From positions 1-64,000 of the forward strand of contig NZ_QNRF01000002.1 of assembly GCF_003314975.1 (NCBI RefSeq): a DNA stretch of 64,000 bases, written 5' to 3'. The position numbers and the translations under genes are program-made. Numbering within the stretch: position 1 is the first letter of the stretch; each line of letters begins with the position of its first letter. This stretch comes from Marinomonas aquiplantarum. GTDB taxonomy: Bacteria; Pseudomonadota; Gammaproteobacteria; Pseudomonadales; Marinomonadaceae. Shown here in pieces: positions 1 through 64,000 of the stretch. A model generated the notes under the pieces. That model made no database searches. It worked only from the letters and a program-made list of their open reading frames with translations, and was not told where the DNA came from.

Positions 1-90
1 ACCTGATCCCATCCCGAACTCAGAAGTGAAAAGCGCCATCGCCGATGGTAGTGTGGGGGATCCCATGTGAGAGTAGGTCGTCGTCAAGCT
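1..90 (+). rRNA. rrf: 5S rRNA, 3' part (5' end outside window)
   Basis: The window opens inside a 5S rRNA gene. The conserved core beginning ACCTGATCCCATCCCGAACT, the CCGATGGTAGTGTGGG segment and the 3' part with CATGTGAGAGTAGGTCGTC are all present, followed by a rho-independent terminator. Roughly the first 25-30 bases of the gene lie outside. It is the distal gene of an rRNA operon read on the plus strand. The exact 3' end (about 88-91) is estimated from pairing of the terminal stem. Confidence 0.95.
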
Positions 91-100
91 TTAAATTAAG

Positions 101-136
101 AAGCCCTGATAGGTTATCCTGTCAGGGCTTTTTTAC
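101..136 (+). terminator. rRNA operon terminator, copy 1
   Basis: Inverted repeat AAGCCCTGA (101-109) / TCAGGGCTT (122-130) followed by a T tract, ten bases after the 5S gene. The same hairpin and flanks recur at 319-353. Confidence 0.92.
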
Positions 137-240
137 GTCTGTCGGAAAGTCAAACCTAGGATCTTGCAAAGGGTTATACCCCTAAGTCGTTGGCAGTAGC
201 AAGAACCTGATGTAGGTACAGGGATCTGCTCCCTGAGATA

Positions 241-310
241 CCATCGCCGATGGTAGTGTGGGCCTCATGATGAAAGGAAAGCATGTGAGAGTAGGTCGTC
301 GTCAAGCTTT
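241..310 (+). pseudogene. Decayed second 5S rRNA fragment
   Basis: Positions 241-262 repeat 36-57 of the 5S exactly, and 282-310 repeat 64-92 exactly. Between them the short helix IV loop of the real gene is replaced by about 19 unrelated bases. The 5' half of a 5S gene is not recognisable upstream apart from a short CCTGAT stretch near 206. The fragment is followed by a copy of the same terminator, so it looks like a tandem duplication of the 5S-terminator end of the operon that has since decayed. A working 5S product is unlikely. Confidence 0.8.
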
Positions 311-318
311 ATATTAAG

Positions 319-353
319 AAGCCCTGATAGGTTATCCTGTCAGGGCTTTTTTA
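319..353 (+). terminator. rRNA operon terminator, copy 2
   Basis: AAGCCCTGA (319-327) / TCAGGGCTT (340-348) with T tract, the same sequence as the terminator at 101-136 and followed by the same TTTACGTCTGT flank. It lies downstream of the decayed 5S fragment. Confidence 0.88.
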
Positions 354-431
354 CGTCTGTAGGAAGGGCAAAGGTACGATCTTACAAGGGGTCAGACCCC
401 TAAGCCGCTTGCACAGACAAGAACCAGATGA

Positions 432-491
432 TCCCAACCAGCGACGCCTTGCGTCACTGCCGTCGTCAGCGGCTTACGCTGCTTGGGATCT
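432..491. repeat. 60-bp inverted-repeat element, copy 1
   Basis: A 60-base unit repeated at 688-747 with a single difference (C or T at the twelfth base). Its ends are imperfectly complementary (TCCCAACCAGCG versus CGCTGCTTGGGA), with nested small hairpins inside (GACGC-CTT-GCGTC and GCCG...CGGC). It could fold into a branched structure or cruciform. No coding potential is apparent. Confidence 0.8.
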
Positions 492-572
492 TGCTCATCT
501 AGTCACATGCATAAGTCTTATGGGCTCAAGCTATCCGATATGATGCTTTGTCGACAAACCAAGTCTCTTGTT

Positions 573-600
573 CCTTCCCCTTATGTCTTCAAGGGGAAGG
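573..600. repeat. Strong hairpin in the rrn-downstream region
   Basis: Perfect 10-bp arms CCTTCCCCTT (573-582) and AAGGGGAAGG (591-600) with an 8-base loop. No T run follows on either strand, so it is not a typical terminator. It lies between the two 60-bp elements. The rest of 492-687 holds no convincing gene. Confidence 0.6.
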
Positions 601-687
601 TTAGGATGGGGTTAGTCCAGCAACCTCAATCCAATCAGATTAACTTCAAGACTCGGTTACTTTGATAGCCTAGCCCGTTTTGTTCTT

Positions 688-747
688 TCCCAACCAGCGA
701 TGCCTTGCGTCACTGCCGTCGTCAGCGGCTTACGCTGCTTGGGATCT
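688..747. repeat. 60-bp inverted-repeat element, copy 2
   Basis: Second copy of the 432-491 element, 59 of 60 bases identical, same orientation. The remaining stretch to 890 is AT-rich and presumably holds the promoter of the following kinase gene; no gene is seen there. Confidence 0.8.
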
Positions 748-909
748 GCCCCCTGAAATAATTAAGATGGGGTTAGCGACTTAAGCTACTTTGGATTGAG
801 TATCTCTATCTATTTGTAAGCTTCTTTATTACATAACATAACTAATATCTTACTTATGCCTTGATCCAGCTTGTCTATGCTTAGATGACTTATGACAAGG
901 GATAGGATT

Positions 910-3900
910 ATGATAAAAATCGTTAAGATTATTTTGCTGACTGCACTGGGTTATTCCGTGCTGGGAGCACTTGGTCTGGCGGTTGCCATATCTCCAGGTT
1001 ATTCCACGATTATCTGGCCTGCCTCTGGATTAGCACTGGTTGCTGTAGTCTTTTTTCCTAAATTTGCCCCATTAGGCGTCTTCCTAGGCTCTTTGTTCAT
1101 CAATGTTTCCGCTACTTGGCTAAATCATCAAGAGTTTGCTCTGGCGTTACTTGCTTGTATCGCCACGGGAGCCGTATTGCAATCTTGTGTAGGTGGCTAT
1201 TTAGTACGTCGTTTTGTTGATGTCTCTCGTTTGTTTCATCGTAGTCGTCAGGCTCTGCGTTTTGTGGTTCTGGGGGGAGTTTTATCCACCTTAATAGGGG
1301 CAAGTGTAGGGGCTTCATCGTTATTATTGTTTGGGGCTATAGATTACGCTCAATATTGGACAAACTGGAGTGTTTGGTGGGCTGGAGACATGATTGGTGT
1401 CATCTTTATCGTGCCTTGGTTAGCGGTATTTTTACCTTCTTTGTTTGGTGAATATTTTGATCGTCCAATGCGCTTAATGAGTGGTCTCGTTGTGGTTTTG
1501 TTGATGATCGCTATTTTGTCCTGGGGAGGGAGTTACGCAGAATGGAATCGGCAAGTTAAGGAGTTTCAGTCCAACGCAGAACTGTTAGAGGTCTCTATTT
1601 CAAATCGTATTAAAAATGCAGTGGATATGCTTTACGGTTTTGTTGCTTTTATTGATAGCAGTGAAGAAATTAATGCGGAAGAGTTTGCTTTTTTTTCTGA
1701 CCGAGTAATGCAAAGAGATGATTCAATTGTTGGAGTTTCGTTGAACTTTTCTGTGCCGGGTGACGATATTTTGAACTTTGAAAAAAGTATTCAAAACTTT
1801 TATCCGGGTCGAGAGTTTAGGGTAAAAGAAAGGTCTTCCACTGGCGCTTTAGTTCCTGTTACTCCTAGAGATCGGCATATTGTAGTGACCTTTATTTCGC
1901 CGCTTGAGCGTAATAGTGCTGCCCTTGGATATGACGTCTATTCTCAAGCAGACAGACAGTTTGCTTTGGATCAGGCGATTCAAAGCAAACAGGTTTACCC
2001 TACGTCTCCTTTACGGCTTGTACAGGATACGAAAGGGGTTTTGTTGTTTTTACCTTTCTTTGATCAACAAACAGATACTTTCTTAGGCGTGGCTGCGTCA
2101 GTCATCGCTTTATCTACGTTAACAGACACCATTGTTCAAAAAGGTCGTTTATCAAATACGGATTTGTATTTAGTAGATGAGTTTGGTCACAGCGGTTCGC
2201 CTGTGTTAGTGGCTAAAAATAGAGAGGCGGGTTTAGCTGTTTCTGATTTGGTGCTGGCTTATGAGCAGGGCGATTTTCAACACGCTGTAAAAGTTGACAT
2301 TCGTGTTGGTGCGAAGACTTGGCACCTTTATCAAGTGAGTCGAAGTTATTTCTTTAAACAGCCTTGGATTGTCCAGTTAGTTATAGCGTTTAGCCTATTT
2401 GTGGCGGGCTTATTTGGCTGGTTTTTATTGATTGTAAGCAGTCATGCTGCCGATGTTGAGAATAAGGTTCGGCGGCGTACCAAAGACCTTCAGTTAGCGA
2501 ATGATAATCTTAAGCTGTCTGAACTTAAGCAGAGCAAAGCTAAAGAAGAAGCGGAACAAGCAAACCGAGCGAAAAGTGAATTTTTAGCAAATATGAGCCA
2601 TGAAATTCGTACGCCATTAAACGGTGTGATTGGTAGTTTAACCTTGTTGTTGAATGGCAAACTGAGAGCGGATCAAATTCATCTGGCAAGGTTGTCAAAA
2701 CAAAGCGCTGAATCTTTGTTGGATATTATAAATGATATTTTAGACCTTTCTAAAATTGAAGCTGGCGCGATGGATATTGAAAAAGCACCATTTTCATTAA
2801 GCGCTTTAGTCGAAGAAGTGGCTAACATTGCTAGCCTCAAAGCGGAAGATAAAGGTATAGCATTAAATGTACCGGCTAACTTGGTGCCCAATCTAGTATT
2901 GCAGGGGGATCGTGTAAGGCTAAAACAGGTCATGATGAATTTGGTGGGCAATGCGGTTAAATTTACCCAGGTTGGCGAGGTGAATTTAACGGTCACTATT
3001 GACCGTCAAGCAGGTGACGAGCATGTTTTATCGTTTAAGGTTGAAGACACTGGGGTTGGTATTGCGGAGGACGCGCAATCGCAATTATTTCAGCGTTTCA
3101 AACAGGCCGATGGCTCTACGACCAGACGCTTTGGTGGGACAGGTTTAGGGTTGGCCATCAGCAAGGACATTGTGGCGGCGATGGGAGGGGAGATTCGTTT
3201 AGAGTCTCAGAAAGGGGTAGGGTCAAGTTTTTATGTGCAAATCCCTATCCAAGTAAACTCAATTGAGGCGCCACAGACAGTGAGCTACGATGCTAGCGTA
3301 ACGCTCATTTATCAAAATGATACAGGACGCTCTTATGTTGCCAGTTTGCTTGATTCATTAGATTGTAAGGTGACGACTTTCGCGGATTTAAGTGAGGCTT
3401 TAGGCAGTGGAAATATGCTGGAAAGGCTGCTTTTGTTAGATTCTGATGTCTTAAAGGATGCCTCATCTGATGAGATTTATGAGTTGGAAAAAGTGTGTCT
3501 AGAGAAGCAAATTCAACCCGTTTTATTGCGATCTCGCTCCATGTTTAAATTTAGTGATAAAATGACGGCAATGTCTGTAATGAAGCCTATACTTAGCAAG
3601 CCGTTATTAGATGTTTTAGAAAGTTTAAAACCACCCGTTTTAGGAGAAGTTATGGCGACCAGTAGCAATAACTCAGCGCCAGATAATCGCCCTGTTTTTA
3701 ATGTCAAAGTGTTGTTGGCGGAAGATAATTTGACGAATCAGATAGTCGCGCGGGGGTTATTAAACCTGTATGGCGTCGAGGTAGTGATTGCTGAGGATGG
3801 TGAGCGTGCAGTGAGTTTGGCTAAGCAAACCAAGTTTGATTTGGTCTTGATGGATTGTCAAATGCCGGTGATGGATGGCTATGAGGCAACGCGTCATATT

Positions 3901-4080
3901 AGGCTGTTTGATGGTGCGGAAACACCAGCGAATGTGCCTATCATCGCATTAAGTGCCAACGCAATGAAAGGGGATCAGGATGAGTGCTTTGCTGCAGGTA
4001 TGGATGACCATATTGCTAAGCCTGTATCCCAGGATAAGCTAGTGGAAGTTCTAACGAAATGGCTTAAATCAACAGACTAG
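910..4080 (+). CDS. Hybrid sensor histidine kinase (MASE1-CHASE-HisKA-HATPase-REC)
   Basis: Inner-membrane sensor kinase. An N-terminal MASE1-type integral membrane region (about eight hydrophobic segments, residues 1-215) is followed by an extracytoplasmic CHASE-like domain (about 220-480), another membrane helix (near 490-515), a HisKA domain with the phosphoacceptor in MSHEIRTPLNG (His564), an HATPase_c domain with N box NLVGNAVKFT, DTGVGI and GGTGLGL, a degenerate middle receiver-like stretch, and a C-terminal receiver with phosphoacceptor Asp982 in LMDCQMPVMDG. Numbering is from ATG 910, which has AAGGG at a good distance; an in-frame ATG at 892 would add six residues and has no clear ribosome site. 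The ligand is unknown. The adjacent downstream gene encodes an HPt-like protein, its likely partner. Confidence 0.92.
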   Translation: MIKIVKIILLTALGYSVLGALGLAVAISPGYSTIIWPASGLALVAVVFFPKFAPLGVFLGSLFINVSATWLNHQEFALALLACIATGAVLQSCVGGYLVRRFVDVSRLFHRSRQALRFVVLGGVLSTLIGASVGASSLLLFGAIDYAQYWTNWSVWWAGDMIGVIFIVPWLAVFLPSLFGEYFDRPMRLMSGLVVVLLMIAILSWGGSYAEWNRQVKEFQSNAELLEVSISNRIKNAVDMLYGFVAFIDSSEEINAEEFAFFSDRVMQRDDSIVGVSLNFSVPGDDILNFEKSIQNFYPGREFRVKERSSTGALVPVTPRDRHIVVTFISPLERNSAALGYDVYSQADRQFALDQAIQSKQVYPTSPLRLVQDTKGVLLFLPFFDQQTDTFLGVAASVIALSTLTDTIVQKGRLSNTDLYLVDEFGHSGSPVLVAKNREAGLAVSDLVLAYEQGDFQHAVKVDIRVGAKTWHLYQVSRSYFFKQPWIVQLVIAFSLFVAGLFGWFLLIVSSHAADVENKVRRRTKDLQLANDNLKLSELKQSKAKEEAEQANRAKSEFLANMSHEIRTPLNGVIGSLTLLLNGKLRADQIHLARLSKQSAESLLDIINDILDLSKIEAGAMDIEKAPFSLSALVEEVANIASLKAEDKGIALNVPANLVPNLVLQGDRVRLKQVMMNLVGNAVKFTQVGEVNLTVTIDRQAGDEHVLSFKVEDTGVGIAEDAQSQLFQRFKQADGSTTRRFGGTGLGLAISKDIVAAMGGEIRLESQKGVGSSFYVQIPIQVNSIEAPQTVSYDASVTLIYQNDTGRSYVASLLDSLDCKVTTFADLSEALGSGNMLERLLLLDSDVLKDASSDEIYELEKVCLEKQIQPVLLRSRSMFKFSDKMTAMSVMKPILSKPLLDVLESLKPPVLGEVMATSSNNSAPDNRPVFNVKVLLAEDNLTNQIVARGLLNLYGVEVVIAEDGERAVSLAKQTKFDLVLMDCQMPVMDGYEATRHIRLFDGAETPANVPIIALSANAMKGDQDECFAAGMDDHIAKPVSQDKLVEVLTKWLKSTD

Positions 4081-4091
4081 GTAGTAAGACT

Positions 4092-4439
4092 ATGTTGGAT
4101 GTAATCATATTTGATAGTTCAGACTTTGAAAGTCGCCTTGCTCGTAATGAAGAGCTGATGACTCTCGTGGCGGCGGAGTTCCTGAAAGAGGCGACGGGTC
4201 TGTTAGCCTTACTAGATACATATATCATGGAGCGAGACTGGCATAATCTAGGGGTGGTCACAAACCGCTTGAGAGGCGCAGGTTTAGAGGTATCTGGTTA
4301 CCAGTTTTGCGAAAAGCTTAATGATTTGCAACGTATTATCGACAAGCAAGCGGCACCTCAATTAAATACAGTAATGTCGGCTTTAAATACCGAATTTGAT
4401 CGTCTCTCTTTGGCTTTAAAACACGAAATTCTAAAATAA
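4092..4439 (+). CDS. HPt-like protein lacking the phosphoacceptor histidine
   Basis: 115 residues, 11 bp after the hybrid kinase and probably cotranscribed. The layout matches a histidine phosphotransfer domain: an N-terminal helix, then the helix that normally reads H-x-LKG-xA. Here it reads TNRLRGAGLEVSGYQFCEKL, so the spacing and the following helix fit, but the position of the active His is Asn58. It is therefore predicted not to carry phosphate. It may bind the kinase or receiver without phosphotransfer, or be decaying. Family assignment is by eye and moderate; the missing His is direct observation. Confidence 0.65.
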   Translation: MLDVIIFDSSDFESRLARNEELMTLVAAEFLKEATGLLALLDTYIMERDWHNLGVVTNRLRGAGLEVSGYQFCEKLNDLQRIIDKQAAPQLNTVMSALNTEFDRLSLALKHEILK

Positions 4440-4541
4440 TTTGTTCACTCGCTATTTTTAGCCTCTTATTTTCTTCCTATTAAGCCCTTTCAAATTAATA
4501 GTAAACAAGGTGTAAGCATCTGTTTATCCTCTGTTTTATGG

Positions 4542-4615
4542 TTTCAATCTTCGTTTTCAATTTCATTTGAGTGTATTTGTGTTTCAAATGAAACTTATCT
4601 ATCATCAAATTGAAA
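4542..4615. promoter_or_regulatory. Candidate operator cluster upstream of ugpB
   Basis: A perfect 10-bp inverted repeat TTTCATTTGA (4561-4570) / TCAAATGAAA (4584-4593) sits among further direct TTTCA/TTTCG half-sites (4542-4547, 4554-4560) and one more TGAAA at 4611-4615. Repeated TTTC-type half-sites are typical of DeoR-family operators, and a DeoR-type regulator is encoded in the same operon at 9612, so autoregulation of the ugp operon is a reasonable inference. Confidence 0.5.
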
Positions 4616-4647
4616 TATTTAGTTTCTATAGTCGTTCTTTCTTTTCT

Positions 4648-4668
4648 AAAAACAACTCATTGTGAGGA
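4648..4668 (+). promoter_or_regulatory. ugpB ribosome binding site with adjacent A-rich CA motif
   Basis: GAGGA at 4664-4668 lies eight bases before ATG 4677 and decides that start over an in-frame GTG at 4662. Just upstream, AAAAACAA (4648-4655) fits the AANAANAA motif bound by Hfq/Crc in Pseudomonas. A Crc homologue is encoded at 17643-18419, so catabolite control of ugpB translation is possible but untested. Confidence 0.4.
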
Positions 4669-4676
4669 ACACGGAA

Positions 4677-5978
4677 ATGTATAAATTGAAATTGGCGTCA
4701 GCGGTGATTGGACTCTCTATTGCAAGCTCCGGCTTTGCGGCAACCGATATTGAATGGTGGCATGCAATGGGTGGTGCGAATGGTGAAAAAGTAAATGAGA
4801 TCGCCAAAGCATTTAATGACTCTCAAGATGCCTATACCGTTAAGCCTGTTTATAAAGGAAATTATACGGAAACCATGACGTCCGCTATTGCGGCTTTCCG
4901 TGCCAAAAAACAACCACACATAGTACAAGTATTCGAAGTGGGTACGGCCAGCATGATGTCCGCAAAAGGGGCCATTTACCCTGTTTACGAATTAATGCGT
5001 GAGTCTGGTCAATCATTCGATCAAAGTGGTTTTCTAAGTGCCGTTACGGGTTACTACTCTGATCAAGAAGGCAACATGTTGTCTATGCCATTTAATAGTT
5101 CAACGCCAGTTCTGTATTACAACAAAGACCTATTTGCTAAGGCTGGTATTCAGAATCCACCAACGACTTGGGAAGAAATGGAAAGTGTTTCTCAGAAGTT
5201 GTTGGACAATGGCGTTAAATGTGGCTTCACCACTGCGTGGCAGTCTTGGGTTCAGCTAGAGAATTTCAGCGCTCGTCATAATGTACCTTTTGCAAGTGAA
5301 GCAAACGGTTTCGGTGGCTTGGATACGAAACTGACATTCAATGGTCCATCGCAGGTCGCTCACATTGAAAAAATGAGTGAATGGCAACAGAACGGCATCT
5401 TTAGTTATGGTGGCCGTCGCAGTGACTCCGCACCAAAATTCTACAGTGAAGAGTGTGCGATGTTCATGAACTCTTCAGCGGGTTACGCTGGTATTAAGAA
5501 AAACGCCAAGTTTGATTTTGGTGTGTCACAGCTTCCTTATCAAGGCAGTGCGATCTCTGAGCCGAAGAATACCATCATTGGTGGTGCGTCTCTTTGGGTG
5601 CTGCAGGGTCATAAAAAAGAAGAGTACAAAGGCGTTGCGTCTTTCCTAAGCTTCTTGTCTCGTGCAGAGGTGCAAGCAGATTGGCACCAGTTCTCAGGCT
5701 ACTTGCCAATTACTCGTGCTGCCTACGACCTAACCAAAGGGCAAGGTTTCTATGCCCAAAATGTTGGTACAGAAACTGGTGTGTTGCAGATGACTTCAGG
5801 TACACCAACACCAAACTCTAAAGGTTTACGTTTAGGTAACTTTGTACAAATTCGTGACATCATTAATGAAGAGTTAGAAGGTGTTTGGGCAGGACAAAAA
5901 TCTGCTCAGGCTGCACTAGACGAAGCGGTTAAGCGCGGTAACGTGTTGCTGCGTAAGTTTGAAAGAGCCAATAAGTAA
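4677..5978 (+). CDS. ugpB: Glycerol-3-phosphate ABC transporter, periplasmic binding protein
   Basis: About 433 residues, close to E. coli UgpB. A signal peptide (MYKLKLASAVIGLSIASSGFA, cleavage near residue 21-22) precedes a type 1 extracellular solute-binding fold opening with IEWWHAMGG and containing KPVYKGNYTETM and the PHIVQVFEVGTASMMSAKGAI region characteristic of UgpB. It captures sn-glycerol-3-phosphate and probably glycerophosphodiesters in the periplasm and delivers them to UgpAE. First gene of ugpB-A-E-C-Q-deoR-HAD. An intercistronic hairpin follows, which would leave this binding protein in excess over the membrane parts. The start at ATG 4677 is chosen from the GAGGA site. Confidence 0.93.
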   Translation: MYKLKLASAVIGLSIASSGFAATDIEWWHAMGGANGEKVNEIAKAFNDSQDAYTVKPVYKGNYTETMTSAIAAFRAKKQPHIVQVFEVGTASMMSAKGAIYPVYELMRESGQSFDQSGFLSAVTGYYSDQEGNMLSMPFNSSTPVLYYNKDLFAKAGIQNPPTTWEEMESVSQKLLDNGVKCGFTTAWQSWVQLENFSARHNVPFASEANGFGGLDTKLTFNGPSQVAHIEKMSEWQQNGIFSYGGRRSDSAPKFYSEECAMFMNSSAGYAGIKKNAKFDFGVSQLPYQGSAISEPKNTIIGGASLWVLQGHKKEEYKGVASFLSFLSRAEVQADWHQFSGYLPITRAAYDLTKGQGFYAQNVGTETGVLQMTSGTPTPNSKGLRLGNFVQIRDIINEELEGVWAGQKSAQAALDEAVKRGNVLLRKFERANK

Positions 5979-6003
5979 TTAGCGTTAGTTAATTACGGTG
6001 TGA

Positions 6004-6030
6004 CCCTCGCTCATAATGAGCGAGGGTTTT
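6004..6030 (+). terminator. Intercistronic hairpin between ugpB and ugpA
   Basis: CCCTCGCTCA / TGAGCGAGGG arms (6004-6013 and 6017-6026) with a three-base loop, followed by TTTTG. This is a strong stem with a short T run, fitting partial termination or 3'-end protection of the ugpB message. Confidence 0.75.
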
Positions 6031-6061
6031 GTATTTGAACTTATAGCAAGGCGCGGTATTA

Positions 6062-6937
6062 ATGTCTGTGTATTTTCCTCATAAAAAATTACCCTATCTG
6101 TTGGTTTTACCTCAGCTTGTTATCACTCTTATCTTTTTTTTATGGCCAGCAGAGCAAGCGTTTGAACAAGCTTTCTATCAAGAAGACGCGTTTGGCTTAA
6201 GCCGAGAATTTGTTGGCTTCGATAACTTTGTTTATCTGTTTAATGATCCACAGTATTACAAGTCTATTTGGGTCACTTTAGTGTTTAGTTTCTCCGTTGC
6301 CTTCTCTGGTTTGGCTATCGCGCTTTGGCTAGCGGTAATGGCGGACAGAGTCATTCGCGGCAAACTGACTTATCAAACTTTACTGGTTTGGCCTTATGCA
6401 GTCGCGCCCGCTTTGGCTGGTGTACTTTGGTGGCTGTTATTTGATCCTAGTATGGGGCCGGTTGCTCTTTGGTTGCAGTACTTTGGTGTCGATTGGAACC
6501 ATTTCTTAAACGGTGACCAAGCAATGACCTTGGTGGTCATTTCGGCCACATGGAAGCAAATCAGTTATAACTTTCTGTTCTTTTTGGCTGGCTTACAAGC
6601 TGTGCCTCGTTCTCTTATTGAAGCAGCATCGATTGATGGTGCTAGCCCGTTTAAACGCTTTTGGACCATTGTTTTCCCATTGCTTTCACCGACGACCTTC
6701 TTTTTGTTGGTGATTAATCTAGTGTACGCCTTTTTTGATACCTTCGGGGTAATTGACGCGACCACTCAAGGTGGCCCTGGTGTGAGCACAGCCACCATGG
6801 TGTACAAAGTCTTTAATGATGGTTTTATCGGTTTAGACATGGGCAGTTCAGCGGCTCAGTCTGTGGTGTTGATGTTTTTGGTTGGCGTTATGACGGTGAT
6901 TCAATTCCGTTACATTGAACGTAAGGTGGAATACTAA
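6062..6937 (+). CDS. ugpA: Glycerol-3-phosphate ABC transporter permease UgpA
   Basis: 291 residues with six predicted membrane helices (first near 13-30) and the permease EAA loop at [20 protein letters not shown], the contact site for the ATPase. Length and sequence match UgpA/MalF-type inner-membrane subunits. It forms the translocation pore with UgpE. The stop overlaps the ugpE start (TAATG), indicating translational coupling. AAGG about ten bases upstream serves as the ribosome site. Confidence 0.93.
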
Positions 6938-7785
6938 TGATAGAAAATCGTCCTTGGCTTACCTTCATCAGTCATTTTTCATTATTGCTCGGAATTGGTG
7001 TCGTCGCTTTGCCTGTTTGGGTGGCGTTGGTGGCATCGACTCACCCCAGCTCAGCATTTGGTGCCGGTGAAATTCCATTGTGGTTTGGTGATCAAGCGCT
7101 TGAGAACTGGCGATCTGTGTTTTTAGGGGAAGCCAGCTCCGGTGTGGATGTGCCTGTTTGGTATATGATGCTGAATTCTTTCATCATGGCGCTTGGTATT
7201 ACCGTTGGTAAGTTGTTTATTTCATTGCTATCGGCTTACGCCATTGTGTTCTTTCGTTTTCCCTTTCGCGGGGCGTGTTTTTGGGTGATTTTTATTACCC
7301 TGATGCTACCCGTAGAAGTACGTATAGTACCGACTTACGAGGTGGTGGCGAATTTGGACATGTTGAACAGTTATTCGGGTTTGATCTTGCCTTTGATTGC
7401 CAGTGCGACGGCGACTTTCTTATTCCGACAATGCTTTATGACCATGCCAGGAGAGTTGATTGAGGCGGCGCGAATTGATGGTGCGGGCCCGATTCGATTC
7501 TTTTTCGATATCCTGCTGCCTATGTCTCGTACCAACATCGCTGCCTTGTTTGTGATTATGTTTATTTACGGTTGGAATCAGTATTTATGGCCTGTGATCA
7601 TCACCACAGACGATGCTTACTACACCTTAGTTATGAGTATTAAACGTATGTTGGCAGTGGATCAGGGCGATATCGAATGGAACCATGTCATGGTCACGAC
7701 GCTGCTCGCCATGATTCCACCAGTCGCCGTCGTGATTGGTATGCAGAAATTGTTTGTGAAAGGCTTAGTGGACGCGGAGAAATAA
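6937..7785 (+). CDS. ugpE: Glycerol-3-phosphate ABC transporter permease UgpE
   Basis: 282 residues (E. coli UgpE 281), six predicted membrane helices, EAA loop at [20 protein letters not shown]. It is the second pore subunit pairing with UgpA and docks on UgpC. It begins within the ugpA stop codon and is followed after four bases by ugpC, so the three are tightly coupled. Confidence 0.93.
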
Positions 7786-7789
7786 GAAA

Positions 7790-8854
7790 ATGTCAGATGT
7801 AGTATTAAACAATATTGGTAAAACCTACCCCAATGGGTATCACGCGATTCCAAGTATCGATCTGACGATAGAAGAAGGTGAGTTCATTGTTCTGGTTGGT
7901 CCGTCAGGTTGTGGTAAGTCAACTTTACTGCGAATGGTGGCAGGGCTTGAGACCATTTCTCAAGGTGATTTGATGATCAAAGGGGCAAAGGTTAACGATA
8001 AAGAGCCCGCGGATCGTGACATTGCCATGGTGTTCCAGAACTACGCCCTTTACCCTCATATGACAGTGTATGCCAATATGGCTTACGGCTTGAAGAATCG
8101 AGGTGAAAGTAAAGAGGTCATTGCTGAAAAAGTCACTTCTGTAGCGAACATGCTGGGGCTAGAAGAGCTGTTAGAGCGTAAACCTAAGCAGTTATCAGGT
8201 GGTCAACGTCAACGTGTTGCTATGGGGCGTGCGATGGTGCGAGATCCCAAGGTGTTTTTGTTTGATGAACCGTTATCGAACCTAGACGCTAAATTGCGAG
8301 TGCAGATGCGAGTCGAGATTCGCCAGTTACAAAGAAAATTGGGTACGACCACTTTGTATGTCACCCATGATCAGGTAGAAGCCATGACGCTGGCTGATCG
8401 ACTGGTGGTGCTGAACAAAGGCAAAGCTGAGCAAATTGGCACGCCGATGGACTTGTATAATAAACCTGCCACGCCTTTTGTCGCTGCCTTTATAGGCTCA
8501 CCTTCAATGAATTTGATTGGTGCCAATTTAGATGAGCAAGGTATCCGTTTATCACAAGACCTTCACTTACCTTTGGTGCATCAGCATAGAGGAAGTGTGG
8601 TATGGGGCATTCGCCCTGAGCATTTGGACGTCGTGGATGAGCAAAATGCGGATTTCGCTTTGCGCATTCAGGCGGTAGAATCGTTGGGAGCTGAAACCTT
8701 AATACACGGCACTGTGGATCTGGGCGTCAAGCAAGAGCCTATTGTGGTCCGATTATCCGGTCCTCATTGGCCAGAAATAAATTCGTTATTGTGGTTGAAA
8801 GCACCAATGGAACATTGGCATGTTTTTGATGCAGTAACTCAACAACGTTTGTGA
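7790..8854 (+). CDS. ugpC: Glycerol-3-phosphate ABC transporter ATPase UgpC
   Basis: 354 residues, MalK/UgpC type. Walker A GPSGCGKST at 37-45, Q loop near QNYALYPH, signature LSGGQ at 135-139, Walker B VFLFDEP at 155-161, H loop in YVTHDQVEAMTLADR. A C-terminal OB-like regulatory domain (about 240-354) contains the usual GIRPEH segment. It hydrolyses ATP to drive import through UgpAE at the inner face of the membrane. AAGAAA precedes the start. Confidence 0.95.
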   Translation: MSDVVLNNIGKTYPNGYHAIPSIDLTIEEGEFIVLVGPSGCGKSTLLRMVAGLETISQGDLMIKGAKVNDKEPADRDIAMVFQNYALYPHMTVYANMAYGLKNRGESKEVIAEKVTSVANMLGLEELLERKPKQLSGGQRQRVAMGRAMVRDPKVFLFDEPLSNLDAKLRVQMRVEIRQLQRKLGTTTLYVTHDQVEAMTLADRLVVLNKGKAEQIGTPMDLYNKPATPFVAAFIGSPSMNLIGANLDEQGIRLSQDLHLPLVHQHRGSVVWGIRPEHLDVVDEQNADFALRIQAVESLGAETLIHGTVDLGVKQEPIVVRLSGPHWPEINSLLWLKAPMEHWHVFDAVTQQRL

Positions 8855-8861
8855 GAAATAT

Positions 8862-9608
8862 ATGACGACCAATACCGTCTTAGACACCAAAGTTATGGGG
8901 CATCGTGGTGCGGCTCTATTAGCACCAGAGAATACCTTATCTTCTATCCGCGCAGCAGCAAAAGCAGGCGCGACTTGGGTAGAGATAGATGTGTACTTGA
9001 TCGCCGAAGGCGGTTTGGTGATATTCCATGATGATACCTTAGAGCGTTGTACTGATGGCGCGGGTGAAACTCGTTTGGCCTTGCCTGCTGAGGTGGCAAA
9101 ACTGGATGCCGGTGGGTATTTTTCAGCGGAGTTTGCTGGCGAAAAAGTCCCAACCTTATTGGAAGCATTGGAATGTATTCAGTCATTGGGTCTTGGTTTG
9201 AATTTGGAAATCAAACACGATGGAGCAGACGTTGAAAACATTGTGCCTGCTGTTATGGCGGCTCTGCGCGAGCATTGGCAAGACAATGATAAGCTGATCA
9301 TTTCAAGCTTTAATCATTCAGCCTTGTTGCTGTGTTATGAGATTGCTGATGGCCGTCATCTTGCGCAACTGTATGAAGCCATTCCTGAAAACTGGCAGAC
9401 GGAGCTTGCCAACATTGGCGCCTATAGTTTGAACTGTGATTACTCCTTATTAACCAAAGAACAGGCGCAAGCCGTGAAAGCGGCGGGCTACAAGTTATTG
9501 TGTTATACCGCGAACGATGCCGATTCTGTTACCGATCACTGGGATTGGGGAATGGATGCGGTGATCACAGATGACCCTAATAAGTTTGCTGCCATGATGG
9601 TTGGGTAA
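8862..9608 (+). CDS. ugpQ: Glycerophosphodiester phosphodiesterase
   Basis: 248 residues, cytoplasmic GDPD-family TIM barrel, same length as E. coli UgpQ. Catalytic and metal-binding motifs are visible: HRG at 14-16, PENT at 22-25, EIDVYL, IFHDDTLERCTDG, LNLEIKHDG. It cleaves imported glycerophosphodiesters to glycerol-3-phosphate plus alcohol. Seven bases after ugpC, it completes the uptake-and-hydrolysis unit. Confidence 0.93.
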   Translation: MTTNTVLDTKVMGHRGAALLAPENTLSSIRAAAKAGATWVEIDVYLIAEGGLVIFHDDTLERCTDGAGETRLALPAEVAKLDAGGYFSAEFAGEKVPTLLEALECIQSLGLGLNLEIKHDGADVENIVPAVMAALREHWQDNDKLIISSFNHSALLLCYEIADGRHLAQLYEAIPENWQTELANIGAYSLNCDYSLLTKEQAQAVKAAGYKLLCYTANDADSVTDHWDWGMDAVITDDPNKFAAMMVG

Positions 9609-9611
9609 GGG

Positions 9612-10376
9612 GTGATTGTGGCTTTAAGCGACCGTCAAAACCAGATTCTTAATTGGGTTCAGCAAGAAGATGCTTTATTGGTGGAAGACATGGTGGCGCA
9701 CTTTAATGTGTCATCACAAACCATTCGTAAAGACATTAACTTGCTGGCGGAGCGTCATTTAGTTCGCCGAACGCACGGCGGTATCGCACCCTTATCCAGT
9801 TCCGAAAATTTACCATTTGATCATCGCCAACTGCTAAACGGTGATGCTAAAAATAGGATCGCTGCCGCGGTCGCTGATGTTATACCTGATGGGGCTTCGG
9901 TCTTTTTGGGGATAGGGACAACCGTGGAGTATGTGGCGAAAGCATTGATTCGACACCAGAATTTGCAAGTTTTTACCAACAACCTGACGGTCGCAAGTAT
10001 ATTTGGTGGGCAGCCAAATATTCGAGTGCGTGTTTTCGCAGGTAAATTGCGTCATCAACACTATGATTTAGTAGGAGAAGAAACGCTTTCTGGTCTGAGA
10101 CAATACTATTTTGATTATGGTGTGTTGGGTTGCGGAGGGTTAGATGAAGCGCAAGGAATCTTAGACTTTGACCCAGAAGAGGCCGCCGTGAGTCGAGTGT
10201 TGGTGGAGCAAAGTCGACACAGCTTATTGGTGGTGGATAAACATAAGTGGGGACGAAAAGCTTCGGCTAGAGTGCACAACTTCTCCTCGATTGATCAAAT
10301 TTACACAGATGCACTGACAGAAAAACAAAGTCAGTTACTCACCCTTCATGGTGTGAAGATAACCCTTTGTCATTAG
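9612..10376 (+). CDS. DeoR/GlpR-family transcriptional regulator
   Basis: 254 residues. An N-terminal DeoR-type helix-turn-helix (RQNQILNWVQQEDALLVEDMVAHFNVSSQTIRKDINLL) with the RRTHGG linker precedes a DeoR C-terminal sensor domain, including FLGIGTTVEYVAKAL, which binds phosphorylated sugars. It is the probable repressor of the ugp operon, responding to glycerol-3-phosphate or a related phosphate ester; the target may be the palindrome upstream of ugpB. GTG 9612 or GTG 9618 could be the start; AAGGGG spacing slightly favours 9618. Confidence 0.88.
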   Translation: MIVALSDRQNQILNWVQQEDALLVEDMVAHFNVSSQTIRKDINLLAERHLVRRTHGGIAPLSSSENLPFDHRQLLNGDAKNRIAAAVADVIPDGASVFLGIGTTVEYVAKALIRHQNLQVFTNNLTVASIFGGQPNIRVRVFAGKLRHQHYDLVGEETLSGLRQYYFDYGVLGCGGLDEAQGILDFDPEEAAVSRVLVEQSRHSLLVVDKHKWGRKASARVHNFSSIDQIYTDALTEKQSQLLTLHGVKITLCH

Positions 10377-10382
10377 GAGACT

Positions 10383-11186
10383 ATGCCTATTACTTCTCTA
10401 TCTGCGCTGACAAAGCAGGATTGTCAGCAGGTACGCTTCGTATTAACTGATTTTGATGACACCCTGACGTGGCAAGGGCAATTGCCGGTAGCGACATTAC
10501 AAGCATTGTCTGAATTGGCTGCACATGGCATTAAGGTGATACCGGTTACCGGAGGCTGTGCCGGTTGGTCAGACATGATTGCCCGCGCTTTACCTGTGGA
10601 AGGCGTGATTACCGAAGGTGGTGCTTGTTTTATTGGTCGTGATGCAAACCAAGCATTGCGCTATCAATTCTGGCGTGATGAAGCGCTCATGAAGGCTAAT
10701 AAAGAAGAGATTCTACAGCAAGTGGAAGAGGTGTTGATCGCTTTTCCATCGTTACGTTTAGCGCAAGATCAGGCGTATCGTTTAACCGATGTGGCGATTG
10801 ATTATGCGCAAGATGTCCAGCCGCCAGCGCTAGCAGAAAAAGAGGCCTGTCTTACCAAATTGCTTGAGCTTGGCTTAAATGCACGTGCCAGTTCAATTCA
10901 TATCAATGTTTGTTCACCAGGATACGACAAGTTTTCCATGGCACAACGTGTACTCAGTGACATCTACGGCTTGAGTCAATCCGAACAGCAACATCAAGTT
11001 TTATACGTAGGAGACGCACCAAATGATGAAAGCATGTTTGCGCGTTTTCCATTGAGTGTGGGAGTGGCAAACATTGCACACCATCTGCCGCAAATGACAC
11101 ATCACCCCAAGTACCAGACAAGCCAACCCGGCGGTTTGGGGTTTGCTGAACTCGCCCAGGTCGTTTTGGCATCTCGTTCAATTTGA
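10383..11186 (+). CDS. HAD-IIB family phosphatase
   Basis: 267 residues. HAD motif I is D23-F-D25-D-T-L, motif II lies in VIPVTGG, the motif III Lys in GYDKFSMAQ, and motif IV in GDAPNDESMF. A Cof-type C2 cap sits between motifs II and III. This is a cytoplasmic phosphatase with a small phosphorylated substrate. As last gene of the ugp operon it may dephosphorylate glycerol-3-phosphate or an imported phosphoester, but the substrate is inferred from context only. It converges with the iclR gene, with a four-base gap. Confidence 0.85.
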   Translation: MPITSLSALTKQDCQQVRFVLTDFDDTLTWQGQLPVATLQALSELAAHGIKVIPVTGGCAGWSDMIARALPVEGVITEGGACFIGRDANQALRYQFWRDEALMKANKEEILQQVEEVLIAFPSLRLAQDQAYRLTDVAIDYAQDVQPPALAEKEACLTKLLELGLNARASSIHINVCSPGYDKFSMAQRVLSDIYGLSQSEQQHQVLYVGDAPNDESMFARFPLSVGVANIAHHLPQMTHHPKYQTSQPGGLGFAELAQVVLASRSI

Positions 11187-11190
11187 GTAC

Positions 11191-11973
11191 TTACTCTTCA
11201 TCAGAATAGTCACATGCCCCGAGGTGTTTTGAAATCACTTCGGCGGCCAACTTTACCGATTTTTTCATCTCTTCATAAACATCATCATGAGTACGAAATG
11301 CAGGGGCAGTCACACTGATGGCTGCAACAACTTCATGACGTGAGTTAAAAATAGGGGCCGCGGCACACTTGATGCCTATTTCGTGCTCTTCAAGGTCAAG
11401 TGAAATACCAGTGTCTTTTATTTGTTGTAAATTGTCTTGCAGCGCTTCTGGTGTGGTGAGTGTATGCTCAGTATGGCGGATAAAGGCCTGTTCACTAATG
11501 ATTTGTTGTTGTGTTTGTGTTGGTAAAAACGCCAACATCGCTTTGCCGACACCAGTGCAATAAACAGGGCCTTTTTTGCCAACAGCGGAATACAGTCTGA
11601 GGCTTTTAGGGCTTTCTAATTTATCAATGTAGATGACATCAGCACCATCAAGAACCGCCAAATGAATGGTTTCTTGAGTGCTAGACCATAAATCACGCAT
11701 TGGTGAGGCGGCCACATCGCGGATATCTAAGTTAGCCCAAGTGCGATGGGCTAAAGCCAGCAATCCATACCCTGGATAATAAGCTTGCTTGTGTTCATCA
11801 AAGCGCACTAAGCCATGCTCCAATAACGTATTGAGCTGGCGATGGGCTGTGGCTTTAGGTAGTTCAGACAGGTCAACCAGTTCGGCAAAGCGTAACGGCA
11901 CTGGAGAAGTACACACATGATTTAGCATAGTGAGTGCTTTGCTAAGAGAAGAACCAGTTGGTTTTTTTTCCAT
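11191..11973 (-). CDS. IclR-family transcriptional regulator
   Basis: 260 residues. The N-terminal winged helix-turn-helix (SLSKALTMLNHVCTSPVPLRFAELVDLSELPKATAHRQLNTLLEHGLV) is followed by the IclR effector domain, including YSAVGKKGPVYCTGVGKAMLAFL and the late EHEIGIKCAAAPIF segment. It is a cytoplasmic dimeric regulator; the effector is unknown. It is divergent from the CofD-like gene, and the shared 131-bp gap carries nested palindromes, so it probably controls that gene, itself, or both. Confidence 0.9.
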   Translation of the reverse strand: MEKKPTGSSLSKALTMLNHVCTSPVPLRFAELVDLSELPKATAHRQLNTLLEHGLVRFDEHKQAYYPGYGLLALAHRTWANLDIRDVAASPMRDLWSSTQETIHLAVLDGADVIYIDKLESPKSLRLYSAVGKKGPVYCTGVGKAMLAFLPTQTQQQIISEQAFIRHTEHTLTTPEALQDNLQQIKDTGISLDLEEHEIGIKCAAAPIFNSRHEVVAAISVTAPAFRTHDDVYEEMKKSVKLAAEVISKHLGACDYSDEE

Positions 11974-12010
11974 GATCTTTCCTGTCTGTAAAACATGTTA
12001 TGGTTAGAAT

Positions 12011-12057
12011 GCGTTTTATCTTAACATTGTCAGTTAAGAGAATATATTTTAAAACGC
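12011..12057. promoter_or_regulatory. Nested inverted repeats in the iclR/cofD-like divergent promoter
   Basis: Outer arms GCGTTTTA (12011-12018) and TAAAACGC (12050-12057) are perfectly complementary. Inside them TCTTAAC (12019-12025) and GTTAAGA (12033-12039) form a second perfect pair with a 7-base spacer. The position between two divergent starts fits an operator, most simply for the adjacent IclR protein. Confidence 0.5.
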
Positions 12058-12104
12058 TTTTTCGTTTTCGGTAGGGTCAAGAGTCAATAGACGGAGTGGT
12101 TAAT

Positions 12105-13289
12105 ATGGCGGATGCTTTACGTATCTGGCGACGCATGGTGATGCCAGATCTTGTTCGTGTGCATCGTTATCAGAGTTTGCCTGAGCAAGGGCCAAAGGTG
12201 CTGTTTTTTAGTGGTGGTTCTGCGCTGAATAAAATCAGTCGAGTCTTTAAAGAATACACCCATCATTCTATACATTTGGTGACCCCATTTGATTCTGGTG
12301 GCAGCTCTGCGAGGTTGCGAGCGGCGTTTGATATTCCTGCGGTAGGAGATTTGCGAAGTCGCTTGATGGCATTAGCGGATGAAACCGTTCTGGGACAACC
12401 AGAAGTGTATGCGTTGTTCACCCATCGTTTAAGTCATACGGGCTCCATGGCTGAGCTAAGTGCGCAATTAGATGCCTTGGTGAAAGGTGAGCATGAACTA
12501 ATCGTTAATATACCAAATCCGATGAAGGCTTTGATTCAAACCCAATTGGCTGTGACTCAGGCTGAAATCGATGAAGCGTTTGATTTACGTGGAGCAAGCA
12601 TTGGAAATCTGATTATGGCGGGTGGCTTTTTAAACAATCAGCATCAGCTTGACCCAATCGTATTCTTGTTTTCTCGTTTGATCAAAGCGCTTGGGGAAGT
12701 GAAAACCACTCTGGATGCTGATTTGCACTTGGGTGTTGAGTTGGAAAATGGCGATGTGGTGTTAGGGCAACACAATATAACGGGCAAAGAAACGTCGGCG
12801 CTGGCCAGTCCGATCAAACGTATGTGGCTGAACAAGGGATTGAAGCAACCGCAACCAACCAATTGTCAGATTGCCGATGATCGAAAAGATGCCATCGAAA
12901 CAGCGGACTTGATTTGTTATCCTCCCGGTAGCTTTTACAGCAGCTTATTGGCTAATTTAATGCCGCAGGGCGTTGGTCAGGCCATTTGTCAAAATCCCAA
13001 CCCAAAAGTTTATGTACCGAATTTAGGGATGGATCCTGAGCAGTTGGGTTTGTCTCTTACGGAGCGGGTTGAGCGTCTCATCGCGGCCATCATAAAAGAT
13101 GTGCCAGAACATGCGAACTATTCTGCATTAGATTACGTATTACTTGACGATCGCTACGACTATGGCGAATTGGATTTTGATAAACTCGCCCGACTCAATG
13201 TGGCGGTGATTAAAACCCCTCTTATCACTCACAAACCTGAAAAGTACGATGAAAGGCTGGTAACTAAGGCCTTGTTGTCTCTTGTGTAA
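12105..13289 (+). CDS. CofD/YvcK-fold protein
   Basis: About 394 residues. The N-terminal half carries the family fingerprint: VLFFSGGSALNKISRVFK, then HLVTPFDSGGSSARLR, and later NLIMAGGFL and CYPPGSFYSSLLANL. The CofD family includes 2-phospho-L-lactate transferase (F420 synthesis) and the YvcK-type proteins that bind UDP-sugars or nucleotides. No other F420 gene is nearby, so transferase activity is not supported by context. ATG 12105 is chosen because GGAG lies eight bases upstream; an in-frame GTG at 12096 would add three residues. Family is confident, function unknown. Confidence 0.75.
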   Translation: MADALRIWRRMVMPDLVRVHRYQSLPEQGPKVLFFSGGSALNKISRVFKEYTHHSIHLVTPFDSGGSSARLRAAFDIPAVGDLRSRLMALADETVLGQPEVYALFTHRLSHTGSMAELSAQLDALVKGEHELIVNIPNPMKALIQTQLAVTQAEIDEAFDLRGASIGNLIMAGGFLNNQHQLDPIVFLFSRLIKALGEVKTTLDADLHLGVELENGDVVLGQHNITGKETSALASPIKRMWLNKGLKQPQPTNCQIADDRKDAIETADLICYPPGSFYSSLLANLMPQGVGQAICQNPNPKVYVPNLGMDPEQLGLSLTERVERLIAAIIKDVPEHANYSALDYVLLDDRYDYGELDFDKLARLNVAVIKTPLITHKPEKYDERLVTKALLSLV

Positions 13290-13466
13290 AAGCGACTGTT
13301 AACAACTTGTGCTACTTTTTAGTAGGAAGAGAATAAATATTAGTAAAAAGGCAACGACACCAGATTGAAGTGGGATAAAAAAAATTACGAGACGTAACAC
13401 TTTTGTGTTTTTCGAAACATCACCTTAGCTGCCATAGTAGAGATACTAGATAACAAGAGAACTGTC

Positions 13467-14480
13467 ATGAGTACAAAGGTACTGATATGTGATGATTCAA
13501 AAATTGCAAGGAAGCAGCTGGCAAAGGTTTTGCCAAATGACTGGAGTGTCGAAATTGAATTTGCTGAGAATGGTCAGGATGCGCTGGAGCAAATAGCAGC
13601 GAATGCGTTTGATGTCTTATTCTTAGATCTGAATATGCCGGTAAAAGACGGCTACGAAACCCTCGAAGCGCTTCAAGAGGTTGCTGATGCACCTGTGGTG
13701 ATTGTGGTGTCTGGTGACGTCCAGCCAAAAGCCATTGAGCGAGTAAAAACCATGGGCGCCGCCGCGTTCCATAAAAAACCCGCGGCAGCAGAAGACATAC
13801 GCACATTACTGTTAGCGCTAAAGCTGTTCTCGCCAAACGCTCAAGCGAGTGAGACGCCAAATGACGTGGTCACCGCAGCAGAAAGCTTTACTCTGCAAGA
13901 AACGCTACAGGAAGTGTCTAATATTGCCATGGGGCGCGCTGCCAGTGTATTAGCGGAAATGCTCAATGTGTTCATTAAGTTGCCTGTGCCTAGAGTCAAT
14001 ATTCTAGAAGTGGGTGAACTGCAAATGGCACTAGAATACAGTGTGAAAGAGGACAGTTGCTCTGCCGTATCACAGGGCTTTGTAGGCTCTGGCATTGCGT
14101 TTGAAGCTTTGTTAATTTTTAACGATTCCAGTTTTCCTGACATGGCCACGCTACTGGGAATGACGGATGCAATTTCTCGTGAACATGAAACGGAACTCTT
14201 AATGGATGTGTCTTCTGTGCTTGTTGGGCCTTTTATGGCCGCAGTGGGTAAACAGTTGAACATTGATTTTAGTCATGGCCACCCAACCTTGCTTGGTCAG
14301 CATGTCAGAATTGCGGATTTAATTAATGTGAAAAAAGCGTCGTGGAAACGTACCTTAGCGGTCGAGATTGTTTATGAAGTGGAGAACTACCAGATCAATT
14401 GTGATTTGATGTTATTGTTCACAGAAGATTCTGTACCAACATTAGAGCACTTGTTGTCATTTCTGGCGGAGGACGAATGA
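13467..14480 (+). CDS. Response regulator with C-terminal CheC-like phosphatase domain
   Basis: 337 residues. The receiver domain (1-122) has the acidic pair in ICDDSK, phosphoacceptor Asp in FLDLNMPVKDG, Thr/Ser in VVSGD and Lys in FHKKP. The C-terminal CheC/CheX-like region has one well-kept active-site motif, EVSN with 22 residues to Pro (around 148-172), and a second degenerate copy (DVSS in place of ExxN). CheC-type domains dephosphorylate CheY-P, so this is likely an adaptor that can quench receiver phosphorylation. It overlaps the PAS gene by four bases (ATGA). Confidence 0.8.
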   Translation: MSTKVLICDDSKIARKQLAKVLPNDWSVEIEFAENGQDALEQIAANAFDVLFLDLNMPVKDGYETLEALQEVADAPVVIVVSGDVQPKAIERVKTMGAAAFHKKPAAAEDIRTLLLALKLFSPNAQASETPNDVVTAAESFTLQETLQEVSNIAMGRAASVLAEMLNVFIKLPVPRVNILEVGELQMALEYSVKEDSCSAVSQGFVGSGIAFEALLIFNDSSFPDMATLLGMTDAISREHETELLMDVSSVLVGPFMAAVGKQLNIDFSHGHPTLLGQHVRIADLINVKKASWKRTLAVEIVYEVENYQINCDLMLLFTEDSVPTLEHLLSFLAEDE

Positions 14481-14944
14481 GTATGCAGTCTGATGGCTTA
14501 GCCGATTTTCACTGGATGTTTGATCTACTACACCATATTGACGTGGGGCTGGTGGTATTAGATCGACAATATAAAATACAGTTGTGGAATAGCTTTATGG
14601 AGAATCACAGTGGTGTGAGTTCTTCTATTGCTAAGCAGCAATCTTTATTTACGGTATTTTCTGACCTTGAACAAAGTTGGCTGCAACAAAAATTGGATAA
14701 TGTGTTTGGTTTGAAAACTCCCATCTACATTTCTTGGGAACAGCGACCTCATTTATTCAAATTTAAGTGTTATCGCCCACTGACTAGTATTGCAGATTAT
14801 ATGTACCAAAATATCGCAATACGTCCTATCTCTGGCCCTAATGGGGCGATTAATCAAGTCTGTTTAGTGGTGTATGACGTCACAGATGTGGCGACTAACA
14901 AGATGGCCTTCGAGGCCATTCGTCAAGGTTCAAGCAAGGCCTAA
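14477..14944 (+). CDS. PAS-domain protein
   Basis: 155 residues, essentially one PAS fold: FHWMFDLLHHIDVGLVVLDRQYKIQLWNSFMENHSGVSSS is the typical PAS N-cap and core, and the C-terminal strands end with VCLVVYDVTDVATNKM. There is no membrane segment or output domain. Translation is coupled to the REC-CheC gene (ATGA overlap), so it probably supplies the sensory input for that protein. Ligand or cofactor not evident. Confidence 0.8.
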   Translation: MSMQSDGLADFHWMFDLLHHIDVGLVVLDRQYKIQLWNSFMENHSGVSSSIAKQQSLFTVFSDLEQSWLQQKLDNVFGLKTPIYISWEQRPHLFKFKCYRPLTSIADYMYQNIAIRPISGPNGAINQVCLVVYDVTDVATNKMAFEAIRQGSSKA

Positions 14945-14950
14945 CGAAAA

Positions 14951-14977
14951 AAGCCACCTTAAGGTGGCTTTTTTTAT
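14951..14977 (+). terminator. Terminator after the PAS gene
   Basis: AAGCCACCTT / AAGGTGGCTT adjacent arms (14951-14970) followed by TTTTTAT. The A run on the other side would let it also act on minus-strand transcripts. Confidence 0.88.
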
Positions 14978-15030
14978 GATACGGCACAGGCAATAAACTT
15001 AGCCTTGTTGGTGAACTTGGCTGGTTAGGA

Positions 15031-16413
15031 TTATTTCTTGTGCAACAGTTGCTTCTCAATCGCCATAATCATTCGGCTTGCAATGTCTTCATTCGTCGCG
15101 GTTTCTATGCCCTGTAAACCTGGAGACGAGTTTACTTCTAACAGCAATGGGCCTTTATTGGAGCGAATGATATCGACCCCAGCTACTCGTAAGTCCATCG
15201 CTTTTGCGGCCTTGATGGCGATGCGCTTTTCATCTGGCGTGATTTTAACCAGCTCAGCATGACCACCTTGATGGATATTGGCACGGAACTCTCCCGGTGC
15301 GGCGACTCGCTGAATGGACGCCACGACTCGACCATCAATAACAAAGCAGCGTAAGTCTTTACCACTGGCTTCTTTGATAAACTCTTGGACTAGAATATTG
15401 GCGTTTAAACTCTTAAACGCATTAATCACACTGTCTGCCGCTTTGCGGGTTTCAGCCAGTACCACGCCTTTACCTTGAGTGCCTTCTAAGAGTTTGATGA
15501 TAAGCGGTGCACCGCCAACCATATCGATCAAGTCGCCTGTGTCTAATGGTGAGTTAGCGAACCCTGTTGTGGGGATGTCTAAACCGTTATCCAGTAGCAG
15601 TTGTAGGGAACGAAGCTTGTCTCTTGATTGCGAAATAGCAATAGAAGTATTCAGGCAATAAATGCCTAAGGATTCAAACTGACGAAGTAAGGTGCAAGCG
15701 TAAAATGTCATGCTTGGACGAATGCGTGGGATGACGGCATCCAGATCATTCAATACTCGACCGCCTCGGTAGTGAATTTCCGGTGTGGTTGCATCCAATT
15801 TCATATAGCAGTTTTTGATGTTTAAAAACTGGATCTCATGACCACGAGCTTCGGCGGCTTCAATAATACGACGATTACTGTATAAGTCCGGGTTGCTAGC
15901 CAATAGCCCGATTTTTAGACCGCCGGTACGAATATCTGGTGACTTGTATAACTCTGCAAGCACGTCTTGAGAGCGTTCACCTAGTAGACATTGACCTTCT
16001 GGATCGACCAAAATGCGTCCTGTCATGGCCTCTCGGCCCAACAGCATGCGATATCCCATGCTGTCGCGATCAGTCAGAGTTACTTCCACTGACCAAGATT
16101 TTTCCCCCAAAGAGATAGGGACGCGAATAACATGACGTTTTTCTTTGTCACCGTTGGAGCTCTTGATAAAGCGTTGGTCAATGATCTGAGCTTCGCAGTG
16201 GACTTTTGTCTTGCGATTGTCTTGTAGTGGGTGGACATCAAAGCTCACCCACTGCTCGCCATTGCGCGGAAAACTTTGAATGTTCACGGCATGTAATGAC
16301 GAGGTTTTGGCTCCTGAATCCACCTTGGCTTTGATGGCGGGAATATTAAGTGACGGAAAGGCACACCATTCATCACTGCCAACAACCATTTTGGCTTCGT
16401 TCATTTGGTTCAT
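15031..16413 (-). CDS. Fusion of RimB-type retropepsin-like protease domain and RimK-type ATP-grasp ligase
   Basis: 460 residues. Residues 1-155 form a retropepsin-like 'ATP-dependent zinc protease' domain with [13 protein letters not shown] (catalytic Asp32) and MLLGREAM. From about 170 a complete RimK ATP-grasp region follows: [51 protein letters not shown] and [14 protein letters not shown]. In Pseudomonas rimB and rimK are separate genes of the rim operon; RimK adds glutamates to ribosomal protein S6 and RimB modulates this. Here both activities would be in one chain. A second in-frame ATG lies nine bases in (16404). It stands alone on this strand. Confidence 0.88.
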
Positions 16414-16642
16414 AAACTTTTAACTCTATAGGAAATAAGGAAGAGACAGGAAGCCTAAAATGACCCTTATGGCCATCTATTCTTCCCGTGCTTTATAGCC
16501 TAAAAGGTGTGTCAGGTTAAGCGTTTTTTCATTCCTTTTGTAATAATTTTGAGGTTCGAATTTTCGTTATAAACACAAACTATTGTAATCGTCATTTGTG
16601 GGGTTACTATGTGCGTATAAGAAATAGCAACTGGGGTGATAA

Positions 16643-17563
16643 ATGAATGGCCAACTAATGAAAGAGTTGGAAGAGCTGGGTGGGGAAATACGTCCAGCCA
16701 GCTTAAAAAAGTGTGATGAAATCATCATAGATCAACCAGGCTTTAGCGCCGTTATTGCTCTATGGGGCGGGCACTTGGTGAGCTTTACGCCATCAGGTCA
16801 GCCTGATCTCTTGTTTCAATCAGAAAATAAAGGCGGTGAAGGTCGCTTTGGGCGTCGCCATTTTGGGGTGCCTGTGTGCTGGCCTTGGTTCGGTGCCAAT
16901 GAAGAACAGGAAGATTTTCCCGCGCACGGATTGGCGCGTTATTTTCGTTGGGAATTTATTGAAGCAGGGCGCTTTAAAAACGGCGATGTAAAAATTGTCA
17001 TCCGTCTGGCGTCAGAAGACCACCCATTGATTGAAGAAATGTGGCCTTATGCCTTTGAGCTGCGTCAGGTGTTTCGTTTCTCTAGCAAAGGTTTTCGCAT
17101 TAACTTTACCGCGGCCAATCTATCCGATAAGCCAATGCCGGTAAGCGAAGCCCTGCATACTTATTTCCATGTAGCGGATAACAAAACAGCGCAAGTGCAT
17201 GGTCTAGATCAAGTTACTTATATTGATAAGTTTGATGAAGGGCGTGAGTTTCAGCAGCAAGGCGTGGTGACGCCTTGTAACCACATGGATCGAGTATATG
17301 TCTCTTCACCAGAAGAATGCGAGATACATGATCCAGACTTGCAGCGCCGCTTGATAATTCAAACGGAAGGCAGTGGCAGTACGATTCTTTGGAATCCAGG
17401 CGGGAAATTAGCAAAGAAACGAGCGGATATGGACAAAGAGGACTATCGTCGCTTTGTGTGTGTTGAAGCCGGTAATGCTTTGTCTGATGCTTATGTGATT
17501 GCGCCAGGTGACATTCACCAATTGAAGCTAAAGGTGAAACATAAGCCGTTAACGGAAGACTAG
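16643..17563 (+). CDS. D-hexose-6-phosphate mutarotase (YeaD family)
   Basis: 306 residues, aldose-1-epimerase-like beta-sandwich. YeaD hallmarks are GGHLVSFTPSGQPDLLFQSE, RFGRRHFGVPVCWPWFG, HGLARYFRWEF, EALHTYFHV and FVCVEAGN, including the catalytic His and Glu positions. It interconverts anomers of glucose-6-phosphate and related hexose phosphates in the cytoplasm. A single gene with GGGG shortly before ATG and a terminator directly after. The 229-bp gap upstream (16414-16642) holds no gene and presumably both divergent promoters. Confidence 0.9.
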   Translation: MNGQLMKELEELGGEIRPASLKKCDEIIIDQPGFSAVIALWGGHLVSFTPSGQPDLLFQSENKGGEGRFGRRHFGVPVCWPWFGANEEQEDFPAHGLARYFRWEFIEAGRFKNGDVKIVIRLASEDHPLIEEMWPYAFELRQVFRFSSKGFRINFTAANLSDKPMPVSEALHTYFHVADNKTAQVHGLDQVTYIDKFDEGREFQQQGVVTPCNHMDRVYVSSPEECEIHDPDLQRRLIIQTEGSGSTILWNPGGKLAKKRADMDKEDYRRFVCVEAGNALSDAYVIAPGDIHQLKLKVKHKPLTED

Positions 17564-17588
17564 ACTTTCTGTTGGCTGTCCCATTAAA

Positions 17589-17627
17589 AAAACCGCTGGA
17601 TACTTTATGCATTCAGCGGTTTTTTTG
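17589..17627. terminator. Bidirectional terminator between the mutarotase and crc
   Basis: AACCGCTG (17591-17598) / CAGCGGTT (17614-17621), flanked by an A run on the left and T run on the right, between two convergent genes. Confidence 0.88.
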
Positions 17628-17642
17628 TGATCTCTTAAACAC

Positions 17643-18419
17643 TTAGTCTAAGTTGTATTCCATAATCAATGGCGCGTGGTCAGAAAAGCGCTGACCTTTG
17701 TAGATGGTGCCGCCTTGAATTAAGTTTTTCAGACCTGGTGTGGCGATTTGATAATCCAAACGACCACCTTCATCTAACTTCCAAGCGCGCTCATAGTCAG
17801 GCCACCAAGTGTATTGCTTGTCTTGCTTATTCACTTGACGGAAAGCATCGATGTATTCCAGCTCGTTAAAGATTTCATTAATCCATTTGCGCTCTTCTGG
17901 TAAGAAACCAGAGTTACGCTGATTCACAAACCAGCTACTGACGTCGATCGGAGAGCGAGCCACATTCGCTGTGCCGCAGAAAATAAATTCGCGACGCTTA
18001 CGGCGAGTTTTAATCAAATGATTCTTAAAACCTTCCATAAAGCGATATTTGTGTTCTTGCAGCGCTTCTTCGTGATTCGATCCGTGCGGTGTTAAAAAAG
18101 CACCAATGCTCACCTTATCAAAATCTGCCTGAATGAAACGACCTTCAAAGTCACATTCAGGAAAGCCCATGCCAGTCATAATGGCTTTTGGCATGCTCTT
18201 ACAGTAAATGGCAACCCCAGCTTGATCTGGGTTTTCCATCGAATCAAAGAAATATGTGTTGTATTCAGGTGGAAAGAAAACGCTGTCATTTAGGCTGCGT
18301 TCATCGACCTGTATGTCTTGTAGACACACAACATCTGGGTTCTGACGAACCATCCATTCAAAAAAGCCGCGATCGGCTGCTTGTTTTATACCGTTTACAT
18401 TAAGGCTGATGACCTTCAT
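17643..18419 (-). CDS. crc: Catabolite repression control protein Crc (exonuclease III fold)
   Basis: 258 residues, exonuclease III/endonuclease-phosphatase fold. It matches Pseudomonas Crc rather than a true ExoIII: SLNVNGIK near the N terminus, VVCLQD, RFIQADFDKVSI, the basic KTRRKRREFIFCG stretch, and the same location divergent from pyrE. Catalytic residues are altered: the metal Glu of ExoIII's LQE is Asp35, and the GDxN active-site Asp is Thr150 in CGTAN (149-152). The late SDHAP motif (246-250) is kept, unlike Pseudomonas Crc. Known Crc works with Hfq to repress translation of catabolic mRNAs and lacks nuclease activity; the same is inferred here. A residual nuclease role cannot be excluded. 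Confidence 0.85.
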   Translation of the reverse strand: MKVISLNVNGIKQAADRGFFEWMVRQNPDVVCLQDIQVDERSLNDSVFFPPEYNTYFFDSMENPDQAGVAIYCKSMPKAIMTGMGFPECDFEGRFIQADFDKVSIGAFLTPHGSNHEEALQEHKYRFMEGFKNHLIKTRRKRREFIFCGTANVARSPIDVSSWFVNQRNSGFLPEERKWINEIFNELEYIDAFRQVNKQDKQYTWWPDYERAWKLDEGGRLDYQIATPGLKNLIQGGTIYKGQRFSDHAPLIMEYNLD

Positions 18420-18536
18420 TTCTGGTCCCTACAATTCCTAGCCGTGTGTTATATTAGCGCCTATCCTAAGTTAGCATGGCTTTTTATACCATCTTGGTGA
18501 CGCTGTGTTGTGAATTTTTATCTTTCTGGAGCCGGT

Positions 18537-19184
18537 ATGAAACCTTACCAAAGAGACTTTATCGAATTCGCTATTGAGCAAAACGTTTTGCGCTTTGGCG
18601 AATTTACACTTAAATCAGGCCGCGTAAGTCCTTACTTTTTTAATGCAGGCTTATTTAGCTCAGGCCAAGCATTAGCGAAGTTAGGCCGTTTTTACGCTGC
18701 CTCTCTCATGGAAGCAAATGTTCCATTTGATGTTCTTTTTGGCCCTGCTTACAAGGGCATTCCATTGGCTACGACCACAGCCGTTGCCTTGTATGATCAT
18801 CATAATCTAGATACACCATACGTATTCAACCGCAAAGAAGCAAAAACTCACGGTGAAGGCGGCTCTCTAGTTGGCGCTGCTCTTGCTGGTCGCGTCATGA
18901 TCATTGATGACGTGATTACCGCAGGAACCGCCATCCGTGAAGTCATGGCCATTATCCAACAAGCGAACGCGTCGCCTGCTGGTGTTCTTATCGCATTGGA
19001 TCGTCAAGAACGAGGCCAAGGCGAATTATCTGCCATTCAAGAAGTTGAACGAGACTTTGGTATGCCGGTTATCAGCATCGTGTCGCTCAACGACATCATG
19101 ACTTATTTGGCTGAGCAGGACTCTCCAGAGTTTGCCCAGCATTTGGACGCGGTAAAAGCTTACCGAGACCAGTACGGAATCTAA
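18537..19184 (+). CDS. pyrE: Orotate phosphoribosyltransferase
   Basis: 215 residues, near-colinear with E. coli PyrE from [27 protein letters not shown]-binding motif [15 protein letters not shown], plus [18 protein letters not shown] and the flexible-loop region [16 protein letters not shown]. It converts orotate and PRPP to OMP in pyrimidine synthesis. ATG 18537 is chosen from homology and the GGAG site; an upstream GTG at 18510 would add nine unlikely residues. Divergent from crc, as in Pseudomonas. Confidence 0.96.
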
Positions 19185-19191
19185 CTATAGT

Positions 19192-19220
19192 GCTAAGGCT
19201 CAGCGTGGCTGAGTCTTAGC
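19192..19220. terminator. Hairpin between pyrE and slmA
   Basis: Imperfect inverted repeat GCTAAGGCTCAG / CTGAGTCTTAGC with a five-base loop, overlapping the slmA stop codon. No clear T tract, so it is a weaker call for a shared convergent terminator. Confidence 0.5.
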
Positions 19221-19809
19221 GATTCTGCATCAAGTTTTGTGCCAAGATAGGCCATTGCTCTTGCCAAGCTTCCATAGGCTTAGTTTTGAACTCACTGCGT
19301 ACGTAATGACGCACTTTGCCTTCAATCACGGCCAATAAAAAATCTGCCGTTGGTGCGACCCCCATTTTAGATCGTAAGCCTTGCTTCAAGTCGGCTTCGC
19401 GAATCACCTGCTTCAGCTGTGTTTCGATGCGATCAAACAATTGTGCAATACGCACTCTGAGGCGTTCCGTCTCACCAGACAAAGCGTCTGCTGTGAGCAA
19501 TCGACACATGCCTGGGTTCTGCTGAGCAAATCCGAGAATCAAGGTCATCATCATTTCAATACGAGACACTACGTCACTTTCTTCTTGAATAATACGGTTG
19601 ATACGAGAAAAAAGAGATTCTTCAATAAATTCGATCAAGCCTTCAAACATCTTCGCCTTACTTGGAAAGTGGCGATATAGCGCAGCTTCTGAAACACCGA
19701 CTTGCTTGGCAAGTGCAGCCGTTGTGATGCGAGCACCTGGGCTGCTTTCTAGCATTTGTGCTAATGCTTGCAAGATTTGAGTGCGGCGATCGATTTTTTT
19801 ATTGCTCAT
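19216..19809 (-). CDS. slmA: Nucleoid occlusion factor SlmA
   Basis: 197 residues, TetR-type. The N-terminal helix-turn-helix ends ITTAALAKQVGVSEAALYRHFPSKAKMFEGLIEF, and the all-helical C-terminal domain matches SlmA along its length. It binds chromosomal SBS sites and antagonises FtsZ polymerisation over the nucleoid. The order slmA between pyrE and argB/dut/coaBC is conserved in gammaproteobacteria. Convergent with pyrE. Confidence 0.93.
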   Translation of the reverse strand: MSNKKIDRRTQILQALAQMLESSPGARITTAALAKQVGVSEAALYRHFPSKAKMFEGLIEFIEESLFSRINRIIQEESDVVSRIEMMMTLILGFAQQNPGMCRLLTADALSGETERLRVRIAQLFDRIETQLKQVIREADLKQGLRSKMGVAPTADFLLAVIEGKVRHYVRSEFKTKPMEAWQEQWPILAQNLMQNR

Positions 19810-19865
19810 GGTCTCGTACCCAGTAATAACCTATTGTCGACATTTTGTTAATGATGTGAGCCTGA

Positions 19866-21055
<1,190 letters not shown>

Positions 21056-21060
<5 letters not shown>

Positions 21061-21085
21061 AAGGGTGAGTTTTACTCACCCTTTT
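21056..21085 (-). terminator. Terminator after dut
   Basis: AAGGGTGAGT / ACTCACCCTT arms around 21061-21082; on the minus strand the stem is followed by TTTTCCC. It lies just past the dut stop. Confidence 0.82.
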
Positions 21086-21095
21086 GGAGTGGGTT

Positions 21096-21554
21096 TTATT
21101 TTGTGCCAGTATGACCGAAACCGCCGGCACCGCGTTCGGTCTCTTCAAATTCCTTCACAATATCAAACTCCGCTTGTACTACTGGAAGCAATACAAGCTG
21201 TGCAACACGTTCACCAGGCTCGATGACAAAACTAGTGTTGCCACGGTTCCAACAGGACACCATTAGTTCGCCTTGGTAGTCTGAATCGATTAGGCCAACT
21301 AGGTTACCTAACACGATACCGTGTTTATGACCTAAACCAGAACGCGGCAAAATAGTCGCCGCCAGATTTGGGTCTTGAATATAAATGGACAGACCAGTCG
21401 GTAATAAAGTGGTTTCACCTGGTGCCAATTCGATGGACTTATCTAGGCAGGCTCTTAAGTCCAATCCTGCTGAGCCCTCGGTGGCATAGGTTGGTAATGG
21501 AATTTCGTTACCAATTTTATCGTTAACGATTTTTAGTTGAATAGCTTGTTTCAT
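21096..21554 (-). CDS. dut: dUTP diphosphatase
   Basis: 152 residues with all five trimeric dUTPase motifs in order: [43 protein letters not shown] and the C-terminal [10 protein letters not shown]. It hydrolyses dUTP to dUMP, protecting DNA from uracil and feeding dTTP synthesis. Ten bases after coaBC on the same strand and probably cotranscribed. Confidence 0.96.
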
Positions 21555-21563
21555 GAGAGTCTC

Positions 21564-22793
21564 TTAATCTGCTGATGAGGATTGAGTGTGTTGGTAAATA
21601 TGTTCTACCAGCTGCATGGCCAGTTGTTGTTTGCTGGCTTTTTCTGGTGACCATGTTTTCTCGTGTGTGATCACGGTGACTTGGTTTTCGTCCTGATTAA
21701 AACCTATGTCACTGCGTGACACGTCATTGGCAATGATCATATCTAAGCCTTTGCGTTCAAGTTTGCCTTTCGCGTAGGCGATTACGTCTTGTGTCTCAGC
21801 GGCAAAGCCAACCATACAATTTGCGCCTTTCTGTTCGGCAATCGTGGCAATAATGTCAGGGTTTTTCACTAAGGTCAGTTGCAGTTCATCCCTGTTGGTT
21901 TGCTTCTTCATTTTTTGATGGCTTTGGGACTTCATTTTGAAATCCGCCACCGCCGCCGCCCCGATAAAGACATCTGCTGTTTTTGTCATGGCTTGTTGGC
22001 AAGCCGTTAACATATCATCGGCACTTTTTACCTTTACCAATGTCACGCCTTGAGGAGCGGAGAGAGTCACAGGTCCAGAAATTAGGGTGACCTTAGCGCC
22101 GCGTAATTGTGCCGCTTGAGCCAATGCATAGCCCATTTTACCGGAACTGTGGTTGCTGATATAGCGAACCGGATCGATGGCTTCCATAGTGGGGCCTGCG
22201 GTAATCACCCAATGTTGTCCGTTTAAGTCTTGTGGTATTGACTCTGCAGCCAGGTTGTCATTTAAATAGGTGAAAATATCGGCGGGTTCGGTCATGCGGC
22301 CAGGGCCTACATCGCCACAAGCTTGCGCACCATCGGCTGGGCCTACGCTCAGTACGCCTCGTTGAGCCAAGGTGTCCGCGTTTGCTTGAGTAGCAGGGTG
22401 TCGCCACATAGCTTGGTTCATTGCTGGAGCCAGTAGTACCGGCGCTTCAGTTGCCAAGCATAGCGTGGTCAATAAATCATTCGCCATGCCTTGGGCATAG
22501 CGTGCCATGAAATCCGCTGAGGCGGGAGCAATGACAATCAAGTCTGCCCATTTGGCGAGCTCTATGTGACCCATACCAGCTTCGGCTGTTGGGTCGAGTA
22601 GCGTGCTTCTGACAGGCTTGCCTGAGACGGCCTGTAATGTCATTTCCGTCACAAAGGCTTTGGCACCGTCTGTTAATACCACTTGAACGTCGGCGCCAGC
22701 TTTCGTCAGCAAACGAATTAATTCAATGCTTTTATACGCGGCAATGCCGCCAGTAATACCTAATAAGATGCGTTTTGCTGCTAGGTTTGACAT
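21564..22793 (-). CDS. coaBC: Bifunctional phosphopantothenoylcysteine decarboxylase / phosphopantothenate-cysteine ligase
   Basis: 409 residues. N-terminal flavoprotein CoaC domain (ILLGITGGIAAYKSIELIRLL, then HIELAKWADLIVIAPASADF and LLAPAMNQAMW) and C-terminal CoaB domain (WVITAGPTMEAIDPVRYISNHSSGKMGYALA, later KNPDII and VGFAAET). It makes 4'-phosphopantetheine in CoA synthesis. Operon with dut; divergent from radC. Confidence 0.96.
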   Translation of the reverse strand: MSNLAAKRILLGITGGIAAYKSIELIRLLTKAGADVQVVLTDGAKAFVTEMTLQAVSGKPVRSTLLDPTAEAGMGHIELAKWADLIVIAPASADFMARYAQGMANDLLTTLCLATEAPVLLAPAMNQAMWRHPATQANADTLAQRGVLSVGPADGAQACGDVGPGRMTEPADIFTYLNDNLAAESIPQDLNGQHWVITAGPTMEAIDPVRYISNHSSGKMGYALAQAAQLRGAKVTLISGPVTLSAPQGVTLVKVKSADDMLTACQQAMTKTADVFIGAAAVADFKMKSQSHQKMKKQTNRDELQLTLVKNPDIIATIAEQKGANCMVGFAAETQDVIAYAKGKLERKGLDMIIANDVSRSDIGFNQDENQVTVITHEKTWSPEKASKQQLAMQLVEHIYQHTQSSSAD

Positions 22794-22887
22794 AAAAAAC
22801 TTCTCAAGTCGTTCAGTGATCTATATGGTTAGTTTTGTAGGCAGGAAGCCGAATACAACAAGATTATCATGGATCAAGGAGTAGATC

Positions 22888-23562
22888 ATGAGTATTAAAC
22901 ACTGGCCAGAGCAGGAACGGCCTCGTGAAAAACTTATTCACCAAGGTGCAGCGTCGCTTTCAGATTCCGAGTTGCTAGCGATTTTTTTGCGTACGGGGTC
23001 TCATGGTTTAAGTGCCGTGGAAATGGCAAGGCAATTGTTACATCATTTCGGCGGTCTACGCGCTTTGCTGTCTGCTAGTCGAGAAGAATTTTGCCAAGGC
23101 TTTGGGTTGGGGGACGCGAAATACACTCAGTTGCAAGCCGTGCTTGAAATGTCAAAACGTCATTTACAAGAGCAACTCATGCGCGAAGCGGTGTTTTCCA
23201 GCGCGGAGCAGGTTCGTACTTATTTGTCCTCACAGTTACGTCATGAACAAAGAGAAGTGTTTGCCGTGTTGTTTCTAGATTCACAGCACCGTCTGATTCG
23301 TTATCAAGCACTTTTCCTTGGCACCATAGACGCGGCTGCGGTTTACCCCAGAGAAGTGGTGAAAGCTGCACTGCAACATAATGCGGCCGCCGTCATCATT
23401 GCCCACAATCACCCTAGCGGTGTCGCCGAACCCAGCCAAGCAGACATCAGTATTACGAGCCGAATTAAATCGGCGTTAGAGTTAATTGATGTGCGTTTAT
23501 TGGACCATTTTGTAGTGGGCGATGGTTCGCCTGTGTCTTTAGCTGAGCGAGGTTTAGTATGA
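22888..23562 (+). CDS. radC: RadC-family JAB1/MPN domain protein
   Basis: 224 residues. The N-terminal helix-hairpin-helix region ([27 protein letters not shown]) precedes an MPN+ metalloprotease-like domain with HNHPSG and the downstream Asp of ADISIT. Despite the name, a direct role in DNA repair is not established for this family. AAGGAG precedes the ATG. The divergent neighbour is coaBC. Confidence 0.93.
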
Positions 23563-23771
23563 GGTTACTTGCTTCAATGAGCCTTAGAATCGGCTTGTTA
23601 AAACTAAATTGATCATTTTTTGATAAATGATTTGATTGAAGCTCAGTGCTGTGAGAGAATTCGCGCCGCTATTCCTCGGTACGGGATTTTTTTGGATCAT
23701 CCGGATTCATGCTCCGCCTGAGGAAGTGAAGCACACTTCCAACAATTTCTGGATAGCAAAAGGTATTTAAT
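23563..23771 (+). promoter_or_regulatory. rpmB leader with hairpin
   Basis: A 209-bp leader ahead of rpmB-rpmG with AT-rich promoter-like sequence near 23600-23640 and a perfect stem GGAAGTG (23722-23728) / CACTTCC (23734-23740). It may carry a ribosomal-protein autoregulatory structure; this is inference only. Confidence 0.4.
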
Positions 23772-24008
23772 ATGTCTCGCGTATGTCAAGTTACTGGGAA
23801 GCGTCCTGTTACAGGTAACAACGTTTCTCACTCAAAGCGTCGCACTAAGCGCCGTTTTCTTCCTAACCTTCACTGGCACCGTTTTTGGGTTGACAGCGAA
23901 AACCGTTATGTTCGTATCCGTGTGTCTTCTAAAGGTATGCGTATTATCGATAAAAAAGGCATCGATGCAGTTCTTGCTGACATGCGTGCTAACGGCGAAA
24001 AAGTATAA
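23772..24008 (+). CDS. rpmB: 50S ribosomal protein L28
   Basis: 78 residues, the standard bL28 length. [28 protein letters not shown] at the N terminus is diagnostic. It is a basic large-subunit protein and is followed after 11 bases by rpmG, the usual pairing. Confidence 0.98.
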
Positions 24009-24019
24009 GGAACTGAATC

Positions 24020-24190
24020 ATGGCTTCTAAAGGCGCTCGCGATCTAATTCGCATGGTATCTTCTGCTGGTACTGGTCATTTTTACACAACTGACAAGAAC
24101 AAGCGAAATACTCCAGACAAACTTGAAATGAAAAAGTTTGATCCTGTTGTACGTAAGCACGTTATGTACAAAGAAGCGAAAATTAAATAA
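24020..24190 (+). CDS. rpmG: 50S ribosomal protein L33
   Basis: 56 residues read directly from the sequence ([15 protein letters not shown]... ending VMYKEAKIK). It is the zinc-free form of bL33: the usual CxxC pairs are absent (SSAGTGHFY occupies the first site). AAGGAA lies upstream of the ATG. Second gene of the rpmB-rpmG operon, with a terminator close behind. Confidence 0.97.
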
Positions 24191-24212
24191 TTTTTGTTTC
24201 TTGCAAAAGAAG

Positions 24213-24238
24213 ACCGACTCAATGAGTCGGTTTTTTTG
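24213..24238 (+). terminator. Terminator after rpmG
   Basis: ACCGACTC / GAGTCGGT arms (24213-24231) with a three-base loop, followed by seven T residues. Confidence 0.93.
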
Positions 24239-24302
24239 TATCTAGTAGATATACTTTGTTCATTCGGTCAGTATTTTATCGGTCTTGTTATTGAGGTTTG
24301 TG

Positions 24303-25121
24303 ATGCCTGAATTACCTGAAGTGGAAACCACGATGCGCGGTATTGAGCCACACTTGGTGGGGCAAAAAATCGCAAAAGTAGACATTCGCCAGCCACAATT
24401 ACGTTGGTTGATTACTCCTGAATTAAGCCAAGATATTTTAGAGCAGGAAGTGGTAAAGGTATCTCGTCGTGGTAAATACATAGGTGTTCATACGGCAAAA
24501 GGTACTATGATTATCCACTTAGGCATGTCGGGCAGTTTGTACTTTGTGCCAGCGAATACGCCACCTTTGTTTCATGATCATGTGGATTTTCAAATCGCTG
24601 ATACGGATCAATGGTTGCGTTATACAGATCCGCGTCGTTTCGGTGCTATTTTGTGGACCACTGATGACTGGCTAGAGCATGATTTGTTAAGTCACCTAGG
24701 CCCTGAACCTCTGTCGGATGAATTTGATGTGGATTACTTCTATGCCAAAGCCAAAGGCCGTAAAGTACCCATTAAAACCTTTGTAATGGACAGCAAAGTA
24801 GTGGTGGGTGTTGGTAATATTTATGCGAATGAAGCTTTGTTTATGGCCGGGATTCGTCCAACGCGTATGGCTGGAAATATTTCTAAAGTTAGAATGCGTA
24901 AATTACTTGAGTGCATTAAAATAGTGCTTGCCAATGCCATTAAGCAAGGTGGCACTACATTGAAAGATTTTGTTGGTGGTGATGGTAAGCCTGGGTATTT
25001 CAAACAGGAACTGGCGGTGTACGGCCGAGCAGGTTTGCCATGTACCCAATGCCAACAGGCTTTAACGGAAGTTCGTCAGGCGCAACGCAGTACTGTGTAT
25101 TGTGTAAAATGCCAAACTTGA
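24303..25121 (+). CDS. mutM: Formamidopyrimidine-DNA glycosylase
   Basis: 272 residues. It must start at ATG 24303 because the mature protein needs Pro as residue 1 (PELPEVETT), the nucleophile; an upstream in-frame ATG at 24285 would bury it. It also shows the helix-two-turn-helix region (VGVGNIYANEALFMAGI) and the C-terminal zinc finger CTQC...CVKC. It excises 8-oxoguanine and Fapy lesions and nicks the abasic site. Single gene. Confidence 0.96.
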   Translation: MPELPEVETTMRGIEPHLVGQKIAKVDIRQPQLRWLITPELSQDILEQEVVKVSRRGKYIGVHTAKGTMIIHLGMSGSLYFVPANTPPLFHDHVDFQIADTDQWLRYTDPRRFGAILWTTDDWLEHDLLSHLGPEPLSDEFDVDYFYAKAKGRKVPIKTFVMDSKVVVGVGNIYANEALFMAGIRPTRMAGNISKVRMRKLLECIKIVLANAIKQGGTTLKDFVGGDGKPGYFKQELAVYGRAGLPCTQCQQALTEVRQAQRSTVYCVKCQT

Positions 25122-25330
25122 CCTCTTGTTCAATTTAGGCACAAGAATTGCTGTAAATTAGCTTGATTTAGTCAATCAAATGGAAGTTTTTCGGGTGCCA
25201 CTCGATGTTTGCGCAAAAACCTTGATTAAAATGTGCATATTTCGTTGCGGTATTGTTTGAATAGGTTTATTTTTGACCAGTTAGGCAAGGTTGTATTGCC
25301 TAGATTAATTACATAAAAAGAGGAATAGGA

Positions 25331-26320
25331 ATGAAAGGTGTCTTTATTGCGTCAGTAACGGCGTTGGCCATCTCTGCAAGCATGGCTCAAGCAGCTGATC
25401 CAGCTGTGGTATACGACCAAGCGGGTAAATTCGATAAGTCTTTTAACGAAGGCGTATACAATGGCGTGAAAAAGTACACGTCTGAAACCGGTATACAAGT
25501 TCGTGAATTTGAGCCAAAGAACGAAGCTCAGGTAGAACAGGGTCTTCGTCGTTTAGCAAAACGTGGTTACTCTCCTATTGTTGCTGTTGGTTTCAACATG
25601 TCTTCTGCCGTTGAGAAAGTCGCGAAAGACTTCCCAGAAATTCATTTCAGCATCATCGATAGTGTGATTGATCTACCAAATGTTCAGTCTATCGTTTTCA
25701 AAGAGCACGAAGGTTCTTTCCTTGTCGGTGCGCTAGCGGCCATGGCTTCTAAAACTGATGCAGTCGGTTTCGTTGGTGGTATGGATATTCCTCTTATCCG
25801 TAAATTTGGTTGTGGCTACGAGCAAGGCGTGAAATACGTAACCTCTGGCGCAACAGTGTTACAGAACATGACGGGTTCAACGGGCGCAGCCTTTAACGAT
25901 CCGACCAAAGGTTCTGAGCTTGCTAAGAGCCAGTTCTCTAAAGGTGCTGACGTTGTCTTCGCAGCGGCTGGTGGAACCGGTATCGGTGTTTACCAAGCAG
26001 CAAAAGACGAAGGTAAATTGGCAATCGGTGTTGACTCTAACCAAAACCATTTGCAAGCAGGTACTATGCTGACGTCTATGGTTAAGCGTGTTGATTTAGC
26101 CGCATACAACACTTACAAGAGCGCTGCAGATGGTTCTTGGAAGCCAGGTGTTGTGGTTCTAGGTTTGGCTGAAGGCGGTGTTGACTGGGCGCTTGATGAC
26201 AACAACGCAAGCTTAATCACGGCTGACATGAAATCTAACATCCAAGATATTCGCGGTAAAATCATCGCTGGTGATATCCAGGTTCATGACTACATGTCAG
26301 ACAACACTTGTAACTACTAA
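25331..26320 (+). CDS. BMP-family ABC transporter substrate-binding protein (nucleoside type)
   Basis: 329 residues. A signal peptide ending near MAQA|AD precedes a PnrA/BMP-type periplasmic domain: YDQAGKFDKSFNEGVYNG, HFSIIDSVIDLPNVQSIVFKEHEGSFLVGALAA, and DVVFAAAGGTGIGVYQAAKD. No lipobox is seen, so it is probably soluble in the periplasm. BMP proteins bind purine or other nucleosides, and the operon ends in cytidine deaminase, so nucleosides are the probable cargo. AGAGGAATAGG precedes ATG. A strong terminator follows, separating it from the ATPase gene and favouring its excess. Confidence 0.88.
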   Translation: MKGVFIASVTALAISASMAQAADPAVVYDQAGKFDKSFNEGVYNGVKKYTSETGIQVREFEPKNEAQVEQGLRRLAKRGYSPIVAVGFNMSSAVEKVAKDFPEIHFSIIDSVIDLPNVQSIVFKEHEGSFLVGALAAMASKTDAVGFVGGMDIPLIRKFGCGYEQGVKYVTSGATVLQNMTGSTGAAFNDPTKGSELAKSQFSKGADVVFAAAGGTGIGVYQAAKDEGKLAIGVDSNQNHLQAGTMLTSMVKRVDLAAYNTYKSAADGSWKPGVVVLGLAEGGVDWALDDNNASLITADMKSNIQDIRGKIIAGDIQVHDYMSDNTCNY

Positions 26321-26332
26321 GTTATGATGAAG

Positions 26333-26368
26333 ACAGTTGCCCGCTGCTGCGGGCAACTGTTTTTTTTG
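26333..26368 (+). terminator. Terminator after the BMP protein gene
   Basis: ACAGTTGCCCGC / GCGGGCAACTGT arms within 26333-26360 followed by eight T residues. Expected to reduce read-through into the transporter genes. Confidence 0.93.
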
Positions 26369-26482
26369 TGTAAAGTATTTCATTCATAATGCTGGACGCT
26401 GTTGAATAGAAATGAGAAAAGCCAACCTTATCCATGTTTTGATAAGTATGTGCTTTTTTAACTTAAGAGAGACTTGTAATAC

Positions 26483-26502
26483 AAAACACCCTAAGGTGTT
26501 TT
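26483..26502 (+). promoter_or_regulatory. Hairpin in leader of the nucleoside transporter ATPase gene
   Basis: AAAACACC (26483-26490) / GGTGTTTT (26495-26502) with a four-base loop, 56 bp before the ATPase start. It could be a weak terminator or an mRNA 5' stem. The rest of 26369-26557 shows no gene. Confidence 0.4.
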
Positions 26503-26557
26503 CGCTTTAGAGGTAGACTCTAAGCGTTCCATTTAAGCAGACGAATAACTTTTTGAT

Positions 26558-28114
26558 ATGACGAATAATACAGTGCCATTCGCAATAGAATTGCGAGATA
26601 TCAGCAAACGCTTTGGTGCCGTTCAGGCCAACAAAGACATTTGCTTACAAGTTCCGGCTGGTACCATTCACGGCATTATTGGTGAAAACGGTGCGGGTAA
26701 ATCCACTTTGATGAGTATCATTTATGGTTTTTATGAAGCCGATACCGGGTTCATCGAAGTAGACGGCAAACGAGTTGATATTCGTAGTTCACAAGACGCG
26801 ATTGATGCTGGCATTGGCATGGTGCATCAGCACTTCATGTTGGTGGAAAATTTTAGTGTACTTGAGAATGTTGTCTTAGGTGCAGAGGGCGGTGCTCTAC
26901 TAAAAGGTGGTTTGACTGCTGCTAGGGTGGAGCTTCAACGCCTAGCGAAAGAGTACAGCTTAGACATTGATGTAGACGCAATCGTTGAAGAACTTCCGGT
27001 TGGTTTGCAGCAACGAGTGGAAATCTTAAAAGCCTTGTATCGCGGTGCTCGCATCTTGATATTGGACGAGCCAACTGGGGTATTAACACCGCAAGAAGCA
27101 GACCATCTATTCCGTATTTTGAAATCCCTTAAAGAGCAGGGGGTGACGGTACTGTTAATTACCCACAAACTTCGTGAAATCATGGCCTCAACGGATAACG
27201 TTTCTGTTATGCGTCAAGGTGAAATGGTTGCACACCGTGAAACTCAGCATACCAATACGCAAGAGTTGGCTGAGTTAATGGTCGGTAAGAAAGTTCGTTT
27301 AACCGTGAATAAAGACGAAGCTCAACCGAGTGACGTTTTCCTTTCAGCGAAGAATTTAACGCAATTTGACAGCCAAGGTGTGAAACGCCTGAAAGAAGTC
27401 AGCTTGGAATTGCGTGCGGGTGAAATTCTAGGTATCGCAGGTGTGTCTGGTAATGGTCAGAGTGAGTTACTCAACGTCTTATCAGGTATCACGCCGATGA
27501 GCGAAGGCGAAATTCAGTTCGCGGGTCAAACCATTACGGCTAAAGCACCAAAAGATGCGGCGCAAATGCGTGATTTAAAAATGGCCCATGTACCGGAAGA
27601 TCGTCATAAGATGGGGCTTGTTACAGGCTTTGAGGCTTATGAAGCTGCGGTCCTTGGTTACCATAACTCTGCTTCCTATAACGGTAAGATCCTAATGGAT
27701 CATAAAGCCATGTTAGAGGAGTGTAAGGTGCGTATGGCGGATTGGGATGTACGTCCACCGAATCCGCACTTAAAAACCGCGAACTTCTCTGGTGGTAATC
27801 AGCAAAAAATCGTTATTGCTCGTGAAGTGGAGCAAAATCCAGATGTGTTGTTGATCGGTCAACCGACTCGAGGCGTTGATATCGGTGCGATTGAAAATAT
27901 ACACGAACAAATTGTTAAATTGAGAGACTCAGGCAAAGCTATTTTGCTTGTGTCAGTAGAATTGGATGAAATTATGGCACTGAGTGATCGCATCATAGTG
28001 ATGTTTGATGGTGCAGTCGTTGGCGAACTTGACGCTAAAGACGCGGATGAACGAACCCTTGGTCTGATGATGGCAAATGCCTACAACAAAGAAGAGCAAG
28101 GAGTATCAGCATGA
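26558..28114 (+). CDS. Nucleoside ABC transporter ATPase (two NBDs)
   Basis: 518 residues with two ATP-binding domains. NBD1: Walker A GENGAGKST at 42-50, signature LPVGLQQRVEIL, Walker B ILILDEPTGVLTPQE. NBD2 has a degenerate Walker A (GVSGNGQSE), signature FSGGNQQK and LLIGQPTRGVDIG in place of the usual Walker B acidic residue, as is normal for the second domain in this class. It powers the two BMP-type permeases encoded next and overlaps the first by four bases. No clear Shine-Dalgarno precedes ATG. Confidence 0.9.
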   Translation: MTNNTVPFAIELRDISKRFGAVQANKDICLQVPAGTIHGIIGENGAGKSTLMSIIYGFYEADTGFIEVDGKRVDIRSSQDAIDAGIGMVHQHFMLVENFSVLENVVLGAEGGALLKGGLTAARVELQRLAKEYSLDIDVDAIVEELPVGLQQRVEILKALYRGARILILDEPTGVLTPQEADHLFRILKSLKEQGVTVLLITHKLREIMASTDNVSVMRQGEMVAHRETQHTNTQELAELMVGKKVRLTVNKDEAQPSDVFLSAKNLTQFDSQGVKRLKEVSLELRAGEILGIAGVSGNGQSELLNVLSGITPMSEGEIQFAGQTITAKAPKDAAQMRDLKMAHVPEDRHKMGLVTGFEAYEAAVLGYHNSASYNGKILMDHKAMLEECKVRMADWDVRPPNPHLKTANFSGGNQQKIVIAREVEQNPDVLLIGQPTRGVDIGAIENIHEQIVKLRDSGKAILLVSVELDEIMALSDRIIVMFDGAVVGELDAKDADERTLGLMMANAYNKEEQGVSA

Positions 28115-29208
28115 GTGAAGCAAAAGTGCCAGCTTGGGTAAACATTGCGCTGATTCCTTTTTTGAATATTTTATTGGCCTTTATTGTCTCTGGTTTGGTG
28201 ATTCTAGCGATTGGTGAGAACCCGATTGAGGCGGCTGGCTATTTGGTCTACGGTGCTTTCGGTTATGACGAAGGGATTGGTTATACGCTGTATTATGCGA
28301 CCAACCTTATTTTTACCGGATTGGCGGTTTCTGTTGCCTTTAAAGGTGGCTTGTTCAATATCGGTGGTGAAGGTCAGGCGTATATTGGTGGCCTAGGGGT
28401 CGGGTTAGTGTGTCTGGCTCTCGATCACACAATGCCGCTTTATATCATTGCGCCATTGGCAATTATTGGTGCTGCAGTATTTGGTGCCGCATGGGCTTAC
28501 ATTCCGGCTTATTTGCAAGCGCGTCGTGGTAGCCACATCGTGATCACCACCATCATGTTTAACTTTATTGCTTCTTCTTTAATGGTTTACCTAATCGTAA
28601 ACTGGCTAAAAGAAGACGGCCGCATGGCGCCTAATAGCCGAACGTTTGAAGAAAACGCTTGGTTACCTTACTTACATGAACTTTTGTCGCCTCTGGGGAT
28701 TGATATTGGTGATTCGCCATTGAACTTGGCCTTTATTATCGCCCTGATTTGTTGTGTGTTTGTCTGGGGATTGATCTGGCACACTCGCTGGGGTTATCAG
28801 TTGCGTACCTTGGGCACTAACCCAACGGCAGCACGTTACGCAGGCATCGATACCGCCAAGGTGACTATCTGGGCGATGTTGATTTCCGGTGGCCTAGCAG
28901 GGTTTGTTGGTATCAATGAAATCATGGGTGTAAACCACAACCTGTTGCTGAACTTCACCGCCGGTTATGGTTTTGCTGGTATTGCGGTTTCCTTGATGGG
29001 GCGTAACCATCCTATTGGTATTGTGCTAGCGGCCATTCTATTTGGTGCCTTATACCAAGGTGGTGCTGAGTTAGCATTTGAAATCCCGACCATCACACCT
29101 GAGATCGTTGTTGTGATCCAAGGTTTGGTGATTCTCTTCTCTGGTGCACTTGAACACATGTTTAAAGATCGTATCGAAGGCTTTTTTATTCGCAGAGCGG
29201 TAGCGTAG
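28111..29208 (+). CDS. Nucleoside ABC transporter permease 1
   Basis: 365 residues, about nine or ten hydrophobic segments, of the BPD_transp_2 (branched-chain amino acid/ribose/BMP) permease class: FKGGLFNIGGEGQAYIGGL and a late GYGFAGIAVSLMGRNHPIGIV are typical. The start overlaps the ATPase stop (ATGA). With the next gene it forms the heterodimeric inner-membrane channel. Confidence 0.9.
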   Translation: MSEAKVPAWVNIALIPFLNILLAFIVSGLVILAIGENPIEAAGYLVYGAFGYDEGIGYTLYYATNLIFTGLAVSVAFKGGLFNIGGEGQAYIGGLGVGLVCLALDHTMPLYIIAPLAIIGAAVFGAAWAYIPAYLQARRGSHIVITTIMFNFIASSLMVYLIVNWLKEDGRMAPNSRTFEENAWLPYLHELLSPLGIDIGDSPLNLAFIIALICCVFVWGLIWHTRWGYQLRTLGTNPTAARYAGIDTAKVTIWAMLISGGLAGFVGINEIMGVNHNLLLNFTAGYGFAGIAVSLMGRNHPIGIVLAAILFGALYQGGAELAFEIPTITPEIVVVIQGLVILFSGALEHMFKDRIEGFFIRRAVA

Positions 29209-29218
29209 GGGAACCATT

Positions 29219-30187
29219 ATGTTTGAAACATTAATACTTATGTTAGACGCGACCATGCGAGTGTCGACACCACTGATCTTTGCTGCTTTGGCTGGTCTGT
29301 ATTCAGAACGTGCGGGCATCGTAGATATAGGTCTGGAAGGTAAAATTTTGGGCAGTGCTTTTGCGGCTGCAGCAGGCGCGGCTATTTTTGGCTCTGCTTG
29401 GATTGGTTTATGTTTTGGTATCATGGCGTCCATTTCGCTGGCAATGATCCACGGTTTTGCGTGTATAACGCACCGTGGTGATCACATTGTCTCTGGTGTC
29501 GCCATCAATACGATCGTCGCGGGTTTGACGGTTACCTTGTCTATGGACTGGTTTGGTATGGGTGGACAAACACCTACTTTATCAGGTGATGCCCGTTTCC
29601 TATCCATTACCTTGCCATTTGCAGACGCTTTAGCGGATGTGCCTGTGATTGGTTTGATCTATTCCGAATTGTTAAGTGGCCATAATATTTTGGTGTATTT
29701 AGCTTTTGCCATGGTGCCGATGACATTTTGGGTGGTGTATAAAACCCGTTTTGGTTTGCGTTTACGTGCTGTGGGTGAAAATCCACATGCAGTTGATACG
29801 GCCGGTATTTCGGTTGCCTTCATTCGCTACCGAGCCTTAATTGTGTGTGGTATTTTGTGTGGTTTGGCAGGGGCTTACCTGTCAACGGCGCATAATGCCG
29901 GCTTCCTAAAAGACATGAGTGCTGGTAAGGGTTATATGGCACTGGCTGCCTTGATCTTTGGTAAATGGCGTCCTGTCCCAGTGTTATTTGCTTGTTTGCT
30001 ATTTGGTTTCCTAGATGCCGTTGCAGTTCGCATGCAGGGTGTGGTGTTACCTGGTATTGGTGAAGTGCCGGTTCAGGCTATTGAGGTCTTGCCTTATGTC
30101 TTAACTGTACTGCTTCTTGCTGGTTTTATCGGTAAAGCAGTGGGGCCAAAAGCGATTGGTCGACCCTATGTGAAAGAGCGAGCTTAA
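29219..30187 (+). CDS. Nucleoside ABC transporter permease 2
   Basis: 322 residues, multi-spanning, second BPD_transp_2-type subunit. ALAGLYSERAGIVDIGLEGKILGSAFAAA and GDHIVSGVAINTIVAGLT are family-typical. GGGGAACC precedes the ATG. It is followed after one base by cytidine deaminase. Confidence 0.9.
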   Translation: MFETLILMLDATMRVSTPLIFAALAGLYSERAGIVDIGLEGKILGSAFAAAAGAAIFGSAWIGLCFGIMASISLAMIHGFACITHRGDHIVSGVAINTIVAGLTVTLSMDWFGMGGQTPTLSGDARFLSITLPFADALADVPVIGLIYSELLSGHNILVYLAFAMVPMTFWVVYKTRFGLRLRAVGENPHAVDTAGISVAFIRYRALIVCGILCGLAGAYLSTAHNAGFLKDMSAGKGYMALAALIFGKWRPVPVLFACLLFGFLDAVAVRMQGVVLPGIGEVPVQAIEVLPYVLTVLLLAGFIGKAVGPKAIGRPYVKERA

Positions 30188-30188
30188 T

Positions 30189-30596
30189 ATGTCTGATGTA
30201 AAGCAAAGCGAGCAGTTGTTTGATCTTGCTAAAGCCGCGATGAGTCAAGCTTATGTGCCGTACTCCCATTTTACTGTGGGTGCGGCGATTCTGACGGCAT
30301 CTGGTGAGCTTTATTCTGGCTGTAATGTGGAGAATGCTTCCTATCCAGAAGGCACCTGTGCGGAAGCTGGTGCTATTGCCGCCATGGTTCGTGATGGTCA
30401 GACACAGATTAAAGAAATCTATGTGATGGGTGAAGGCGAAGCCTTAGTGACACCTTGCGGTGGCTGCCGTCAGCGTATTCGCGAATTTTCTTCTGAGGAC
30501 ACCATTATTCACATTTGTGGACCAGAAGGGGTTCGTAAGTCTTTGACGATGAATGAGTTATTGCCTTTTTCGTTCGGACCAGAAAATCTCGCTTAA
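30189..30596 (+). CDS. cdd: Cytidine deaminase
   Basis: 135 residues, the small homotetrameric type. Zinc and catalytic motifs are NVENASYPEGTCAEAGAI (zinc Cys and catalytic Glu) and PCGGCRQ (two zinc Cys). It deaminates cytidine and deoxycytidine to uridine forms. Last gene of the importer operon, which points to use of imported nucleosides. Confidence 0.95.
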   Translation: MSDVKQSEQLFDLAKAAMSQAYVPYSHFTVGAAILTASGELYSGCNVENASYPEGTCAEAGAIAAMVRDGQTQIKEIYVMGEGEALVTPCGGCRQRIREFSSEDTIIHICGPEGVRKSLTMNELLPFSFGPENLA

Positions 30597-30614
30597 GCCA
30601 GCTATTAGTAAGAC

Positions 30615-30655
30615 GAAAAAAAACCAGTTCACTTCATGAACTGGTTTTTTTGTTT
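30615..30655. terminator. Bidirectional terminator between cdd and ppk
   Basis: AAACCAGTTC / GAACTGGTTT arms (30621-30647) flanked by A and T runs, between convergent genes. Confidence 0.92.
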
Positions 30656-30674
30656 TGGTAGACCTTAAAAAAAG

Positions 30675-32900
30675 CTAGCTTTGTCGTGTGCTATCAGCGA
30701 GTTCACTCAATAGTGCTCGTTGCGCACTGCGATATTCACCTTTTCTTGGCTTAGACAATTGGTATGAACCGTCACTTTGCAGAATCCAGCTTTGTGTATT
30801 GTCTGTTAAGTAATATTCCAGCTCTTTTTTCACACGACGTACTTGTTTGTAATCCTGTAATGGGAAAGCGACTTCAATTCGGTTATTGAGGTTTCGATCC
30901 ATGCCATCGGCACTGGACAAATACACTTCAGGATTGCGATTGTTATAGAAGTAATAAACACGAGTATGTTCTAAAAAGCGGCCGATAATACTGCGCACTC
31001 GGATATTTGATGAAATGCCCTTAATGCCAGGGCGAAGAGTGCAAATACCACGTACAATCAAATCAATCTTAACACCCGCCTGTGACGCCTTGTACAAGGC
31101 CTGTACAAGTTTCTGCTCGGTCAAAGAGTTAACCTTGATAATGATGCGAGATGGATCACCGTTTTGCGCATTTTTTGCTTCGCGGTCGATCATTTCCAAA
31201 AGACGATTACGGAGTGTGAAAGGAGCATGTAGAAGCTTTTTCACCTTCAGCTCTTTACTCATTCCAGTCAGTTGCTGGAAAACCCGATGCACGTCATCCC
31301 CGATTTCCTTGTTACAGGTCATGAAGCTGTAATCTGTGTACAACCTAGCGTTACCTGCGTGATAGTTACCTGTGCCTAGATGCACATATCGAGTCAGGTT
31401 ATTGCCTTCGCGACGCACGATCAAAATCATTTTGGCGTGAGTTTTATGACGCACGACACCGTACACCACAATGGCACCTGCGTCTTGAAGACGGCTGGCC
31501 AAGGCTAGGTTTTCTGCTTCGTCAAAGCGCGCGCGGAGCTCAATGACGACTGTCACTTCCTTACCGTTTCGAGCAGCTTCAACTAAAGCGTTTGCGATAG
31601 GAGAGCGAGCACCAGTACGGTAAAGGGTCTGACGAATTGCCACCACGTTCGGGTCCTTCGCCGCTTCGCTTAATAAATCGATAACAGGCGAAAAGCTCTC
31701 GAACGGGTGCATTAATAGGTAATCGCGCTGACGAATTGCTTCAAATAGTCCGCCTGCGCTCGCTAGCTTTCTAGGTAAGCCAGGAGAGAAAGGGGAGTAC
31801 ATCAAATCAGGACGATCGACTAACTCTAATACGGCCATTAAACGACTTAGGTTCACTGGTCCGTCAATTTGATATAAATCTTGTTGTTCAAGATCGAATT
31901 GTTTAAGTAAGGAGCTGACAATATGATCTGGGCAATTTTCTGCAATCTCAAGACGCACTGAGCTACCATAATGACGACTTTGTAATTCGGTTCTAAGTGC
32001 ACCGGCTAAGTCCACACCAATGTCATCGGAATCCACTTCTAAATCGGCATTACGAGTGAGTCGGAATTGGTAACAACCTTTAACCGTCATGCCAGGAAAC
32101 AATTGATCCGCGTGAGCGTGAATAATCGAAGACAGGAAGACCATGTTGTCACCGCCTTCACTTACATCGTCGGGCAGTTTCACCAGGCGTGGTAAAGAAC
32201 TTGGCGCCGGAACAATGGCCAGTCCGTTTTCACGACCAAAAGCATCTCGTCCTTCTAGTTCAACCACAAAGTTAAAGGTTTTGTTCGCCAGCCTAGGAAA
32301 AGGGTGTGCTGGGTCCAAACCAATCGGGCTGATAATAGGCAGTACATTGTCTCTAAAGTAGCGACGAACCCAGTTGGATTGTTTATCTGTCCAGAGAGTA
32401 CGGCGAATAAATTGCACATTCTCTTCGGCTAATTTAGGGAAGATGATGTCGTTGAGTATACGATATTGGCGACGTACTAATTTGTGGGCATGCTCACTGA
32501 TTAGATTCAGCACCTTCTTCGGGTGCATGCCATCAGGGCCATTCTTTTCGCGGCTGTATTCCAGCTGGCTCTTTAAGCCGGCGACACGAATTTCGAAGAA
32601 TTCGTCCATATTGGAGCTGAAAATACACAAAAACATCAAACGATTGAGAATCGGGTGGTTTTCATCCATGGCCTGTTCAAGCACACGGGCATTGAATTGT
32701 AGGTGACTTAACTCTCGGTTGAAATACAGTTCAGGATCGCCCAGATCAATTTCTTCTGGTAAACGTTCCTCAATGGCCATCTTGGTCGGGTCTTGTGGTT
32801 GCTCTGGAATTGGCTCAAGAACCAACTCTGCATCCAGTTCCATCGGCGGTGCGGTAGGAACGTCCTTTTTTTCAACTTCGTTAACAGGCTGCTCAGACAT
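30675..32900 (-). CDS. ppk1: Polyphosphate kinase 1
   Basis: 741 residues. PPK1 features: the N domain begins [38 protein letters not shown], the autophosphorylated His in [15 protein letters not shown], and [10 protein letters not shown], with a second His-bearing region later. It polymerises ATP gamma-phosphate into polyphosphate at the membrane. An acidic, Pro/Glu-rich N-terminal extension of about 55 residues is not part of the usual core. The matching exopolyphosphatase is encoded at 42580, not adjacent. The 179-bp gap to hemB holds no gene. Confidence 0.95.
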
Positions 32901-33079
32901 GTGCTTCTATTCTCTCCAAATACCTTTATATGTTGTTGGTATTCCTTGTCTTTGCCGCCTTCAATTGTTGAAGGCAGCAATAAACAAATTACACCAATGC
33001 CGCCTGCTGGTCACCAGATTCTCTGGTTTTATTTCAATATTTATAAAATTAAAGAAGTAGGAATCAGTCCTTGTCTTCT

Positions 33080-34108
<1,029 letters not shown>

Positions 34109-34199
34109 TTATGTGACAATAATAAGACAGAGTCATGAGGAAAGCCTTGCGATTAGGCAATTCGAGAGGCTTTACCCCATTATTTACTCAGTTAGCAGT

Positions 34200-36122
34200 T
34201 TATTGGAGTTCTGCTTCCGCTGCTTCGAGTTCTTCTTGTGCTTCAAACCAAGCTTCTTCGCTTTCTTCTAACGATTTCTTCCATTGTGCCTCGTCGCTGA
34301 GTAAGGCTTGTAGAGTGTCTTTTTGACTTGCTTCATACAGGCTGGAATCGGCCATTTTCTCAGAAATAATATCCAGCTTGCTTTGCGCCATTTGTACGGC
34401 TTTTTCATGTTGTTCTATTTGTTTGCGAAGTGGTCGTAGCTTCTCACGAAGTTCCGCGGCTTTACGTCGTTCTTCTTTGCGATCAACTTTGTCTACTTTG
34501 ACTTCCTGCTCACCTTTTTCTTCTCTTAGGGATTGAGCTTGTCGTGCTTGTAACCAAGCATGATACGCGGCCAGATCACCATCAAAAGCTTGAATCTGAT
34601 GGTCAGCGACCAGATAGAACTCGTCCACTGTACTGTTTAACAAATGACGATCGTGTGAAACCAGTAAAATCGCCCCTGGAAACGCTTGCAAGGCTTCGGT
34701 TAAGGCTTGGCGCATTTCGAGATCCAAGTGGTTAGTTGGCTCATCGAGAATCAGCAGATTGGGTTTAGTCCAAGCGATTAACGATAGGGCTAGACGGGCT
34801 TTCTCGCCTCCAGAAAAGCCTTTTACAGCACGCAACGCATCGTCTCCAATAAAGCCAAAACCGCCTAGGTAGCGGCGAATATCGCTTTCTAACACTTTGG
34901 GTGACAGCCTTTGTATGTGCAAAACAGGGGAGGCTTCCAAATCCAGCGCGCTGAGTTGGTGTTGTGAGAAATAACCAATGGCTAGGTTTTCGCCTGTGAC
35001 TCGATCACCGGATAAGAGTGGAATTTCCCCCACAATGGATTTGATTAAGGTTGACTTACCCGCGCCATTCGGACCGAGTAAACCAATGCGTTGACCATCA
35101 CGGATGGCGAAGTTGGTGTTGCCAAGTTGTTGTGTTTGGACTTGTTGTTCTGATGTGTAGCCGAGATTCGCTTGAATCAGGTTAATCAGCTGTTGAGAGG
35201 TCTTTTCGGCCACGGGAATACTGAATTCGAATTGGGAATCAATGTGCGCAGGTCCGATGAGTTCCATTTTCTCCAGCATTTTTAAACGGCTTTGAGCCTG
35301 CTTGGCTTTGTCTGCTTTGTAGCGAAAGCGATCCACATATTGTTGTAGGTGGGCTCGCTTGGTTTGTTGCTTTTCATAGTTGGCTTGCTGTTGGGCAAGA
35401 TGCTCCGCTCGTTGGCGTTCGTAGTCTGAATAGTTACCTTTATAAAGCGTCAGCTTCTTCTGGTATAGGTGCACAATGTGGCTACATATGCCATCGATGA
35501 AGTCTCGGTCATGGGAAATCAGCAATAGGGTGCCTGGATACTGACGTAGCCAGTTTTCCAGCCACATGACGGCGTCTAAGTCTAGGTGGTTGGTCGGCTC
35601 ATCAAGCAGTAAAACATCAGAAGGGCACATTAACGCTTTGGCTAGGTTTAGTCGAATACGCCAACCACCGGAGAAATCCGACACAGGTTTGTGCATGTCT
35701 GACATTTTAAAGCCGAGACCTTGCAGCAATGTCTCGGCGCGAGATTCTGCTGTGTAGCCTTGCGCGGTTTCAAATTCCGCGAGCCAAGAGGCATGCGCAT
35801 GATTATCCCCAGTGGTTTCGGCTTTGAGGATGTTCGCTTGTATTTTTCTGAGGTTGTCGTCGCCATCAAGACAGTAATCCAATGCGGATCGTTGTGTTTC
35901 CTCAACTTCTTGCGCCATAAATGCAATACGACGTTGGCCCGGCAAGATGACTTCGCCTGTGTCCGCTTGTAACTCGCCTTTGATCATGGCAAACAGAGAA
36001 GACTTACCGGCACCATTGGCGCCGATAAGACCGACTTTCTGGCCTTCAAATATGGTTAGGTCAGCTTCTTCCAATAAGAATTGCGTACCACGTTGTAAAC
36101 TGACTTCGGTGAATTGAATCAT
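34200..36122 (-). CDS. yheS: ABC-F ATPase YheS
   Basis: 640 residues, colinear with E. coli YheS. Two NBDs: Walker A GANGAGKSS and GPNGAGKST, signatures DFSGGWRIRLNLA and GFSGGEKARLALS, each followed by LLDEPTNHLDL. A linker with Tyr/Arg/Lys-rich helices and a C-terminal coiled coil (about 530-640) complete it. There are no membrane segments. ABC-F proteins act on the ribosome; YheS is linked to nascent-chain or stalling relief. Confidence 0.93.
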   Translation of the reverse strand: MIQFTEVSLQRGTQFLLEEADLTIFEGQKVGLIGANGAGKSSLFAMIKGELQADTGEVILPGQRRIAFMAQEVEETQRSALDYCLDGDDNLRKIQANILKAETTGDNHAHASWLAEFETAQGYTAESRAETLLQGLGFKMSDMHKPVSDFSGGWRIRLNLAKALMCPSDVLLLDEPTNHLDLDAVMWLENWLRQYPGTLLLISHDRDFIDGICSHIVHLYQKKLTLYKGNYSDYERQRAEHLAQQQANYEKQQTKRAHLQQYVDRFRYKADKAKQAQSRLKMLEKMELIGPAHIDSQFEFSIPVAEKTSQQLINLIQANLGYTSEQQVQTQQLGNTNFAIRDGQRIGLLGPNGAGKSTLIKSIVGEIPLLSGDRVTGENLAIGYFSQHQLSALDLEASPVLHIQRLSPKVLESDIRRYLGGFGFIGDDALRAVKGFSGGEKARLALSLIAWTKPNLLILDEPTNHLDLEMRQALTEALQAFPGAILLVSHDRHLLNSTVDEFYLVADHQIQAFDGDLAAYHAWLQARQAQSLREEKGEQEVKVDKVDRKEERRKAAELREKLRPLRKQIEQHEKAVQMAQSKLDIISEKMADSSLYEASQKDTLQALLSDEAQWKKSLEESEEAWFEAQEELEAAEAELQ

Positions 36123-36322
36123 ATAAGCGAATTGTCTCTTACCTCAAAAAACGAGGACTAATGTCTGTGTGGGGGTATTTTAGAGCGCCCTAATAAGAAA
36201 CGAAATAGCAAAGGTGATGGTTACACTGTTTTAAAGTGGATGATTGCTTTTCGCGAGGGTAAAATGGCGCGCATCTATGTTATGAATTTTATCATCAGCT
36301 TTGAGCTGAGAAGGTGCTTTTT

Positions 36323-37198
36323 GTGAATAATTTATCAGTGAATGAGATTCAACGCTTTTCGTTTGATCACACTAATGTGCGTGGCGAGCGAGTGTTGTTG
36401 AACAGTGCGTATCAAGAAATCATTCAGCGTAAAGAATACCCTTTACCATTGGAAAAACTGTTGGGCGAATTTGTCGCCGCCATTGCTTTGTTGCGCGACA
36501 TTATCAAGATAGATGGTGTTTTGTCCATGCAAGCCAAAGGGAATGGTTTCCTGTCTACTTTGATGACGGAATGCGATGAATTCCAAAACTTGCGCGGCAT
36601 TGTGCAATGGGATGAGGAGCAAACCGTACCAGACACGCTTTCGCTGAAAGAGCTGCTGGCTGGTGGGTATTTGGTGATCACCATTCAGCCTCGCAATGGT
36701 CAGCGTTATCAAGGCATTGTGGAAGTGGTTGGTGATACTTTGGCAGAATGTCTTGAGCAATATTTCTTGCAGTCTGAGCAGTTACCGAGTCGGGTTTGGT
36801 TAGCCGCGAACGGATCTCAATGTGGTGGTTTGTTCTTACAGCGATTGCCGCAAGAGCAAGCCAAAGCGGGTGATACCGATGCTTGGGATCGTTTTACACA
36901 TCTTGCCTCAACGGTATCAGAAGATGAACTGTTGGGATTGGATACGGAAACCTTGCTGCATCGTTTGTATCATGAAGAAGAAGTGCGCATGTACGACTCG
37001 AAACAAATGCAGTTTGGTTGTTCATGCTCTCGTCAACGTATGCTAGATGCCGTAATGTCGTTAGGAGCTGAAGAAATTCGTCAGCTGCTGATTGAGCAAA
37101 GTGCCATCAAGGTCGACTGCCAATTCTGTGCAGAGCAATATGAATTCAAAGAAGCCGATCTGGTCGATATGCTAGGAGATCAGGCGCAAACGCACTGA
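36323..37198 (+). CDS. hslO: Redox-regulated chaperone Hsp33
   Basis: About 291 residues. The C-terminal zinc switch is present: GCSCSRQRM (CxC) then DCQFCAEQ (CxxC). Oxidation releases zinc and activates holdase activity. GTG 36323 is preferred over GTG 36314 because GAGAAGG (36308-36314) gives correct spacing to the former and overlaps the latter. Confidence 0.94.
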   Translation: MNNLSVNEIQRFSFDHTNVRGERVLLNSAYQEIIQRKEYPLPLEKLLGEFVAAIALLRDIIKIDGVLSMQAKGNGFLSTLMTECDEFQNLRGIVQWDEEQTVPDTLSLKELLAGGYLVITIQPRNGQRYQGIVEVVGDTLAECLEQYFLQSEQLPSRVWLAANGSQCGGLFLQRLPQEQAKAGDTDAWDRFTHLASTVSEDELLGLDTETLLHRLYHEEEVRMYDSKQMQFGCSCSRQRMLDAVMSLGAEEIRQLLIEQSAIKVDCQFCAEQYEFKEADLVDMLGDQAQTH

Positions 37199-37216
37199 GT
37201 TTGCTCTTTCCTATGA

Positions 37217-37618
37217 TCAATACTTGGCGTGGTTGACCAAATCTCGCCAAGTGATGATACCGATTACATGATCTTCCTCGTCGACGACGGGGAAGCATGA
37301 AATATCCACTTTTTTTAACCAAGCCAGAATCTCTGTGATTGGAGTGTCGGCTTTCACACGGATTGGCTGACGTGTCATGATTTGATGGGCGGCACGATTC
37401 AATGTGTCTAGGTCTCTTGCTTGCTCTGACACACTGTCAATGAATGGGCTTACCAAGCGTAATATGTCTCGGTCCGAGATGATGCCAACCAGACGACCAT
37501 GTTCGGTAACCGGCAGGTGATGAAAACCATGTTGCTGGAGTAGGTTTTTCACTTCAGGCACTCTTTCGTCCATGTCGACACAGATAACATTGCTCACCAT
37601 AATGTCTTGGGCTTTCAT
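37217..37618 (-). CDS. Two-CBS-domain protein
   Basis: 133 residues made of a CBS pair: VSNVICVDMDERVPEVKNLLQQHGFHHLPVTEHGRLVGIISDRDILR and the second TRQPIRVKADTPITEILAWLKKVDISCFPVVDEEDHVIGIITWRDL. No catalytic domain is attached. It probably binds an adenine nucleotide and modulates a partner not evident from context. Convergent with hslO. Confidence 0.88.
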   Translation of the reverse strand: MKAQDIMVSNVICVDMDERVPEVKNLLQQHGFHHLPVTEHGRLVGIISDRDILRLVSPFIDSVSEQARDLDTLNRAAHQIMTRQPIRVKADTPITEILAWLKKVDISCFPVVDEEDHVIGIITWRDLVNHAKY

Positions 37619-38017
37619 TGCTTAAGTCTCCATGCCAGTGAAAATTGAATTTCGTGCAGTGATAACGAATATTATGAATTAATTATAGATGCAAAATCGA
37701 AGCAAGTTTTTTGTTAATGTCTTAAAAATCCTATTTCTTGTCGCTAAAGTCAATAAAATGTCATAGATCGTGTTGCTCAAAATGTGAATATATCTACAAA
37801 CTTAGACTAAGGTCTCAAGACATTGGTGACAAAATCCGTATAATCACTTTTTATCCACTTAGAATCCTTTTTGGCTTGTTTATTTTTTAATCTAGCTGCT
37901 TGCCAATGCAAACAAAAGCATTCTGAGGAACCGAGAAGAAAGTATTGCAGTACCTCCTCTAATAATAACTAGCTGCTGGCCAAAAGCCCCCTTTCTACAT
38001 CAGTCTCAACTTTACAA
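37619..38017 (+). promoter_or_regulatory. AT-rich intergenic region with probable mqo promoter
   Basis: About 400 bp without a gene. TATAAT at 37839-37844 is a good -10 with only a weak -35 candidate, giving a leader of roughly 170 bases before mqo. No strong terminator for the CBS gene side is visible. Confidence 0.4.
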
Positions 38018-39520
38018 TTGGGTATGACACGGCGAAATTTTATGACTTCAAATTTAGTAGACGTTTTACTCGTCGGCGGCGGTGCTATGAGCACCACACT
38101 AGGCGTATTGCTAAAACAACTTGATCCTAATATGTCCATCTTAATGGTGGAGCGTTTAGACAGTGTCGCAAAAGAAAGTACGGATGGTTGGAATAACGCA
38201 GGGACAGGACATGCCGCGTATTGCGAATTAAATTACACCTCAGAAAATTCAGATGGTTCAGTGAACATTGATAAAGCGGTGAGCATTAATGCTGCTTTTG
38301 AAGTGAGCTTACAGTTCTGGTCTTACCTAGTTGAAAAAGGGTTAATGCCAGCGCCGAAAGAATTCATCAATCGCGTACCTCATCAGAGCTTTGTTTGGGG
38401 TGAGCGCAATGTCAAAATGCTAAAAGCACGTCATCAAGCCATGAGTGCGCATCCGGCGTTTAAAGAAATGCAGTACACGGAAGACCGTGAGACCTTGGCG
38501 CAATGGATGCCGTTAATTATGCAAAATCGTGGTTCAGACGAACCGCTTGCTGCGACCCGTATTGAGCATGGGGCAGACGTTAACTTTGGTGCCATTGCTC
38601 GTAACATGAGTAAATTGCTGGAAGGGACTGATCAGTTTGAACTTAGCTTGAAGAGTGAAGTGACAGACCTTGAGCAAGGTTCAGATGGTCGCTGGAAAGT
38701 CACTTTGGATGTGAATGGCAAAGAACGAGTTGTAGACGCCAAGTTTGTTTTCTTGGGTGCTGGTGGTGGCGCGTTGCCGTTGCTACAAAAGTCCGGTATC
38801 AAAGAAAGCAATGGCTATGGCGGTTTTCCTGTTAGTGGTCAATGGCTGGTTTGCGATAAACCAGAGTTGGTTGAGCAGCACTACGCTAAAGTATATGGTG
38901 CGGCTCCAATTGGTGCGCCGCCTATGTCAGTACCCCATTTAGATACTCGTATCATTGATGGGAAAAAAGCCATTTTGTTCGGGCCTTTTGCAGGTTTCAC
39001 CACGAAGTTCTTAAAAACTGGCTCATTCTTGGATCTGCCAAAGAGTGTTCGCTTCAACAACATCAAACCTATGTTGAGTGTCGGCAAGAACAACATGGAT
39101 CTGACTCGTTACTTGATCAGTGAGGTGATGCAATCCCATAAAGATCGTTGTAACTCTTTGCGTCAATTTTACCCAGAGGCAAAAGACGAAGATTGGGAGT
39201 TGGCGTACGCAGGGCAGCGAGTTCAGATTATCAAGAAAGACGAGAAGGGTGCAGGCAAACTGGAGTTTGGTACTGAAGCAATCACATCATCAGACGGTTC
39301 TTTGGCTGCTTTGCTGGGGGCGTCACCTGGTGCATCGACTACGGTGAATACCATGATTGGCATTCTTGAGCGTTGTTTCGCTGATCGTTTAAATGACAGT
39401 GAATGGCGAGCGAAAATGAAGCAAATGGTGCCGTCTTACGGCGAGTCATTGGTTGAAAATACGGACTTGTTACTGACGATCCGTGATCGCACCCTGTCAA
39501 CATTGGAATTAAAGCCATAA
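38018..39520 (+). CDS. mqo: Malate:quinone oxidoreductase
   Basis: Up to 500 residues. FAD-binding N terminus VDVLLVGGGAMSTTLGVLLKQL, then ERLDSVAKESTDGWNNAGTGHAAYCELNYT, a hallmark of Mqo, plus GAPPMSVPHLDTRIIDG and LLGASPGAST near the end. It is a peripheral membrane flavoprotein that oxidises malate to oxaloacetate and reduces quinone. Three possible starts exist: TTG 38018, ATG 38024 and ATG 38042; none has a strong ribosome site. The last gives MTSNLVDVLLVGGG and matches the domain boundary best. Confidence 0.94.
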   Translation: MGMTRRNFMTSNLVDVLLVGGGAMSTTLGVLLKQLDPNMSILMVERLDSVAKESTDGWNNAGTGHAAYCELNYTSENSDGSVNIDKAVSINAAFEVSLQFWSYLVEKGLMPAPKEFINRVPHQSFVWGERNVKMLKARHQAMSAHPAFKEMQYTEDRETLAQWMPLIMQNRGSDEPLAATRIEHGADVNFGAIARNMSKLLEGTDQFELSLKSEVTDLEQGSDGRWKVTLDVNGKERVVDAKFVFLGAGGGALPLLQKSGIKESNGYGGFPVSGQWLVCDKPELVEQHYAKVYGAAPIGAPPMSVPHLDTRIIDGKKAILFGPFAGFTTKFLKTGSFLDLPKSVRFNNIKPMLSVGKNNMDLTRYLISEVMQSHKDRCNSLRQFYPEAKDEDWELAYAGQRVQIIKKDEKGAGKLEFGTEAITSSDGSLAALLGASPGASTTVNTMIGILERCFADRLNDSEWRAKMKQMVPSYGESLVENTDLLLTIRDRTLSTLELKP

Positions 39521-39540
39521 GCCGGTTTTAATGTCTTTCA

Positions 39541-39570
39541 AAAGCTGGGAATGTGGCCCAGCTTTTTTGT
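39541..39570 (+). terminator. Terminator after mqo
   Basis: AAAGCTGGG / CCCAGCTTT arms (39541-39549 and 39558-39566) followed by TTT. Confidence 0.88.
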
Positions 39571-39596
39571 ATCCGTCAAATAAGTAGAGAGAGATT

Positions 39597-39860
39597 ATGT
39601 CAGTAACCTTTGCCGATCGGGCAGATCAGCTGTGTGATAAATTGCGCGAACTAGAGCATCAAGCAGAAGAAGGAGATCAACTCTTTTATTGTGCTTATCT
39701 ATTAGGCTTGCTGGGGTTGCACAGCAGTGTAGAAGGAGAGGGTGCGGATGAATTTGACTTCGCCTTTGAAGGGACTCTGAAAGAAACACTTGAATCCGAA
39801 GGCGTATCAGAAGCGGATCAGCAAGAAATCTTGCAGCTTTGGAAGTCTGTGATAGCGTAA
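39597..39860 (+). CDS. yfcL: YfcL-family small protein
   Basis: 87 residues, acidic and helical, without membrane segment. It resembles E. coli YfcL in length, in the central GDQLFYCAYLLGLLGLHSSV and in the late SEADQQEILQLWKSV. Function is unknown. AGAGAG precedes ATG, and a terminator follows at once. Confidence 0.75.
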   Translation: MSVTFADRADQLCDKLRELEHQAEEGDQLFYCAYLLGLLGLHSSVEGEGADEFDFAFEGTLKETLESEGVSEADQQEILQLWKSVIA

Positions 39861-39882
39861 GCAGTCGTTCTTTCTATGCCAT

Positions 39883-39916
39883 AAAAAAAGAGAAGTCTTG
39901 GACTTCTCTTTTTTGT
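39883..39916. terminator. Bidirectional terminator after yfcL
   Basis: AGAGAAGTC / GACTTCTCT arms with a three-base loop, flanked by A and T runs, between convergent genes. Confidence 0.92.
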
Positions 39917-39955
39917 TTTTGCTTTGCTGACGTTTTATTGTCTTTGCAGCCAATA

Positions 39956-40684
39956 TTAAAGCTGTGGCTTTTCTGGTCTTGGGGCATACGCAAAGACATC
40001 TGAAAAACAATTGTTCTCCTTCAGGCCTTTTGCTTCAAGCTGGTCTAATGTGCCATAGACCATGCCGACTGAACCGCTGATGAAAGCCGCGCTGTCTGAC
40101 AGATCTGGGTGATCGGCTAAAATGGCTTCATACAACCAGCCCGTACGACCGTTCCACTCATCAGAACCATCATTAACCACAAGGTTCACAGACACATTGT
40201 CATGTTGCCTTGCACTTTCTAACCAAGCTTCTGCAAAGGCATCTTGTGGTGTTCTAACGCCCCAATAAAATGATATTTTGCCTTCAAAGTGACGCGCAAC
40301 TAAGTCACTGAATAGACTTTTTACTTGAGCAAAGCCAGTACCGCCAGCAATAAGTAAGATGTGTTCAGAGGCCAGGCTCAGAGCTTCACTTTCTAGGTGG
40401 CAGTCTCCACCTGGTGCTTTTAGGCTGACTTCTGACGATTGTCGAAGATGTGCCACGACCTTGTGAGCAAGGGAGTCGGGATCACTAACAAGAATGTATA
40501 AGGTCAGAAGTGGCAATTCGCCAGGCGCACTACCAATGGAATAAGGGACTTGCTCGCCCGTTGGTAGCTGGATCATAACGTATTGACCCGCGATAAAAGA
40601 AAAGGAATCCATTTCCAATGTGACTTGATAAACATCTTTATTAACCAGTTCAACAGCCTTTACCTTGGCGGTCACTTCATTCAT
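39956..40684 (-). CDS. NAD(P)H-flavin reductase (Fre/LuxG-like)
   Basis: About 242 residues. FAD-domain strands and PYSIGSAP (flavin site, with Val where the usual Arg precedes Pro-Tyr-Ser), then the NAD(P)H domain opening LLIAGGTGFAQVKSLF and YWGVRTPQDAFAEAWL, ending with a C-terminal FAYAPRP. No ferredoxin domain. It likely transfers electrons from NAD(P)H to free flavin. ATG 40684 is chosen from GGAG eight bases upstream; a longer in-frame start at 40702 lacks one. Located downstream of rho on the same strand. Confidence 0.88.
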   Translation of the reverse strand: MNEVTAKVKAVELVNKDVYQVTLEMDSFSFIAGQYVMIQLPTGEQVPYSIGSAPGELPLLTLYILVSDPDSLAHKVVAHLRQSSEVSLKAPGGDCHLESEALSLASEHILLIAGGTGFAQVKSLFSDLVARHFEGKISFYWGVRTPQDAFAEAWLESARQHDNVSVNLVVNDGSDEWNGRTGWLYEAILADHPDLSDSAAFISGSVGMVYGTLDQLEAKGLKENNCFSDVFAYAPRPEKPQL

Positions 40685-40747
40685 GTTGTTACTCCGTCGC
40701 ACATTTGTCAGCCAAAAGACAAATGTCAGTTATGCTTTCTAGAATGG

Positions 40748-40780
40748 AAAAAAAACCACTTTTAAAAAGTGGTTTTTCAG
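40748..40780 (-). terminator. Terminator after rho
   Basis: AAAACCACTTTT / AAAAGTGGTTTT type stem; on the minus strand it is followed by a long T run. It lies 15-45 bp past the rho stop. Confidence 0.88.
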
Positions 40781-40793
40781 GTTGTGTATCGAC

Positions 40794-42059
40794 TTACTTA
40801 TTCTTGCCTTTCATTGACTCGAAGAATTCGTCATTGGTCTTGGTGACTCGAAGTCGATCAATGAGGAACTCGGTAGCGGCAATGTCTTCCATAGGATTAA
40901 GTAGTTTACGAAGAATCCACATGCGTTGCAGTTCATCTTCGGATGTCAGTAGGTCTTCACGACGCGTACCTGAGCGGCGAATATTGATAGCTGGGAAGGT
41001 TCGTTTCTCAGCAATCTTACGGTCAAGGTGAAGCTCAGAGTTACCTGTACCTTTAAATTCTTCGAAGATAACTTCGTCCATTTTGGACCCAGTATCTACC
41101 AGTGCTGTTGCGATGATGGTTAAACTGCCACCTTCTTCAACGTTACGCGCCGCACCGAAGAAACGTTTTGGACGTTCAAGGGCATTGGCATCCACACCAC
41201 CGGTTAAGACTTTACCTGAAGAAGGAATGACGGTGTTGTAAGCACGAGCCAAACGGGTAATAGAATCTAGCAAAATGACAACGTCTTTTTTGTGCTCAAC
41301 CAAGCGCTTGGCTTTTTCGATAACCATTTCAGCCACTTGAACGTGACGTGCTGGTGGTTCATCAAAGGTAGAGGCAACGACTTCACCGCGAACGGTACGA
41401 GACATCTCAGTTACTTCCTCTGGACGTTCATCGATCAAAAGAACGATCAAATGACATTCCGGATTATTGCGAGTAATGGAATTCGCAATGTTTTGTAGCA
41501 TAAAGGTTTTACCGGCTTTTGGTGGTGATACCACCAAGGCACGTTGACCTTTACCCATTGGGGCAACCAGATCAATGATGCGTGAGGTAACATCTTCGGT
41601 TGAGCCGTTACCCGCTTCCATGGCCAAACGGTCATCAGCAAAAAGAGGCGTTAAGTTCTCAAATAAGATTTTGTTGCGAACACTGTCTGGCTTGTCGAAA
41701 TTAATTTCGTTTACTTTTAGAAGGGCAAAGTAACGCTCGCCGTCTTTCGGTGGACGAATTTTCCCCGCAATGGTGTCACCTGTACGAAGATTAAATCGAC
41801 GTATTTGGCTTGGCGAAACATAAATGTCGTCTGGCCCAGCTAGGTAAGAACAATCTGGCGATCGAAGGAAACCGAAGCCATCTTGTAAAATTTCAAGGAT
41901 ACCATCGCCATAGATGTCTTCCCCACTTTTTGCATGACGCTTAAGGATGGAGAAAATAACATCTTGTTTGCGTGAACGAGCCATGTTGTCTAGGCCCATT
42001 TCTGATGCGATTTCTAAAAGTTCGTGTACTGATTTCTGTTTTAATTCGGTAAGGTTCAT
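40794..42059 (-). CDS. rho: Transcription termination factor Rho
   Basis: 421 residues, standard length. The N-terminal RNA-binding domain contains [30 protein letters not shown] (RNP-like and Q-loop residues), followed by the RecA-like motor: Walker [14 protein letters not shown], Walker [18 protein letters not shown], and [20 protein letters not shown]. Hexameric RNA helicase. A long leader precedes it. Confidence 0.97.
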
Positions 42060-42579
42060 AAACGGGTTTGTATTAGCTCATTTGAGGAAAATTGACAGGA
42101 TTAAAAGGGCTTTTTATTAAGCCAGACTAATCTGTGTCTGGAAGTATCTAACAATGTATCAGCCACTCGGCACCAAAGAAACGAGCAATGTTTTTAAGGT
42201 ATGCTCTATTTATAAGGGCCCGGATAGGGCTAAGCCAATACAGCGCGAAACAATTTGATTGGAGTCTTTCAGAGGCCATTTATAGTTGGCTCTTCATCAA
42301 GACCATCCATACTATAGATCGACTTAAAGGCAAGGTCTATAGAGAAAACTAGGAAAAAAGCAATTTCTGGTAATTTTTTGATCAAAATAGGGTTTTTAGG
42401 GGGGTACAGAGGGAAAATAGTCGTTTGTTCTCTTGATTTTCTTAGAAAAGGTTTGATCAGCGATAAAAAAAGCCATCAATCTTATGGTTTTTATGAGTTG
42501 ATCCATCAATGCTTCTTCAGTTAACTGATATACTCTCAACTCAACACCTTTTTGATTTCAGCAAGATAAGGTTTACTGG
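42060..42579. promoter_or_regulatory. Divergent rho/ppx intergenic region
   Basis: About 520 bp with no gene (trxA, often next to rho, is absent). It contains a stem CCAGAC / GTCTGG (42122-42141) near the rho start and a second CTATAGATC / GGTCTATAG pair (42312-42342, one G-T). A long rho leader is known in other bacteria for autoregulation; whether these stems serve that is unknown. Confidence 0.45.
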
Positions 42580-44097
42580 ATGCAGTCTCTCTTTTTGCAA
42601 CAATCTCATGATTTCCCTTTCGAAAAAATAGCCGCCATTGACTTGGGCTCCAACAGCTTCCATATGGTGGTTGCTCAAGTGACGCACGGGCAGCTTCGTA
42701 TCACTGGCGAGTTTGGTGAAAAAGTACAACTGGCAGCAGGCCTAGTAGATGACCATCTAGATGAGGCATCACAACAGCGCGGTCTGGAATGCTTGGCGCA
42801 ATTTGCTCAAGTGATTGAAGACATGCCACCTGGGTCTGTACGAGTAGTGGGCACCAACGCCTTACGTGTGGCCAAAAATCGTTATGACTTTATTGGCAGT
42901 GCCATGGACATCATGAGCCACCCGGTGGAAATCATTGCAGGGCGAGAAGAGGCTCGATTGATTTACGTCGGCGTCTCCAACACCATGGATCATGGTGAAT
43001 CAAAACGTTTAGTGGTCGACATTGGTGGTGGTAGTACCGAGTTTATTATTGGTAAGCAACTGGAGCCTATTTTAACGGAAAGTTTGCACATGGGCTGTGT
43101 GAGCTTTGCTAAACGTTTCTTTCATGACGGTGTGATTTCAAAATCAAACTTTCAGAAAGCGGTGACGGCGGCTCGTCTTGAGCTACTGAGTATTCAGGAT
43201 GATTATCTAGATGAAGCTTGGGATGTCTCCATTGGTTCGTCTGGTACTATTAAAGCAGCGTTTAATATAGTGAAGGAAAATAATTGGGGAAAGAAAGGCA
43301 TCACGCCGAAAAACCTCAAGCAAATCCAAAAGGCCCTATTTCAAGCTGGACATGCAGATAACATTGACCTAGTCGGATTGAAACCCGAGCGAAAAAGTAC
43401 TTTTGCCGCAGGCATCGCTATTTTAACGGCGGTGTTTGAGTGTTTTGACATTAAGCAGATGGACTTTTCTACTGGGGCGCTCAGAGAAGGTGTGTTGTAC
43501 GACATTATGGGTCGTTACGCGGAAACCGACATTCGTGAGCGCACCGTTAACTACATGCTGAATCAATACCATATTGATACCGAGCAAGCGAAATTAGTCA
43601 CTCAGACCGCACTCTCCGCGTTAGCTCAGGTGAAGGATGATTGGGGGTTGAGCAGTATTTCGAGTGAAGACTTATTGCGCTGGGCTGGTTTGTTGCATGA
43701 GGTTGGTGTGGGCATTTCGCACAGCCGTTATCACAAACATGGTGCCTACATTATTAGCGAATCTGATATGCCGGGCTTTTCGCAACAAGAGCAACAAGCG
43801 CTGGCGAACTTGATCTTGCGCCATCGTCGTAAGTTCACTCAATCTTTGGGCTATCGTTTTACCAAAGGGGATCAGCAGGATCTGGATCGACTGTCGATCT
43901 TGTTGCGTTTGGCTATTTTGCTGCACCATGATCGCAAAGAGGGTGACATGCCTATCTTTACGTTGAAGGCGTCTGAGAAAAGTTTGCATGCAGAGTTTTT
44001 GGCGGATTGGTTAGACAGTCGACCTTTGACTTTGGCTAACTTACAGCGTGAAGCCGAAGTGTTGGCTCCAAACGGTTACACACTGACGTTTGAATAA
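42580..44097 (+). CDS. ppx: Exopolyphosphatase / Ppx-GppA phosphatase
   Basis: 505 residues. ASKHA-fold motifs: AAIDLGSNSFHMVVAQV, VRVVGTNALRVAKN, REEARLIYVGV, VVDIGGGSTEFIIG, and SSGTIKA. The C-terminal HD-like region includes LRWAGLLHEVGVGISHSRYHKHGAYII and HRRK. It releases phosphate from polyphosphate and may act on pppGpp. Its counterpart ppk1 lies 10 kb upstream on the other strand. Confidence 0.93.
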   Translation: MQSLFLQQSHDFPFEKIAAIDLGSNSFHMVVAQVTHGQLRITGEFGEKVQLAAGLVDDHLDEASQQRGLECLAQFAQVIEDMPPGSVRVVGTNALRVAKNRYDFIGSAMDIMSHPVEIIAGREEARLIYVGVSNTMDHGESKRLVVDIGGGSTEFIIGKQLEPILTESLHMGCVSFAKRFFHDGVISKSNFQKAVTAARLELLSIQDDYLDEAWDVSIGSSGTIKAAFNIVKENNWGKKGITPKNLKQIQKALFQAGHADNIDLVGLKPERKSTFAAGIAILTAVFECFDIKQMDFSTGALREGVLYDIMGRYAETDIRERTVNYMLNQYHIDTEQAKLVTQTALSALAQVKDDWGLSSISSEDLLRWAGLLHEVGVGISHSRYHKHGAYIISESDMPGFSQQEQQALANLILRHRRKFTQSLGYRFTKGDQQDLDRLSILLRLAILLHHDRKEGDMPIFTLKASEKSLHAEFLADWLDSRPLTLANLQREAEVLAPNGYTLTFE

Positions 44098-44110
44098 CCA
44101 TAAAAAGCTC

Positions 44111-44139
44111 AGCCAACATCCTTCGTTGTGATGTTGGCT
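44111..44139. terminator. Hairpin between ppx and the 115-aa gene
   Basis: Perfect 10-bp arms AGCCAACATC (44111-44120) / GATGTTGGCT (44130-44139), overlapping the stop of the convergent minus-strand gene. A weak A/T context surrounds it, likely a shared terminator. Confidence 0.6.
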
Positions 44140-44485
44140 AGTTCAGTTTTTCGATTGTGCGGTACAAGGCCGCCACTTCTTCCCTTTGTAGACCACTGAC
44201 TCGTGACATTCGGCCAATGCTGGAAGTGACTTGTACGGATTCCTTACCTTCTTCTTCTTTCTCCTGTTTATCTCCTTTGGTCTCATCTAATTGAGATTGG
44301 GAGGAGGCTAAAAGTTGTTTCGCTTGTTCAGATAAGTCTACTGCTGGTTCCCGCTCTTGTTGTGATGAGGTTTGCGGGCGCACTTCTACCGCCGGCTGTA
44401 TTGTCGGTATGGTAAGGCGATTTAGTGGTATGGATGAGATTGACACAGTAGTACCTCGGTAGCCATCTAAGACACAACTTTGCAA
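44138..44485 (-). CDS. Hypothetical low-complexity protein, 115 aa
   Basis: 115 residues, not recognised. The N-terminal third is Ser/Ile/Thr/Pro-containing, the middle is rich in Gln, Ser, Glu and Lys (KGDKQEKEEEGKE) and predicted disordered, and the C terminus ends in a probable amphipathic helix, LQREEVAALYRTIEKLN. No signal peptide or membrane segment. It is divergent from the tubulin-like gene across 333 bp and convergent with ppx. Reading frame is clean but support beyond ORF integrity is limited. Confidence 0.55.
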   Translation of the reverse strand: MQSCVLDGYRGTTVSISSIPLNRLTIPTIQPAVEVRPQTSSQQEREPAVDLSEQAKQLLASSQSQLDETKGDKQEKEEEGKESVQVTSSIGRMSRVSGLQREEVAALYRTIEKLN

Positions 44486-44818
44486 ATAAGCTTAGTACAA
44501 AGATTAACTTTCTGATCGAAATAGTGTAATTTTTTGTTATTAATATGTAAGTATTGTCATCTGTTCTGAAAAATCGCTGTGATTTGAAAGGAATAAGCCT
44601 AATTGGAGAGCTTATACAAAAGATTGACGATACCTGACAAAAATTTTGCGTTCTGCCTCATCATGTTCGTGCCTTTGTTATATAAGGATGATATTGTTTG
44701 AGTATAGATATTGAAAAAAACGTGCATTTAACAGAGCAAAAAGTTTGTTTTCTTAATGCCTTAGTAGCGATAAGCAGATCGCCTGTTGTAAGTAGATTGC
44801 TTCAAAAAAGGATGCCAC
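44486..44818. other. Divergent AT-rich intergenic region upstream of the tubulin-like gene
   Basis: About 333 bp without a convincing gene. TATATAAGG near 44679 and similar AT-rich boxes suggest promoters. AAAAAAGGATGCCAC supplies a ribosome site (AGGA) seven to eight bases before ATG 44819. Confidence 0.45.
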
Positions 44819-46849
44819 ATGAGTCAAGACAACCTGCCAATAGAACACCTCTATTATACGGAACCGAATCTAGAGAAAATCTTAGAAAATTTGGACGTTG
44901 TTCGCGGTCAGATTCACCCACCGGTGACGACAGAAGGACCACAGAATGTTGATCAGGTATTTCCGTCAGTCTGTCTGATTGGCTTAGGGCGTTGTGGCTC
45001 TAATATCGCTTTGGATGTGGCGTCTTTGGTATACGATGCGCGTGCAAACTACATGCGTGAAGTGGAAAACCAAGAGCTGCTGGACACCGAACGAGAGTTC
45101 CGTCCGATGCGCTGGATTCGCAAGCATTTACCCATCGAAGGCAAAGATGGCTTCAAGCCAGTATTCTTAATTGAACCGATCGTCTTACTGGGTGACTTAG
45201 ATAAAGACATTGAAGGACGTATTCGTTTTTCAAACCAAGAAGGCCGTGAGCAGTTCTTGGAAGAGTACAAAAAATTACAAATCATGGACTTATCCGAAGT
45301 GCATGCTGGTGGTGCTGGTAACGCGCCTATCCTAGGTCAATACCTAGCGAAAATCATTCTAAATAAAGATACGTCGACCTTCCGTAACGAAGATTGGAAA
45401 CACCTGCATTCTTATTTGGTGGATTCTTGTGGTATCAAAGCCAACCAATCTCGCTTGTACTTCTACATCTTTAGTGCGGGTGGTGGTACAGGTTCAGGTA
45501 TGGCCTCTGAATTTGGTTTGGCTCAGCAATTCTCCTATCTTAGTAAAACCTTTGATTACCGTTCTGACCAATCGCAATTGGTGGATAAGCGTCACAGCTT
45601 TGTCTTTGAGCCTATTTTTACCTCTGGTATTTGTATCCTACCGAATATTTCCGGTAAGAACGTGGAAATCTCAGAAGCCTTGCACATCAATGCTGGTCGT
45701 CTGTTGACGAAATACATCTCGGAAGAATGGAATTTCTCTTACAACGAAGAGCGTGAAGAAGACGAAGTGCCTGCCGATGTGATGGAACGTATTCGTCCTT
45801 GGAACTCCATGATGCTAATTTCAAACGATATTATGCGTTATGCGGAAGAAGAAGATGGTGGCGATGCCGATAGTATTGATGTGAATACTATGGAGAAATA
45901 CGCGAACCAATATATCTCTCAGCAGATCTTCAACATCCTGACGGCTCAAGCGGTGACAACGGATTACGATGAGGATTATTTCCGTCGTGCGGGGATTGAT
46001 ATTTCCGAAACCATTCGTCTTGATGCCAATGACTTGTTTATGAGTTTGGCTGGCCCAGTTGCTGTCGCATATGCCGAGAGCGTAGTGGGTCCTGGTGTTC
46101 ATCAGGATATGGTCGACATTGATGACCTGTTCTGCCGTTCTATTGAGTTGCCTCACTTTAATGAAGACACATCAGCGATTGAAGGGGTGAGTGTATTGCC
46201 TGTTGAATCGGATCGTTACCGTCAAGCCATTAAAGATTTCCGTAAGAGTGGCTACGACATTTCTAAATTAAGTGATTTGCACTTCTTTAAGAACTGTTCC
46301 TCCATTGTGTCGATCATCTCTTTACCACGCGACTTCAAGTTGTCTTTCACTGCACTAAACCGCTTGAAAATGCACTTGAACCGTCTGTGTCCAAACACCA
46401 CGCTTAAGCGTTACGCCTTGGTGATTGGTGCGTCAGCGAATCTATCATTAACTACCCTGATTGCTAAGAGTCCATGTTTGAGTGATGACTTCTTAACCCT
46501 TATGGTGGCTTACATGAAGCGTTGTTTCGCAAAAGATGATTACCGTTACACGGATGAAGTGGATCAAGCGATCATTGATATGATTCAAATGGAAGACTTT
46601 GATGACAGCCTGGTCGATAAATACTTCAATAGCCACGAGAATCCAGCCAAAATTTTGGATACCAACTGGTACGCGATCAAGCCAATGTATGAGAAGAAGT
46701 ACCGTGAGTTGATCGACAATACGCAGCAGTTCGTTTCCATTAATGACATTCGTTTGGACATTGATAACGTCAGAAACGCCATTAAATATCTGCGTGAAAT
46801 TTACCGTCACCGTATCAGTAAGACTAACGTCCTTACCCTTAACGGCTAA
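44819..46849 (+). CDS. Tubulin/FtsZ-superfamily protein (stand-alone, 676 aa)
   Basis: 676 residues. The tubulin signature is exact, SAGGGTGSGMASEFG (GGGTGSG at 221-227), preceded by an N-terminal Rossmann-like glycine loop CLIGLGRCGSNIALDV (55-60). Later MLISNDIMRY (Asn336-Asp337) resembles the FtsZ PND-x-LL segment, and IRLDANDLFMSLAG (399-412) resembles the T7 loop NxDxxD, keeping both acidic residues (Asp402, Asp405) with Arg400 for Asn. It is much longer than FtsZ, with large insertions and an extra C-terminal helical part. No membrane segment. It is likely a GTP-binding, possibly polymerising protein related to the Tubulin_2/FtsZ-like families. Cellular role unknown; not the division FtsZ. 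Confidence 0.8.
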   Translation: MSQDNLPIEHLYYTEPNLEKILENLDVVRGQIHPPVTTEGPQNVDQVFPSVCLIGLGRCGSNIALDVASLVYDARANYMREVENQELLDTEREFRPMRWIRKHLPIEGKDGFKPVFLIEPIVLLGDLDKDIEGRIRFSNQEGREQFLEEYKKLQIMDLSEVHAGGAGNAPILGQYLAKIILNKDTSTFRNEDWKHLHSYLVDSCGIKANQSRLYFYIFSAGGGTGSGMASEFGLAQQFSYLSKTFDYRSDQSQLVDKRHSFVFEPIFTSGICILPNISGKNVEISEALHINAGRLLTKYISEEWNFSYNEEREEDEVPADVMERIRPWNSMMLISNDIMRYAEEEDGGDADSIDVNTMEKYANQYISQQIFNILTAQAVTTDYDEDYFRRAGIDISETIRLDANDLFMSLAGPVAVAYAESVVGPGVHQDMVDIDDLFCRSIELPHFNEDTSAIEGVSVLPVESDRYRQAIKDFRKSGYDISKLSDLHFFKNCSSIVSIISLPRDFKLSFTALNRLKMHLNRLCPNTTLKRYALVIGASANLSLTTLIAKSPCLSDDFLTLMVAYMKRCFAKDDYRYTDEVDQAIIDMIQMEDFDDSLVDKYFNSHENPAKILDTNWYAIKPMYEKKYRELIDNTQQFVSINDIRLDIDNVRNAIKYLREIYRHRISKTNVLTLNG

Positions 46850-46866
46850 GGGTTCTGAGCTTATTG

Positions 46867-46903
46867 AAAACGCCTGCTGGCTCACCAGCAGGCGTTTTTT
46901 TAT
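46867..46903 (+). terminator. Terminator after the tubulin-like gene
   Basis: Perfect 14-bp arms, AAAACGCCTGCTGG and its complement, with a four-base loop (46867-46898), followed by a T run. One of the strongest terminators in the window. Confidence 0.95.
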
Positions 46904-46977
46904 GTCATATGGTTATGAAAAGCAGGGCCAGCAATTCTGTTTTTTTCCTCGCGGGCATTAAGCATAGGATCAATTCA

Positions 46978-47361
46978 TTAGCGTCCAATCACTTCTACCT
47001 TCACATCCACAACACCGACACGAGTATCGGCGATACGCTGAAACGCCGCTTTACTCAGATCGATTACACGACCGCGAATAAATGGCCCACGATCGTTCAC
47101 ACGTACAACGACACTTTTCCCATTATCTAAATTGGTCACCCTTACCCGAGTACCAAAGGGTAAGCGCTTATGAGCGGCAGTCATGGCATTTTGATCAAAT
47201 GGCTCACCGCTTGCTGTGGTTCGGCCATGGTATTTGTCCGCGTAATAACTCGCGCCACCTTCTTCCGCAAAACCAGCGGCATCCTTGTGACTGATTGGCC
47301 CGCTGGAACAAGCAGACAATAACAGTAGGGCACCAGACAAACTCACAAACCGAGCGAACAT
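46978..47361 (-). CDS. RlpA-like double-psi beta-barrel lipoprotein
   Basis: 127 residues. A lipoprotein signal peptide with lipobox LLSAC (Cys18) is followed by an RlpA domain: [43 protein letters not shown], then [11 protein letters not shown] and [11 protein letters not shown]. Glu, His and Asp residues matching the lytic transglycosylase site of RlpA are present. No SPOR domain, so septal targeting is not assured. Outer-membrane attached, acting on peptidoglycan. Confidence 0.9.
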
Positions 47362-47525
47362 AAAAAAACTCCCAAATAAAAGCCGATGATTCTATGCAGC
47401 GAAGCCTATTAAAATCCAGCCTCTGGAAAGCCTTTTAAAAAGCTTTTCAGGAAAGTGACAGAAATAGGCACTCAGTAGACGAATAACTTACTATGGGGCT
47501 GTTTGGGAATAGTTGAGGGGATGGA

Positions 47526-47580
47526 GTCAGATCCCTTAAAGCGCTAATTTATTGAAATGACGGCTGTGGAGGGATCTGAC
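47526..47580. repeat. Inverted repeat of the rrn-region type
   Basis: GTCAGATCCCT (47526-47536) and AGGGATCTGAC (47570-47580) are perfect 11-bp inverted arms in the 296-bp gap before the TA module. The same GGGATCTG / CAGATCCC-like core occurs at 219-235, 387-401 and 741-755 beside the rRNA operon. The gap holds no gene. Confidence 0.55.
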
Positions 47581-47657
47581 CTCTTGAACTAATGATTTAT
47601 CAAGCTCAACACATCTCTAATTTGGGTAGATAAGCTTGTTTGCTTGTGCAAGTGGAA

Positions 47658-47933
47658 CTAAATCTTATGAGAATTGAGTGACAGTTCAAAACCACAAGCA
47701 TGGGCGTATTTTAGTAATGTCGTCCAGCTTGGGTTGGCGTTACCGCGTTCTAATCGGCTGATGTTGCTTTTTTGCGTATTCATGAGTTTTGCCAATTGCT
47801 CTTGGGTTAAACCCGCTTGGCTTCTCATCGACAGGAGTTGATCAATAAAAGCAAATTCGCTTTCAAGTTTTTCATATTCAGCTTGAACTTCAGGGTTCGC
47901 CAAAGCTCGTGTTTTTAGGTTTTGTAGACTCAT
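47658..47933 (-). CDS. XRE-family antitoxin (HigA-type), module 1
   Basis: 91 residues with a C-terminal helix-turn-helix: SMRSQAGLTQEQLAKLMNTQKSNISRLERGNANPSWTTLLKYAHACGFEL. An N-terminal helical arm (ALANPEVQAEYEKLESEFAFIDQLL) is typical for antitoxins in toxin-first modules. Its start overlaps the last codons of the disrupted toxin gene (ATGA). It binds its own operator, very likely the palindrome at 48269-48286. It appears intact. Confidence 0.88.
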   Translation of the reverse strand: MSLQNLKTRALANPEVQAEYEKLESEFAFIDQLLSMRSQAGLTQEQLAKLMNTQKSNISRLERGNANPSWTTLLKYAHACGFELSLNSHKI

Positions 47934-48253
47934 AATGACTGAACCTCTTGTTGTCTGCGTTTAGCTAGCTCTAACTCATGTTTCGGTGTTTTCTGTGATT
48001 TTTTTACAAAGGCATGTAAAAGGATTATTCGTTGGCCCTTTAAATAGCAAAATAAGCCACGACCAATGCCTTCTTAGGCTTTTGCCCGTACTTCAAATAA
48101 ACCATCGTCTATCGATTCGGTATGAGGCGGTCCAAGGTTTGCGCTATGCTTTTCCATTAGCTCTAAGAGCCTGATCATTCGCGCTTGTATTCTTGGTGGC
48201 ATCTTGAGAATGGATTCGTCAACGCTACTATAAAATTCTATTTTCCAGTTCAT
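47930..48253 (-). pseudogene. RelE/HigB-type toxin gene with in-frame nonsense codon, module 1
   Basis: A continuous 108-codon frame from ATG 48253 (MNWKIEFYSSVDESILKMPP...) to the antitoxin overlap is broken only by TAA at 48074-48076 (codon 60), between DDGLFEVRAKA and EGIGRGLFCYLKGQRIILLH. Both halves are typical RelE/Gp49 toxin sequence and stay in the same frame, so one point mutation has truncated the toxin before its catalytic C-terminal part. No frameshift is needed. The antitoxin downstream is intact. Confidence 0.88.
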
Positions 48254-48268
48254 GGTTCCCTCCAGGCT

Positions 48269-48286
48269 GTTATCATAGATGATAAC
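48269..48286. promoter_or_regulatory. Palindromic operator of TA module 1
   Basis: GTTATCATAGATGATAAC is a perfect palindrome with 8-bp arms, 16 bp upstream of the toxin start. This is the expected place for antitoxin autoregulation. Confidence 0.75.
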
Positions 48287-48311
48287 TTCGACTTTATTTA
48301 TTTTCTATCTG

Positions 48312-48348
48312 TTGATTAATAAAATATAAAACTATATTGTACTAGTAC
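48312..48348 (+). promoter_or_regulatory. trpREG promoter with TrpR-type operator
   Basis: TTGATT (48312-48317) and TATATT (48333-48338) are plausible promoter boxes (15-bp spacer). Immediately after the -10 lies the perfect palindrome GTACTAGTAC (48339-48348), carrying the CTAG core and ACTAGTACG found in known trp operators. TrpR is the first gene of this operon, so autoregulation by tryptophan is likely. Confidence 0.65.
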
Positions 48349-48376
48349 GTGAATACATGAATGGTAAATCCTGCCT

Positions 48377-48613
48377 ATGCAGCCATTAATAGAATTTTTA
48401 AGCCAAGTCGATGATCAAGCTTTGTTAGAAAAGCGTCTGCGTGCTTTGTTGACGCCGAATGAAATTAACGAGATGTTGCATCGTCTACAAATTTTGTCCT
48501 TGTTGGAGCAGGGTGTGCCTCAACGGGATATTGCCAAACAGTTAGGGGTTGGTATTGCCACAGTGACACGTGGCTCCCGAGCATTGAAGGAATTGAAAGA
48601 AAATGAGTCCTGA
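48377..48613 (+). CDS. trpR: Trp operon repressor
   Basis: 78 residues, shorter than E. coli TrpR (108) at both ends but with the whole DNA-binding core: LLTPNEINEMLHRLQILSLLEQGVPQRDIAKQLGVGIATVTRGSRALKEL. The helix-turn-helix GVGIATVTRGS is nearly identical to the E. coli motif. It binds L-tryptophan and represses trp operators. It overlaps trpE by 11 bases, an arrangement unlike the monocistronic trpR of enterics. A weak ribosome site precedes ATG. Confidence 0.9.
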   Translation: MQPLIEFLSQVDDQALLEKRLRALLTPNEINEMLHRLQILSLLEQGVPQRDIAKQLGVGIATVTRGSRALKELKENES

Positions 48614-50006
48614 ACAAAACAAACAACCGCCTCGCATCGAGCTGCCGCGTAAACCTAAGTACGTGACCATCAGTTCGGATTGCGATTTTTTTGGTTTATT
48701 TAAAAAGATAGAAAAGCGTTTTGAAAACTGCTTTATGTTGGAGTCTCTTGGGGAGGAAAGTTTTATTTCTCGTCATTCCATCATTGGTTTTGATCCTGAA
48801 AAATTGTTGTGGGCCGAAGGCAAGCAGCTATTCATTCAAGAGCGTGATGGCGCAACGCAAGCGTATGAGTCGGACAATCCTTATTATTTATTGCGTAGTA
48901 TCGTGCCACAAAACATCTTGTCTCGAGGCTTTGCGGGTGGCCTGACAGGCTATATTGGCTACGACAGTATGAATTATTTTGAGCCGAGTTTAGACCTCCA
49001 AGCCAGTGAGATGTTTGATGCGTTTCGCTTTGGTTTGTACACAGATGGGCTGATTCTAGACAAGATGACTGGCGAGGTTTTTTATTTTTATTATGAAGAC
49101 AATCGCTTGGATTTGGTCAACCAAATGATGGCAGAAACGACGCCAGAAAATGGGCCTTTGGTGGTGCGACCTTTGGGAGAATCCATGACCAAAGACGATC
49201 ACGCTGAGGCGGTGGCTAAGGTCAAACAAGACATCATCGAAGGTAAGATTTTCCAGTGTGAAGTGGGCTTTAAAAAGTGGTTCGAATTGGAAGGGGACAC
49301 CATCAACCTTTACGAGGAATTGCGTGAAGTAAATCCTTCGCCGCAGATGTATTACATCAAATTTGCCGAGCAAAAGGTGATTGGTGCGAGTCCTGAGTTG
49401 TTGTTCCGCGTGCGTCAGGGGGAAATGGAAACTTTCCCATTAGCGGGAACGGCGAAGCGCGGTGTGGATGAAAAAGAAGACACGGCGTTGGCGCGCGCTT
49501 TGCTGAACGATCCGAAAGAAATTGCCGAACACAATATGATCGTCGATCTGCATCGTAACGACATTGGACGCGTGGCGCGTTTTGGTACAGTGAAAGTACG
49601 CTCGCTAATGGACATCAAACGTTTCAGTCACGTGCAGCATATTTCCAGTGAGATCGTTGGCATTATGGCGGAAGAGCATGACATGTTTTCTGCCTTAGCC
49701 AGCAATTTCCCGGCTGGTACGTTAACCGGTGCGCCTAAAATTGAAGCGATGAAAATCATCGATGATCTAGAAGGTGATGGTCGTGGCCCATACGGTGGTG
49801 CGGTTGGTCAGTTTTCTTTTAACGGTGATTGTATGTTTGCGATTCCGATTCGTACCGTGTTTGCCAATGGCAATAAAGCCTATGTGCAAACCTGTGGCGG
49901 GAATGTTTACGATTCCAATGCGGAAGACGAATATGAAGAAATTCAACGTAAGTTTGCCGGAACCAAGCGAGTATTAGACAGTTTCAGTGAAGGAGCGAAA
50001 GGGTGA
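48603..50006 (+). CDS. trpE: Anthranilate synthase component I
   Basis: 467 residues. The N-terminal feedback region contains FMLESLGEESFISRHSIIGF (LLES-type tryptophan site); the catalytic part has SPELLFRV, PLAGTAKRG, AEHNMIVDLHRNDIGRVA, FPAGTLTGAPK and the late GGNVYDSNAEDEY. It converts chorismate to anthranilate with TrpG glutaminase. Start and stop overlap its neighbours trpR and trpG. Only trpE and trpG are here; trpD and trpC are not adjacent. Confidence 0.94.
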   Translation: MSPEQNKQPPRIELPRKPKYVTISSDCDFFGLFKKIEKRFENCFMLESLGEESFISRHSIIGFDPEKLLWAEGKQLFIQERDGATQAYESDNPYYLLRSIVPQNILSRGFAGGLTGYIGYDSMNYFEPSLDLQASEMFDAFRFGLYTDGLILDKMTGEVFYFYYEDNRLDLVNQMMAETTPENGPLVVRPLGESMTKDDHAEAVAKVKQDIIEGKIFQCEVGFKKWFELEGDTINLYEELREVNPSPQMYYIKFAEQKVIGASPELLFRVRQGEMETFPLAGTAKRGVDEKEDTALARALLNDPKEIAEHNMIVDLHRNDIGRVARFGTVKVRSLMDIKRFSHVQHISSEIVGIMAEEHDMFSALASNFPAGTLTGAPKIEAMKIIDDLEGDGRGPYGGAVGQFSFNGDCMFAIPIRTVFANGNKAYVQTCGGNVYDSNAEDEYEEIQRKFAGTKRVLDSFSEGAKG

Positions 50007-50665
50007 AAATTTACATCATAGACAATTACGATTCCTTCACTTACAACCTGTACCAATTTATTGGTGAAGTGTTGCAGACAGAGCAAAGTCAGGGGCGTAT
50101 CGAGCAGTTTGACGTTATCGTGAAACGCAATGATGAAGTGACGTTAGAAGACATTCGACAAGCCGCCCCAGATCGCATCATCATTTCACCTGGGCCGGGT
50201 TCACCAGACGATAAGGCCTATTTTGGTGTGTGTGCTGATGTCATCTTAGAGTTTGGGAAAACCACTCCTTTGATGGGCGTTTGCTTAGGCATGCAGGGGA
50301 TTTGTCATGTGTTTGGTGGCAAGGTGGTCAAAGCGCCATTGCCCATGCATGGTAAAACCAGCCCAATTCAGCACAATGGTGAAGGTATATTTCATGATAT
50401 TCCAGATCAATTGGAAGTCATGCGTTATCACTCGCTGATTGCGCAAGCAGAAAACTTTCCTGAGGTGTTGGAAGTGACCGCCGCCGTGGGCAGTTTGAGT
50501 GCCGAAGCGTTTGCCGACCTTAATGGTATTCGTCAAGGTGGCGAATTTGAGATCATGGGTGTGCGCCACAAAGAGTATCCGATCCAAGGCATCCAATTCC
50601 ATCCAGAATCCTTTGCGACTGAAGGTGGAAAAGACCTGATTAAGAACTTTCTGTTTCAGCTTTGA
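50003..50665 (+). CDS. trpG: Anthranilate synthase component II (glutaminase)
   Basis: 220 residues. Class I glutamine amidotransferase: IIDNYDSFTYNLYQFI, IIISPGPGSPDD, nucleophile in GVCLGMQG, oxyanion and His/Glu in GIQFHPESFATE. GTG start overlapping the trpE stop by four bases (GTGA). It supplies ammonia to TrpE. A role in folate synthesis (PabA) is possible by family, but the operon with trpR and trpE favours tryptophan. Confidence 0.93.
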   Translation: MKIYIIDNYDSFTYNLYQFIGEVLQTEQSQGRIEQFDVIVKRNDEVTLEDIRQAAPDRIIISPGPGSPDDKAYFGVCADVILEFGKTTPLMGVCLGMQGICHVFGGKVVKAPLPMHGKTSPIQHNGEGIFHDIPDQLEVMRYHSLIAQAENFPEVLEVTAAVGSLSAEAFADLNGIRQGGEFEIMGVRHKEYPIQGIQFHPESFATEGGKDLIKNFLFQL

Positions 50666-50701
50666 TGAGTTAGAAAATACTCGATTCTTGAAGTAATAGA
50701 A

Positions 50702-50737
50702 AAGCAGTACTCATTGTTGGGTGCTGCTTTTTTTAAT
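50702..50737 (+). terminator. Terminator after trpG
   Basis: AAGCAGTAC / GTGCTGCTT (one G-T pair) with an 11-base loop, followed by TTTTT. It ends the trpREG unit just before TA module 2. Confidence 0.8.
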
Positions 50738-50743
50738 TGAAAA

Positions 50744-50763
50744 TATAGCCTTAAGGCTATATA
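50744..50763. promoter_or_regulatory. Palindromic operator of TA module 2
   Basis: ATATAGCCTTAAGGCTATAT is a perfect 20-bp palindrome, 35 bp before the toxin start, with AT-rich promoter-like sequence around it. Confidence 0.78.
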
Positions 50764-50798
50764 GTTTAAAAGCTATTATTTTATGTAAAAGGGAATTT

Positions 50799-51155
50799 AT
50801 GTGGAGTATAGAAACTACGGACGTGTTTGATGAGTGGTTTGAAGCTTTGGATGACACTGATAAAGAAAACGTGTTGGCAACATTGCTTTTGCTACAGCAA
50901 AAAGGACCGCAATTATCTAGGCCTTATGCTGATGCTGTGAATGGCTCGAAGTTCACTAATATGAAAGAGCTAAGGACGCAAAGTAAGGGTAAACCTATAC
51001 GCTCGTTTTATGCATTCAATCCAAGCAGAACGGGTATTTTATTGTGTGCTGGAGAGAAAACAGGGAAAGATAAGCGATATTATGAACAGATGATTCCAGT
51101 TGCAGATAAAGAATTTGAAAAGCATTTACTGGATCTAAAAAGTCGAGGTGAGTAA
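50799..51155 (+). CDS. RelE/HigB-family toxin, module 2
   Basis: 118 residues from ATG 50799 (AAGGG upstream; longer in-frame extension rejected because it crosses the operator). The Gp49/HigB-like fold is recognisable from MWSIETTDVFDEWFEALDDTDKENVLATLLLLQQKGPQLSRPYADAV, FTNMKELRTQSKGKPIRSFYAFNPSRTGILLCAG and KRYYEQMIPVADKEFEKHL. It is a probable ribosome-dependent mRNA endonuclease. It ends one base into the antitoxin start. The only intact toxin of the three modules here. Confidence 0.88.
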   Translation: MWSIETTDVFDEWFEALDDTDKENVLATLLLLQQKGPQLSRPYADAVNGSKFTNMKELRTQSKGKPIRSFYAFNPSRTGILLCAGEKTGKDKRYYEQMIPVADKEFEKHLLDLKSRGE

Positions 51156-51457
51156 TGGCTAGAACACTTGATAAATTAATTTCAGATCAGAAGCCTGAAA
51201 TAGTAAAAAATGCCCGTAAAAAAGCGGATGACATGGTACTTGGTATTCATCTCGCTGAGTTGCGTGAACGCATGCAAATCACACAAGAGGATATGGCAAA
51301 CACGCTAGGCGTGAAGCAGCCAACGATTGCAGGTATGGAGCGTAAAGGACGAGATGTAAAACTATCTACCTTAAAACGTTATGTAGAAGGTGCTGGTGGC
51401 AAACTAACGTTGGATGTTGAGTTGCCAGATGGCAGCCATTACGGGTTTAAATTATAA
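51155..51457 (+). CDS. XRE-family antitoxin (HigA-type), module 2
   Basis: 100 residues with helix-turn-helix LAELRERMQITQEDMANTLGVKQPTIAGMERKGRDVKLSTLKRYVEGAGGKLTLDVELPDG. It starts within the toxin stop (TAATG), so toxin and antitoxin are coupled. It neutralises the toxin and represses at the 50744-50763 palindrome. Confidence 0.9.
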   Translation: MARTLDKLISDQKPEIVKNARKKADDMVLGIHLAELRERMQITQEDMANTLGVKQPTIAGMERKGRDVKLSTLKRYVEGAGGKLTLDVELPDGSHYGFKL

Positions 51458-51487
51458 AACTGAGTGGGCGCTCAGGCGCTTACTTGA

Positions 51488-51691
51488 AAGGATGCAGTTA
51501 ATGAAAATGATGTTTGGTTTACAAATATATATTTCTTAGGTGATGAGCATTTCGAACAGCAGAATTGGAATAAAATTAGTTTTGATCTTGGCGGATTTCA
51601 GAATGAACTCATCTGTGATATCAACCAGTCAGAAATAATTAATATAAGAGGAACTAACCAAACAACGTGTATGGATATTTCTGTTTTATAG
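51488..51691 (+). pseudogene. Possible gene remnant without a start codon
   Basis: An open frame of 67 codons after a stop, reading AVNENDVWFTNIYFLGDEHFEQQNWNKISF... to ...MDISVL. Its composition looks like protein (Trp, Asn, Phe, Asp rich), but no ATG/GTG/TTG opens it and the family is not recognised. Its end overlaps the tail of the module 3 toxin on the other strand. It may be the debris of an older accessory gene. Confidence 0.3.
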
Positions 51692-51945
51692 GCAGAACTC
51701 GAAGCACTTTTATATCATCGCTTTCAATACGATAAGCCACTAGCATGGCTATTTCAGGAATGATTAGTAGTCTACCCTTCATGCCAGCCCGTTCAACGCC
51801 CATCGATGGTTGATAAGACAAGTTGGGGACTTTATGTAGCGAGGATGTCGTCGGTTTTATCAGCGACAATAGGGTTAAACTGGTATAGATATTCGAAGAT
51901 TTTCCCTCTGTCTTGCTGGGCTTCCTTTTCCCATAAAATCATCAT
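51654..51945 (-). pseudogene. ParE/StbE-type toxin gene with frameshift, module 3
   Basis: The first frame from ATG 51945 reads ILWEKEAQQDRGKIFEYLYQFNPIVADKTDDILAT then stops. The continuation HKVPNLSYQPSMGVERAGMKGRLLIIPEIAMLVAYRIESDDIKVLRVLPIKQKYP lies in another frame, joined near 51825-51835. Together they make a full-length toxin of the StbE/ParE kind. The total of 292 bases is one more than a multiple of three, so a single-base indel explains the break. Confidence 0.85.
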
Positions 51946-52086
51946 TTACCCTCTTGCTCTGATTTTGGCTTTGAAGCTTTCCATCTGTGCATTCGCTTCT
52001 TCATTTGAAATAAATTCAGCGGAGCCTTTTTCCATTTTTTCGAAGGCGAGATTGACTTGCTCTGTTACCCATGAGTTATGAGACAT
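51946..52086 (-). CDS. Short StbD-like antitoxin, module 3
   Basis: 46 residues: MSHNSWVTEQVNLAFEKMEK..., then SAEFISNEEANAQMESFKAKIRARG. This is the toxin-binding C-terminal half of StbD/PHD-type antitoxins; the N-terminal DNA-binding half is missing or was never part of it. The toxin ATG directly follows its TAA. It may be a remnant cut at the junction with the truncated elyC just upstream. Confidence 0.65.
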   Translation of the reverse strand: MSHNSWVTEQVNLAFEKMEKGSAEFISNEEANAQMESFKAKIRARG

Positions 52087-52099
52087 GCGCTTCCTTTGT

Positions 52100-52354
52100 T
52101 CATTGGCGAGTTGTTCTATCGACGGGTTGTTTCGAATCGAACACTACAAACGGCGTTTCGACGGTCGCAATTAAGCGATTCGCAACTGGCTCCCAACTGG
52201 TGAAACCCAGGAAAAGCATAGCTAGTAGAAGAATGGCTTGAGCGGTTCTCGGACGACGATTGATCAACAGCAAAGCCAGCGCCATCATCAGCAAGGTAAG
52301 TGGAATAGGCATAAGCCACATGCCGATAAATTTTTTTAAATAAAACAGTATCAT
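52100..52354 (-). pseudogene. elyC: Truncated ElyC-like (DUF218) membrane protein
   Basis: From ATG 52354 the sequence MILFYLKKFIGMWLMPIPLT..., with two membrane helices, then SWEPVANRLIATVETPF, follows the N terminus of ElyC (MLFTLKK-IG----PLPL, PVADRLLRP-E). The homology ends at KQPVD (about 52118), exactly where ElyC continues with DYIVVLGGG, and the frame stops five codons later. The catalytic DUF218 domain is lost. An in-frame ATG at 52381 would add nine residues. The break lies about 30 bp from TA module 3. Confidence 0.75.
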
Positions 52355-52503
52355 GCTGAGTGATTCATGACTTTTGGTCATACTTTTAAAGAAGTTTAAG
52401 CATAGTCTGAAGTCGGATCAGCGGCTGGGGATTGATCTTTGCAATTGACTGTGGATTGATAGAGGATGAATGAAAAATACCTAGGCACACCAAGAGAGGG
52501 AAG

Positions 52504-53160
52504 ATGTTTATGACGCCTGTATCATTGCAAATGATGCCGCAACAAGCGATATGGTGGCTGCCAAGACACCAAGCGAAATTGCAGGAAAAGGCGGCCATGG
52601 ATAGAGTTGATCTGGTGTTTCTAGGAGACTCCATTATGCAGGCCTGGGAGAAAGAAGGAAAAGCCATATGGGAAGCCAATTATCGGTCGAGAAACACGCT
52701 TAATTTGGGGTTTAATGGCGACCGAACTGAGCATGTATTGTGGCGTTTAGCGCATGGCGAAGTGGATGATATATCTCCTAAGCTGGTGGTGTTATTGATC
52801 GGCACGAACAACACGGGTCATCGAATGGACGATCCGCAGGAAACTGCTCAAGGAATTAAAGCCATCTTGAACTTGTTGGCAACAAAATTACCTCATACCA
52901 AAGTGTTGTTATTGGCGATTTTTCCTCGTAGCGCACGACCGACACAAAAACTCAGAGTATTGAATCAGCAGGTTACTGACCTCATTAAAGACTATGCGGA
53001 TGATCAAACGGTCTTTTTTGTCGATCTGAATCATCATTTCTTGGATCAAAATGGTCATTTAACCAGTAATGTGATGGATGACTTTCTGCATCCTAATGCA
53101 CATCAATACGAGGTTTGGGCACAGGCAATGGAACCCTATATCGAAAGATTAATGTCCTAA
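52504..53160 (+). CDS. SGNH/GDSL-family hydrolase
   Basis: 218 residues, PAF-acetylhydrolase-like SGNH fold. Block I FLGDSIMQAW (catalytic Ser), block II LNLGFNGDRTEHV (Gly), block III LLIGTNNTGH (Asn), block V DDFLHPNAHQYEVWA (Asp, His). No signal peptide, so cytoplasmic esterase or lipase-like. Substrate unknown. GGAAG precedes the ATG. The DapF-like gene follows 21 bp downstream. Confidence 0.88.
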   Translation: MFMTPVSLQMMPQQAIWWLPRHQAKLQEKAAMDRVDLVFLGDSIMQAWEKEGKAIWEANYRSRNTLNLGFNGDRTEHVLWRLAHGEVDDISPKLVVLLIGTNNTGHRMDDPQETAQGIKAILNLLATKLPHTKVLLLAIFPRSARPTQKLRVLNQQVTDLIKDYADDQTVFFVDLNHHFLDQNGHLTSNVMDDFLHPNAHQYEVWAQAMEPYIERLMS

Positions 53161-53181
53161 TTCAGGTTTTAGAGGTAGTCA

Positions 53182-54030
53182 GTGAAGTTTCGAAAATATC
53201 ATGCGTTGGGGAATGTGTATTTGGTGGTGTCACCGGATGAGTTTCCAGATGAGCCAGCGGTGTTGAAAATCAAGAACATCTGCCATAGTCATTATGGTGT
53301 CGCATCAGATGGGGTGTTAATCGGACCATTTGAATCGGATGTGGCGAACTTCGGTTTGCGTATTTTTAACCCCGATGGCAGCGAAGCAGAAAAGAGTGGC
53401 AATGGCCTGCGAATTTTCTGCCGAGCCTTGTGGGATTTGGGGCTGGTGAAGGATCAAGAGTTTACCATTGAAACCCTAGGTGGCGTGGTTAAGGCTCAGG
53501 TGCTTGAAAGAGGGAAGCGAGTCAATGTGGAAATGGGGCAGGTGTCCTTTAATAGCCAAGACATTCCGATCTGGGGCGACCCTCGTGAAGTGTTATTGGA
53601 AGAATTAAATGTGATGGGGATGCAGCATTTTTACAGTGGTGTGACCATAGGCAATCCTCATTGTGTGATCCTGACGGATGAAGCGACGGAAACCAAAGCG
53701 AAAGAGTTTGGCCCATTAATTGAACATCATCCGAATTTCCCCAACCGTACCAATGTGCAGTTTGTGCAGGTGATTGACCGACATCGCATTGCGATCCAAA
53801 TTTGGGAACGTGGCGCAGGTTATACCTTAGCGTCGGGCAGTAGCAGTTGTGCTGCCGCAGCCGTGGCGTATAAGTTGGGACTGTGTGATGCCCGTATTGA
53901 AGTCATGATGCCTGGTGGTCAAATCGACATAGACATTAGTGATGATTTTCGCATCAGTATGAACGGTCCTGTCACGTCTGTTTGTCATGGTGAGATTGAT
54001 GAAGAATGTTTGGCTCAGGTCTTTCATTAG
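53182..54030 (+). CDS. DapF-like protein with both catalytic Cys replaced by Ser
   Basis: 282 residues, diaminopimelate epimerase fold: N-terminal FRKYHALGN, IFNPDGSEAEKSGNGLRIFCRALW, VTIGNPHCVI, and IWERGAGYTLASGSSSCAAAAVA. In DapF the two acid/base Cys sit in ...E-CGNG-R and ...TLACG; here they are Ser72 and Ser218. His160 and Glu209 are kept, and the GAGE glutamate is Tyr214. Epimerisation by the thiol mechanism is therefore doubtful. A different reaction of the DapF/PhzF/proline-racemase superfamily is possible. GTG start with AGAGGTAG upstream. Confidence 0.82.
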   Translation: MKFRKYHALGNVYLVVSPDEFPDEPAVLKIKNICHSHYGVASDGVLIGPFESDVANFGLRIFNPDGSEAEKSGNGLRIFCRALWDLGLVKDQEFTIETLGGVVKAQVLERGKRVNVEMGQVSFNSQDIPIWGDPREVLLEELNVMGMQHFYSGVTIGNPHCVILTDEATETKAKEFGPLIEHHPNFPNRTNVQFVQVIDRHRIAIQIWERGAGYTLASGSSSCAAAAVAYKLGLCDARIEVMMPGGQIDIDISDDFRISMNGPVTSVCHGEIDEECLAQVFH

Positions 54031-54054
54031 GTCGATTTAAATGAGGAAAACGAT

Positions 54055-54879
54055 ATGAAACCATCTACCCATCCTATTTTCTGGCGAGATGATCGTTTGC
54101 CTTTTGTTGAGCTTAGGCAAGTCCTCGATGGGCGTCGGGTGAGTTATGCGCCTCACTCTCATGAAACTTGGTCTATTGGTGCTATCTTAGCTGGCCAAAG
54201 TGAATTCCTGTGTGTGAATCGGCTGCATGCAGTGCAAAAAGGGCATTTGGTGATGATGAACCCTGATGAAGTGCATGCCTGTAATCCGTTGCAGGATTCT
54301 GCTTGGGCTTATTACATGATGCACCTAGATAAAGATTGGCTCGCCAGTATGTTATTTAATCATCAATTGAGAGATCAGAGCGAGTGGCAAAATACTCGCT
54401 TAGATACTTTGTTCGATGAGCCTTTATATGAGGGTTTTGTCTGTCTGTGTGGCCAATTGATGCGTGATGATCTTAACCACAAAGAGAAGCTGCAATCATT
54501 GATTAGTTGGGTGTGTTCGCTATTTTGCCGACTCAATCAAAGTGAGGCATCTATGTCGACTAGTTTGCCGCATAATCCTCTGTATCAAGTGGCCAATTAT
54601 TTAAACGAACATTGCTTAGATGACACGCCCATCGCCGAAATTAGTCAGCAATTTGGCTACAGTACGAGCTACTTGGTGCGCGCATTTAAGCGCCATTTCT
54701 ATTTAACGCCTCATGCTTATCGTTTAAATCGTCGCGTTCAATTAGGTCAGAAAGCACTGAAAACAGGCCAAAGTATTGTGGATGTTGCTCACAGTGTGGG
54801 ATTTAATGATCAAGCCCATTTTCAGCGGGTGTTTAAACAGCGTGTTGCCGCCACCCCTGACCAGTATCGTCGTTCTTAA
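54055..54879 (+). CDS. AraC-family transcriptional regulator
   Basis: 274 residues. The N-terminal cupin-like sensing domain (SYAPHSHETWSIGAILAGQSEFLC, MMNPDEVHACNP) and the C-terminal double helix-turn-helix (PIAEISQQFGYSTSYLVRAFKRHFYLTPHAYRLNRRV and SIVDVAHSVGFNDQAHFQRVFKQRVAATPDQYR). GAGGAAAACG precedes ATG. It converges on a LysE-type exporter gene, a common pairing in which the regulator controls amino-acid export; this is inference. Confidence 0.92.
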   Translation: MKPSTHPIFWRDDRLPFVELRQVLDGRRVSYAPHSHETWSIGAILAGQSEFLCVNRLHAVQKGHLVMMNPDEVHACNPLQDSAWAYYMMHLDKDWLASMLFNHQLRDQSEWQNTRLDTLFDEPLYEGFVCLCGQLMRDDLNHKEKLQSLISWVCSLFCRLNQSEASMSTSLPHNPLYQVANYLNEHCLDDTPIAEISQQFGYSTSYLVRAFKRHFYLTPHAYRLNRRVQLGQKALKTGQSIVDVAHSVGFNDQAHFQRVFKQRVAATPDQYRRS

Positions 54880-54900
54880 AGCAGCCTAAAATCAAAACCA

Positions 54901-55491
54901 TTAAATCAAGATATAGACACTACTGCCTGCCAATAGCGTCGCAAGACTTCGGTTGAGCCAACGCATTTTTGCTGGGCTTTGGAAGTACTGACCGAGCAGT
55001 ATGCCCATGGCAACCCAAGCGCCTAAAGAGAGCCAGCATATGGGCAGGTAAAGTCCGGCGAATATTAGGATATCGTTGGTGTCTGCGTTGGGAATATATA
55101 CCGCAATGCCGGAAACCGAAGCGAGCCAGGCTTTTGGGTTGATCCATTGAAGAATGGCACCGGTCATGAAGCGAGGCGCAGATTGATTTTGATGTATGCT
55201 CAAATCCCCTTGATCACGCCATAACTGGAAGCTTAGGTAAAATAAAAAGCCAGCCCCCAGCCATTTTAAAATGTTGGTGAGTTGCGGTAAGACATCGAGA
55301 ATTTGATGCAAACTAAACCCTATGAGCAAAAACAGTAAAATAAAACCAAGGCTGGCCCCTGTGACGAAATTAAGTCCGGCCTTCGCACCATAGCGAGCAC
55401 TGCAACTAAGAGAAAGTAGGTTTACCGGTCCAGGTGAAAGGGAAGCGGCTAAGGCAAATAACGACATGGAGATGATGAGAGATAAGGTCAT
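54901..55491 (-). CDS. LysE/RhtB-family exporter
   Basis: 196 residues, five or six membrane helices. The N terminus is MSLFALAASLSPGPVNLLSLSCSARYGAKAGL, the RhtB/LysE signature, and the middle has LQWINPKAWLASVSGIAVY. It is predicted to export an amino acid or derivative across the inner membrane; the substrate is not evident. Confidence 0.9.
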   Translation of the reverse strand: MTLSLIISMSLFALAASLSPGPVNLLSLSCSARYGAKAGLNFVTGASLGFILLFLLIGFSLHQILDVLPQLTNILKWLGAGFLFYLSFQLWRDQGDLSIHQNQSAPRFMTGAILQWINPKAWLASVSGIAVYIPNADTNDILIFAGLYLPICWLSLGAWVAMGILLGQYFQSPAKMRWLNRSLATLLAGSSVYILI

Positions 55492-55668
55492 AATGACATC
55501 CTTGAAAAGTGAGTAAAAACATACCTCAGTATCTAGCTATCAACGTTTGGGGTATTGAACAAAATTGACCTGATGGTTTTCATCTCAAAATCAGCAGAGT
55601 ATGCTCAATGCAATGAATGCAAAGAGAGCTCGGGTGTTAATAATCGGATAAATGGTCAGGAATGGATT

Positions 55669-56007
55669 ATGTTGAAACAGGTGTTTTGGGTGGTGATCAT
55701 CATGTTGTCGCAGGCTGTCATGGCGCAGGCGCAGTCGACAAACGAGCCGTCATCGAGTCTCGATCAAACGGTCTTTGAGCTTGAACGTAGCAATGCTATT
55801 TTGCAATTATCGAAAGCTTCTTCGGAAGAGTTAAATGCTTTGCGAGATGAAATGGTGGCGGTAAGCGATCAGGTTGATGTCTTATCAAATCTGCTGTTTC
55901 TGTTAGTGGTGGCGTTCTGCGTCTTGGGTTGGCGATCCCACAAGCAAAACCAGCGTCTCGAGCAATTAGAGCGTCAGCTAACGGAAGGGTTGAATGTGAA
56001 GGAGTAA
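55669..56007 (+). CDS. Small predicted membrane protein
   Basis: 112 residues, not recognised. An N-terminal hydrophobic signal (MLKQVFWVVIIMLSQAVMAQAQ), a Ser/Glu/Leu helical middle with coiled-coil character (SSEELNALRDEMVAVSDQVDVLSN), one C-terminal membrane helix (LLFLLVVAFCVLGW) and a charged tail. AGGA lies about nine bases before ATG 55669, and a longer in-frame TTG start at 55555 is less likely. The cysteine-hydrolase-like gene follows within five bases and may be cotranscribed. Confidence 0.65.
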   Translation: MLKQVFWVVIIMLSQAVMAQAQSTNEPSSSLDQTVFELERSNAILQLSKASSEELNALRDEMVAVSDQVDVLSNLLFLLVVAFCVLGWRSHKQNQRLEQLERQLTEGLNVKE

Positions 56008-56012
56008 ATGTC

Positions 56013-56588
56013 ATGAATCACGTTGGTTTAATGATTATTGATATGCAGCAAGGCATGTCTTGGCCACAAGCTGGGGAGCGTAATAACCCGCAGGCTGAGC
56101 GCAACATAGCCGAACTTTTGGCTCATTGGCGAGCCAGCCAAGCGCCTGTTGTTCATGTTCGTCATTTATCGACTGAGCCTGATTCCTTGTTTTGGCCGGA
56201 GCAAGACGGGGTTTTGTTCCAAGAAGCGTTTGAGCCGCTAGACGATGAAAAAGTGATCGAAAAAAGCGTGCCAGATGCCTTTATCCATTCCGAGCTTGCT
56301 GATTGGTTAGCAGAGCAACAAATAGACTCTTTAGTGATTGTGGGTGTCAGTACGAATAATTCGGTAGAGTCGACGGTGCGCTCCGCAGGTAACTTGGGCT
56401 TTATGGTCTATGTGGTGGAAAACGCCTGTTTTGCCTTTGAAAAAGAAGACTTTTTTGGTCTGCTACGCAGTGCGGATGAAGTGCATGCCATGTCTTTAGC
56501 GAACCTGCACGGCGAATACGCCACCGTGATTAGCCAAGATGAAGCCTTCGCTTTATTGCCAAAAGACAAAGTAGAGTTGGGTGGTTAA
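56013..56588 (+). CDS. Isochorismatase-fold hydrolase with Ser at the nucleophile position
   Basis: 191 residues. The Rossmann-like cysteine hydrolase fold has catalytic Asp10 in MIIDMQQG and Lys84 in VIEKSVPDAF. The third triad position, normally Cys in a T-x-x-CV motif, is Ser117 in GVSTNNSVESTVRSAGNLGF. Function is unknown; amidase activity by a thiol is not possible as drawn. ATG 56013 is chosen from GGAG eight bases upstream. Confidence 0.85.
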   Translation: MNHVGLMIIDMQQGMSWPQAGERNNPQAERNIAELLAHWRASQAPVVHVRHLSTEPDSLFWPEQDGVLFQEAFEPLDDEKVIEKSVPDAFIHSELADWLAEQQIDSLVIVGVSTNNSVESTVRSAGNLGFMVYVVENACFAFEKEDFFGLLRSADEVHAMSLANLHGEYATVISQDEAFALLPKDKVELGG

Positions 56589-56628
56589 TAGAAAGACCAA
56601 TCAAGGAGTTGGTCTTTCTATTAACAAA
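56584..56628. terminator. Bidirectional terminator between the hydrolase and the siderophore receptor
   Basis: Perfect 17-bp arms (56584-56600 and 56609-56625; core AGAAAGACCAA / TTGGTCTTTCT) with an eight-base loop, between convergent genes. No long T tract is needed for such a stem. Confidence 0.8.
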
Positions 56629-56632
56629 GAGG

Positions 56633-59062
56633 TTAAAACTCAGTGGATAAAGAGAGTTTGATTTCTCTTGGGTTGCCTTGGGTTAGATAATTGGTAAATC
56701 CTTCTTTCGAAGATGCCCAATAGCTTTCATTGGTCAAATTGGTAATATTTAATCGCCAAGTTACAGGCTGTTGTCCAATAAAGGATTGATAGCGAGCGTT
56801 GATGTCCAATCGAGTCCAAGGATCTAGTTTGAAGGTATTAGCCGAGTCAACATACTGAGGTCCACTGCGAATAATCTTACCTCCTAAACTGAATCCAGTG
56901 ATTTGTGGAAGCTTATATTCTGCCCCTAATACAACGCGATATTGACTAATGTTGGGAGCGTAATTGCCATCATTTGCACCATTTTGCGTGTCTTCAAGTT
57001 TTGCATTTAACCAAGTGGCAGAAGTATTAATGCGTAATCCTGTCAGGGGCTCGCCAAAGATATTGAGTTCTAATCCTTGGTTACGCTGTGTGCCATAGTA
57101 ATCGTAAATATTGTTAGCGCCTGCGTAGGCCTGTGGTTGAGTGATTTCAAACAGTGCCGCACTGGCCCCTAATGTACCGTTTTCAAACTTAATGCCTACT
57201 TCATTTTGCTTAGAGTGGTAGGGGGCTAAGTTGCTTCCAGCGTTGGCGTAGCTCTCTGAGCTGGCAATGATTTCACCTTGTTGTAAAGCTTCAACATGGT
57301 TGAAATACAAAGAAATTTCATCTGAAGCCTTGTATACCAATCCGTAAATCGGAGATGTTGCAGAATCATCATAGCTGCTTTCTGGATCGCCATCATAACT
57401 GTAGTTATCTACATTAATGGTTTGGTGGCGTAAGCCTAAAGTGAGAAGTAGTTCCTCTTCCCAAAAGCCTAGTGTATCGGCAAAAGAAAGCCCTTGGTTA
57501 TGAGTTGCTGAACGGCGCTTTGGGTTATCCATATTACCACCGGACCAAGTGGTACTTGGGTAACTTCCGTCTACTGGATCATAAAGGTTGGTATTGCTTG
57601 AACCAGACATGGTATAGGCTGTGTAGGTTTTATAGGTTAAGTCTGAGTAACTTAAATTTAATTGATGACTAATAGAGCCTGTTTGAATATCTCCGATCAA
57701 GCCTAAGGTGCTTGAAATCGTATCTGACTCGTAAGGTACGGATAAACGATACATGGTTGCTGTGCCGTCTTCACTGGACACAGTAGGAGATCCATAATCA
57801 CCATATTCCTCATTATGATTAATGCCCAATGCTCCCTTTATTGCCCAATTATCACTTAATTGATAATCGGCTTTTAGCATGGTGAAAAGGGTTTCTAACT
57901 CAGAGTTAGCCCAAGATGGGGCATAATTTTTCCAGCTAGCTGGAGGTGATAGCTGAGTTAAAGCAGATCCTATGTAAACTACAGAGCGTCCAGCATCGAT
58001 GGTTTGCTTTTGATATCCCATGTCGGCTGCAATACTGAGATGTTCATGCTGATAATCCATACCAAGGCTAATAGAAGTTTCACTGCGACTTTCATTATCG
58101 ATGGCACTGTCACCGCCCCTATGTAGAGCGTTGACTCGTACCCCCCATTCGTTAAGGTCGCCATATCGTCGAGCTACATCGGTGCTGACACCTATTTGAC
58201 CTTCTAGTGTGGTATCTAAAGTAATGGCATTTAGATGTTCTTCTGCCCTTTTAGGCTCTAAGTTAATGGCTCCGCCAATGCCTGTGCCGCCAGGAGTTAC
58301 GCCGTTCACAAAAGTATTTGCGCCTTTGAGGAGTTGCACGCTTTCTACTGCATTAGTGGAAACGACTTGTCTTGGCAGTATGCCGTAAAGACCACTATAC
58401 GAAATAGCGTCACTGTCTAATTGGAAGCCTCTAACCATGAAAGACTCAGCATAATTGCCAAAGCCAAAACCAGATTGAACGGAAGCATCATTGTCGAGAA
58501 CTTCTGCGATGCTTTCTAATTGCTGATCTTCAATCGCTTTATTGGTATAGGACACTAGACTGAAAGGTACTTCTGAGCTGTCTTGCAGGCCAAAAATACC
58601 TAAACGGCCGCCAGATTCAATCTGTCCTCCTTTATATTCAGATAACAGTGCTCCGCTGATTTCTTTGGCTGAGATTGCCAGTCCAGACATAGTGTAGTCA
58701 GTTTGATTGAGTAGGCGATAAGTGCCATCTGGGCTACTGGTCAGTATGAGAGAGGTGTCTGCTAGTAAAGCATCCATTAATTCAAACGCCGTGAAATCGC
58801 CCGATATAGCTTGGTTTTGAATATCTTGTGTAAGTGCAGGATCAAACGCCAAAGGAATTTGATTTTCATACGCTAATTTGGTCAGCGTTTGTCCAAGGTT
58901 CCCTGCGGGAACTGACATCTGCTGGCGACTTGCTTGTTGCGTGTCGTTTACTTCAGCCATAGCAGCTACACTGGCCAGCGATAAACAAGTACTAAACAGA
59001 GCGGTTGTTATGGTTTGATGAAGTTTGTTTTTAGGGTGAATCTTGATTTGCCTTAATTGCAT
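56633..59062 (-). CDS. TonB-dependent ferric siderophore receptor with signalling domain (FecA-like)
   Basis: 809 residues. Signal peptide to about residue 35 (AAMA|EV), then an STN/secretin signalling domain (QMSVPAGNLGQTLTKLAYENQIPLAFDPALTQ..., about 45-120), the plug domain (about 150-260, with LESIAEVLDNDASVQ and SFMVRGFQLD), and a 22-strand barrel ending in terminal Phe (IKLSLSTEF). The STN domain marks a transducer that signals through FecR to the ECF sigma factor encoded just upstream. The ligand is probably a ferric siderophore. AGGAACTAGCC precedes the ATG. Confidence 0.93.
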   Translation of the reverse strand: MQLRQIKIHPKNKLHQTITTALFSTCLSLASVAAMAEVNDTQQASRQQMSVPAGNLGQTLTKLAYENQIPLAFDPALTQDIQNQAISGDFTAFELMDALLADTSLILTSSPDGTYRLLNQTDYTMSGLAISAKEISGALLSEYKGGQIESGGRLGIFGLQDSSEVPFSLVSYTNKAIEDQQLESIAEVLDNDASVQSGFGFGNYAESFMVRGFQLDSDAISYSGLYGILPRQVVSTNAVESVQLLKGANTFVNGVTPGGTGIGGAINLEPKRAEEHLNAITLDTTLEGQIGVSTDVARRYGDLNEWGVRVNALHRGGDSAIDNESRSETSISLGMDYQHEHLSIAADMGYQKQTIDAGRSVVYIGSALTQLSPPASWKNYAPSWANSELETLFTMLKADYQLSDNWAIKGALGINHNEEYGDYGSPTVSSEDGTATMYRLSVPYESDTISSTLGLIGDIQTGSISHQLNLSYSDLTYKTYTAYTMSGSSNTNLYDPVDGSYPSTTWSGGNMDNPKRRSATHNQGLSFADTLGFWEEELLLTLGLRHQTINVDNYSYDGDPESSYDDSATSPIYGLVYKASDEISLYFNHVEALQQGEIIASSESYANAGSNLAPYHSKQNEVGIKFENGTLGASAALFEITQPQAYAGANNIYDYYGTQRNQGLELNIFGEPLTGLRINTSATWLNAKLEDTQNGANDGNYAPNISQYRVVLGAEYKLPQITGFSLGGKIIRSGPQYVDSANTFKLDPWTRLDINARYQSFIGQQPVTWRLNITNLTNESYWASSKEGFTNYLTQGNPREIKLSLSTEF

Positions 59063-59156
59063 GGCTAGTTCCTATGATAAGTGGTCTCTTTTAGTAACAG
59101 GCCACTTGAAACTGAAAAAAGTATCAGCAAAAAGGAAAAAAGTGCTTTAAAAGACA

Positions 59157-60122
59157 TTATCTTTTTTCTAGTGATACCCAATACCCTGCAAAATGTTTTT
59201 TGACTTCAATGGGGTAGGTGTGTGAAAGCATAGTCAGAATGATATTGGTATCTGAGTTCGGAAAGGCCCCTGAAATGGCAAGATCAGCAAGGTTTGGCGA
59301 CACTCTTATGATGCCATGACGATATCGAGAGACTTCTTTTATGAATTGCGCTAACGGCATGTTGTTGACCGCGATCATATGATCTAGCCAGGAAGTAGAC
59401 AGGGCTTTGATCGGCGTATTAGAAATAAGTGAGAAGCGAGACAAACTGGCTTCTGTACCAGCAGAAATAACAATGGGGTGGTTTGCCTGTTTCTGGTGAG
59501 GCAAGGCGTAAACGTCGCCTTTTAGTGCAACCACTCGGGTGATTTGTTGTTCTTGTCGTACCGCTATATTTTGACCAATAGGAGTCAACTCAACTTCTTG
59601 TGTGTTTACTAAAAAAGGGCCATATCTGTGTGGGTTGGAAGCAATTTGAACGTCGATTTCACCCTCTTTTAGGGTTAGTAAACGTTTTTTTTTGCTTAAT
59701 TCAATATTAAAAGCAGTGGCTGTATTGAGTTTGATGGTGCTGCCATCTGGTAGGGTCACTTTTTTAAATTCCCCTTTTGCAGTGCGATAGTCAGCAAACC
59801 ATTGTTGATGTTTAACTGCTTGGTAGCCCCCCCATAAGCTTGGACCAGCGGCCAGCAATAAGGCTAATTTACCAATCGCATATCGACGCTCTGAACTGTC
59901 AGGACGATTCAGTACTTTAATGGCCATGTCTTTGGGGAGAGACTCTATATCTCCCATGAGCTTTTCAGCCATCAGCCAAGCTTTTTGATTTGCTTTGGAT
60001 GTATTTTTCCAGTGCTCAAAGGCTATCTTATCTTGATACGACAATGGCGCTTCTTGCTGTCTAATTATCCATTCAGCTGCTTGCTCTAGGCTTGAGTTAG
60101 GAGAGGTTTCAGGTGGTTTCAA
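59157..60122 (-). CDS. FecR-family anti-sigma / sigma regulator
   Basis: 321 residues. The N-terminal cytoplasmic DUF4880-type segment (EQAAEWIIRQQEAPLSYQDKIAFEHWKNTSKANQKAW), one membrane segment near 85-100 (AIGKLALLLAAGPSLW), and a periplasmic FecR domain (FKKVTLPDGSTIKLNTATAFNIELSKKKRLLTLKEGEIDVQI). It relays the receptor signal to the sigma factor. It overlaps the sigma gene by 14 bases. Confidence 0.92.
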   Translation of the reverse strand: MKPPETSPNSSLEQAAEWIIRQQEAPLSYQDKIAFEHWKNTSKANQKAWLMAEKLMGDIESLPKDMAIKVLNRPDSSERRYAIGKLALLLAAGPSLWGGYQAVKHQQWFADYRTAKGEFKKVTLPDGSTIKLNTATAFNIELSKKKRLLTLKEGEIDVQIASNPHRYGPFLVNTQEVELTPIGQNIAVRQEQQITRVVALKGDVYALPHQKQANHPIVISAGTEASLSRFSLISNTPIKALSTSWLDHMIAVNNMPLAQFIKEVSRYRHGIIRVSPNLADLAISGAFPNSDTNIILTMLSHTYPIEVKKHFAGYWVSLEKR

Positions 60123-60642
60123 GGATGTCGTCTTCCATTATACTTAAACACTGAATCAGGGCTTGTTTCATGTAGCGCTTAGCGCTGATAAGAGAAATGC
60201 CCATCTCATCTGCAATTTCTTTATATTTCATACCTTCAAGTTGATGCATTAAAAAGACTTTTTTTATATGGCTAGGCATAGCATCTAGAAGAATATCAAC
60301 CTGCTCCAGTGTTTGGAGCAAAATCAGGCGGTACTCGTCAGAAGAGGCTGCTGCGTCTGGCATAGTACTCAAATAATTAAGATAGCTTTGCTCGAGTGAT
60401 TTTCGACGATAAAAGTGGCTGATGATGCCTTTTGCGACGGTTGCTAAATAGGGTCTAGGTTCCTTAATCTTATCAATATTATGGCGCGAATGAATGCGCA
60501 AAAAGGTATCCTGAGCGAGATCCGCAGCGTCAAAGTGATTGTCTAAGCGTTTACGTATCCATGTATACAGCCAGCTATGGTGATCTGAATAAAGAAAATG
60601 CAGCTTTGCATGCGGCATTTTTGAATCCACGAGAGGTGGCAT
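60109..60642 (-). CDS. FecI-like ECF sigma factor
   Basis: 177 residues. Sigma region 2 (FDAADLAQDTFLRIHSR and EPRPYLATVAKGIISHFYRR) and region 4 (LDAMPSHIKKVFLMHQLEGMKYKEIADEMGISLISAKRYMKQAL). It directs RNA polymerase to the receptor promoter when FecR signals. A Fur box lies just upstream, so it should be made when iron is scarce. Confidence 0.93.
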   Translation of the reverse strand: MPPLVDSKMPHAKLHFLYSDHHSWLYTWIRKRLDNHFDAADLAQDTFLRIHSRHNIDKIKEPRPYLATVAKGIISHFYRRKSLEQSYLNYLSTMPDAAASSDEYRLILLQTLEQVDILLDAMPSHIKKVFLMHQLEGMKYKEIADEMGISLISAKRYMKQALIQCLSIMEDDILETT

Positions 60643-60681
60643 GGAGTAACTCCTAGGAATCGTTAAAAGACAAATGCAAAT

Positions 60682-60700
60682 GATAATGATAATTTATACC
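60682..60700 (-). promoter_or_regulatory. Fur box upstream of the ECF sigma gene
   Basis: GATAATGATAATTTATACC matches 15 of 19 positions of the GATAATGATAATCATTATC consensus, with the first 12 exact. It is 40 bp from the sigma-factor start, in the gap after the fecE-like gene. Confidence 0.8.
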
Positions 60701-60746
60701 ATTTAACTATTTGGCTGTTTTTTTGTCAATGTAAGAATATGATTTG

Positions 60747-61514
60747 CTACTCCACTACGCACATTGGGGTCTTCGCGATAGGATCTTGATGAATTTGCGC
60801 CTCCAGTGAGAAGACAGACTTTAGTAGTTCTCGGGTGAGTACGTCGGTCGGCAAACCTTGTTGAATGATATGCCCTTCTTTCATCACGATTAGATGATCA
60901 CAGTAACGGGCGGCTTGGTTAATGTCGTGCAAGACTGTAATGATGGTTTTACCTTGCTGATTCAGGCGTCGCAACAAATGCATGAGTTCCACTTGGTGGT
61001 TGAGGTCCATATAGGTGGTTGGTTCGTCGAGTAATAGATAAGGCGTATCTTGCGCCAGTGTCATGGCCAGCCAAACACGTTGACGTTGACCTCCCGACAG
61101 CTCACTCACCAATTGTTCTGCCAGTTCGGATATGCCAGTTTCTTGCATGACCTGATGGATAATCTCTTGATCTGCTTGATTGGTTCTGCCCCAGAATCCT
61201 GTGTAGGGGCTGCGGCCATAGGCGACTAAGTCTTTGACCTTAATGCCTTCTGGGATCGGCTGGGTTTGTGGTAACAGTGCGATTTGTCTGGCCAATTGTT
61301 TGGAGGGAATCTTATGTAAAGCTTTACCTTGCCATTGAACCTCGCCTTGCATGGGCGTTAATAAACGCGCTAAGGCTTTTAACAGCGTGGATTTACCACA
61401 ACCATTTGGTCCCAGCAAAGCGATGATTTTGCCTTCTGGTAGGTTCAGATCAATGTGTTTCACAATGGCTTTTTGATGATAGCCAACCGATAACTGTTGA
61501 GTGCTAAGTGACAT
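60747..61514 (-). CDS. fecE: Ferric siderophore ABC transporter ATPase (FecE-like)
   Basis: 255 residues, FecE/FhuC class. Walker A LGPNGCGKST, signature ELSGGQRQRVWLAMTLAQ, Walker B YLLLDEPTTYMDL, H loop VLHDINQAARYCDHL. It powers inner-membrane uptake through the FecC/FecD-type permeases upstream. Four bases separate it from the previous gene. The gene symbol reflects the best-known homologue; the substrate is not proven to be citrate. Confidence 0.92.
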   Translation of the reverse strand: MSLSTQQLSVGYHQKAIVKHIDLNLPEGKIIALLGPNGCGKSTLLKALARLLTPMQGEVQWQGKALHKIPSKQLARQIALLPQTQPIPEGIKVKDLVAYGRSPYTGFWGRTNQADQEIIHQVMQETGISELAEQLVSELSGGQRQRVWLAMTLAQDTPYLLLDEPTTYMDLNHQVELMHLLRRLNQQGKTIITVLHDINQAARYCDHLIVMKEGHIIQQGLPTDVLTRELLKSVFSLEAQIHQDPIAKTPMCVVE

Positions 61515-61517
61515 AAA

Positions 61518-62480
61518 TTATTTGGACCTCAAGAGTAACCACAAGAAATACGGTGCCCCAATAATAGCGGTCATGATGCCGGCGGGGAGTTCTATTGGTG
61601 GATCTATGGTTCTGGCTGCCAGATCGGCAAGTAACAGCAAAATTGCCCCAACCAACATGGTCGCAGGGAGCAAGGCTTGATGGCGACCGCCGACCAGTTT
61701 GCGGGTTAAATGAGGTGCGACTAAACCTAAAAAGCCAATCGGACCACAAATGGCGACGCAAGACGCAGTTAATCCTACTGCAATTGCTAGGGCGGCTAAG
61801 CGAACGGTGTTGGTATGAGTCCCTAAGCTGGTGGCGTGTTCATCGCCAAGGTGTATCAAATTAAGTGGTTTGGCGAGCCAAAGTGCTGCGGGTATTAATA
61901 CCAGCCAGGGCAAGAGAAGGCTCAATTGCGTCCAACCACGTCCCCATAAGCTGCCTGTCAGCCACAAAAGAGCGTTATTAATCTCCAAGGGTTTGACCAG
62001 CATAAGAAAATCCACACAGCTGGCATAAAGGGCAGCGAGAGCAACCCCAGTGATGGCTAATTTGACCGTGGTGCTATGTTGGCCGCACAAACGCCATAGA
62101 ATAATGGCGGCTAAAAAGCTGCCTAATAGGGCAACAAGAGGTAGCCATTCAATGGCGGCATCAGGGAAAAAGGTCATGTAAATCACTGCCGCTAATCCGG
62201 CACCATGACTGACGCCTAGAATGTCTGGTGAGGCTAATGGGTTGCGAATAACCCCTTGTACCAATGCCCCGGCCAGCGCCATCATTGCACCAACCAACAG
62301 GGCAATGATGATTCGCGGAAATCGGTATTCATGAATGGTGAAGTGGTTTGGGTTGGTATGGTCCCAAAAAGCGTCGACAATCGAATCTAATGGCACAGAG
62401 ACTGCGCCGAAGAGTAAATTGGCGATGACTAAAAACAGAGTGATGAGGCTGAGAATAAAAAAATAGGAAACGAGTTTCAT
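61518..62480 (-). CDS. fecD: Ferric siderophore ABC permease (FecD-like)
   Basis: 320 residues, about nine to ten helices of the BtuC/FecCD class: HEYRFPRIIIALLVGAMMALAGALVQGVIRNPLASPDILGVSHGAGLAAV and CGPIGFLGLVAPHLTRKLVGGRHQALLPATMLVGA are diagnostic. The start overlaps the preceding permease by four bases. Confidence 0.92.
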   Translation of the reverse strand: MKLVSYFFILSLITLFLVIANLLFGAVSVPLDSIVDAFWDHTNPNHFTIHEYRFPRIIIALLVGAMMALAGALVQGVIRNPLASPDILGVSHGAGLAAVIYMTFFPDAAIEWLPLVALLGSFLAAIILWRLCGQHSTTVKLAITGVALAALYASCVDFLMLVKPLEINNALLWLTGSLWGRGWTQLSLLLPWLVLIPAALWLAKPLNLIHLGDEHATSLGTHTNTVRLAALAIAVGLTASCVAICGPIGFLGLVAPHLTRKLVGGRHQALLPATMLVGAILLLLADLAARTIDPPIELPAGIMTAIIGAPYFLWLLLRSK

Positions 62481-63478
62481 AAGGTTTTCTTTCTCACCAT
62501 ATAAATGAAGAAAGGCGCGCCAATTAAGGCGAGGATGGCACCCGCGGGCGTTTCCATGGGAAAGATAATGGCGCGACTTAGCGTATCTGCAAGGGCGACT
62601 AAGCTGGCACCCAATAAGATCGCGATGGGCAGAAAGCGTCGATGATCTTGTCCGATAAGCAGTTTGGCCATATGAGGTACCAACAAGCCGACAAAACTGA
62701 TTGAGCCGACTGCGCCGAGCGATGCACCGACTAACAAGAGCACGAGAAAACTCCCGATCAGTTTCACAAACCCGATGGACACACCTAAGTTTCGGGCATT
62801 GTCATCACCTAATTGCAGTAGGTTTAGGCTGGGCGACAGTAGGCTTGCCCCCAATAGTCCAACAACAGCCACAGGCCAAAAAGCGTCAAATGTCTGCCAA
62901 CGAGCGTCCGTTAAACTGCCTGCCAACCAAGTGATGACAGCGGAGGCCTGATCTTCTTCAATAATCACTAGGGCCTTGGTTAAGGCTGCACACAGTGCAG
63001 AAATCGCCACCCCAGCAAGAACAAGTCGACCTTGCTCGTTGCCCGTGCGCCAACCACTGCCAAGCAGCATCACTAAGCTCCATGCCAAGCCGCCGCCAAT
63101 CATGGCGGCCATAGTTGTACCGAGTAAGCCAAACCAAGGGGTGATGGTGGAGACTAAAGCCATGCCGAGAGCGGCTCCCGCGTTAACGCCTAATACGGAA
63201 GGTGAGGCCAGTGGATTAAGAGTGAGTCCTTGCATAATGACCCCAGCGGCGGCCAAACAGGCACCAACCAACAAGGCAACAAGCACTCTGGGCAAGCGCA
63301 AATCTCGTACTATGTGTTGTGCAATGCTGTCCTGATCAAACTGATACAAGGCTTGCAGCGCATCAAGAGGAGAAATAGTAATGCTCGACCAAGTAAACAA
63401 GCTAAGCCAACTGATTAACAGCATAAGACTGGCCAATGCTAGGCATTGGCCAGTGAGCGTAAAAGAAGACGATTTCAT
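62477..63478 (-). CDS. fecC: Ferric siderophore ABC permease (FecC-like)
   Basis: 333 residues, BtuC/FecCD class: VRDLRLPRVLVALLVGACLAAAGVIMQGLTLNPLASPSVLGVNAGAALG and ISFVGLLVPHMAKLLIGQDHRRFLPIAILLGASLVALADTLSR. Partner of the FecD-like subunit. Its start abuts the stop of the binding-protein gene. Confidence 0.92.
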   Translation of the reverse strand: MKSSSFTLTGQCLALASLMLLISWLSLFTWSSITISPLDALQALYQFDQDSIAQHIVRDLRLPRVLVALLVGACLAAAGVIMQGLTLNPLASPSVLGVNAGAALGMALVSTITPWFGLLGTTMAAMIGGGLAWSLVMLLGSGWRTGNEQGRLVLAGVAISALCAALTKALVIIEEDQASAVITWLAGSLTDARWQTFDAFWPVAVVGLLGASLLSPSLNLLQLGDDNARNLGVSIGFVKLIGSFLVLLLVGASLGAVGSISFVGLLVPHMAKLLIGQDHRRFLPIAILLGASLVALADTLSRAIIFPMETPAGAILALIGAPFFIYMVRKKTL

Positions 63479-64000
63479 CTAGGGTACAAGTATGTCCACT
63501 AAGTCCTGGCTCATACGTTCGGCCGCCATAATGCCTCGGCATCGAGACCAGGTATTCTGATTAACTTGATAAATGTGATTTTGACGCGCCGCTTTTAGTA
63601 CGGAAAACAGTGGTTCGTTGCGCCACTTATCGATGATGCTTGGAGTGACGTAATTACCAATGATGAGGTATTCCGGATTGATCGCAACCAGTTGTTCCAA
63701 ACCGGTTTGACGATACGCGGTATCATCACGACCGGTTTCTGCATTGGCCAAGCCCAAAGCATGAATGACACCGCCGGCATAAGAGTCTTTAGTGTGTAGA
63801 AACAATGCATCATCTCGTGCAACGCCGAATTGTACTTCAATATCTTGAGGTAATTGCTGGGCATATTGCGCCATGATTTTTCTGTGCTGCTGTAGTCGCG
63901 TTTGCATGGCTTGGTCTTTACCTATGACCTTACCTATGATGGCAGCGGCCTTTAAACTGTCTTCGTAGGTTTCGCGACGAGAAGGCAGAATTAAGGTTGG
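63479..64000 (-). CDS. fecB: Ferric siderophore periplasmic binding protein, C-terminal part (partial)
   Basis: The frame is open from the window edge (reading PTLILPSRRETYEDSLKAAAIIG at the upstream side) to TAG at 63479, about 173 residues of the C-terminal lobe of an FecB/FepB-type binding protein: YAGGVIHALGLANAETG, LEQLVAINPEYLIIGNY, PLFSVLKAARQNHIYQVNQNTWSRCRG. The start and signal peptide lie beyond 64000. First gene of the fecB-C-D-E unit on the minus strand. Confidence 0.88.
   Translation of the reverse strand, partial: PTLILPSRRETYEDSLKAAAIIGKVIGKDQAMQTRLQQHRKIMAQYAQQLPQDIEVQFGVARDDALFLHTKDSYAGGVIHALGLANAETGRDDTAYRQTGLEQLVAINPEYLIIGNYVTPSIIDKWRNEPLFSVLKAARQNHIYQVNQNTWSRCRGIMAAERMSQDLVDILVP

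Follow-up and report, generated by a model that had tools for sequence, protein, structure and literature searches.

A putative stand-alone tubulin-superfamily protein fitting the FtsZl2 family: signature loops, distribution and possible roles

In FtsZ and tubulin the loops T1 to T6 hold the nucleotide, and the acidic residues of T7 reach the GTP bound by the neighbouring subunit; in FtsZ they serve hydrolysis there. Distant GTPases of the same superfamily are TubZ and PhuZ, the plasmid and phage tubulins. The described family that bears most closely on the present protein is FtsZl2 (Makarova and Koonin 2010, PMC2875224; type PFL_1302), which was found by its GGGTG(S/T)G motif. The portion of that paper drawn on here ascribes to FtsZl2 the elements T1, T4, T6, H7 and T7 and a C-terminal region of about 300 residues of mixed alpha/beta character without relatives; the family occurs beside conventional FtsZ, has neither associated genes nor a coiled coil and is limited to Proteobacteria. 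FtsZl1 is described in the same portion with a coiled coil and with vWA/kinase/GTPase operons. In the legend of Figure 1 of the paper by Makarova and Koonin a Marinomonas sp. follows Chromobacterium violaceum and precedes Pseudomonas fluorescens, and we infer that these three organisms are the FtsZl2 rows. A 2023 study of FtsZ/tubulin evolution (PMC9871819) left Tubulin_2 out of its main reconstructions and, in the portion of its text used here, makes no use of the name FtsZl2. Searches of the open-access literature, by names and more broadly, yielded no functional study of FtsZl2; the term FtsZL272E that occurs in it is the name of a mutant, not of this family.

The first-pass annotation had raised the possibility that the protein reported here represents a new cytoskeletal or membrane-remodelling system. 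The family published in 2010 fits it (PMC2875224): FtsZl2 already has a name, and the gene, though a real puzzle, does not stand for a novel type of system.

The gene and its surroundings

The open reading frame at 44819..46849 (+) of the window (the whole stretch of DNA analysed, 64,000 nucleotides) starts with ATG, is intact and encodes 676 residues; its own genome holds a single copy (1 match). The frame itself, its homologues and their conservation mark it as a putative FtsZl2-type tubulin-superfamily protein. It is followed by an intrinsic terminator stem-loop at 46866..46899 (+), with a 15-bp stem, a 4-nt loop, an MFE of -27 kcal/mol and a z of -5.2, which bears out the "own terminator" of the first-pass annotation. 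This stem-loop was absent from the list of a pattern scanner for terminators, in our guess because the A:U pairs of the stem consume the T run.

To the left lie ppx/gppA (PF02541, 243 bits) and a small open reading frame at 44138-44485 (-), which has no Pfam family and is divergent from the FtsZl2 gene. To the right, Pfam identified a DPBB_1 protein, which we take to be RlpA-like. Five window neighbours were run through Pfam, and none of them belongs to a mobile-element family or to the vWA, kinase and GTPase families that accompany FtsZl1. The ordinary FtsZ of the same genome (G000) is encoded on a separate contig, C7. The earlier description of a stand-alone tubulin/FtsZ-superfamily protein in a housekeeping context was right.

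Signature loops and family identity

Loops were located by ungapped column comparison of FtsZl2 with a profile built from 48 FtsZ sequences, and their invariance was assessed over 108 distinct sequences, the window's included. For the T1 segment (residues 51-68) and the T4 segment (213-235) the FtsZ counterparts rank first of 318 and 313 places, respectively. The T1-like glycine loop GLGRCGSN (residues 55-62; 44981..45004, +) is invariant in 108/108 sequences except for L56 (106/108), and in the reverse view just 1 of 659 FtsZl2 places scores better for the matching FtsZ segment. The T4 tubulin signature GGGTGSG (residues 221-227; 45479..45499, +) is present in 108/108, and the PF00091 match covers residues 214-230. 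Collinear behind T1 and T4 follow the S6/T6-like segment WNSMMLISNDIMRYA (residues 328-342; 45800..45844, +), H7, and the segment around the T7-like loop RLDAND (residues 400-405; 46016..46033, +), which rank 2nd of 321, 6th of 315 and 12th of 319 places, that is, in the 1-2% tail, in registers chosen by eye. In the first round T4, H7 and T7 had been set off by one or two residues, and H7 and T7 scored only average until they were shifted by that amount. The T7-like loop, with D402 and D405, is invariant in 108/108 sequences; R400 occupies the site of the invariant T7 asparagine of FtsZ, likewise in 108/108.

When FtsZl2 and FtsZ were aligned with MAFFT, T1, T3 and T4 fell as expected in 4/4 modes, and the eye-chosen registers of T6, H7 and T7 were reproduced in 0/4. 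The T3-like loop HAGGAGNAPILGQ (residues 162-174; 45302..45340, +) is the one that MAFFT sets on GAGANP of FtsZ; its ungapped score against the FtsZ profile is non-significant (28 of 317 places are better), and its invariance arises partly by construction, the T3-region peptide HAGGAGNA having served as a seed of the contig scan. The residue numbers given earlier for the motifs proved correct, as G55-L-G-R-C-G60, GGGTGSG at 221-227, N336-D337-I-M339 and R400-L-D-A-N-D405.

The profile search proposed at the outset points to more than a chance resemblance, as do the first ranks of T1 and T4. Both PF00091 and PF13809 match, at E up to 10, all 43 members of alignment A2, the window protein included (best E 2.7e-4 and 5.8e-4), and these members are related sequences rather than independent votes; the window protein, however, stays under both curated cut-offs, with 15.8 bits against 33 for PF00091 and 12.1 against 27 for PF13809. 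The match to the FtsZ profile in two hhalign comparisons was weak, with probabilities of 2.0 and 4.5% and P values of 0.024 and 0.009. Pfam, NCBIfam and PHROG searches with the window protein gave no match over cut-off or below E 0.01. A PDB sequence search with the single window protein found no relative, and one with the alignment returned only four chains, all of ribosomal L23 (E 0.5-1.5). AlphaFold reached a pLDDT of 42.7 for the full-length protein, in our guess because the homologues differ too little from each other (Neff 1.8); the alignments used for modelling had 43 and 78 rows. This value is too low for the model to be used, so that it speaks neither for nor against a tubulin fold, and the proposed tubulin kinship therefore rests on motifs: what supports the superfamily assignment is a group of signature loops and not a fold.

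The C-terminal region (residues 428-676; 46100..46846, +) has 90 invariant positions among residues 430-676. Its AlphaFold model, of low confidence (pLDDT 67.6), contains helices and four short strands, and a fold search with this model gave no match. An FtsZ-type C-terminal domain aligned by eye to residues 494-552 found no support: 121 of 200 shuffles were equally good, and 56 of 304 and 186 of 310 places score better. Seven of the nine cysteines of the protein (52, 59, 204, 272, 493, 553 and 569) are invariant in 108/108 sequences and could form a metal or redox site.

By its motifs, its size, its distribution and the lack of common neighbours the 676-residue protein fits FtsZl2. With that family, as far as the portion of its description used here goes, it shares GGGTGSG, the loops T1, T4, T6 and T7, a long C-terminal part for which no relatives were detected, an occurrence in Proteobacteria, a normal FtsZ in the same genome and the lack of a neighbour common across lineages. 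Nothing decisive differs, although members of the Marinomonas/Agarivorans type are without an N-terminal tail of about 35-75 residues. This poorly conserved tail occurs on most homologues outside that type (for example L035-L111), and the difference depends on the start codons chosen. With FtsZl1/Tubulin_2 (PF13809) the protein has the signature loop and the weak matches in common, but it remains below the cut-off of that family, and the FtsZl1 operon families were not among the Pfam-searched neighbours. FtsZ is alike in the T1 and T4 loops and the collinear T6, H7 and T7 segments, and differs in length (the FtsZ encoded in this genome has 410 residues against 676) and in the sub-threshold PF00091 score. 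Unlike TubZ and PhuZ, the window protein has no plasmid or phage relatives in the 72,556 plasmid and 50,697 phage records searched.

Conservation, distribution and neighbours

Across the 108 sequences 277 of 676 columns are invariant and spread over the whole length of the protein; residues 220-227, 334-337 and 400-405 are invariant throughout. The contig scan was seeded by two peptides (residues 123-130 and 162-169), and conservation at these positions is partly by construction. Against a 96%-identical homologue dN is 0.027 and dS 1.73, which gives a dN/dS of 0.015; this is the sole unsaturated pair among 13 compared, the remaining 12 having saturated synonymous sites. The gene is under purifying selection.

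The genome-contig scan kept the best 80 of 292 relatives, with identities of 68-92%. Among these 80, all of them proteobacterial by title, the named relatives belong to Marinomonas, Pseudomonas, Rheinheimera, Colwellia, Marinobacter and Cellvibrio; the closest are Marinomonas (90-92%), which makes that genus the probable source of the window, and Pseudomonas copies show 68-69% along almost the entire protein. Among copies that align from end to end, the most divergent (L013) has 58-59%. The trimmed core of the FtsZ of the own genome was compared with six other families of the order, at 60-68%.

In genome samples taken within the phylum, the host genus had the gene in 21/35 genomes, the window's own among them, and the rest of the order in 1/21. 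A genus of 199 genomes, taken as Pseudomonas because the copy of G534 (L110) branches among named Pseudomonas, has 130 positives, the match being partial or split in two of these. A further family has matches in 11/12 genomes, one of them merely a broken copy: in G784 the FtsZl2 copy is broken up into pieces, of which some contain internal stops (L112-L114, L160-L163), and the other 10 carriers keep long open frames. Two further groups gave 2/6 and 1/3. The phylum sample was positive in 9/398 genomes and the class sample in 2/369, own included. No match was obtained in the phage and plasmid records, and two pattern-seeded scans of viral contigs (1 and 85 pattern matches) contained no relative.

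In a ppx tree of 28 loci the presence of the gene needs 4 changes, and the well-supported (starred) branches force at least 2; the pattern is consistent with one gain and three losses. It should be added that the Paraglaciecola marina copy falls within the Marinomonas group in a quick tree supported by SH-aLRT only, a placement as would be expected after transfer.

Neighbours were surveyed at 89 loci over 8.5 kb, and loci were joined into one arrangement when they shared three or more neighbour clusters; 88 loci fell into 18 arrangements. A family-wide neighbour was not found, the top cluster occurring in no more than 32/89 loci. The neighbours of the Marinomonas lineage include ppx and genes that we take to be antiporter-like; of 12 loci from Marinomonas or the host genus that carry the gene, 11 have ppx upstream, and in L032 ppx lies out of reach. 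Neighbours in the Rheinheimera group include presumed electron-transfer-flavoprotein-like genes, and those in Pseudomonas, by labels that we likewise assume, include rapA-like, MFS-like and dehydrogenase-like genes. Position relative to a GGDEF-EAL gene varies by species, the FtsZl2 gene lying downstream of it in L014-L016, L029 and L030 and upstream in L019-L021 and L023-L026; further Marinomonas or host-genus loci have no GGDEF-EAL gene near.

The small divergent frame at 44138-44485 (-) was considered as a candidate partner. It adjoins ppx in 9/11 host-genus loci with the FtsZl2 gene and in 2/14 without it, as counted by a protein search which diverged copies may escape; the two are therefore often together, and neither needs the other. 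Its cluster is present in 14/89 loci, all of Marinomonas or the host genus, and is therefore not a family-wide partner. Both counts weaken the candidate. In L119 the small frame is followed directly by presumed antiporter-like genes, with no FtsZl2 gene between.

Proposed role and alternatives

We consider the protein, with a probability of roughly 0.6, to be an FtsZl2 member that would act as a GTP-binding and polymer-forming accessory protein distinct from the divisome. By analogy with FtsZ and tubulin biochemistry, its loops would bind GTP through T1-T6. Because D402 and D405 are both kept, hydrolysis is predicted to be coupled to assembly: GTP would be hydrolysed only when subunits dock, and GTP-dependent head-to-tail filaments may form. 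The presence of FtsZ in the same genome and the absence of the gene from close relatives suggest an accessory function, with FtsZl2 acting beside FtsZ and not instead of it, as a dispensable accessory filament or scaffold. Since there is no consistent adjacent partner gene, specificity would reside in its own conserved C-terminal region and the partners would be encoded elsewhere. The cell envelope is the likely site of action, and this is the weakest step of the proposal. Caution comes from R400 in place of the T7 asparagine, which leaves room for a switch that does not polymerise.

Such a switch would be a tubulin-fold GTP sensor that has ceased to polymerise and whose nucleotide state controls partner binding via the C-terminal region. 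The replacement of the T7 asparagine in all 108 sequences speaks for it, as do the invariant columns along the entire length and the failure to detect an FtsZ C-terminal domain, the last judged from shuffles and a low-confidence model. Both T7 aspartates are nevertheless invariant in 108/108, as one would anticipate for residues that take part in hydrolysis in the adjoining subunit, and we regard the non-polymerising switch as unlikely.

Less probable still is a membrane system linked to c-di-GMP, in which filaments at the envelope would organise, or obey, GGDEF-EAL enzymes bound to the membrane. In 35/88 loci the FtsZl2 gene has a GGDEF and/or EAL gene no more than two genes away; both domains are present in 31 of these loci and GGDEF without EAL in 4. 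Pfam on three of the both-domain genes gave Amt-PAS-GGDEF-EAL (L024, Marinomonas) and MHYT-GGDEF-EAL (L084 and L085, Pseudomonas), and the Marinomonas FtsZl2 gene is found on either side of such a gene. In L084, L090 and L096 (Pseudomonas/Ectopseudomonas; L084 of the MHYT type) the GGDEF-EAL gene starts about 60 bp downstream on the same strand. With one representative per arrangement these domains occur in 3/71 near genes against 1/152 far genes; counted by arrangements, however, they are near in 4/18 and farther away in 3/18. GGDEF genes are also common, with 42 matches in the 3.8-Mb own genome and 5 to 62 per genome in the 14 checked. The four genes nearest the window copy have no GGDEF or EAL domain by Pfam, 5/18 loci of the Marinomonas ppx arrangement have none near, and an enzyme-like gene persists in L120 and L124, which lack the FtsZl2 gene. 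The link was noticed post hoc; the adjacency is a lead and not a partner. A more specific version, in which the gammaproteobacterial envelope has a second GTP-driven filament that is independent of FtsZ and coupled to membrane-bound Amt- or MHYT-GGDEF-EAL enzymes, and the seven invariant cysteines add a metal or redox site, seems highly improbable to us; if true, it would mean a tubulin-family cytoskeleton answering to c-di-GMP signalling.

A defence or mobile-element gene resembling a housekeeping gene is already disfavoured and the least probable reading of all: patchy distribution and the Paraglaciecola marina copy inside the Marinomonas group would suit it, but PADLOC gave 0 matches, the searches of phage and plasmid records and the two pattern-seeded viral-contig scans were negative, the five Pfam-searched neighbours are free of mobile-element families and the sequence is near-invariant instead of diversifying.

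The family deserves attention. FtsZl2 is about as conserved as FtsZ itself (the 68-69% to Pseudomonas against 60-68%), and it is common in inferred Pseudomonas; the literature searched has no functional description of it. It is also a single gene, present or absent at the same site in close relatives, which makes a deletion or transfer test straightforward.
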